Positions 1-31,830 of a DNA stretch of 31,830 bases are shown one piece after another. This DNA is from a virus. The stretch is from IMG/VR virus record IMGVR_UViG_3300009151_000238, positions 1-31,830 of that record. One strand, 5' to 3'. Every line of letters starts with the position of its first letter. Within the stretch, counting starts at the first letter, position 1. The notes beneath the pieces were generated by a model that had not been told where the DNA came from, made no database searches, and was given only the letters and a program-made list of their open reading frames with translations. The position numbers and the translations under genes are program-made.

Positions 1-17
1 GCAGAGAACACGTTTTC

Positions 18-47
18 GCAGGTTGAACCCCCAGCGGGGTTGCCTGC
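18..47. other. Hairpin upstream of terS, in presumed cos region
   Basis: An inverted repeat pairs AACCCC (26-31) with GGGGTT (36-41) across a four-base loop. Outer arms GCAGG (18-22) and CCTGC (43-47) extend it with a small internal bulge. No strong T-run follows. It lies between the HNH gene and terS if the ends join, where cos-recognition structure is expected in HK97-like phages. It could instead be a weak terminator for transcription entering from the right end. Confidence 0.45.
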
Positions 48-71
48 TTCACAATTTGAAAGAAGTGCTCA

Positions 72-533
72 ATGTCTGGTCCTGCGCGTAAGCCGAACGA
101 GCTGAAGCGAAAGACTGGCAACCCGGGCAAGCGTCCACTGCCTGCGCTCGCAAGCGTCATCTCGTTGACGCAAGTCGAAGACGCACCTCTGCATCTGGAC
201 GAGCGCACGCGCGAGCTGTGGAATGATCTTCGCGCTCGAGCATCATGGATCGCTGACAGTGATCGTCCTGCGCTTCTGCTTCTGTGCGAGAAGTATGCGC
301 GACGCTCTGAGCTGATCGCGAAGCTCGAGAGCTCTGATCATGTTCTCTACACGGACAAAGGTTACGCCTACGCGAATCCGCTTGTCGGCATGCTTTCGAC
401 GATCGAGAACGAGATCTTCAAGATCTTGTCGTCTCTGGGCTTGACTCCTTCTGATCGTTCGAAGCTTGGTGTCGCAGAAGTGAAGCGTGCATCTGCGCTC
501 GACGAGCTGATCGCTCGACGTTCGCAAAGGTAG
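72..533 (+). CDS. terS: Terminase small subunit (P27 family)
   Basis: A 153-aa protein with the hallmarks of P27-type small terminases: a basic N-terminus with the K-x-GNPGKRPL motif (residues 15-23), a helical middle, and the GLTPSDRSKLG segment near the C-terminus. This subunit recognises phage DNA near cos and hands it to the large subunit. It is first in the late operon and is followed three bases later by terL. The ATG at 72 follows GAAAGAAG, an acceptable ribosome site. Length is normal for the family. The call is secure from motif and neighbour. Confidence 0.92.
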   Translation: MSGPARKPNELKRKTGNPGKRPLPALASVISLTQVEDAPLHLDERTRELWNDLRARASWIADSDRPALLLLCEKYARRSELIAKLESSDHVLYTDKGYAYANPLVGMLSTIENEIFKILSSLGLTPSDRSKLGVAEVKRASALDELIARRSQR

Positions 534-536
534 ATC

Positions 537-2081
537 ATGACTCAGGGGAAACGTAAGACAGACACGACATGGCCGCCTCGATGGTTGACGAAAGTTCCAG
601 TCGCTGATCTGAAGAGAAGTCGCGGACTCGAAGTCGTCGACTTCGCTGAAACTTTGTGCAAGATCACGAAAGATTCAGTCGCAGGTTCTGCTGGCGAAGC
701 GATGATCTTCAGGCCGTGGCAAGCGAAACTCACTGAGCATCTTCTCGCTGTTCGCGCAGACAACAAACTTCGACACAAGGTCGCTCTCATAGGTCTACCT
801 AGAAAGAACGGAAAGTCCGCGTGGCTTTCTGCTCTTGCACTCGAGCATCTTCTGCTCGGTCCTTCTGGTGGCGAAGTGTATTCGTGCGCAGCTGACAGAG
901 ATCAAGCTCGCATCGTGTTCGGCACTGCCAAGCGCATGATCGAGATGCAACCTGAACTCAATGAAGTGCTCGATGTGTATCGTGATGCGATCTACAATCC
1001 GAAGACGGGTTCGACGTATCGCGCGCTCTCTGCTGAAGCGTTCACGAAAGAAGGTCTCTCGCCGACTTTCGTGGCGTTCGATGAGCTTCATGCTCAACCG
1101 AATCGTGAGCTGTTCGACGTGATGCAACTCGCGCAGGGCGCGCGGACTGAACCTCTTCTCGTGGCGATCACGACAGCAGGCGTCAAAGTTGACTCGACTG
1201 GCAGAGACTCGCTCTGCTATTCGCTTTATCAGTATGGTCAGCGCGTCGCTCTCGGCGAAGTTGACGATCCTTCATTCTTCTTCGCTTGGTGGGAAGCGCA
1301 CGACCAGAAGCTTGATCATCGCGAAGAGCAAGCATGGCGTGAAGCGAATCCCGGTTTCAACGACATCGTCGCCAGTGATGACTTCGCGTCAGTGATCAAC
1401 AGAACACCCGAGTCAGAGTTTCGCACGAAGCGTCTGAACCAGTGGGTCTCAACTTCTGACACTTGGCTACCTGCAGGAACTTTCGAAGCTTGTGCAAAGC
1501 CGAGAGAGATCGAGTCTGGCGCGAGTGTCGTGCTCGCTTTCGATGGCTCATTCAACGGCGACGCGACAGCGATCGTCGGCGTGACTGTTGAAGAGAATCC
1601 GCACGTCTTTGTTGTCGATCTCTGGGAGAAGCCAGAGGGCGAAGCAGCTGACTGGCAAGTTCCTGTTCTCGACGTCGAGCAGAGTCTTCGTGACGCGTGC
1701 GCGAAGTTTCAAGTCGAAGAGATCGCGTGCGATCCGTATCGCTGGGCGCGCACGTTCCAAGTGCTCGAAGATGAAGGCTTGCCGGTTGTGTTGTTTCCGC
1801 AGACTGCTTCGCGCATGACGCCAGCGACGACGCGCTTCTATGAAGCGATTATGAACAAGACGCTGACGCACGACAACGATGCGCGACTCGCACGTCACGT
1901 CAGCAACGCGACGATGAAAGTCGATCAGCGCGGTGCACGTCTCGCGAAAGAGACTCGACACTCGACGCGTCGCATCGACTTGGCAGTCGCTTCAGTCATG
2001 GGACTCGAGCGAGCTTCATGGCATCACACTCAAGGCGCGAGCCTTCCTGACATCTTCGACCCCTGGTCTATTGAGGAGTAA
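537..2081 (+). CDS. terL: Terminase large subunit (ATPase/nuclease)
   Basis: A 514-aa DNA-packaging motor of the HK97/Terminase_1 type. The ATPase Walker A region reads GLPRKNGKSAW (about residues 86-96) and Walker B reads FVAFDELHA (about 179-187). The C-terminal RNase H-like nuclease shows its first acidic strand at LAFDGSFNGDAT, a second at ACDPYRW, and a late acidic segment in RRIDLAVASV. It works at the portal to translocate DNA and cut at cos. Full length, no missing motif seen. Confidence 0.96.
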   Translation: MTQGKRKTDTTWPPRWLTKVPVADLKRSRGLEVVDFAETLCKITKDSVAGSAGEAMIFRPWQAKLTEHLLAVRADNKLRHKVALIGLPRKNGKSAWLSALALEHLLLGPSGGEVYSCAADRDQARIVFGTAKRMIEMQPELNEVLDVYRDAIYNPKTGSTYRALSAEAFTKEGLSPTFVAFDELHAQPNRELFDVMQLAQGARTEPLLVAITTAGVKVDSTGRDSLCYSLYQYGQRVALGEVDDPSFFFAWWEAHDQKLDHREEQAWREANPGFNDIVASDDFASVINRTPESEFRTKRLNQWVSTSDTWLPAGTFEACAKPREIESGASVVLAFDGSFNGDATAIVGVTVEENPHVFVVDLWEKPEGEAADWQVPVLDVEQSLRDACAKFQVEEIACDPYRWARTFQVLEDEGLPVVLFPQTASRMTPATTRFYEAIMNKTLTHDNDARLARHVSNATMKVDQRGARLAKETRHSTRRIDLAVASVMGLERASWHHTQGASLPDIFDPWSIEE

Positions 2082-2083
2082 CT

Positions 2084-2224
2084 ATGCGCGACAAGATCAC
2101 GACAGCTCTCGAAGTTGTCGGCTCTCTGTGCTTTGCGTCTGGCGTAGGTCTTCGTTTCGGCTTTGACTATTCTCTGATGATCATCGGCGTCGAGATGATC
2201 TTCTTCGGATACTTGGCGGCGTAA
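2084..2224 (+). CDS. Small membrane protein between terL and portal
   Basis: A 46-aa ORF starting at ATG 2084, two bases after the terL stop, with GAGGAG as ribosome site just upstream. It has two hydrophobic stretches (about residues 8-22 and 29-44) around a short polar turn, suggesting a two-pass membrane miniprotein. It fills the whole gap to the portal gene (starts 2228), which supports it as a real gene. Function unknown. Confidence 0.7.
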   Translation: MRDKITTALEVVGSLCFASGVGLRFGFDYSLMIIGVEMIFFGYLAA

Positions 2225-2227
2225 TTC

Positions 2228-3442
2228 ATGAGTCTTCTTCGACGCGCTCAGTCGGGCGAGTATCCGCAGTTCAACAACTACGTCAGTCCGCTCTCTCAGA
2301 TGTATGGCTCGACAACAATGACGTCAGGTGCTGGCGAACGTGTTGACGAATGGACTGCGCTCGGGATCTCGAGTGTGCTCGCATCTGTGTCTCTTCTCGC
2401 TGACAGTGTCGCGAGCTTGCCTTTGCGCGCGTACAAGATCGAGAACGGGACTCGAAAGACGATCGCGCTTCCCAGCGTTCTTGCTGATCCAGATCCTGAG
2501 TCAAACACTTATGAGCTGATCCACATGATCGTCAGCTGCATGGCTCTTCACGGTAATTCGTACTTGCATGTCGATCGTGACACTCGCGGGAACATCATCG
2601 GCATCGTTCCCTTGCACCCGTATCAGATGCAAGTCTTGCCCAGCGGTGATCAAACTTCTCGACGTTATCTTCATCTCGGCAACGAGATGGCGCGTGACGA
2701 GATTGTTCACTTGCGCTGGTTCACGCCGCCGCAGTCACTTGTTGGCGTGTCACCTCTTATTCAGTCGCGCAACCTTGTTGGGCTATCGCTCGCGATGGAT
2801 CGTCATCTCGCCCAGTTCTACGCGGAGGGCGCGACTCCATCTTCTGTAATCGAGACGCCTGACAAGTTGAACAAAGATCAAGCTCTTCTGATCCAACAAA
2901 CATGGGAAGCAACGCACAGACGTCATCGCAAGCCTGCAGTGCTATCGAACGGCATGAAGTGGCGAGCGATTCAGTCGAGCGCAGCTGATCAACAGATGGT
3001 CGAGATGCGCGAGCAGTTGCTTCGCGACATCGCGCGCATCTATCGCATACCGTCTCATCTGATCGGCGCGATGGGTGATAACCAAACATACGCGAACGTC
3101 GAGCAACAGTCGCTCAACTTCTTGACGCACACTGTCACGCCGTGGCTCGTTCGCGTAGAGCAAGGTTTATCGAAGGTGCTGCCTGATGGCGTCGATGTCG
3201 TGTTCGATTATTCGCAGCTCTTGCGCTCTGACTCGTTGACTCGCGCGAAAGTGAATCAACTCAACATCGCGATGGGCGCACGCACAGCGAACGAAGTTCG
3301 ACTACTGGACGGCTTCGAGCGTTACGAAGGTGGCGACGAGTTCCATCAAGCACTTGTCGGAAACGTCGTAGCCGGTGGCGATCTCGCTGCTCTTGGAATT
3401 GACGCCAGCGATGATGCGCCGATGATGGGCGTGCTCGAGTAA
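2228..3442 (+). CDS. Portal protein (HK97 family)
   Basis: A 404-aa HK97-type portal subunit. Family signs are the N-terminal segment with SSVLASVSLLADSVASLPL (about residues 46-64), the DEIVHLRW strand, and the RIPSHLIGAMGDNQTYANVEQQSLNFLTHTV region cut here into its landmarks PSHLIG and YANVEQQ, typical of the clip/stem part. The dodecameric portal sits at one capsid vertex, docks the terminase and later the connector. Its stop overlaps the protease start (TAATG). Confidence 0.95.
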   Translation: MSLLRRAQSGEYPQFNNYVSPLSQMYGSTTMTSGAGERVDEWTALGISSVLASVSLLADSVASLPLRAYKIENGTRKTIALPSVLADPDPESNTYELIHMIVSCMALHGNSYLHVDRDTRGNIIGIVPLHPYQMQVLPSGDQTSRRYLHLGNEMARDEIVHLRWFTPPQSLVGVSPLIQSRNLVGLSLAMDRHLAQFYAEGATPSSVIETPDKLNKDQALLIQQTWEATHRRHRKPAVLSNGMKWRAIQSSAADQQMVEMREQLLRDIARIYRIPSHLIGAMGDNQTYANVEQQSLNFLTHTVTPWLVRVEQGLSKVLPDGVDVVFDYSQLLRSDSLTRAKVNQLNIAMGARTANEVRLLDGFERYEGGDEFHQALVGNVVAGGDLAALGIDASDDAPMMGVLE

Positions 3443-4704
3443 TGGCAGAGACGTATCGTCCACCTCAGACTGTGCGCGATAACGCGAAGCGCGCACTCGA
3501 ATGGATCAACGACGGACTCGCAGGCGACAGCTTCACAGATGTTGGTCGTGCTCGCGCTTCGCAACTAGCTCGAGGCGATGCGCTGTCGAAGAAGACTGTC
3601 CTGCGCATGTATTCATTCTTCTCTCGACATGAAGTCGACAAGAAGAGCAAAGGCTTCTCAAGCAACGACGAAGACTTTCCGAGTCATGGTCGTGTCGCTT
3701 GGGACGCATGGGGCGGCGACGAAGGTTTCACTTGGTCGGCGAAGATTCGTGACTCACTGAAAGCGCGTGGCGCACTATTGAAAGGCAACACTATGCAAGA
3801 ACGTGACATGCTCGCGCCAGTCGTTGACGACGTGTCAGCAGACTCGAAGATCTACGGCGTCGACGTTGACTCATTCTCTGACTCGATCATGGCAGTCGAC
3901 GCTTCAATGGACGCAGCTCAAACTCTTCTCGAGCAGTACGAAGACAAAGACGAGATCGTCTCTCAGGCTTACTATCTGATCTGCGCCGCTGATGCCGCAC
4001 TGTCGAAAGTCATTGAAGCTCTCGGACTTGTCGACGCTGACGACGAGATGAACATGCAAGAAGAGACTGACGCTGTCAGCACTGCGAAGATCGTCGAGCA
4101 GATGTCTTCGTACGTTGAGCTCGAAGCGCGCAAGTATGCGATCGAGTCAGCTGAGCGCATCACGATGAACTCTGAAGTGCGATCAGTCACCACAGAAGAC
4201 GGCTCTCTTCGAATCGCTGGCTATGCGGCGACGTTCAACTCTGAAGCATCAGGCTTGAGCACTCGCGAAGTGATCGCGCCGGGCGCATTCTCTCGATCTC
4301 TTGCATCTGACGAACCTGTCTTTCTGCTTGTCAATCACGACACAGATCAGCTGCCTCTTGCTTCGACACAGTCGGGCACTCTTCGCTTGAGCGAAGATGA
4401 GCACGGCTTGCGCATGGAAGCGGATCTCGATCCAAACAATGCGCGAGCAGTCGAGCTCGCATCTGCACTCGAGCGCGGTGACGTCGACAAGATGTCATTC
4501 GCGTTCTCTGTCGCCCCCGGTGGCGATACTCGTGCAGAAGGTTTGCGCACTCTCAAAGATCTGAACTTGTTCGAAGTGTCAGTCGTGACATGGCCCGCTT
4601 ATGACAGCACAAGCGTCGCGATGCGATCTGCTACTTCGAACGACATTGAGTTGCTCGAGCTACGTCGGCGCAAGATCGCGCTGAAGCTCGCACTCAATCT
4701 TTAA
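3442..4704 (+). CDS. Prohead protease with N-terminal extra domain (peptidase S78)
   Basis: A 420-aa protein in three parts. Residues 1-115 form a domain found in some actinophage head proteins (landmarks NAKRALEW, ARASQLARG, FFSRHEVDKK, AWDAWGGD). Residues 116-240 are acidic and helical, possibly scaffold-like. Residues about 243-400 are the HK97-type serine protease: GYAATFNSEA, the catalytic-His strand LLVNHD, and the catalytic-Ser motif DKMSFAFSV. It should mature the capsid by cutting the delta domain of the major capsid protein. The start overlaps the portal stop. The length is well above a bare S78 protease, so this is a fusion. Confidence 0.92.
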   Translation: MAETYRPPQTVRDNAKRALEWINDGLAGDSFTDVGRARASQLARGDALSKKTVLRMYSFFSRHEVDKKSKGFSSNDEDFPSHGRVAWDAWGGDEGFTWSAKIRDSLKARGALLKGNTMQERDMLAPVVDDVSADSKIYGVDVDSFSDSIMAVDASMDAAQTLLEQYEDKDEIVSQAYYLICAADAALSKVIEALGLVDADDEMNMQEETDAVSTAKIVEQMSSYVELEARKYAIESAERITMNSEVRSVTTEDGSLRIAGYAATFNSEASGLSTREVIAPGAFSRSLASDEPVFLLVNHDTDQLPLASTQSGTLRLSEDEHGLRMEADLDPNNARAVELASALERGDVDKMSFAFSVAPGGDTRAEGLRTLKDLNLFEVSVVTWPAYDSTSVAMRSATSNDIELLELRRRKIALKLALNL

Positions 4705-4708
4705 GACT

Positions 4709-4736
4709 CACTCGGCGTCACAACGACGCGCGAGTG
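4709..4736. other. Stem-loop before the capsid gene
   Basis: CACTCG-GCGTC (4709-4719) can pair with GACGCGCGAGTG (4725-4736) across an ACAAC loop, with one unpaired base. No long T-run follows (TTTG only). It is the first of several hairpins in this genome that precede a CA-rich leader and a strong ribosome site. It may stabilise or define the 5' end of the capsid transcript, or reduce read-through. Confidence 0.5.
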
Positions 4737-4798
4737 TTTGCCCTTGGCGCATCTGCCCCGACGGCGACTCTATTCACACACACAAAAGGAGAACAAGC

Positions 4799-6127
4799 AT
4801 GAGCATGCTTGACAACTTGCGCGAAGCGCGCAACACAGCCGCGAGCGCGGCTGAAGAGCTTCTGAGTGCGTCTGAGGTCTCTGCTGAGGCACTCGATGCA
4901 GCTGAAGCTCGTGCAGGCGAGATCAAAGATCTCGACGCAAAGATCGCAACAGCCGAAGCTCTAGAAGCTCGCACTCGTGAGCTCGCTGAGTCTCGCGCGA
5001 CTGCTGGCGTTCAGACGTTCGGTTCAGCAGTCATCGGCAAAGAGCAGATGACCTACGATCGCAACTCTGACAACTCATTCGTGCGCGACATGATCAACGC
5101 GCAACTGCGTGGCGACTCTGACGCTCGTGCTCGTCTCGTGCGTCACCAGAGCGAAGTTGCTGTCGAGACTCGCGACATCAACCGAACAGACACAAGCGGC
5201 GGCGATTTCGTTCCGCCCTTGTATATCACGAATGAGTACGCCGAACTGGCCCGTGCCGCTCGAGTGGGTGCGGATCTTCTCACGAAGATGGCACTGCCCG
5301 CTGGAACGGACAGCATAAACATTCCGCGCATTACGACTGGAACCGCGGTAGGTTTCCAGTCGTCCGACAACAGCTCGACGTCGAATCAGGACATGGTGAC
5401 AGCGACTGTCACTGCTCCAGTGCGTACGATCTCAGGATACGAAGGCGTGAGCATTCAGCTCGTCGAGCAGAGTCCGCTCTCAGGCGGACTTGATCGCATG
5501 GTCTTTGGCGATCTGATGGCTGACTATGCGCTGAAGTTGAACACAGCAGTCGTCGGCAACGGTGACGGAACTTCTGGCACTCTTCAGGGCTTGACGTATC
5601 TTGGCATCAACTCAGGAAACTCGATCACCTACACTGCTTCATCACCTGACGGTCCGGGCACGCAGAAAGCGATCGCGCAAGCGATCTCTGGCGTCGTCTC
5701 GAATCGCTATCGTGCACCAGAAGCGATCATCATCTCGCCGTCGACTTGGTACTGGCTCGCGTCTGCTACTGATTCACAGAACCGTCCGCTGATTGTTCCT
5801 AGTGCGAATGGTCCGTTCAACGCGAATGGCGTGAACACTAACCCGGGCGCAGCTTCTGGTCTTGTCGGTTCGATTCATGGTGTCAATGTGTACGTCGATG
5901 CGACTGTGCCAACGATCAACACGAACCAGTTGCCGATCATCGCTGGCAAGTTCTCGGACAGCTACCTGTTCGAGTCTGGCGTGAAGAGCCGTGTGCTTCC
6001 TGACGTCCAGTCTTCGACGTTGACCGTCCGCTTCCAGGTTTACGGCTATGTCGCACTAGCGCATCGCTTCCCGAAGGCTGTGTCTGTTGTTTCAGGTACA
6101 GGCGTCGCGAAGCAGACTGGCTTCTAG
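4799..6127 (+). CDS. Major capsid protein (HK97 gp5 family)
   Basis: A 442-aa HK97-fold capsid protein. Residues 1-75 are a charged, Ala/Glu-rich helical region like the removable delta scaffold domain. The shell domain follows, with FVPPLYITNEYAELAR (about 137-152), the GYEGVSIQLVEQSP spine/E-loop region, and a C-terminal domain ending FQVYGYVALAHRFPKAV. The start is ATG 4799 after a very good AAAGGAG site within a CACACACA leader. It is flanked by hairpins on both sides, consistent with separate high-level expression. Confidence 0.95.
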   Translation: MSMLDNLREARNTAASAAEELLSASEVSAEALDAAEARAGEIKDLDAKIATAEALEARTRELAESRATAGVQTFGSAVIGKEQMTYDRNSDNSFVRDMINAQLRGDSDARARLVRHQSEVAVETRDINRTDTSGGDFVPPLYITNEYAELARAARVGADLLTKMALPAGTDSINIPRITTGTAVGFQSSDNSSTSNQDMVTATVTAPVRTISGYEGVSIQLVEQSPLSGGLDRMVFGDLMADYALKLNTAVVGNGDGTSGTLQGLTYLGINSGNSITYTASSPDGPGTQKAIAQAISGVVSNRYRAPEAIIISPSTWYWLASATDSQNRPLIVPSANGPFNANGVNTNPGAASGLVGSIHGVNVYVDATVPTINTNQLPIIAGKFSDSYLFESGVKSRVLPDVQSSTLTVRFQVYGYVALAHRFPKAVSVVSGTGVAKQTGF

Positions 6128-6145
6128 TCACTGCTCAAGATGTAT

Positions 6146-6182
6146 CGCTGACGAGCAGTTATCCCCTGACTGCTCGTCAGCG
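6146..6182. terminator. Strong hairpin after capsid gene
   Basis: A perfect 14-bp stem: CGCTGACGAGCAGT (6146-6159) and ACTGCTCGTCAGCG (6169-6182) around a nine-base loop, followed by TTCTTC. It begins 18 bases after the capsid stop. It is probably a partial rho-independent terminator or an RNA stabiliser that makes the capsid mRNA more abundant than distal genes. Confidence 0.75.
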
Positions 6183-6213
6183 TTCTTCACAACAATTCAA
6201 GAAAGGACTCTTC

Positions 6214-6390
6214 ATGAGTTACATCGAAGCATTGAAGACAGAGCTCGAAGGTGCTGTCGACAAGAAGCACATCGCAGAGATCAAAGCTGAGCTCAAGAAG
6301 TTTGGCGAGAAGATCGTTGACGATGTTATCGAGACTGCTTCTTCTGACACTCAGCACGAAGTCGCTCGCGTCTCTAAGTCTGCTAAGTAA
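6214..6390 (+). CDS. Small charged helical protein after capsid
   Basis: A 58-aa ORF starting at ATG 6214 with AAGAAAGGAC as ribosome site. It is rich in Lys, Glu and Ala with a helical pattern (IEALKTELEGAV, IAEIKAELKKF) and no Cys or membrane segment. Position between capsid and fibre genes suggests a head-associated accessory protein. No family recognised. Confidence 0.7.
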   Translation: MSYIEALKTELEGAVDKKHIAEIKAELKKFGEKIVDDVIETASSDTQHEVARVSKSAK

Positions 6391-6404
6391 GAAGAGGTCT
6401 CACT

Positions 6405-8117
6405 ATGTCGTCGAACTTTCCTAACGCGCTTGACTCGTTGACGAATCCGACGGCGACTGACTCGCTCGACTCTGCTAATGTTCCGCACGCTGATCAGCAT
6501 GCGAACGCGAATGACGCGATCGAAGCGATCGAGTCGACTCTGGGCACTAATCCTCAGGGCGCGTCTGCGACTGTGAAAGCTCGTCTCGATGCACTCGACA
6601 CGACTGTCGCTGACAAAGAGACACCAGCTGGCGCACAAGCGAAAGCTGACGACGCTAAGACGTCAGCGATCTCGACTGCTTCTGCTGACGCAACGACGAA
6701 AGCGAACGCCGCTCAAGCAGCTGCTCAAACTTTCGCGACGAACGCTGACACGACTGTCGCGTCGAACGCTTCGAGCGCACTGTCGACGCACGCTTCAGCG
6801 AGCACGAACGTGCATGGCATCGCTGACACGTCTGCTCTCGTTGTCAACACTGACACGCGTCTGACTGATACGCGCACCCCCACGAACGGCACTGTCACAG
6901 ATGCGAAGATCGACCCGTCTGGTCTCGCGCAGTCTTCGATCAACGGTGTCGCGATCGCAGCTTGGGCACCTTCGACTTCTTATGCGAAAGGTGCGCTCGT
7001 CTCGTATCAGGGCGTCGCGTATCGACGCATCTCTGCTGGAACTTCTGACACGACTTTCATGACTTCAATGTGGCAACAAGTTACGCCGACACCTTCAACT
7101 TCTGGCGCATCGAACTCTCTCGTCGCGACTGACTCGAGTGGCAACATCACAGCGACAACAGTCAACGCAAGCGTGCTCACAAACGGCGGCGGCACTGTCA
7201 CAGCTGGCGCATACGTTCAAGTCGGTACTGGTTCAGTCAATGGAAAGATCCAGCAACCTGCATCGGGCACGCCGACTCTGATCTTGCCTAGTGTTTCTGG
7301 GACTCTCGCTCTCGCTGACGGATCCAATCTTGCGAACAACGCAATCACGACAGCGAAGATCGCTGACAGTCAGATCACATCTGCAAAGATCGTCGACGCG
7401 ACAATCATCGACGCAGACATAAACGGCGCCGCCGCTATTGTTGCGACGAAGATCTCTGGCACTGCGAAGACTGCACTGAACCCTTCTTCTGATCAGCTCG
7501 CCCAAGAGTTTATGACTTCGACAGGAATGGACATTCAGTCTCGACTCTTAACTGCGAACACTCGTCAGCTTGGAAACAATGTCATGTATATCTCTTGGTT
7601 CGTTGCGACAAAGACTTTCACTTGCTCGACGATCACAGTCTCAGTCACTGTCGTCGGGGCACCATCTGCGCCGCCAGTCAATAACAAAGTGCAGGTCGGT
7701 CTCTTTCAACCTTCTGATGCTCAGGGTGCCTATTCTGCTTCTACGCCGACAAGTGCAAAGTGCTTGGCGATCGCGATCAAGAATGGCACAGCAACGATGG
7801 GCGGCTTCAACGCTGTGACGAGTGAGTCGTTCACTCTGGGAATCACAAAGACAGTCGGCTCAGCTGACTCTGGAACTGCGACGCCGATTTCGATAACAGC
7901 TGGGCAAGTTTATGGCGTCGGCTGTGTCGCATCTGCGACGACTGGATTCTCGACTGCGCCGTCTTTGGCGGCTTATGCAACTGGTGCAGCTGCGAGCGGT
8001 CTTGCACCATACACAGTCGGACAAGTCTCTCTGACTTTGCTGACTGATGTGCAGAAAGATCAGATCTTCACTGTGACAACTGGCGCGTCTGCGACTCAAT
8101 GGGCGCGTCTTTCGTGA
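6405..8117 (+). CDS. Fibre protein with chitin-binding-like module (candidate head fibre)
   Basis: A 570-aa fibrous protein. Residues 1-50 hold an actinophage fibre N-terminus (SLTNPTATDSL, HADQHANANDAIEAIES). Residues 50-135 are Ala/Thr-rich and probably a trimeric coiled coil. Residues 187-226 fit a CBM5/12 chitin-binding-like fold: W187, Y193, G196, V199, Y201, Y206 and W223 in expected order. Residues 311-351 repeat an I-x-x-A-K-I pattern typical of trimeric beta fibres. Residues about 365-570 are beta-rich, a likely jelly-roll adhesin tip. It probably binds cell-surface glycans. Unusually it is coded between capsid and connector genes, hence the head-fibre suggestion. A tail fibre remains possible. 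Confidence 0.8.
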   Translation: MSSNFPNALDSLTNPTATDSLDSANVPHADQHANANDAIEAIESTLGTNPQGASATVKARLDALDTTVADKETPAGAQAKADDAKTSAISTASADATTKANAAQAAAQTFATNADTTVASNASSALSTHASASTNVHGIADTSALVVNTDTRLTDTRTPTNGTVTDAKIDPSGLAQSSINGVAIAAWAPSTSYAKGALVSYQGVAYRRISAGTSDTTFMTSMWQQVTPTPSTSGASNSLVATDSSGNITATTVNASVLTNGGGTVTAGAYVQVGTGSVNGKIQQPASGTPTLILPSVSGTLALADGSNLANNAITTAKIADSQITSAKIVDATIIDADINGAAAIVATKISGTAKTALNPSSDQLAQEFMTSTGMDIQSRLLTANTRQLGNNVMYISWFVATKTFTCSTITVSVTVVGAPSAPPVNNKVQVGLFQPSDAQGAYSASTPTSAKCLAIAIKNGTATMGGFNAVTSESFTLGITKTVGSADSGTATPISITAGQVYGVGCVASATTGFSTAPSLAAYATGAAASGLAPYTVGQVSLTLLTDVQKDQIFTVTTGASATQWARLS

Positions 8118-8368
8118 CGTCTTCCATGTCTGCTCGCACAGTGTCGAGCGCGTCGATGTCTTCGAAGTCAAAGTCTTCGAGCTCGATGAGTTCTCGATCT
8201 GTGTCGACTTCGATCGTCACTCATGTTCTCTACAACGCGAGCATCTCATACAACTCGACACTGACGTACAACGCGTACGTCACTGCTGGCTCGATGTCAT
8301 CAGCGTCGAAGCGTTCAGCTCAAGCAAGTTCGCGCACGATCAGCACTGCAAGCATGAAAGCGAGATAA
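8114..8368 (+). CDS. Serine-rich small protein
   Basis: An 84-aa ORF. The GTG at 8114 overlaps the fibre stop as GTGA, the same coupling seen at 9205, so I prefer it to the ATGs at 8099 and 8127; no clear ribosome site favours any of them. Nearly a third of residues are Ser, with a central LYNASISYNSTLTYNAY segment of three Y-N-repeat beta strands. Such repeats occur in actinophage virion proteins. Function unknown; fibre-associated or decoration roles are possible. Confidence 0.6.
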   Translation: MTSSMSARTVSSASMSSKSKSSSSMSSRSVSTSIVTHVLYNASISYNSTLTYNAYVTAGSMSSASKRSAQASSRTISTASMKAR

Positions 8369-8371
8369 GCG

Positions 8372-9208
8372 ATGGCATACGATCTCGGCGACGTCGTCGC
8401 TCTTGGCATCACGATCACAGACGCTTCAGGGGCGAACGCTAACGCAACGAGCGTCTCTGCGACGATTACTCAACCCGATGGAACTTCTGTGACACCTACT
8501 GTCACGAACAGCTCTGTCGGCTTGTATGACGTCTCATTCACGCCGTCTCAGTCTGGTCGTCATCTCGTTCGCTGGCTAGCGACAGGCGCGAACGCGAGCG
8601 CATTCACTGACGAGTTCAGTGTTCGCGATCTGACTCGACTGCCTGTCGTGTCATATAGCGACGTGCTCGCGCATTTGAACATTCCTAGCGCGAGCGCGAA
8701 CGAAGACGAAGTTCGACGCTTCATCGACGCAGCTGAAGATCTCGCAGAGCAATACTGTGGTCTCGTACTAGGTCGTCGCACGTTCACGTCTGAGAAGTAC
8801 GACGGCGGCGTCGACAACATTCGACTCGCGAATGCGCCGATCTTGAGCGTGTCCAGTGTCTACGAGAACGGCGTCCAGCTCGCGTCTTCGCAATACAAGA
8901 TCGACGTGACGAGTCAGCGTCTCTATCGCTTGAGCTCAGGTGTCATCGGTTCTTCTTCGTACGGTTACTGGGCGACAGGTGTCGACGCTGTTGTCGTCAC
9001 ATACACAGCAGGATTCTTGATTACGCCGCCGACTATTCAGCAGGGCGTTCTCGAGATCATTCGTCATCTCTGGCAGACACAGCGCGGCGCCGTTGGCGTC
9101 ATAGGTTTGTCACAGTCTGGTGACGAGTTCTCGTCAGGTTCGACCTATTCTCTTCCACGTCGCGCACAAGAGCTGCTCGATCCTCAGAGTCTTCCGGGCA
9201 TGGCGTGA
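8372..9208 (+). CDS. Head-tail connector with N-terminal Ig-like domain
   Basis: A 278-aa protein. Residues 1-88 look like an Ig-like beta sandwich (SVSATITQPDGT, GLYDVSFTPSQSGRHLVRW). Residues about 95-278 match the HK97 gp6-like adaptor: SYSDVLAHLNI, an acidic helix DEVRRFIDAAEDLAEQYCG, then beta strands with a long C-terminal helix (QGVLEIIRHLWQTQRGAVG). It should form the ring beneath the portal. The extra Ig-like part may project outward. Confidence 0.8.
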   Translation: MAYDLGDVVALGITITDASGANANATSVSATITQPDGTSVTPTVTNSSVGLYDVSFTPSQSGRHLVRWLATGANASAFTDEFSVRDLTRLPVVSYSDVLAHLNIPSASANEDEVRRFIDAAEDLAEQYCGLVLGRRTFTSEKYDGGVDNIRLANAPILSVSSVYENGVQLASSQYKIDVTSQRLYRLSSGVIGSSSYGYWATGVDAVVVTYTAGFLITPPTIQQGVLEIIRHLWQTQRGAVGVIGLSQSGDEFSSGSTYSLPRRAQELLDPQSLPGMA

Positions 9209-9666
9209 GCGCGCCAGCGTTCTCGAGCGTGCTCTCGAGTGTGATCACTGCTCTGCGTGCGTCATCTTCTTTGACGAACGTGCGCATCTTCGACGGCGTC
9301 GAGATAGATCAGTCCTACCCCGGTGACGCTGTCGCTGTTGGTCATGACGGCTCGCTCGAAGCAGACGAGATTCAGGCTGGCGACTTTCGTCAAGAGTATG
9401 CACCAATCGGCGCGAAGTCGAAGATGGAAGACGGTTCGCTGAATTGTTTCCTCTGGTCATGGGACGGCGCATCAGACGTCTCAGCTCGACGCGCTCGAGC
9501 GTACGCACTGCTCGCTTCATGCGAGCAAGCAATACGAAGCGATCCGAGTCTCGGTGGCGTCTGCTTGTACGCGAATCTCGAGACTGCGACGACAAAGTAT
9601 CGACAGACGACTGCAGGTGCAGTCGTGATGATCACATTCGTGATCACTTATCGCGCCCGAATCTAA
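9205..9666 (+). CDS. Neck / tail-completion (terminator-like) protein
   Basis: A 153-aa protein starting at GTG 9205, overlapping the connector stop as GTGA. It has an N-terminal helix (FSSVLSSVITALRASSSL), a beta strand block, and a C-terminal strand AVVMITFVITYRARI as in tail-terminator folds. Place between connector and tail tube fits a stopper or tail terminator. The exact neck role is inferred from order only. Confidence 0.6.
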   Translation: MSAPAFSSVLSSVITALRASSSLTNVRIFDGVEIDQSYPGDAVAVGHDGSLEADEIQAGDFRQEYAPIGAKSKMEDGSLNCFLWSWDGASDVSARRARAYALLASCEQAIRSDPSLGGVCLYANLETATTKYRQTTAGAVVMITFVITYRARI

Positions 9667-9687
9667 TCAACGAAAGAGAGAGTCATC

Positions 9688-9891
9688 GTGGCAACTATCA
9701 AGAATGTGAGTCCGCTTGGGGATCTTGAGATCCCTTCGCTCAACATCACAGTGCTCGCAGGACAGACAGCGGAAGTCTCTGACAGTGACGCGACTCTGCT
9801 TCTTCTTCAGACAGACGTCTGGCAGTCAGTCGATGCGAAGACATCGAAGTCAAACAACAACAGCGCACCGGTCGAACCGGCTGCCGAGTAA
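9688..9891 (+). CDS. Small conserved-type protein before tail tube
   Basis: A 67-aa ORF starting at GTG 9688 after a GAAAGAGAG ribosome site. It reads IKNVSPLGDLEIPSL, then a V-x-A-G-Q-x-x-E-V strand and DATLLLLQTDVWQ, ending in an Asn/Pro-rich tail. Proteins of this size and pattern precede the tail-tube gene in many actinophages, but no function is established that I know. Confidence 0.65.
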   Translation: MATIKNVSPLGDLEIPSLNITVLAGQTAEVSDSDATLLLLQTDVWQSVDAKTSKSNNNSAPVEPAAE

Positions 9892-9903
9892 GGAGCAACA
9901 CAC

Positions 9904-10896
9904 ATGGCTATCGGTTCAGGTCTCAGCGGTCAGCTGGGCATGGTTAAGGAAACGACGTTCGGCACAGCTGTCGCCGTGACTCGCTTCTTCGAGTTCAATT
10001 CTGAAAGCGTCGATCTTCAGAAGACGACTGTGCAAGGTATGGGTCTGCGAGCAGGTGGACAAGTCGCTCGTGCGATTCGTCGCGTGCTCACTGCGACTCA
10101 AGTCTCTGGCGACTTCGAGATCGACTTGCCAGCGAAAGGTCTAGGACTTCTGCTTTCAGCTGCGACAGGTACTGCCCCAACGGGCACTGCTAACGCTGGC
10201 GGAACTGGCAAGACGTTCGACTTCACGCTGGGCGACTTGTTCGGCTCTTCTTACACTTTCCAGATTGGTGTCCCACAATTCAACGGCACAGTCACGCCGA
10301 AGACGATCGCAGGTTGCAAGATCTCATCGTTCGAGCTGAGTGTCGACAACGTCGGCATGGCGAAAGGCAAGTTCAGCATCGACGGCAAGTCAATGACGAC
10401 GTCGGGAACTGGCGCAGCTGCTCTTCAGACTGCTTCGTACACGACAGCGAACAACTTGTTTCACTTCGCGCAGGGTTCGATCACAGTCAACGGCACAACA
10501 GCTGGCGACATTCGTGACTTCTCAATCAGCGTCGACAACGCGTTGAAGACTGATCGCTTCAATCTGGGCAGCTTGACTAAGTCTGAACAAGTGATCTCTG
10601 GCTTCAGAAAGATCACAGGCAAGATGACAGTCGAGTTCAACTCGACGACGTATCTCGATGCGTACGTCGCAGACTCGAACGTCGCAGTCGTTCTCACACT
10701 TGCAGGCGCAACAATCGCGGGCAGTGACAAAGAGTCGATCGTGATCACTCTTCCTCAGATCAAGCTCGACGGCGACACCCCGAACGTGTCTGGTCCTGAC
10801 GTGATCATGCAGAACATCAGCTTCGAAGCTCTTGCAGATGACTCGACTGGTCAGCCGATGACTATTCGCTACATCACGAGCGACTCTGCACTCTAG
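9904..10896 (+). CDS. Major tail tube protein
   Basis: A 330-aa beta-rich tail-tube subunit. The N-terminus (SGLSGQLGMVKETTFGTAV) is the standard beginning of this actinophage tube family. Further signs are GDFEIDLPAKGLGLLL, the repeated core strand KISSFELSVDNVG and DFSISVDNALKTDR, and a late VEFNSTTYLDAYVA segment. It polymerises around the tape measure. ATG at 9904 follows AAGGAGCAA. Length is at the long end, consistent with an extra surface domain. Confidence 0.88.
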   Translation: MAIGSGLSGQLGMVKETTFGTAVAVTRFFEFNSESVDLQKTTVQGMGLRAGGQVARAIRRVLTATQVSGDFEIDLPAKGLGLLLSAATGTAPTGTANAGGTGKTFDFTLGDLFGSSYTFQIGVPQFNGTVTPKTIAGCKISSFELSVDNVGMAKGKFSIDGKSMTTSGTGAAALQTASYTTANNLFHFAQGSITVNGTTAGDIRDFSISVDNALKTDRFNLGSLTKSEQVISGFRKITGKMTVEFNSTTYLDAYVADSNVAVVLTLAGATIAGSDKESIVITLPQIKLDGDTPNVSGPDVIMQNISFEALADDSTGQPMTIRYITSDSAL

Positions 10897-10898
10897 TC

Positions 10899-11432
10899 GT
10901 GTCGAGCATTGACGTAAACACTCAGAGCGATGACTTGCGCTTCTACTATAAAGAGTTGCGCAAGTTCTCGCCTGAGCTCGCGAAAGAACTTCGCAAGAGT
11001 CTTCTGCGCGCAGCTGCTCCAGTCGTGCAAGAGATTAAACAGTCAGCGCGAGCACTACCAAGCAAAGGTGCCATCGGTTCAGAGCGCAAGCACAAGGGAT
11101 CGAGTCTAGGTTTACGTCAGTCTCTTGCAGCTGCAACTCAAGCTCGTCTCGTCACTGGCACTCGTGACGCGCGCGTCGAGATTCGAATCTCGAGCACTCG
11201 CTTCGCGCAAGTGTCAGGTCGTTATCGCTCGCTGCCGTTTCATGTCGAAGGCATCGCTGTCAAAGGCAAAGCACGCTGGCGTCACCCAGTCTTCGGCAAC
11301 GAAGATCACTGGGTGACGCAGAAGCCGACGCCGTTCTTCGTCAGCATTCTGCAAAGCGTTCGCGCGGGCGCACTATTTCAGAAAGCAGCTGAGCGCGCGC
11401 TCAGTCAAGCGATCAACAAGATCTCAAACTAA
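10899..11432 (+). CDS. HK97 gp10-like neck/tail protein
   Basis: A 177-aa basic protein starting at GTG 10899 two bases after the tube stop. The N-terminal helices (FYYKELRKFSPELAKELRKSL) and the C-terminal WRHPVFGNEDHWVTQKPTPFF signature fit the HK97 gp10-like family of head-tail joining/minor tail proteins. It usually precedes the tail-tube gene, whereas here it follows it. Confidence 0.75.
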   Translation: MSSIDVNTQSDDLRFYYKELRKFSPELAKELRKSLLRAAAPVVQEIKQSARALPSKGAIGSERKHKGSSLGLRQSLAAATQARLVTGTRDARVEIRISSTRFAQVSGRYRSLPFHVEGIAVKGKARWRHPVFGNEDHWVTQKPTPFFVSILQSVRAGALFQKAAERALSQAINKISN

Positions 11433-11447
11433 CAAGGGGAATGCATT

Positions 11448-11798
11448 ATGCCAGTCAAGATCAAAGAGAAGATCTATTACCTACCCGGCGAAGAAGGTCA
11501 GCGCAGTTTGACACTCGCTGAACAACGACGCATCGAGCGCGAGTTTCGACGTCCGCTCGAGAAGATCCTTGCGTCTGCGAGCGTCACAGATAAGCAGCTG
11601 AAGAGCATGCCCGAGTCGAAGCGCGACGAGATCGAAGTCGATCGTCGCGAGATCGGTCTCATCATGATCTGGGTGTCTCGTCTTCGTGCAGGTGAAGATC
11701 TGACGTTCGATGAAGCGACAGACATTGAGATCGAGAATCTCGAAGACATAGATCTGGGCGGAGTTTCGACAGACGACCCAAAAGCAATAGAGGGCTAG
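11448..11798 (+). CDS. Tail assembly chaperone, short (in-frame) form
   Basis: A 116-aa acidic helical protein beginning at ATG 11448 after AAGGGGAA. Its place directly before the tape measure and the slippery heptamer near its end identify it as the gpG-type tail chaperone, which coats the tape measure during tail assembly. The C-terminal part is very acidic (DEATDIEIENLEDIDLGG). Most ribosomes should end at the TAG at 11796-11798. Confidence 0.85.
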   Translation: MPVKIKEKIYYLPGEEGQRSLTLAEQRRIEREFRRPLEKILASASVTDKQLKSMPESKRDEIEVDRREIGLIMIWVSRLRAGEDLTFDEATDIEIENLEDIDLGGVSTDDPKAIEG

Positions 11799-11938
11799 TC
11801 TGCCCGATCGAAGAGCGCGTCTTCAAATACATGCCGCTCTTGTGCAATACGTTCCCAGCAATCTCGCCGTGGAACATCTGGGACCTCGAGACAGGGGTCT
11901 TCGATCTGCTCGTTCGAGCAGCTGAGAAGAAGGAGTAA
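11448..11938 (+). CDS. Tail assembly chaperone, long form by -1 frameshift (gpGT-type)
   Basis: Slipping back one base at CCCAAAA (11777-11783) leads into an open frame from 11783 to the TAA at 11936-11938. The product is 112 residues of the short form plus 51 more. The added part contains ERVFKYMPLLCNTFPAISPW and then NIWDLETGVFDLLVRAAE, the small aromatic-rich T domain expected in gpGT proteins. The extension fills the otherwise unexplained 140-base gap before the tape-measure start. It is translated as a minor product and recruits tail-tube subunits. Confidence 0.9.
11777..11783 (+). other. Programmed -1 ribosomal frameshift site
   Basis: CCCAAAA fits X-XXY-YYZ in register: the zero-frame codons are CCA (11778-11780) and AAA (11781-11783). 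After slippage the tRNAs pair with CCC and AAA. It lies five codons before the zero-frame stop. Position, register and the conserved-looking downstream frame all agree. Confidence 0.9.
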
Positions 11939-11940
11939 TC

Positions 11941-14574
11941 GTGGCAGATAAGTCGCTGAAGATGTCGATCTACGGGCGCGACGTTAACGCTTCGAAGACT
12001 CTTCACAACATCGGGAAAACAGCAGAGCACACTTCGGGCATGATCTCAAAGATCGGCACGATAGCTGCAGGCATCTCTCTCGCGCATCTTGCGACTGAAG
12101 CTGGCGCATTCGTCAAAGACTCACTCGGCAAGTTCGCCGAAGTTGCTGGCGAAGTTCGAACGCTTCAGCGTTACACAGGCGCCAGTGCTGAGTCGATGTC
12201 TAAGTTGCGCGAGACTGCGAAGATGTCTGGCGTCTCGACGCAAAGTCTCGGCAAAGGTCTGCGCCAGCTGTCTGTCTTCATGGCAAACAACAAGAACGCA
12301 TCGACGATCATGGGCGAGTCTGTCAAAGACTCGACAGGTCATCTCAAGAGTCTCGACTCGATGCTTCCGACGATCATGGATAAGTTCGCGAAGATGCCAA
12401 ACGGTCCCGAGAAGACTGCCATCGCTGTGAAGATGTTTGGACGTGGCGCGACTGAGATGATCCCTTTGCTCAATCGAGGCAGCGCAGGCTTGAAAGAGTT
12501 CGGCGACGAAGCTGAGCGCAACGGTCTCGTGCTCTCCCAGTCGAATCTTGACGCAGTCAAGAAGAACACGATGGCGCAGAGATCTTTCCATTCTGCCATC
12601 GAAGGTCTGCAAGTCCAGATCGGCATGCGTCTTTATCCGGTGCTCACGTCGATCACTGAAGCGTTCATGAAGCAGTGGCCCGTCATCAGAGAACATCTCG
12701 AACCTGCGATGAAGACGTTCGCTCAAGTATGCAAGACGCTTGGACACTTCGTCTCTGACGTTGTCTTGCCCGGCATTGTTCATCTCGCGAAGTGGTTCGA
12801 GAAATACAAAGGAATCATCGTCCCGATCGTGGGGGCGATCGTGTCAATGGTCGTCGCATACAAAGCATTCATCGCCGTTCAACGAGTCGGCATCGCGATC
12901 ATGGAACTTTATAAGGGCGCACAGATTCTCTACATCGCGATGACGTCAGGCATGACAGCTGCTCAGACTGCTCTCACATTCGCGACAGAAGGTGGCACTG
13001 CTGTCACTAAGGGTTATGCAGTAGCGCAAGCCATTCTCAACACAGTCATGGAAGCGAACCCGATCGGGCTTGTCGTGCTCGCCATCGTCGGTCTCGTCGC
13101 CGCGATCGTAATCGCATGGAAGCACTCAGAGACTTTCAGGAAGATCGTGACTGGCGCGTTCCATGCTGTTGCGAATGCAGCTGTCAAAGTTGTCGCATGG
13201 ATCAAGTCACACTGGCCTCTTCTTCTTGCGATCATCACAGGGCCCTTCGGTCTCGCTGTGCTGATGATCATGAAGCATCGTGATCAGATCGTCGGCTTCT
13301 TCAAAGCTGTGCCGAAGATGCTGATGAACGCGCTCAACGGTGCGAGCTCGTGGCTCTATCACACTGGCAGAGACATCATCACAGGCTTGTTCAATGGCGC
13401 GAAGTCTTTGCTCTCAAAGGTTGGCTCATTCTTTCTGGATCATCTTCCCAGCTGGATCAAAGAACCGTTCAAGAAAGCTCTGGGCATTCAATCGCCGTCG
13501 AAGGTCTTTCATGAGTTTGGACGCTTCATCACTCAAGGCTTGATCGACGGTCTCACTTCAACAGCTGCGAAAGTGCATTCGACTGTCTCGAAGTTGGGCA
13601 GTCTCGTCACGAGCGCATTCAAGAATAAGACGTCGTCTGCTGACGACGACTTCTTGAAGTATCTGGACAAGCAAGAGTCGAAACTTTCGAAACTTGCGAA
13701 GCAGAGAGTCGCAACGACGAAAGCGTTGAGCACTGCTCGCGATCATCTTGCGAAAGTTCGCGACGACAAGAAGTCGTTCTACTCGAACGCACTTGGCTCT
13801 TCAGACTCTTTCGACAAGTTCTCTCTCGGCAACGGCGAAGCGACGAGCTCATCGACTGGCAATCCTTTGAGCAACTACATCGCGCGCATGCGTGAAAGTT
13901 TGTCTCAGACGCTCTCATTCAAGTCGAACGTGCAGTCACTGAAGGGAAAGCTGCCAGCGTCTTTCGTCAACGAGCTGATCGCTCAAGGCGTGTCTGCTTC
14001 TGATCTCGTCGACGCTCTCGCTCATGCTGATCCGTCGACGCTTGCAGAGATCACTTCTCTGTCGAAGCAGAAGACTGACGCTGACACTTCTCTCGCACGC
14101 TACGCGAGCGAAGCAGTGTTCGGATCTGCTGAGAGATCTGCTGAGAACGCTGTGCGCGTCGCTTCGCGCTCTGACAGTAATGTCGCGAACGCACAGATGA
14201 ACACTGCTCAAGCAGTGAAGACTCGAGCATCTGCACTTCTTGCACTAGCTCGAGGCACTGCTGACACTGCGTCGAGTTCACACTCGTCGAAGAAGTCAAA
14301 GAAGTCTCACGCGTACACAGGACCGACTCTGCCTGCTCTTGCAGCTGGCGGCGTCGTCACTCGTGCGACTGTCGCTCTCATCGGAGAAGCGGGCCCTGAA
14401 GCTGTCATTCCTTTGTCTCGCATGAAGTCTGGATCTTCGAGCAGTCCTGTCGTCGTTCACGTTCACGTCGCTGGAAGCGTCATTCGTGAGCACGATCTCG
14501 CTGTCAGTGTTCGAGATCAGATCGCTCAGATGATGCGTCGTCGCGGAGTCAATCCTTCGATCTTGGGCGTGTAG
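11941..14574 (+). CDS. Tape measure protein
   Basis: An 877-aa protein starting at GTG 11941, two bases after the chaperone stop, with AAGGAG inside the chaperone end as ribosome site. Helical N-terminal half, then hydrophobic segments near IVPIVGAIVSMVVAY, GLVVLAIVGLVAAIVIAW and LLLAIITGPFGLAVLMIM. Then come the family motifs LGIQSPSKVFHEFGRF and, near the end, AGGVVTRATVALIGEAGPEAVIP. It sets tail length; at about 1.5 A per residue the tail would be near 130 nm (inference). It probably enters the host membrane at DNA delivery. Confidence 0.93.
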   Translation: MADKSLKMSIYGRDVNASKTLHNIGKTAEHTSGMISKIGTIAAGISLAHLATEAGAFVKDSLGKFAEVAGEVRTLQRYTGASAESMSKLRETAKMSGVSTQSLGKGLRQLSVFMANNKNASTIMGESVKDSTGHLKSLDSMLPTIMDKFAKMPNGPEKTAIAVKMFGRGATEMIPLLNRGSAGLKEFGDEAERNGLVLSQSNLDAVKKNTMAQRSFHSAIEGLQVQIGMRLYPVLTSITEAFMKQWPVIREHLEPAMKTFAQVCKTLGHFVSDVVLPGIVHLAKWFEKYKGIIVPIVGAIVSMVVAYKAFIAVQRVGIAIMELYKGAQILYIAMTSGMTAAQTALTFATEGGTAVTKGYAVAQAILNTVMEANPIGLVVLAIVGLVAAIVIAWKHSETFRKIVTGAFHAVANAAVKVVAWIKSHWPLLLAIITGPFGLAVLMIMKHRDQIVGFFKAVPKMLMNALNGASSWLYHTGRDIITGLFNGAKSLLSKVGSFFLDHLPSWIKEPFKKALGIQSPSKVFHEFGRFITQGLIDGLTSTAAKVHSTVSKLGSLVTSAFKNKTSSADDDFLKYLDKQESKLSKLAKQRVATTKALSTARDHLAKVRDDKKSFYSNALGSSDSFDKFSLGNGEATSSSTGNPLSNYIARMRESLSQTLSFKSNVQSLKGKLPASFVNELIAQGVSASDLVDALAHADPSTLAEITSLSKQKTDADTSLARYASEAVFGSAERSAENAVRVASRSDSNVANAQMNTAQAVKTRASALLALARGTADTASSSHSSKKSKKSHAYTGPTLPALAAGGVVTRATVALIGEAGPEAVIPLSRMKSGSSSSPVVVHVHVAGSVIREHDLAVSVRDQIAQMMRRRGVNPSILGV

Positions 14575-14577
14575 TCG

Positions 14578-15783
14578 ATGGGCTTCTACAACGGGACAGA
14601 CGCCCCGACTTTGAAAGTTCAGTTTCTGTCGTCGTTCGTTTCAGTGTCGCCAGTCTGGGTGACTGTTGCGACGTCTGACATTCGTTCGATCAGTATCAGA
14701 CGCGGACGCACTCAAGAGAATCAGCTCGTGCAGACTGGCACTTGCTCGATCGAGTTCGACAATCGTTCAGGCGATTACGATCCAGACAACTTGAGCTCGA
14801 TCTATCAGTACGGAACGTACCCGACGTTCTCTGCGAATCTGCCGATGCGTGTTGTGTCAACATGGTCAGGCGTCGATCGCTATCTCTTCTGGGGCTATCT
14901 CGAAGAAGTTCAGACTGATCTCTCGCTCGATCCTGTGGCGACGTTCACTTGTGTCGATGCGTTCTCAGTGCTCGCTCGAAAGACGATCTCGTATTCTGCA
15001 TACGGTGTCGACTCGAGCGCGACTCGTGTCTCAACAATTCTCGATCTCGCTGGCTGGCCTAGTGCAGATCGAAGCTTGTCAACGTATCGCAGTTTCTCAC
15101 CTCGCAACTATGGCACGACCAACGCTCTCGCAGCTGCTCAAGAGTGCGCCTCAGCAGAGTTCGGTCGTCTCTTCATAACGACGAGCAACGTCGTGAAGAT
15201 GACGCCGTATGAGAACATCTTCACAGCGACAAACAGATTCACGCTTTCAGATGTTCCCAGCTCGACGACGATCGAGTATGACAACATCTCGACAAGTCCA
15301 GGCTCGAAGTATCTGATCAACAGCGTCACGATCACAGACGTGAACGGCGCGATCACTGGAGCTGCAACAAACACAGACTCGATCGCTCAGTACGGCACAG
15401 TCAACTTCTCACTCATGGCGCCTCTCGCGTCGAGTGTTTCGTCGCCGACTCAGCTCGCGAAGATCATCGCAAACAAATACGCGTTCGCGCAGACTCGAGT
15501 CGACTCGATCGTCTTCAGCGTCTCAGGCTTATCGACATCTCTTTGGTCTTCTCTGCTTCAGACTGATCTCGGCGATGCGTGCACTGTGAAGCGCACAACA
15601 GTCGACTCTCGTGCTCTGACTTATGCGTGCTTGATCGAAGGACTGAATCACGACATCACAGTCGACGACTGGCGAGTGAGTCTTTCGCTGTCGCCGGGTG
15701 TAGCACCAAGCTCATCGAGTTTGAACAGCGCATTCATTCTCGACAACTCTCTTCTCGACAGCACAGATCCTCTCTGGTATTAG
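14578..15783 (+). CDS. Distal tail / minor tail protein (Dit-like)
   Basis: A 401-aa protein directly after the tape measure. Early landmarks are the S-x-x-I-R-R-G-R-T segment near residue 40 and CSIEFDNRSGDYDPDN, which are typical of the siphophage tail-tip hub protein that caps the tube. The remainder is beta-rich. It is the largest tail-tip protein here, so it may combine distal-tail and hub roles. Confidence 0.75.
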   Translation: MGFYNGTDAPTLKVQFLSSFVSVSPVWVTVATSDIRSISIRRGRTQENQLVQTGTCSIEFDNRSGDYDPDNLSSIYQYGTYPTFSANLPMRVVSTWSGVDRYLFWGYLEEVQTDLSLDPVATFTCVDAFSVLARKTISYSAYGVDSSATRVSTILDLAGWPSADRSLSTYRSFSPRNYGTTNALAAAQECASAEFGRLFITTSNVVKMTPYENIFTATNRFTLSDVPSSTTIEYDNISTSPGSKYLINSVTITDVNGAITGAATNTDSIAQYGTVNFSLMAPLASSVSSPTQLAKIIANKYAFAQTRVDSIVFSVSGLSTSLWSSLLQTDLGDACTVKRTTVDSRALTYACLIEGLNHDITVDDWRVSLSLSPGVAPSSSSLNSAFILDNSLLDSTDPLWY

Positions 15784-15792
15784 GAGCAAACA

Positions 15793-16257
15793 ATGGCAAC
15801 AGGTTTCCCAGTCAAGGGCACAGGTGGCGCGTCAACGTACACGTCTGGAAGTGTTCTCAGCTCGTCAGATCTCAACGATCTCGGCGGAACTCTTAACAGT
15901 CTGAACGACTCAACGAACTACCCCTACGCGTATTCGAATGCGAGTTCGCCTGATGCTATTCGTCGTCCGTTGCCTTTCGCTGTGAGTGCAGACAAGATCG
16001 CATTCTCAGGAACTCTCGCCGCGGGCAGTGGAGCGAGCGCGACTGTGCTCTTCAACACGACGTCAAGATTCACTCAAGTTCCAGTCGTCACAGCGACAGC
16101 AAACTCGAGCGGCTATGTCGCCGCAAGTGTTGGCGCAATCTCGACGACTGGCTTCACTGCTCGCATCTTCAATCCGTCATCGACGACTATCTCTGCAGGC
16201 TACTCACTGCACTTCATAGCGATCCAGATGACCTACACAAGTCCGACCAACTCTTAG
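15793..16257 (+). CDS. Tail-tip protein with H-type-lectin-like C-terminus
   Basis: A 154-aa protein with AGGAGCAA before ATG 15793. The N-terminal 60 residues are Ser/Asn-rich (TYTSGSVLSSSDLNDLGGTLN), as in fibre attachment regions. Residues about 85-150 form a compact beta pattern, FTQVPVVTATAN then TTGFTARIF and SLHFIAIQM, resembling H-type lectin folds in phage tail tips. It is the last tail gene and thus a candidate receptor-binding protein. Confidence 0.65.
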   Translation: MATGFPVKGTGGASTYTSGSVLSSSDLNDLGGTLNSLNDSTNYPYAYSNASSPDAIRRPLPFAVSADKIAFSGTLAAGSGASATVLFNTTSRFTQVPVVTATANSSGYVAASVGAISTTGFTARIFNPSSTTISAGYSLHFIAIQMTYTSPTNS

Positions 16258-16266
16258 GAATAGAAC

Positions 16267-16407
16267 ATGATCATGAAGCTGACGTGCAGATCTGAAGACT
16301 GCAACAACAAAGACGTCGAGATCGAGTTCGCTGACCCTGAAGATCTCGTCATCTGTGGCGCCTGTCATAACGAAGTGAAAGACAAGATCGAAGTCGTCGA
16401 GTCGTAG
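16267..16407 (+). CDS. Zinc-ribbon microprotein
   Basis: A 46-aa acidic ORF at ATG 16267, ten bases after the previous stop. Cysteines occur as CRSEDC (7, 12) and CGAC (32, 35), a likely four-Cys zinc site. The next gene starts four bases after its stop. Small Cys proteins at this position between tail and lysis genes occur in other actinophages; role unknown. Confidence 0.65.
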   Translation: MIMKLTCRSEDCNNKDVEIEFADPEDLVICGACHNEVKDKIEVVES

Positions 16408-16410
16408 CGC

Positions 16411-16719
16411 ATGGCTTCACTACCTGAGACAGCGAATCTCGCTCAAGTTGTCAGTCTGTTCACGCCGCTGATCGCTGGCGCGTTCGGTCTCTGGCGTCGC
16501 ATCGAACACAAGCAGACAAAGTTCGAACTCACACAGCAACGCATCTCGGACAAGCTCGACGTGATCACAGCACAGTTCGGACCGAACGGCGGTGGCTTGC
16601 GTCAAGCAGTGAATGAGATGTCGAAGAAGATCGACAAGATCGAAGAACGACAGATCGACATCGGCGACAAAGTCGCTCGACTGCAAGGCGAGTTCGATCA
16701 ACACATCATCGAAAGTTAG
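16411..16719 (+). CDS. Membrane-anchored coiled-coil protein of the lysis region
   Basis: A 102-aa protein with one hydrophobic segment (residues about 9-27, AQVVSLFTPLIAGAFGLW) followed by a long charged helix with heptad spacing (MSKKIDKIEERQIDIGDKV). The shape, a single membrane anchor with a cytoplasmic or extracytoplasmic coiled coil, and the adjacent endolysin and holin genes suggest a lysis accessory or second holin. Not proven. Confidence 0.6.
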   Translation: MASLPETANLAQVVSLFTPLIAGAFGLWRRIEHKQTKFELTQQRISDKLDVITAQFGPNGGGLRQAVNEMSKKIDKIEERQIDIGDKVARLQGEFDQHIIES

Positions 16720-16727
16720 GAAACACC

Positions 16728-17168
16728 ATGCTAGTTGGAAAGAAGCCTACGTTCTCAAAGATCACAGGCAGTCAAGCGTTCGCTCACATGCATCAGTGGC
16801 TTCTTCAGCACAAGAGCGTTGCTGTCGGACACTGTCATGCAACTTGTCAGAATGCTTGGGGGCTTCCTGTAAAGTACGCGTCAGCGATCGACGCTTGGAA
16901 TCACATTCCTGCGAAGCATCGTCACACTGACATGAGCAAGGCTCCAGTGGGCGCACCCGTCTTCTTCTCAGGTGGCTTGTATGGTCATGTCGCGCTTCAG
17001 TCAGATCGCTTTGGCGTTCTCATCTCGACAGATGCGCCCAGCGCAGGCTTCATCGGTGAAGAGCGCGTCGACTACTTCACGCGAGTCTGGGGCAAGCAGT
17101 TACTAGGCTGGGCATCGCAATACAACGACGTCGACTTGCAGCTAAACAAACTACCGTCTCGAGCATAG
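16728..17168 (+). CDS. Endolysin, Cys/His peptidase-like single domain
   Basis: A 146-aa enzyme-like protein. The segment GHCHATCQNAWGLP (34-47) resembles the catalytic Cys helix of NlpC/P60- or CHAP-like hydrolases, with Cys36 the best candidate. GLYGHVALQ (83-91) supplies His87. These enzymes cut peptide bonds in peptidoglycan. No signal peptide, and no separate cell-wall-binding domain, so it is short for an actinophage lysin. ATG at 16728 follows AGGAAACACC. It sits one base pair group before the holin, supporting lysis. Confidence 0.75.
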   Translation: MLVGKKPTFSKITGSQAFAHMHQWLLQHKSVAVGHCHATCQNAWGLPVKYASAIDAWNHIPAKHRHTDMSKAPVGAPVFFSGGLYGHVALQSDRFGVLISTDAPSAGFIGEERVDYFTRVWGKQLLGWASQYNDVDLQLNKLPSRA

Positions 17169-17170
17169 TC

Positions 17171-17389
17171 ATGAACTCACAACTCAGAAGTGCGCTCGCA
17201 ACTTATGCTCGAGCATTCATCGCATCTGTCATCACTGGCATGATCGCATTAAACATCTCGCCCTTGACGATGACTCGTCAAGATCTTCTCGCACTCTCTA
17301 ACGCTGTTTGGGTGTCGTTCTTGCCGGTGCTGATGCGTGCACTGAACGCGAAGGACACTGCCTACGGTGTCGGATCGTCTGACAGCTGA
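17171..17389 (+). CDS. Holin
   Basis: A 72-aa protein, start two bases after the endolysin stop. Two hydrophobic helices (about 10-28, AFIASVITGMIALNI; 38-56, LLALSNAVWVSFLPVLM) and an ending with the actinophage holin-like ALNAKDTAYGVG. Such proteins form pores in the inner membrane and time lysis. Size, topology and neighbour agree. Confidence 0.8.
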   Translation: MNSQLRSALATYARAFIASVITGMIALNISPLTMTRQDLLALSNAVWVSFLPVLMRALNAKDTAYGVGSSDS

Positions 17390-17394
17390 CGCGC

Positions 17395-17628
17395 ATGAGT
17401 TTGTCTGACAAGCTCGCGCAAGTTCGCAACACGTCGCAACTCTGCGCCGTGAAGCGTTTCTGCATCTCTGCCAGCGATGAAGATCGCGACGCTGTGATGT
17501 CTGCGATCGCTGACGAGACGATCTCTAGTCGTGCTCTGGCGCGAGTGCTCGCTGAGAACGATGTCGACATCAGTCGAAACTCGATCCAGTCGCATCGACG
17601 TCGTGAGTGTAAGTGTGAACGATCATGA
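17395..17628 (+). CDS. Small HTH-like DNA-binding protein
   Basis: A 77-aa basic protein. The middle (SSRALARVLAENDVDISRNSIQSHRR) fits a helix-turn-helix in which SRNSIQSHR is the recognition helix; the end CKC may help fold or bind metal. Similar small proteins are paired with a metallophosphoesterase or other late gene in actinophages. Its stop overlaps the next start (ATGA), so the two are translationally coupled. Confidence 0.65.
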   Translation: MSLSDKLAQVRNTSQLCAVKRFCISASDEDRDAVMSAIADETISSRALARVLAENDVDISRNSIQSHRRRECKCERS

Positions 17629-18818
17629 GTTCATTCTCTGAGCAGCTCAACAGACTCTCGTCACCCGGCGCGTCTGGCTCTGACACTCGATCATCGAATA
17701 CGCCTGACGCATGGCGCGCTCGTCTCGAGCTCGACGAGTCTGGCGGCTTCTTCGTATCGACGCCGCGCACTGCTGGCGAGCTGCCCGATGCTGTGAATCT
17801 TCTGAGCGACTTCGATCTCGATGCTGATCTCTGGCGTGTTGTCTCTGTGCGTCGTTCTCGCTGGCAAAGATACGACGGCGAGTGGCTCGAAGCTGCTCGC
17901 GTCAGTGTTGTACCTGCTCAGACGTATCAGTCGCAGAGCGACTCTGACATCGAGTCTCTGTGTGACGAGATTCGTCGCTGGCGTCCCAGTGCTCGTCAGA
18001 AGCAAGCAAGCGGTGCTCTGAGTGCTGTTTATGCCATCGGGGACACTCAATACGGCAAAGACTCTGGGGACGGTTCTTCTGGCACTGTGCGTCGTGTTCA
18101 GAATGCGATCGAGCAGAGCGTCATCAGACATCGAGAACTTCTCAAGTCAGGTCGCGCGATTGGCACGATCGTCATGCCACAGCTCGGCGACTGTGTCGAA
18201 GGTTCGACAAGTCAGTCTGGCAAAGTGCTCGGGCGTTCAGACTTGAACGTCACTCAGCAGACTCGTGTCGCTCGTCGACTTCTGCTCGCATGGATCAAAG
18301 CTCTCGCGCCTCTTGCAGAGAACGTGATCGTGCCAGCAGTGCCCGGCAATCATGACGAACCTCATCGTGTTGTGATCACTGACTCTGCTGACTCGCTTCA
18401 GATCGAGATCGTGTCAGCTGTGCAAGATGCTTGTGCTGAGAACGATGCGCTCGCTCACGTTCAATTTCGTTATCCTGAGAGAGATGCTGACTCGCTCGCG
18501 TTGAATCTCGACGGCGTCGTGCTTGGCATGATCCACGGGCATCAGACGCGCAACGTCGATAAGTGGCTACAAGAGCAAGCAACAGGACGCACGCCAGTCG
18601 GCGACTCTGACGTTCTGTTGTCTGCTCACTTTCATCACTTCATCGCTCAACAAGTCGGACCACGTCTGCACATTCAAGTTCCTGCGATGGACGGTGGCTC
18701 GCCATGGTTTCGCAATCGACGCGGACTTGAATCCCCGTCAGGAATTGTCTCTCTAGTTCTCGGCGACGGCTACGACGCGAGACGCGATCTCTGCGTACTC
18801 GCTGGTGAGTCTCGCTGA
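17625..18818 (+). CDS. Metallophosphoesterase (calcineurin/Mre11-like fold)
   Basis: A 397-aa protein. The two-metal phosphoesterase motifs appear in order: GDTQYGK (139-145; Asp140), LGDCVEG (188-193; Asp189), GNHDE (241-245), HGHQ (304-307) and AHFHHF (334-339). Asp-x-Gln replaces the common Asp-x-His in motif I. Residues 1-130 are an extra domain with no recognised fold. Likely a nuclease or phosphodiesterase on nucleic acid; the actual substrate cannot be read from sequence. It is the last gene before a strong terminator. Confidence 0.85.
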   Translation: MSSFSEQLNRLSSPGASGSDTRSSNTPDAWRARLELDESGGFFVSTPRTAGELPDAVNLLSDFDLDADLWRVVSVRRSRWQRYDGEWLEAARVSVVPAQTYQSQSDSDIESLCDEIRRWRPSARQKQASGALSAVYAIGDTQYGKDSGDGSSGTVRRVQNAIEQSVIRHRELLKSGRAIGTIVMPQLGDCVEGSTSQSGKVLGRSDLNVTQQTRVARRLLLAWIKALAPLAENVIVPAVPGNHDEPHRVVITDSADSLQIEIVSAVQDACAENDALAHVQFRYPERDADSLALNLDGVVLGMIHGHQTRNVDKWLQEQATGRTPVGDSDVLLSAHFHHFIAQQVGPRLHIQVPAMDGGSPWFRNRRGLESPSGIVSLVLGDGYDARRDLCVLAGESR

Positions 18819-18838
18819 CTTGTAAGTTGTTTACACAT

Positions 18839-18883
18839 AAAGAAGCCCCCGACTGTCATTCGTTGACAGTCGGGGGCTTCTTT
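18839..18883. terminator. Strong bidirectional terminator
   Basis: A perfect 20-bp stem (18839-18858 with 18864-18883) around the loop TTCGT. The stem begins AAAG and ends CTTT, with A-rich sequence on the left and T-rich (TTTGTTGTTT) on the right, so it can act on both strands. It separates the rightward late genes from the leftward genes. Confidence 0.95.
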
Positions 18884-18892
18884 GTTGTTTGT

Positions 18893-19075
18893 CTAGTCTG
18901 CGAATCTCACACAGACGACCCAGTGATCTCTGTTCGTCTTCGACGACGTGATGCTCTCATGCTTGTGCACTGGAGCAGACTCTCGTCGAGCGACTTCAGC
19001 AAGTGCTTGCTCTTGCGTGTCGTACCACGCGAGTTCAATGTTCATCGGGTGAAACTCGATCTCAGAAGTGCTCAT
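18893..19075 (-). CDS. Small protein, third gene of leftward operon
   Basis: A 60-aa ORF, start at 19075 overlapping the stop of the preceding gene as ATGA. Sequence is polar with a helical stretch (TQEQALAEVARRES) and an ending HWVVCVRFAD. No family recognised. It ends ten bases before the shared terminator, consistent with the last gene of the unit. Confidence 0.6.
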   Translation of the reverse strand: MSTSEIEFHPMNIELAWYDTQEQALAEVARRESAPVHKHESITSSKTNRDHWVVCVRFAD

Positions 19076-19371
19076 GACTGCACGCTCACGCGACGCTGAG
19101 GTGACTGTGCGTCGTCTTCTGCGATCGTCACCATCACTGGACTGATCACGATCGGCTCATTGTCGAGAACTTCAGCTCGTGCAGCTGCGCGATCTGTGCG
19201 TTGCTTGTGAATAGCGCCTGCGACGTGAGAGATGACGCCCCACGCGTCGCAGATGTCGCAGTCGCAATTCCCTGAGCCGCGCACTTCGTTGATGTGAGTG
19301 CGTTCGAGATAGCGCAGAAGATCCATCGCGCTGACTTCGTCAAAGATGTAAGAGAGCTGCATCATGATCAT
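19072..19371 (-). CDS. Hypothetical protein, second gene of leftward operon
   Basis: A 99-aa ORF with an ATGA overlap at both ends. An N-terminal helix region (SAMDLLRYLERTH) is followed by a small Cys cluster CDCDICD (about 35-41), which could bind metal, and an acidic C-terminal half. No helix-turn-helix is evident. Function unknown; location beside the integrase makes a lysogeny-related role possible. Confidence 0.6.
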   Translation of the reverse strand: MIMMQLSYIFDEVSAMDLLRYLERTHINEVRGSGNCDCDICDAWGVISHVAGAIHKQRTDRAAARAEVLDNEPIVISPVMVTIAEDDAQSPQRRVSVQS

Positions 19372-19625
19372 GCACCTGCCGTCACGATGATGCTGTCGTC
19401 TTTGAGTAGTTCCTGCAACAACTCGTCATGCTCTTCGATGTATGAATCGAGACGACGAATGATGCTCCGTCGAAAGATCGTTCTTGGTACGAGACGAAGC
19501 TCTGCGACGAGAGACTTGATCTCTTCGATCTCGTGCGCTTCTGCGATCTCGAGCACTGCTTCGTCGATCGCTTCGTCGATCGCTTCTACGATCCTGTCTG
19601 CCAGTTCTTTGCGTAATGCATGCAT
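19368..19625 (-). CDS. Acidic helical protein, first gene of leftward operon
   Basis: An 85-aa protein, very rich in Glu, Ile and Leu (RIVEAIDEAIDEAVLEIAEA), probably all-helical and dimeric. I use the ATG at 19625 because AAAGGACAAGAC immediately precedes it, identical in style to other ribosome sites here; an in-frame ATG at 19664 lies inside a palindrome and is probably not used. Function unknown. Confidence 0.65.
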   Translation of the reverse strand: MHALRKELADRIVEAIDEAIDEAVLEIAEAHEIEEIKSLVAELRLVPRTIFRRSIIRRLDSYIEEHDELLQELLKDDSIIVTAGA

Positions 19626-19646
19626 GTCTTGTCCTTTGTCCGTTTT

Positions 19647-19664
19647 ATGCGCTGTCCGGCGCAT
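19647..19664. promoter_or_regulatory. Palindrome at the presumed start of leftward transcription
   Basis: ATGCGC (19647-19652) and GCGCAT (19659-19664) form a perfect 6-bp inverted repeat with six bases between. It lies where the transcript from the promoter-like elements at 19671-19700 would begin, so it is well placed for an operator or a leader hairpin. Confidence 0.45.
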
Positions 19665-19670
19665 AGTTAG

Positions 19671-19700
19671 ACATTAAGGCAAGTCCTCGGCTCAAGGCAA
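19671..19700 (-). promoter_or_regulatory. Putative leftward promoter
   Basis: On the minus strand TTGCCT (19695-19700) is followed after 18 bases by TAATGT (19671-19676). The box CTTGCCTT occurs twice, 18 bp apart (plus-strand AAGGCAAG at 19676-19683 and 19694-19701), which could reflect a regulator site. It would drive the three-gene leftward operon. Match to sigma-70 consensus is only moderate. Confidence 0.4.
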
Positions 19701-19724
19701 GCACATTCTAGGAATAAATAAGAA

Positions 19725-19762
19725 GAGAGAGTTTCACCTTGTAAACAAAGCGAAACTCTCTC
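19725..19762 (-). terminator. Terminator of the integrase gene
   Basis: GAGAGAGTTTC (19725-19735) pairs with GAAACTCTCTC (19752-19762), and the loop can pair further (CTTGT with ACAAAG, one bulge). On the minus strand the hairpin is followed by a T-rich run (TTCTTATTTATTCC). It lies downstream of the leftward integrase gene. Confidence 0.75.
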
Positions 19763-19834
19763 AGCAGCTGACTTCGTCGCGATCGTCGCCAGCATGTCGA
19801 GCCACGGACATAGCATCGACACTTCTAGTCTAAT

Positions 19835-20683
19835 CTACGCGCTCGCGTAGATCGGAACCTGTAGCAAGTTGACAACCGAGGTCGGTCTCGACTGCTCGAG
19901 CGCAGTGTATTGCTGAGTCGTCGCGACACTCGCGTGACGCATCAGATCACGAACAACAAGAAGATCGCCCCCTGATGCTTTCAACGCGCTGGTCGCAAAG
20001 TAATGCCGACAAGAATGGAACTTCTTATCGACGCCGACTCGACGCATCTCTTCGCAAGCGTATGCGCTGATCTTGTTTGGGTTCAGATTCCAGAGACGAC
20101 CGAGTCTGCCTTGCTTCTGAATGATCTCTGCAACAAGCGGGTGCGCAGGAATGACGAGATCTGTCTTTCCTTTGCCGCGAACTCGAAGAGTGAAGCCGTC
20201 ATCTGTCTGCTCAAGATCTGCGCCCATGAGTCCTGAAACTTCCATCGCTCTCAATCCAGCGAAACAACCGAGAACGAACCATGAGCGCATCGGCTCGTTC
20301 GTCATGCTCAACAGAGTCGCAGCTTCACGATCAGTCAAAGGTCTCGGGTGATTACGCGTCTTTCGAATCACAGGCAACTTCAGCGTCGGATTGTTGTCTA
20401 CAATTCCGAGCTCGTTCATCGTGCGATAGATACTCGTCAGTCGCCACATATAGTTTGCGCGAGTGTTGTTCTTTGTTGCTTTCAAGATCAGATCTTCGCA
20501 GTCTTCAATCGTGACGTCTTCAGGGTGTTTCGCGAGACGTCGCAGATGCGCAACATCATTCACCCAGAGATGTCTCGACCAGCCTTTCGCTTCGTATCTG
20601 CGCTTCAGCTGTCGCTCGATTTCCTCGATGGGAATACGCGCGACACGCTGAGAACTATTCCCTGTTGCGTAAACGTCTGTCAT
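19835..20683 (-). CDS. int: Tyrosine integrase
   Basis: A 282-aa tyrosine recombinase. The catalytic set is complete: Arg145 in FAGLRAMEVSGL, Lys in GKGKTD (171-173), His223-x-x-Arg226 in HSCRHYF, His250 and Tyr259 in RHASVATTQQY. A SAM-like core-binding domain covers about residues 15-105. It lacks a clear arm-binding domain, so it is XerC/D-like in size. The ATG at 20683 follows GGAGAAA; a GTG at 20701 in frame is an alternative. It implies a temperate life style. No attP core could be identified. Confidence 0.93.
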   Translation of the reverse strand: MTDVYATGNSSQRVARIPIEEIERQLKRRYEAKGWSRHLWVNDVAHLRRLAKHPEDVTIEDCEDLILKATKNNTRANYMWRLTSIYRTMNELGIVDNNPTLKLPVIRKTRNHPRPLTDREAATLLSMTNEPMRSWFVLGCFAGLRAMEVSGLMGADLEQTDDGFTLRVRGKGKTDLVIPAHPLVAEIIQKQGRLGRLWNLNPNKISAYACEEMRRVGVDKKFHSCRHYFATSALKASGGDLLVVRDLMRHASVATTQQYTALEQSRPTSVVNLLQVPIYASA

Positions 20684-20992
20684 GTGTGCTAGTTTCTCCA
20701 CTGTTACTTATCTCCCCAGATAGTCGGATCGCTGATCTCGTCGATAAGTTGCGAATAGTAAAACATCTTGCAGATGTAGATCTTGCAAGATTCAGGGATT
20801 CACTCCCACTCGAGTGTTTCCTGAGCTTTACTGAGTCGCACTTATCGCGAGTTCATAGATCTGTTGTAACACGGAACAGGCACAAAGATTCAATCTTTCG
20901 CGGAATTGTTTCAAGTTCAGCTCTCTGCTGGAACATTCCCGAGATCTGATCTCTGTGCATGATCCGTTCAAACTCAACGGACTGGACATCTC
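20684..20992. promoter_or_regulatory. Divergent control region between integrase and early genes
   Basis: About 309 bases without a gene, richer in A and T than neighbours. It contains ACTTATC-type sites at 20706-20712, 20743-20749 (inverted) and 20840-20846, and a longer inverted pair CGATAAGTTGCGA (20742-20754) and TCGCACTTATCG (20836-20847). It also has palindromes CATCTTGCAGATG (20764-20776), ATCTTGCAAGAT (20780-20791) and AAAGAT-TCA-ATCTTT (20884-20898). These resemble operators or integrase arm sites. I could not settle on promoter hexamers. Confidence 0.6.
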
Positions 20993-21184
20993 ATGAATCA
21001 CTTCTTGCCTTTTCTTATCAACATCTCGAGCCTGCTGTTTGTCTTTGGACTGGGACATCTCATCGGCGGCTTTCAAGAATGGAACAAGCCTGACGGCACT
21101 CGCGAAGTCGTCAAGCAGAATCACGCTCTGCGCAAGATCAACGCTCAGCTGCGTGAAGCATCGGCGAAAGTCGATCAGCGATGA
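20993..21184 (+). CDS. Small single-pass membrane protein
   Basis: A 63-aa ORF, first of the rightward early run. Residues 4-26 are hydrophobic (FLINISSLLFVFGLGHLIGG), followed by a charged helix. Could be a membrane-anchored early protein such as a superinfection-exclusion factor, but nothing proves this. Its stop overlaps the next start (ATGA). Confidence 0.6.
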   Translation: MNHFLPFLINISSLLFVFGLGHLIGGFQEWNKPDGTREVVKQNHALRKINAQLREASAKVDQR

Positions 21185-21315
21185 CTCATCTTCAATCTTC
21201 TGTCGTGAGCGCGTTTCCTTCGCGTGCTCGTGACGACGAGCGGGCTCCTGCGCTCTTGTCCATCGCGGTTGAGCCTGCTCGTCACTCTGTGATGTTCATC
21301 GAGTGCGAACGATGA
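21181..21315 (+). CDS. Microprotein linked by overlaps
   Basis: A 44-aa ORF with ATGA overlaps both upstream and downstream, the spacing pattern of real genes in this region. It is Ala/Ser/Arg-rich with no membrane segment or known motif. Without it there would be an odd 127-base gap between two tightly packed genes. Function unknown. Confidence 0.5.
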   Translation: MTHLQSSVVSAFPSRARDDERAPALLSIAVEPARHSVMFIECER

Positions 21316-21674
21316 GTCGCGCCAAGGCGAAAGGAACAGCGGCCGAGACTGCTGTTGTCAACTTTCTGATCGAGAACGGCTTTGCCGGTGCTGAGCGTCG
21401 TGCTTTGTCTGGCGCATTCGACAAAGGTGACATCGCTGGCGTGCCCTGCGTCTGCATCGAAGTGAAAGCTGCAAAGTCGTATTCGATCCCAGCATGGCTC
21501 AAAGAACTTGCAGTCGAGAAGAAGAACGCGAAAGCAGACGTCGGCATTCTTGTGATCAAGCCTGTCGGCGTCGGCGCAAAGAACGCTGGCGACTTCTGGG
21601 CAGTCATGACGCTGTCGCAGATGACTGATCTTCTTCGCGACGCTGGCTTCGGTGATGAGCGTGATCTGTCATGA
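21312..21674 (+). CDS. Holliday-junction-resolvase-like nuclease (PD-(D/E)XK)
   Basis: A 120-aa protein started at ATG 21312 (ATGA overlap) rather than the GTG nine bases earlier. It carries the archaeal Hjc-like pattern: Glu12 in AAETAVVNFL, Asp40 in FDKGDIAGV, and Glu50-x-Lys52 in CIEVKAAK. It should resolve branched DNA during recombination or before packaging. The size is right for the family. Confidence 0.82.
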   Translation: MSRAKAKGTAAETAVVNFLIENGFAGAERRALSGAFDKGDIAGVPCVCIEVKAAKSYSIPAWLKELAVEKKNAKADVGILVIKPVGVGAKNAGDFWAVMTLSQMTDLLRDAGFGDERDLS

Positions 21675-22111
21675 GAGTGCCAGAGATCTGGTTCGCGTTG
21701 CCCGACTTTCGTGACGGTCTCTGCGCGACTGAACCCTTGCCAGATCTGTTCTTTCCTGACACTGCTCGCGAAGAGCGTGACTGGGCGCATCTGTATCGAG
21801 CGATCTGTGAGTCATGTCATCGACGCGTCGAGTGTCTGGACTATGCACTCGAGAACAACATTGAGCACGGCGTCTGGGGCGGTTTAACACCGGCTCAGCG
21901 CGAAGTGATCAAGCCATTCAGAGACAAGCGCATTCTGCTGATCGACGCTTTCGAGCAGCTGCGTGCGACAGGTCTTTCAGAAGAGCAGTCGCTCGATGAA
22001 CTCGACACGAGTCTGAACGGAATCTACAAGTCGCGAAGACATCGCGATCGACAAACAACCAAACACAACACAACACAATCGAAAGAGGACAAGCCATGCA
22101 CGATCAACTAA
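21671..22111 (+). CDS. WhiB-family transcription regulator
   Basis: A 146-aa protein with the WhiB signature: Cys18, Cys46, Cys49 and Cys55 (spacing C-x27-C-x2-C-x5-C) for a 4Fe-4S cluster, then GVWGG (67-71) and the basic segment TPAQRE. The C-terminal third is longer than usual, with a coiled Glu-rich helix and a basic end. Phage WhiB proteins may take over or block host sigma-factor-linked regulation. This family is confined to actinobacteria and their phages, and so points to the host group. Its end overlaps the next gene by 16 bases. Confidence 0.9.
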   Translation: MRVPEIWFALPDFRDGLCATEPLPDLFFPDTAREERDWAHLYRAICESCHRRVECLDYALENNIEHGVWGGLTPAQREVIKPFRDKRILLIDAFEQLRATGLSEEQSLDELDTSLNGIYKSRRHRDRQTTKHNTTQSKEDKPCTIN

Positions 22112-22365
22112 TTGCGGCGTCAAGTTTCGCTCTCGCTTTGAGCGCAGTCGCACTCACTTATCATCTCGCCATCAACATCGGAAAGCGTCGAATGCTGGAC
22201 AGCATCATCGAAGACATCTCTCTGGGAATGGCGCAACGTCAAGTCGATGAGTCAAAGATTCAGTCTCAAGCACTGATCGACAACGCGAACGGAACTCCGA
22301 TCGCAGACTCGCTCGCTCGAGAGCTGAAGATCGAGATCAACACTGAGAAGAGTGACTGCGAATGA
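22096..22365 (+). CDS. Small membrane protein
   Basis: An 89-aa ORF with AAAGAGGACAAGCC before ATG 22096, a strong ribosome site. One hydrophobic segment (about 6-27, AASSFALALSAVALTYHLAIN) then a polar helical tail. It starts within the end of the WhiB gene and ends overlapping the next start. Function unknown. Confidence 0.65.
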   Translation: MHDQLIAASSFALALSAVALTYHLAINIGKRRMLDSIIEDISLGMAQRQVDESKIQSQALIDNANGTPIADSLARELKIEINTEKSDCE

Positions 22366-22682
22366 GCACACAACATTCACAAGATCTCGTCGAGTTCGAT
22401 GCTCAAGTTGCTCACTGGATCTCTGAGTATCGACGTCTCAAGCGTGAGATCGCACGCATCAACGAAGCGATCGACATCGCTCGAGCACACATCGAGTCAG
22501 CACTCGGCGAAGCAAGTCTCGGTCTCGTCAATGGTGCGCCAGCAGTGCGCTTCAGCATCGTCGAGTCTGAACGTCTCGACATCAAGAAGGCTCGCGAAGT
22601 GTTGCCTGCGCAAGTGCTTGAGCTGCTTCTGAAGAAGTCTCAGAGTCGTCGCTTCGTCGTGCTAGAAGAAGGTGACATCTGA
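22362..22682 (+). CDS. Helical protein of the recombination/modification block
   Basis: A 106-aa protein with an N-terminal coiled helix (YRRLKREIARINEAIDIARAHI) and a C-terminal strand region (NGAPAVRFSIVESERLDIKKA, SRRFVVLEEG). The pattern resembles small proteins encoded with phage exonuclease/recombinase modules, where the G-x-PAVRF strand is typical. It may be a recombination accessory factor. Overlaps the next start (TGATG). Confidence 0.55.
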   Translation: MSTQHSQDLVEFDAQVAHWISEYRRLKREIARINEAIDIARAHIESALGEASLGLVNGAPAVRFSIVESERLDIKKAREVLPAQVLELLLKKSQSRRFVVLEEGDI

Positions 22683-23329
22683 TGAGACTTCTCGATCTCT
22701 ATTGCAAAGCAGGTGGCGCATCTACTGGATACGCAGACGCAGGCTTCGAAGTTGTCGGCGTCGACATCAGTCGTCAGAAGCGTTATCCGTTTGAGTTCAT
22801 TCAAGCAGATGCTCTCGAAGTGCTCGCTGACGTCGACTTCTTGAGCACGTTCGACGTGCTCGCAGGATCGCCGCCATGTCAGACGCACAGCATCACGAAG
22901 AATCTGCGCATCGCTCAGGGCAAGTCGACGACGAAGGTCGATCTGATTCCTCAGACGCGTGCAGCTTTCATCGCGTCTGGCAAGCCTTACGTCATCGAGA
23001 ACGTGCCTGGCGCGCCGATGATAGATCCGATCATTCTGTGTGGATCATCTTTCGGTCTTCGAGTTCGTCGTCATCGCCAGTTCGAGTCGAACGTCAAACT
23101 CGCTGAACTGCCTTGTGATCACAAGTCTCAGGGACGTCCTGTCGGTATCTATGGCTCAATGCGCGACGAGATTCCTCATGGCGGGAAGACTGCGACGTCG
23201 ATCGAAGAAGCACGTCATGCGATGGGCATCGAATATATGCTCTGGCATGAACTCGTCGAAGCGATCCCACCTGCTTACACACATCACATCGGCAAGCAGC
23301 TGATCGAGTTTCTGGGCGATGCATCATGA
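22682..23329 (+). CDS. Mini DNA cytosine-C5 methyltransferase
   Basis: A 215-aa protein of the short actinophage DNA methylase type. Motif I DLYCKAGGASTGY (5-17), motif IV SPPCQ (63-67; nucleophile Cys66), motif VI ENVPG (106-110) and FGL-x-x-RRHR (124-132, motif VIII) are present. The target-recognition region is very short, and motif X reads EAIPPAY rather than GNAVPP. It may methylate cytosine with low specificity or need a partner. No restriction partner lies nearby. Its stop overlaps the next start (ATGA). Confidence 0.85.
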   Translation: MRLLDLYCKAGGASTGYADAGFEVVGVDISRQKRYPFEFIQADALEVLADVDFLSTFDVLAGSPPCQTHSITKNLRIAQGKSTTKVDLIPQTRAAFIASGKPYVIENVPGAPMIDPIILCGSSFGLRVRRHRQFESNVKLAELPCDHKSQGRPVGIYGSMRDEIPHGGKTATSIEEARHAMGIEYMLWHELVEAIPPAYTHHIGKQLIEFLGDAS

Positions 23330-24066
23330 CGAAACTTCTCTCGCCTGTCTCTGAAGATCGAGCGATCGTTCAGCGTCTTCAGTCAGTCATTCGTTCGCAC
23401 TCTGCGAACAGTCCACGCTCGAAGCAAGTCAACATCGGTCCGTCTGAGATCGGCGTTCAGTGTGCTCGTCGTCTCGCGTATCGCTTGCTCGACTGGACTC
23501 GCACGAATGACTCTTCTGATCCATGGCCGTCGATCTCTGGCACTGCTTTGCACGCTTGGCTCGCTGATGCTTTCGCAGCTAACAACGCTGACGCCGACTG
23601 GCTCGTCGAGCATCGTGTCACTATTCGCCAGAACTTGTCAGGCAGTCTCGATCTGTTTCACCGACCGACGGGCACAGTCATAGATCACAAGTGCGTCGGC
23701 AACACTTCCATGAAAGCACGCAAAGCTGACGGACCTACGCATCAGCAACTTGTTCAGCTGAATCTCTACGCGCTTGGACTTGAGCTGCAAGGCGAGACAG
23801 TCAAGAAAGTCGCGCTCGCTTTCTATCCACTGGGCGGCTCTCTCAACGGCATGCACGTCTGGGTCAGTGACTACGACTCGAAGCTTGCACTCGATGCGCT
23901 GGCGCGTCTCGATACGATCAAAGATCTCGTCGTCGCTCTTGATCCTGAAGAGGACTCATCTCGCTGGAACTTGATCCCTGCAGTCGCAACTTCATGCTCG
24001 TTCTGCCCGTTCTATCTGCCCGGCTCGACTGATCTTTCGCAAGGTTGCCCGGGGGCTTCATCATGA
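23326..24066 (+). CDS. Cas4-like exonuclease with Fe-S cluster
   Basis: A 246-aa protein. PD-(D/E)XK landmarks are His76, Asp109 in SGSLDLF, Asp120-x-Lys122 in IDHK, and QLNLYA (144-149). Four cysteines fit the Cas4/AddB-type 4Fe-4S lid: Cys46, Cys224, Cys227 and Cys241. It should be a 5'-3' DNA exonuclease used in phage recombination or DNA processing. There is no CRISPR array or cas1/cas2 here, so it is not an adaptation gene. It overlaps the next gene as ATGA. Confidence 0.85.
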   Translation: MTKLLSPVSEDRAIVQRLQSVIRSHSANSPRSKQVNIGPSEIGVQCARRLAYRLLDWTRTNDSSDPWPSISGTALHAWLADAFAANNADADWLVEHRVTIRQNLSGSLDLFHRPTGTVIDHKCVGNTSMKARKADGPTHQQLVQLNLYALGLELQGETVKKVALAFYPLGGSLNGMHVWVSDYDSKLALDALARLDTIKDLVVALDPEEDSSRWNLIPAVATSCSFCPFYLPGSTDLSQGCPGASS

Positions 24067-24263
24067 ATCTCTTCGTCCTTGCTGTTGTCATGATCTCGAT
24101 CACTCTGATCTCTGGCTTCGTTCTCGCGTGTCTCATCGGCGCGCTGATCAAAGCATCTCGCGCAGAAGAAGAACGTCTCGCACGTCTCGACTATTTCTCG
24201 ATGCACGACGCGCCATTCGATGCGCATGACAAGTCTGTCGACGATCGTCTGACGAGCGACTGA
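24063..24263 (+). CDS. Small membrane protein
   Basis: A 66-aa ORF from ATG 24063 overlapping the Cas4-like stop. A long hydrophobic helix (about 2-30, VLAVVMISITLISGFVLACL) is followed by a charged tail rich in Asp and Glu. No family recognised. Confidence 0.6.
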   Translation: MNLFVLAVVMISITLISGFVLACLIGALIKASRAEEERLARLDYFSMHDAPFDAHDKSVDDRLTSD

Positions 24264-24276
24264 CACACACAAGCCA

Positions 24277-24298
24277 CCGGCATTCACTCGAATGTCGG
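24277..24298. other. Stem-loop in leader of SSB-like gene
   Basis: CCGGCATTC (24277-24285) pairs with GAATGTCGG (24290-24298), one G-U pair, loop ACTC. It is followed by a C/A-rich unstructured leader and GAAAGGGGAC before the ATG at 24333. The arrangement matches other leaders in this genome. Confidence 0.5.
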
Positions 24299-24332
24299 CA
24301 CAACTAAACACAACAACGAAAGGGGACAAGAC

Positions 24333-24812
24333 ATGTCCTTCGCTAGTCCAGCGAGCTCAGAGCTCGGACCGAAGCCTGCAGATCTGAACGGTCATCTGCT
24401 CATCATCACGCCCAACGAATACAAGACGGGCATCGTGACAAGTCTCGGCGAAGCTGAAGCGATTCAGTGTGACGTCGTCGATCTTGACACGAGCGAGGAA
24501 CACTTCGATGTTCTCTTCTTCAATGTCGCTCTGCGAAGTGCATTGAAGCCAAACATCGGCAAGCAAGTTCTCGCACGAATCGGACAAGGAATCGCAAAGC
24601 CAGGAAAGTCGGCGCCGTGGATCTTGAACGATGCGACGCAGTCAGCAGATGACATCAAGTGCGCGACTGACTATCTCTCAGCGAAAGCGACTGGAGCATT
24701 CACGAGCGCGCCAGCTGTTGAAGCAAAGACTGGCAGTGCTGACGCTTTGAAGAGTGTCGTCGATGTCAACGACCCAGCGATCGCAGCTCTTCTCGCTTCG
24801 CTCACTCAGTAG
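24333..24812 (+). CDS. Single-strand DNA-binding-like protein (actinophage type)
   Basis: A 159-aa protein. The order DLNGHLLIITPNEYKTGI, GEAEAIQCDVVDLD and FFNVALRSALKPNIGKQVLARIGQG fits the OB-like ssDNA-binding protein of many actinophages, with an acidic/hydrophobic tail ending AALLASLTQ. Such proteins coat single strands during replication and recombination. A strong GAAAGGGGAC ribosome site and leader hairpin suggest high expression. The call is by pattern, not a formal search. Confidence 0.72.
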   Translation: MSFASPASSELGPKPADLNGHLLIITPNEYKTGIVTSLGEAEAIQCDVVDLDTSEEHFDVLFFNVALRSALKPNIGKQVLARIGQGIAKPGKSAPWILNDATQSADDIKCATDYLSAKATGAFTSAPAVEAKTGSADALKSVVDVNDPAIAALLASLTQ

Positions 24813-24832
24813 CAAAGCACTTCAGGGGATAG

Positions 24833-24887
24833 CTCGTCGAGTGCGCTTCGTTGGTTTTCGAATCAACGAGCTGGCGCACTCGACGAG
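24833..24887. other. Long branched hairpin between genes
   Basis: CTCGTCGAGTGCGC (24833-24846) pairs perfectly with GCGCACTCGACGAG (24874-24887). An inner stem TCGTTG (24848-24853) pairs with CAACGA (24864-24869). No T-run follows, but a CTACTACACACACAAAGGAC leader does. It may end transcription from upstream, or protect the 5' end of the next mRNA. Confidence 0.7.
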
Positions 24888-24916
24888 TCTCTACTACACA
24901 CACAAAGGACAAACGA

Positions 24917-25279
24917 ATGACCATCAAGATCACGGACAAAGACTGCGAACTCGTCTTCGAACTCGCACGCACATCATGCCCAGACGGCGGAATCTCTCAG
25001 TGCTATTCGTGCACGCGAGAGCTGCTGGCAAAGATCGTCGAAGAGCACGTCAGCCATGAGCTGTGCGTTAGCTTGCCGAACTTTCCGATCAGCAAGACGT
25101 CTGAGACTTCAGCGAACACGACAGGCGTCACATTCGTGTCGAGTGTTGACATCGCACAGATCGAGACGCCAGCAGTCTCAGCTTGTGCAGACGGTGACTT
25201 CTGCAAGCGCATCGACGGACGAATCGTGCACGACAAGTTCTGCAACTCGATCAACCATGCAGACGAGAACGACTCATGA
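24917..25279 (+). CDS. Cys-rich hypothetical protein
   Basis: A 120-aa protein started at ATG 24917, directly after AAAGGACAAACGA; longer in-frame starts would run through the hairpin. Cysteines cluster as CYSC near residue 35 and again late (CADGDFCKR, FCNS), so it may bind a metal. It overlaps the zinc-finger gene (ATGA). Function unknown. Confidence 0.6.
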   Translation: MTIKITDKDCELVFELARTSCPDGGISQCYSCTRELLAKIVEEHVSHELCVSLPNFPISKTSETSANTTGVTFVSSVDIAQIETPAVSACADGDFCKRIDGRIVHDKFCNSINHADENDS

Positions 25280-25425
25280 ACGACACGATCTGGATCTGCA
25301 ACTCGTGCTCATACTTTGGCACAGGACAACAGCAGCTCGACAAGCACTTGCAAGAGCACGCACTGGCGACACTGATGGCGCGAGACTTACAAGAAGAAGG
25401 ACAAGCAAGTGGACTCACTGTTTGA
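25276..25425 (+). CDS. C2H2 zinc-finger microprotein
   Basis: A 49-aa ORF with ATGA overlap upstream. Residues 8-28 fit a single classical C2H2 finger: Cys8-x2-Cys11-x12-His24-x3-His28, with Phe14 and Leu21 at core positions (Phe is one place earlier than usual). It overlaps by 17 bases the start of the cytosine methyltransferase gene, so expression is coupled. Possibly a DNA-binding or protein-binding helper of that enzyme (inference). Confidence 0.6.
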   Translation: MNDTIWICNSCSYFGTGQQQLDKHLQEHALATLMARDLQEEGQASGLTV

Positions 25426-26491
25426 AGACTTAAAAGACATCTACTCGATCGAAAGCATGATCGACATCAAGAAGCGCGACAACGGCTTGACAGCTGTTTC
25501 GACGTTCTCAGGTTGTGGCGGATCATCGTTAGGTCTCAAGATGGCTGGCTGGCGTATCGCTTACGCTGTCGAGTTCATCGAGCCAGCGCGTGACACATAC
25601 GCCGCAAACTTTCCAGACACATTCATCGACTCGCGCGACATTCGCGAGATCACTGCTGACGACATTCTGAGCAAGCTTGGACTACAAGTCGGCGAGCTTG
25701 ATCTCTTCGAAGGTTCGCCACCATGCTCGAGCTTCTCGACTGCGAACACGTCAAAGAACGCTCGAGTCGGCTCGATGAAGATCAAAGACTATTCAGACGG
25801 CGTTAAGCAGACGACTGACGATCTCTTCGACGAATGGCTTCGTCTGCTCGAAGGTCTCATGCCTAGAGCTTTCGTCGCTGAGAACGTCCCCGGCATGTTG
25901 CAAGCAGATGCGCTCGACATGCTTCACGACATCGTGACGCGCATGACAGCACTTGGCTATCACGTCGAAGCGAAGATCTACAACGTCGCCGCGTTCGGTT
26001 GTGCCACTGCTCGTCGTCGTCTGATCTTTCAGGGAATACGCAAAGATCAGGGCGTCGCACCTTTGCGCCCGTCGACTCTCGGTTGCAACGCGTACACACT
26101 GCGCGAAGCACTCGAAGCGATGACGCATGAGAGTCCGCAAGATGAGATCGACAAAGCGTTCGCGCAGATACCGTCTTACAAGCGCGAATGGAACAAGCTC
26201 AAGCCGGGCGAGGGATCTGACGTGATCTTTCAGATACAGCGATGCGCATGGGATAAGCCCGCGCCAACTTTCACAAAGTCTGGCGCGTACTCATCTGCGG
26301 ATCCTATGCACCCAGATGAGTGTCGCAAGTTCACAGCGACAGAGATCGCATGGCTCTCTGGCTTCCCAGCTGACTTCATTCTGACTGGGAATCCGTCTGA
26401 GCGATACGAGCGCATCGCGAGAGCAGTTCCGCCACCGTTGTATCGCGCAGTCGGTGCAGCTCTCGAGCAAGCGTTATCAGGTGAGCGATGA
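25409..26491 (+). CDS. DNA cytosine-C5 methyltransferase with altered motif X
   Basis: A 360-aa enzyme started at GTG 25409, preceded by GAAGAAGGAC. Motif I STFSGCGGSSLGL (31-43), motif IV SPPCSSFS (103-110, nucleophile Cys106), motif VI ENVPG (158-162), motif VIII ARRRL (201-205), a target-recognition region about 210-300, and motif IX TEIAWLSGFP (311-320). Motif X reads RIARAVPPP (335-343): the usual Gly-Asn is Ala337-Arg338. That position lies near the cofactor methyl group, so a change of cofactor is possible. It overlaps the CmoA-like gene by 4 bases (ATGA). Confidence 0.9.
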   Translation: MDSLFEDLKDIYSIESMIDIKKRDNGLTAVSTFSGCGGSSLGLKMAGWRIAYAVEFIEPARDTYAANFPDTFIDSRDIREITADDILSKLGLQVGELDLFEGSPPCSSFSTANTSKNARVGSMKIKDYSDGVKQTTDDLFDEWLRLLEGLMPRAFVAENVPGMLQADALDMLHDIVTRMTALGYHVEAKIYNVAAFGCATARRRLIFQGIRKDQGVAPLRPSTLGCNAYTLREALEAMTHESPQDEIDKAFAQIPSYKREWNKLKPGEGSDVIFQIQRCAWDKPAPTFTKSGAYSSADPMHPDECRKFTATEIAWLSGFPADFILTGNPSERYERIARAVPPPLYRAVGAALEQALSGER

Positions 26492-27150
26492 GCTTCGAGA
26501 TTCCGAACGAATGGACGTTCAAGAACAGCGAGATCGCACGCGACTTCGAGTCGCACGTTCGTGAGCAGCTGCCGTGGTACGAGCTTGCGACGTCAGCTGT
26601 CGCACAGATCGCACGTCACTACATCGGACAGAACGGCTATGTGTACGACGTCGGCGCATCGACTGGCAACATCGGTCGAGCTCTTGCTGACACGTTGACA
26701 GCACGCAAGGCGACACTGATCTCGATCGAAGAGTCGAAAGAGATGACTCTGCGCTTCAGTGCGCCCGGACATCTCGTCAACGAGCGCGCACAAGAGTACG
26801 ACTTCAAGAGCTTCGACTTTGCGACGTGCTTTCTTGTGCTCATGTTTCTTCGACCTGAAGAAGCTGTCGAGCTGCTCGATCGTCTGATCGCGAACATCGC
26901 ACTCGGCGGCGCTCTCGTCGTTGTCGAGCGAACACTGCCCCCAGACGGCTACGCAGGTTTAATCACGTCACGCATCACCATGAACGAGAAGCGACGCTCA
27001 GGCATCTCAGGCGACGCGATCGTCGACAAAGAGCTGTCACTCGCTGGGGTTCAACGACCCATCGCGAGCGACGTGTTCACGTCACGCGGTGGCGTCGAGT
27101 TCTTTCGCTTCGCTGACTTCGCTGGCTATTTATTCGAGCAGAAGTCATGA
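26488..27150 (+). CDS. CmoA-like SAM-dependent enzyme (candidate carboxy-SAM synthase or methyltransferase)
   Basis: A 220-aa class I SAM-binding protein. WTF (9-11), a helix ending LPWYE (28-32), motif I VYDVGASTGNIG (52-63), SFDFATCFLVLMFL (108-121), and GGALVVVE (140-147) follow the order of CmoA, the enzyme that makes carboxy-SAM from SAM and prephenate. Aligned by eye, CmoA Arg199 falls at Glu182, with Arg190 near, so the carboxylate-binding site is not proven. A plain methyltransferase is the main alternative. It overlaps both neighbours (ATGA), inside the modification block. Confidence 0.78.
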   Translation: MSFEIPNEWTFKNSEIARDFESHVREQLPWYELATSAVAQIARHYIGQNGYVYDVGASTGNIGRALADTLTARKATLISIEESKEMTLRFSAPGHLVNERAQEYDFKSFDFATCFLVLMFLRPEEAVELLDRLIANIALGGALVVVERTLPPDGYAGLITSRITMNEKRRSGISGDAIVDKELSLAGVQRPIASDVFTSRGGVEFFRFADFAGYLFEQKS

Positions 27151-27182
27151 GCTACATCAAACGACAACTAGAAGAGGACAAC

Positions 27183-27743
27183 ATGAAAGACAAGCAACTA
27201 CTCATCGGACTCTCAGGCTATGCGCAGTCCGGCAAAGACACAGTCGCCGACTATCTGCGCGAGCATCATGACTTCATTCGAGTCTCGTTCGCTGATCAGA
27301 TCAAACAGGCTCTCTATGTGCTGAACCCGATGATCGCGCACGATGCTCGCGTCGACTATCTTCAGACGTATCTCATGAACTCTTCATGGGACGAGATGAA
27401 GCAGAACAAAGAAGTCAGACGACTGCTTCAACGACTGGGCACACAAGTCGGGCGCAACTTTATCGACGAGAACATCTGGCTCGATCGTGTCTTCAAGTCG
27501 AAGCTGTTCGACAGCACTGCGAGCATCGTGATCACTGACGTGCGCTTTGAGAATGAAGCAGACGAGATCAGACAGCGAGGCGGCTTCATCTTGCGCATCG
27601 AGCGCGAAGGTGTCCATGCATACAACAGACACGCGAGCGAGACTGCTCTTGACGACTACGACTTCGACGTGATCGTGCCCAACAACGAGTCGATCGCTGA
27701 CTTGTATTCGAACGTCGATCAGATCGTGAAACTGCTGTCATGA
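27183..27743 (+). CDS. Deoxynucleoside monophosphate kinase
   Basis: A 186-aa kinase of the phage dNMP kinase type. The P-loop is GYAQSGKDT (12-20); later DVRFENEADEIRQRGG marks the base/phosphate side as in T4 gp1-like enzymes. It phosphorylates dNMPs, possibly including modified ones. I start at ATG 27183, after AGAGGACAAC, the same ribosome-site form used elsewhere. An in-frame ATG at 27147 overlaps the previous stop and would add 12 residues. Confidence 0.88.
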   Translation: MKDKQLLIGLSGYAQSGKDTVADYLREHHDFIRVSFADQIKQALYVLNPMIAHDARVDYLQTYLMNSSWDEMKQNKEVRRLLQRLGTQVGRNFIDENIWLDRVFKSKLFDSTASIVITDVRFENEADEIRQRGGFILRIEREGVHAYNRHASETALDDYDFDVIVPNNESIADLYSNVDQIVKLLS

Positions 27744-29923
27744 ACGAAGCGCAGACACAGACATCGTCATCGAACGACATTCTCAGAGCTGCTCTCGAGT
27801 TTCGCAACGCTGGCATCTCAGTCATACCAGTTAAAGCAGACGGCTCGAAAGCATCGCTCGTCGCTTGGAAAGAGTTTCAGTCTCGACTCGCGACGCGTGA
27901 CGAGCTGCTCGAGTGGTTCATCGACTCGCAAGGCTTCGCAGTCATCACAGGTTCGATCTCTGGCAACTTGGAGATGCTCGAACTAGAAGGACGCGCAGTC
28001 GAGTCAGGCTTGTTTCAAGAAGGGCACGACATCGCGATCAACTCTGGACTGGAAGACGTCTGGCAGATCTTGTCGCAGACGTATCACGAGCAGACACCAT
28101 CGGGCGGCGTTCATTGGTTATATCGCATCAGTGACGCGCCAGTACCACGCAACACGAAACTCGCACGAAAGCCGGGCGCGAATGACTCTGTCGACGTACT
28201 GATCGAGACTCGAGGTGAAGGCGGCTATGTCATCGTCGCACCAAGTCACGGCAAGACTCACGCGTCAGAGCGTGCATGGATACGTCTCAACAATTCGACA
28301 GTCGAGTCGATCGCGACGATCACGTTCGAGCAGAGAGAAGCACTGCACGACATCTTCAGAGCACTCGATCAGATGCCACGCGTCGAAGCGATCACTCAAA
28401 GCATGACAGTGCGTGACAGTGACGAGCTGCGCCCCGGTGATGACTTCAACGCTCGAGCACACTGGGAAGACATACTCGTCGGCTGGACTCGTGTCTATCA
28501 ACGAGCAGATGGACAAGTCTTCTGGCGTCGACCCGGTAAGTCTGTCGGCGTCTCAGCATCGACTCACGCGAACGACGCGGACAACTTGTACGTCTGGACG
28601 ACGTCGACAGCGTTCGAGTCTGAGAAGTATTATTCGAAGTTCGCGGCGTATGCACTGCTCAAGTGTGCTGGAGACTATGCGCGAGCAGCTTCAGATCTTC
28701 GACGACTCGGCTATGGTGGCGCGCAACTTCGAGTCGTGACAGAAGATGTCGTCAAGCTGACACCGTTATCAGACGTTCTCAAAGCGCATCACAGCGGCAG
28801 AGAACAGATCGACGATGAAGAAGACGATGAAGCGATACTCGCCGCTCTGAGACGCGCTCAGCTGTTTGCAGTCGAACTCGAGACGCAACAGATACGTCGA
28901 GAAGTGAAGCGTCGACTCGACGACGAAGACATGCTCGCAAGTTTCAGACAGCCGAGCTACATTCTGAGCGCGCGAGACGAGCTCGATCTGCCAGACGAAG
29001 AGACAGCATGGCTCGTCGAAGATCTGTTTCCGACAGGTGCGAACATTCTGCTGACAGCTGCATACAAGTCGGGCAAGACGACACTCGTCAACAATCTCGT
29101 GAAGAGTCTCGTCGATGAAGAGTCATTCTTGAATCGCTTCAACGTCGCCCAGCACGACGGGCGCGTCGTCATCTTCAACTATGAAGTCGAAGCGCGACAG
29201 TATCGCCACTGGGTCAGAGACATGAACATCAAGAACTTGGACAAGATCACACTCGTGCATCTGCGCGGCTTACGCATGCCAGTGTCAGTCGAACACGTCG
29301 AAGACAAGATCGTCGACATGCTCACAGAGCTCGACTGTCAGACATGGATCGTCGACCCGTTCGCACGCGCATTCGTCGGCTCTGGTGAAGAGAACAGCAA
29401 CTCAGACGTCGGACGCTTCTTAGACACACTTGACGTCATCAAAGAGCGAGCAGGTGTCAAGAATCTCGTGCTACCTGCACACACTGGACGAGCACAAGAG
29501 CACGGCATTGAACGCGCACGCGGTGCAACACGACTCGACGATCATGCAGACGTTCGCTGGCTACTCACAAAGCAAGACTCTGGTGATCGCTTCTTCAGTG
29601 CATCAGGACGCGACGTCGAACTCGAAGAGCAGCTGCTCAGCTTCGACACAGAGACGCGCAAGATGAGCATCGCTCGAGCAACAACACGCAAAGCACACTC
29701 ACGCGAACGCATCGAACAGCGAATCGTCGACTATCTACGCGCCAACCCAGCGACAAAGTCATCAGAGCTCGAACGATCAGTCGGTGGAAACGCCGCCGAC
29801 TTCAGAAACGCTCGCGAGCAACTACTGCGAGAAGGACTCATCAGATACGACGATTTAGGACCGACAAAGCTCTGGTCGACGACAGACGTCAAAGCGTTCA
29901 GAGAGACAGCGAGCGCATCATGA
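27740..29923 (+). CDS. Primase-polymerase / RecA-like helicase fusion
   Basis: A 727-aa replication protein. Residues about 15-200 are a prim-pol domain: GISVIPVKADG, LEMLELEG (78-84), TPSGGVHWLYR (119-129) and ETRGEGGYVIVAPS. The usual metal-binding Asp-x-Asp appears as Glu81-x-Glu83. Residues 430-620 form a RecA-like ATPase with Walker A TAAYKSGKTT (439-448) and Walker B WIVDPFARA (536-544). A winged-helix-like end follows (SSELERSVGGNAADFRNA). It likely primes and unwinds phage DNA; no phage DNA polymerase is present, so host polymerase is presumably used. Confidence 0.88.
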   Translation: MNEAQTQTSSSNDILRAALEFRNAGISVIPVKADGSKASLVAWKEFQSRLATRDELLEWFIDSQGFAVITGSISGNLEMLELEGRAVESGLFQEGHDIAINSGLEDVWQILSQTYHEQTPSGGVHWLYRISDAPVPRNTKLARKPGANDSVDVLIETRGEGGYVIVAPSHGKTHASERAWIRLNNSTVESIATITFEQREALHDIFRALDQMPRVEAITQSMTVRDSDELRPGDDFNARAHWEDILVGWTRVYQRADGQVFWRRPGKSVGVSASTHANDADNLYVWTTSTAFESEKYYSKFAAYALLKCAGDYARAASDLRRLGYGGAQLRVVTEDVVKLTPLSDVLKAHHSGREQIDDEEDDEAILAALRRAQLFAVELETQQIRREVKRRLDDEDMLASFRQPSYILSARDELDLPDEETAWLVEDLFPTGANILLTAAYKSGKTTLVNNLVKSLVDEESFLNRFNVAQHDGRVVIFNYEVEARQYRHWVRDMNIKNLDKITLVHLRGLRMPVSVEHVEDKIVDMLTELDCQTWIVDPFARAFVGSGEENSNSDVGRFLDTLDVIKERAGVKNLVLPAHTGRAQEHGIERARGATRLDDHADVRWLLTKQDSGDRFFSASGRDVELEEQLLSFDTETRKMSIARATTRKAHSRERIEQRIVDYLRANPATKSSELERSVGGNAADFRNAREQLLREGLIRYDDLGPTKLWSTTDVKAFRETASAS

Positions 29924-30021
29924 AAGACATGATCTTTACATACTCGACCAACCGCGACCAATACTCGACCAAGAGCCGCGGTCGTTATTCGTCTCTCTTA
30001 TATAAGAGACGAACAACATGA
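29920..30021 (+). CDS. 33-aa overlapping microORF
   Basis: A 33-aa ORF whose start overlaps the primase stop and whose stop overlaps the next start, both as ATGA. It is Tyr/Ser/Arg-rich with no known motif. The overlaps suggest translation carried through to the next gene, but the DNA also carries phased repeats and a palindrome, so the ORF may only be incidental. Confidence 0.35.
   Translation: MKDMIFTYSTNRDQYSTKSRGRYSSLLYKRRTT
29940..30012. repeat. Phased CGACCAA repeats plus AT-rich palindrome (candidate origin/operator)
   Basis: CGACCAA occurs at 29945-29951, 29955-29961 and 29966-29972, 10 and 11 bp apart, i.e. on one helix face; a fourth copy is at 30046-30052. Two copies belong to a longer ATACTCGACCAA repeat (29940-29951, 29961-29972). 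Just downstream TCGTCTCT (29989-29996) pairs with AGAGACGA (30005-30012) around CTTATATA, the most AT-rich spot nearby. Iterons beside an unwinding element after the primase-helicase gene suggest an origin or an operator. Confidence 0.6.
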
Positions 30022-30377
30022 ACGCCAGACGAGCAAGGGCATTCTCGACCAAAGAGAAGCACTGCAACAGATGCAGATCACCGATCTGGCAGACACACAC
30101 AACTTCGGGCTGGCCCGTCAGACTCGACGTCAATCGACTCACGCTTCTCGAAGAGCTGCAAGCACGACTCAGAAAGAGATCGACGTATCAGCTCAAGCCT
30201 GACTACTCACGCACCAGCTGGAGCGTCATCTATCGCACAGCGCGACTCATCAGCACGAGCGTCGATCAAGTCGTTCTCGCTGATCACGAATGCCACCCGA
30301 TGACGACACGAGAACACCCGATCTACTTCACGCCCAGAGAACACGACTATCAGACAACCGAGGAGCCCGAGTTCTAA
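30018..30377 (+). CDS. Hypothetical Zn-ribbon-like protein
   Basis: A 119-aa basic protein. CNRC (about residues 16-19) near the N-terminus and HECHPM late give a possible Cys/His metal site. The middle (SRTSWSVIYRTARLIS) is polar. It is translationally linked to both neighbours (ATGA before, TAATG after). Proteins of this general form follow the primase in some actinophages. Function unknown. Confidence 0.6.
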   Translation: MNARRARAFSTKEKHCNRCRSPIWQTHTTSGWPVRLDVNRLTLLEELQARLRKRSTYQLKPDYSRTSWSVIYRTARLISTSVDQVVLADHECHPMTTREHPIYFTPREHDYQTTEEPEF

Positions 30378-31138
30378 TGACATGCAAACTCTGTCCACGA
30401 AAGACACGCGACGAACGCACACTCTGCGACAAGTGCGAACAAAGACTCAAAGCACGACTCGCAGAGATACCAGTGCTTCACGCTGAATCGAAGAACAATC
30501 TGATGCCAGCAAAGAACTCAGGATACGGCGCCAGATCCAGTGAACGCACCATCGGCATAAACATCAACGCGCTCGACTACTCGTCAGCACGACCCATTCT
30601 CGCGATCATGCACGAATGGGAACGTCTCATCAGAGAAGAGCGCAATCTGACGCCACCGGCATTAGTGCGACGCGAACGAAACACAGCAGACGAAGTGCTC
30701 AGCACAGTGCGCTTTCATCTCGCTCACTTCGACTGGATCATCGAACAAGAATGGATCGACGAATACGCACGAGAGATCGCGACTCTCTACTCGACAGGGT
30801 GCACAGCTGCACGACGAGACAAACATGCAGACAGACGCATCGCATGCCCTGCACAGATCAAAGACAAGATCTGCTCAGCACTCATCACAGTAAACGCCGA
30901 CGACATGTTCGCACGAATAACATGCAGAAGATGTCACACAGAATGGACGACAGGACGACTCGTCGCAGTCGCACTCTCGACACCTGAGCAGACAACATGG
31001 CTCGACGCAGAGTCGATCGCAAGCTGGACAAACATGAGCGAACGCAACGTCAGACGAATCGTCGCGAAGAACAAGATCACAAAGAAAGGACAACTCATAG
31101 ATCTTAATGAGTTTCTCGAACATCGAGACACACTCTGA
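30377..31138 (+). CDS. Zinc-ribbon and HTH DNA-binding protein
   Basis: A 253-aa protein started at ATG 30377 (overlap TAATG). N-terminal ribbon CKLC and CDKC (3-6, 17-20); a middle ACP plus CRRC pair may form a second metal site; and the C-terminal WLDAESIASWTNMSERNVRRIVAKN is a helix-turn-helix with a likely winged extension. It resembles actinophage HTH proteins that act as early or middle regulators. Possible target: the repeats at 29940-29972 (inference). Confidence 0.72.
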   Translation: MTCKLCPRKTRDERTLCDKCEQRLKARLAEIPVLHAESKNNLMPAKNSGYGARSSERTIGININALDYSSARPILAIMHEWERLIREERNLTPPALVRRERNTADEVLSTVRFHLAHFDWIIEQEWIDEYAREIATLYSTGCTAARRDKHADRRIACPAQIKDKICSALITVNADDMFARITCRRCHTEWTTGRLVAVALSTPEQTTWLDAESIASWTNMSERNVRRIVAKNKITKKGQLIDLNEFLEHRDTL

Positions 31139-31156
31139 AGAATGTCCGCGCGAGCC

Positions 31157-31165
31157 TGATACGAT
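31157..31165 (+). promoter_or_regulatory. Putative extended -10 promoter
   Basis: TGATACGAT fits an extended -10 box (TG-n-TACGAT) at 31157-31165. No good -35 is visible. With the terminator at 31197-31225 it could make a transcript of roughly 50 bases, or a leader controlled by attenuation for the two last genes. Confidence 0.35.
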
Positions 31166-31196
31166 GAGCACAAGCGCGAGAAACACAACTCAGCGC

Positions 31197-31225
31197 AGAG
31201 CCTGACTTCACAAGAGTCGGGCTCT
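31197..31225 (+). terminator. Intrinsic terminator / attenuator
   Basis: AGAGCCTGACT (31197-31207) pairs with AGTCGGGCTCT (31215-31225), one G-U pair, loop TCACAAG, then TTGCATTT. It follows the HTH gene by about 60 bases and ends 22 bases before the next gene. Confidence 0.75.
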
Positions 31226-31247
31226 TTGCATTTACAAAGGCGAGCAG

Positions 31248-31436
31248 ATGAATGTCAAGATCCAGATCGCTGACATCTGTGTCGAAGTCGATGACTTCGT
31301 GGACACACCAACAGTCGAAGCCGTAGAGACACTTCTTTCACGCACAGCACAGACAGCACTCTCACTTCATGCGCATCTCTACCAAAGCCTCACAGAAACT
31401 GTGACGACGTCAAGCGACAAGCCGACACAGAGCTGA
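31248..31436 (+). CDS. Small hypothetical protein
   Basis: A 62-aa ORF with AAAGGCGAGCAG before ATG 31248. It has an N-terminal strand pattern (NVKIQIADICVEVDDFVD), then a helix (VEAVETLLSRTAQTALSLHAHL). No family recognised. The HNH gene begins three bases after its stop. Confidence 0.6.
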   Translation: MNVKIQIADICVEVDDFVDTPTVEAVETLLSRTAQTALSLHAHLYQSLTETVTTSSDKPTQS

Positions 31437-31439
31437 CAA

Positions 31440-31772
31440 GTGTCACTCCTCTCTTGTCTCGACTGTGGCGTCGTCACTCAAAGATCACGATGTAACTCAT
31501 GCGCAGACATCGCACGCGCAAGATACGCGCCACGAGCAAGAGTCAGAGCAAGCAGCTCAGCACGCGGATACGACTCGAAGTGGCGCATCATCAGACTGCA
31601 AGTGCTCGAGCGCGATCGCTGGACATGTTACAAGTGCCAGAAACATCTCATCGGCACAGACGCGACAGTCGATCATCTGACGCCGATCAGTCAAGATCCC
31701 AGCAGACGACTCGACAAGACGAATCTCGCCGCATGCTGTCGATCATGCAACTCTCGAAAGCGCGACAAGTGA
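31440..31772 (+). CDS. HNH endonuclease
   Basis: A 110-aa protein started at GTG 31440. HNH pattern: CYKC (about 63-66), the catalytic pair DHL in TVDHLTPISQ, Asn in KTNLAACC, and a second Cys pair CCRSCNSRKR; a further Cys pair sits at CLDCG near the start. Genes of this type lie beside terS in HK97-like cos phages and assist terminase cutting; across the ends of this window it would adjoin terS. Confidence 0.88.
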   Translation: MSLLSCLDCGVVTQRSRCNSCADIARARYAPRARVRASSSARGYDSKWRIIRLQVLERDRWTCYKCQKHLIGTDATVDHLTPISQDPSRRLDKTNLAACCRSCNSRKRDK

Positions 31773-31789
31773 TCACCGTCAGACACGCG

Positions 31790-31812
31790 AAAGACGGCGG
31801 CGGCCGTTTTTT
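31790..31812 (+). terminator. Intrinsic terminator at right end
   Basis: ACGGC (31794-31798) pairs with GCCGT (31803-31807) around GGCG, extended by A-U and G-U pairs, followed by six T residues (31807-31812). It is a good rho-independent terminator for the early operon just before the presumed cos end. Confidence 0.8.
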
Positions 31813-31830
31813 CTAGGTCGGGCGCACGAC

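Follow-up and report, generated by a model that had tools for sequence, protein, structure and literature searches.

The phage DNA of IMG/VR record IMGVR_UViG_3300009151_000238 (positions 1-31830, classed as linear by IMG/VR; all 31,830 nucleotides are hereafter called the window) carries a cytosine C5-methyltransferase gene with an unusual motif X that overlaps a gene resembling cmoA. The pair raises the question of whether this phage makes its own carboxy-SAM (Cx-SAM) and uses it to carboxymethylate its cytosines. Natural formation of 5-carboxymethylcytosine (5cxmC) by CmoA and CmoX has been known since December 2025, when the CmoA-CmoX-CmoY system of Synechococcus phage S-B43 was proven biochemically and crystallographically (Nature Communications, 7 December 2025, PMC12783734; PDB 8yf3). 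In S-B43, CmoA makes carboxy-SAM, CmoX carboxymethylates cytosine at C5, and CmoY then ligates glycine to the product (PMC12783734). Arg350 of SpCmoX, which replaces Asn304 of M.HhaI, contacts the Cx-SAM carboxylate; the wild-type enzyme uses only Cx-SAM and needs a GC target (PMC12783734). Based on homology, fold, the key residue, gene overlap, clade membership and genomic association, we consider it very probable that the two window genes form a DNA carboxymethylation module of the CmoX-CmoA type, with plain 5cxmC as its likely end product. What the window contributes is a ligase-free pair, a divergent CmoA clade, an unexplained purge of CC/GG and an actinophage-like backbone.

The features of the locus are collected in Table 1. 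The cmoX-like ORF begins with a GTG codon preceded by AAGAAGGA, which resembles a ribosome-binding site. Four-base overlaps chain cmoX, cmoA, the deoxynucleoside monophosphate (dNMP) kinase-like gene and the primase gene (26488-26491, 27147-27150 and 27740-27743), the first of them, an ATGA, being the overlap that the original prediction had reported between the two leading genes. Because these overlaps follow one another, the four genes probably share one transcript.

Table 1. Positions of the predicted carboxymethylation genes, their key codons and the flanking genes in the window
Feature	Position	Strand	Evidence
cmoX-like gene, DNA cytosine C5-carboxymethyltransferase (predicted), 360 aa	25409..26491	+	Pfam DNA_methylase; 8yf3 match; Arg clade
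Catalytic Cys106 codon in SPPC	25724..25726	+	Aligned with SpCmoX Cys98; invariant in 41 relatives
Arg338 codon, motif X, carboxylate-binding position (by alignment)	26420..26422	+	Opposite SpCmoX Arg350
ATGA overlap, cmoX stop / cmoA start	26488..26491	+	Sequence
cmoA-like gene, carboxy-SAM synthase (predicted), 220 aa, divergent clade	26488..27150	+	TIGR00740, fold, family profile
Glu182 codon, opposite E. coli CmoA Arg199	27031..27033	+	Alignment
Arg190 codon, conserved basic residue of divergent CmoA clade	27055..27057	+	Alignment of homologues
Deoxynucleoside monophosphate kinase-like gene	27147..27743	+	Pfam DNMK E=1.6e-26; ATGA overlap with cmoA; absent from syntenic relatives
Primase/helicase, right border of variable slot	27740..29923	+	Pfam Prim-Pol, AAA_25; kept in L341, L342, L344, L345

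The 360-aa protein matches Pfam DNA_methylase (E=1.4e-46) and is a complete C5-methyltransferase, with Cys106 in SPPC and with the ENV and RxR motifs. Its motif X (SERYERIARAVPPPLYR, in the context YERIARAVPPP) reads Ala337-Arg338 rather than the Gly-Asn of ordinary Asn-type enzymes, the arginine standing where asparagine is usual. Both the completeness of the enzyme and the arginine at this position, as originally proposed, were confirmed by Pfam and by the sequence itself. When PDB sequences were searched with the protein, SpCmoX (8yf3) was the top match at E=1.1e-51, followed by a second at 3.3e-18, and Arg338 was aligned with SpCmoX Arg350, so that the window enzyme has the C5-methyltransferase core with SPPC and motif X arginine that characterize SpCmoX. 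Its AlphaFold model (pLDDT 88.5) also had 8yf3 as top fold match (E=2e-28, TM 0.79).

For the 220-aa protein, the best NCBIfam model was CmoA TIGR00740 (E=7.6e-14, 52 bits), below the curated cut-off of 193.3. This cut-off was dropped as an uninformative test of membership for phage CmoA, because SpCmoA, which is proven active, falls under it as well (115.6 vs. 193.3). A family profile of the protein matched E. coli CmoA (4gek) in the PDB at E=1.8e-62, with the first non-CmoA entry at 1e-24. The top fold matches of its AlphaFold model (pLDDT 93.3) were 4gek, 4iwn and 1im8 (TM 0.79-0.87), with 4gek best at TM 0.87, a CmoA fold that bears out the original CmoA-like call. In E. coli CmoA, Arg199 salt-bridges the carboxylate (PMC3663124); the window protein has Glu182 there, with Arg190 eight residues further on, and the original prediction had counted this against itself. 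The alignment behind that counter-argument is correct, but the objection falls, because proven SpCmoA likewise aligns a glutamate with Arg199. Tyr31 occupies the position of E. coli Tyr39, which is tyrosine in every aligned homologue. The protein has Ala126 at a position that is arginine in 236 of 241 aligned sequences, and this departure from a nearly invariant residue calls for some caution in the CmoA assignment.

In the survey, we examined 80 IMG/VR loci found by a CmoX profile, 80 found by a CmoA profile and 80 genome loci, together with a control set of 80 IMG/VR loci found by a profile of Asn-type phage C5-methyltransferases. Each locus was scored for its motif X residue and neighboring genes, with CmoA counted within 4 kb. 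CmoA was present beside 155 of 160 Arg-type enzymes vs. 2 of 96 Asn-type enzymes (Fisher p = 5e-61, which is no true probability since the sequences are related), and in both Asn-type cases the locus also holds a separate Arg-type gene. Of the five Arg-type enzymes that lacked CmoA, four lie near contig ends, including one where CmoA is partly cut off, and the fifth, in Erwinia phage Y3, has its CmoA elsewhere in the genome. Among loci found through CmoA alone, all 51 scorable methyltransferases were Arg-type and none was Asn-type. The co-occurrence of motif X arginine and CmoA that the original prediction had proposed to survey is therefore real, and Arg-type enzymes are not common away from a CmoA neighbor. 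This Asn-controlled survey independently backs a new rule, that motif X arginine with a CmoA neighbor marks DNA carboxymethylation.

The C5-methyltransferase tree was computed without the motif X columns by a quick search and has numerous weak inner branches. All Arg-type enzymes formed one well-supported clade (SH-aLRT 96) that includes SpCmoX and the window CmoX; the latter thus sits with SpCmoX and away from the Asn-type enzymes, in line with its best matches in the PDB sequence and fold searches. Motif X arginine is thus a trait of one C5-methyltransferase clade, beyond chance. The lone Asn-type enzyme within the clade, L031, is a reversion, and no CmoA was found on its 10.5-kb contig; nor was one found in the complete 113-kb genome of Aphanizomenon phage CL131, which holds the closest Asn-type outgroup.

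The end product depends on whether a ligase accompanies the pair. No match to the Asn-synthetase-like ligase family (PF00733) was found in the window record, and neither a Pfam scan nor a CmoY profile found CmoY among the window ORFs, which therefore do not make up a CmoA-CmoX-CmoY set. The window has terS (72-533) near one end and an HNH gene (31440-31772) near the other, and because these two genes are adjacent in L343 and L346, the record, judged by gene order, is very nearly a whole genome. Since this almost entire genome yielded no CmoY, the modification in this phage likely stops at plain 5cxmC; IMG/VR classes the record as linear, and a ligase in a missing piece is conceivable. The CmoA-like protein would convert SAM to carboxy-SAM, with prephenate as the presumed co-substrate. 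Cys106 of CmoX would then attack cytosine while Arg338 would hold the carboxylate of the cofactor, and 5cxmC would be left in the phage DNA, where it would most likely shield the DNA against host nucleases.

A different outcome, which we regard as rather unlikely, is that 5cxmC serves only as a handle and that its carboxylate is joined to an amine by some as yet unrecognised enzyme of the phage or its host, giving a hypermodified base in virion DNA. The virion DNA of S-B43 held only the glycine amide and no 5cxmC, and ligase clusters with other substrates exist (PMC12783734); several genes of the window lack an assigned function. On the other hand, the 31.3- and 30.5-kb contigs carrying the closest CmoX resemble the window in having no detected Asn-synthetase-like protein, and ligase-less pairs are common, with 94 of 155 CmoX-CmoA loci lacking CmoY within 4 kb. 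With plain 5cxmC as the preferred end product, the window suggests that natural DNA may exist whose final base is 5cxmC itself.

The identity of the cofactor was considered in the light of the CmoA homologues. Counting from the invariant Lys181, at least one of positions +1, +5 and +9 is basic in 207 of 211 homologues, and the four exceptions compare with 44 expected if the positions were independent, a statistic inflated by kinship of the homologues. Two of the three positions are basic at once in only 10 cases. The window CmoA is of the +9 type, with Arg190 as the basic residue, and the +9 clade is a single deep, well-supported branch (support 100, length 1.62) with the hallmark residues Arg25/Trp30/Arg162/Glu182/Arg190. 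The window thus points to a CmoA clade without the canonical Arg199. From the model, Arg25 and Arg162 would lie in helices equivalent to the E. coli CmoA lid, with Arg190 just past the last one. The length of this branch, the glutamate for Arg199, the clade-specific residues on or beside the lid helices and the fact that we found no biochemically tested member of the clade in the literature would fit a synthase of a different carboxylated SAM analogue, whose group CmoX would then transfer. We judge this improbable, as canonical and divergent CmoA alternate among related CmoX, with 11 changes over the CmoX tree, at least three of which are forced by well-supported branches; the window CmoX is sister to that of L013 (SH-aLRT 97, well-supported), whose CmoA is canonical. 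Such alternation is expected if both types make the same cofactor, and we read it as an exchange of partners that do so.

That the enzyme makes ordinary 5-methylcytosine from SAM, with Arg338 and the neighboring gene incidental and the 220-aa protein methylating another substrate such as tRNA, is very improbable: weak NCBIfam scores, matches to generic methyltransferase families and a PHROG family labelled tRNA methyltransferase would agree with it, but clade, key residue, CmoA fold, the linkage counted above and the failure of SpCmoX to accept SAM (PMC12783734) all argue against it. The central proposal of the original prediction, natural carboxymethylation in which a CmoA-like protein makes carboxy-SAM for an Arg-type enzyme, is supported, as the pair matches the proven one of S-B43 and the window enzyme is clearly related to SpCmoX.

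The composition of the window is unusual. Observed/expected ratios on the plus strand were 0.28 for CC and 0.49 for GG (symmetric 0.38) and were low in all 4-kb segments, and C occupied 28 of 808 fourfold sites preceding C vs. 964 of 2765 preceding other bases. Deamination was rejected as the cause, and the avoidance looks like selection on DNA, because all three other bases, not T alone, take the place of C at fourfold sites. Symmetric CC/GG ratios were 0.84-0.88 in relatives without the cmoX-cmoA pair, and 0.93 in L343 and 0.80 in L346, where presence of the pair is not established. Ratios of 0.39 and 0.43 were found in L118 and L108, whose CmoX is 63% identical to that of the window (all other CmoX are about 45% identical or less) and whose TerL is 53% identical. 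Values below 0.6 occurred in 10 of 154 CmoX loci vs. 0 of 80 control loci. Absence of the ligase was rejected as a general cause of CC depletion, the medians of CmoX loci with and without CmoY being 0.88 vs. 0.87 (p=0.05). These data suggest a link between the CmoX subclade of the window, L118 and L108 and the purge of CC/GG, the chief competing explanation being a pressure from a shared host. As a tentative and somewhat doubtful extension, the CmoX of this subclade may carboxymethylate so broadly, and free of a ligase, that adjacent cytosines are not tolerated or handled and have been purged genome-wide; no earlier natural genomes would then have had plain 5cxmC as their final base, and the modification would be fed by a putative second type of carboxy-SAM synthase. 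The CC/GG avoidance offers a testable link of base modification to genome composition.

The TerL of the window is 51% identical to that of Pontimonas phage phiPsal1, which has a complete 31-kb circular genome, and a WhiB gene is present; from these genes, the backbone appears actinobacterial and the host is probably an actinobacterium. Megablast of window positions 1-25000 against phages gave no match, and a tRNA search of the window found none. The relatives L341, L342, L344 and L345 share the exonuclease, g159 and primase genes, plus downstream genes where the contig extends. In the place of cmoX, cmoA and the dNMP kinase-like gene, L341 has a PAPS-reductase-like gene (6712-7554, phrog_424), which is possibly another DNA-modification gene, L342 has an Asn-type C5-methyltransferase spread across two frames that overlap and no CmoA, and L344 and L345 have little. 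The region looks like a swappable slot, in which the dNMP kinase-like gene sits together with cmoX and cmoA. Elsewhere in the window, positions 22682-23329 encode another, short C5-methyltransferase-like protein (215 aa), whose family occurs in about 300 phages, chiefly those infecting actinobacteria or Paenibacillus. On visual inspection, motif X of this protein is VEAIPPAYT, where glutamate takes the asparagine position.

Other CmoA-linked arrangements were also observed. In Staphylococcus phage vB-SscS-F1 (L006:7983-10501) and an SPbeta-like locus (L009:5989-7688), CmoA lies beside a C5-methyltransferase without motif X arginine (VGG) and with GSPC in place of SPPC, and in vB-SscS-F1 an Asn-synthetase-like ligase lies between the two; such enzymes would escape a search requiring SPPC and Arg350. 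A second CmoA-linked family, at about 30 loci, is a fusion of about 505 aa of ParB_N with a Rossmann methyltransferase-like domain (phrog_5475, no assigned function; motifs DFGxGxxxE, FEPF/Y and SSVLNSVPF). It lies upstream of CmoA, often overlapping it, mostly with no C5-methyltransferase nearby and sometimes with a HAD-like gene in between (L296:4487-6007, L295:4478-5998, L291:4442-6001, L294, L290, L292, L120, L134, L116, L169-L171, L008:702-2237 of Gordonia phage Evaa, and others). The S-B43 study reports that it found no candidate carboxymethyltransferases for N6 of adenine or N4 of cytosine (PMC12783734); the fusion could be a new Cx-SAM-dependent transferase.

Among known systems, E. 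coli CmoA (4gek/4iwn; PMC3663124) shares its fold and the Tyr39 position with the window CmoA, which differs in Glu182 for Arg199, in having no CmoB and in its DNA rather than tRNA context. In engineered M.MpeI N374K, a basic residue for the motif X asparagine permits use of Cx-SAM (PMC12783734). The window enzyme likewise has a basic residue there, whereas M.MpeI N374K is a laboratory mutant with lysine, a CG target and no dedicated cofactor gene. Moraxella phage Mcat8 (KR093632, where the pair is unannotated) resembles the window in having CmoX followed by a CmoA (46.6% identical) that overlaps it and comes from the divergent clade, with no annotated ligase beside the pair, but its pair adjoins the terminase, its host is different, and its CC/GG ratio of 0.96 shows no depletion. 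Unlike S-B43, the window has no CmoY, places CmoX before CmoA with an ATGA overlap, carries a CmoA of another clade (about 19% identical to SpCmoA) and has a backbone related to actinophages; like S-B43, it has an Arg-type C5-methyltransferase, about 35% identical to SpCmoX, with SPPC and with Arg338 in the place of Arg350, that adjoins a CmoA homologue.
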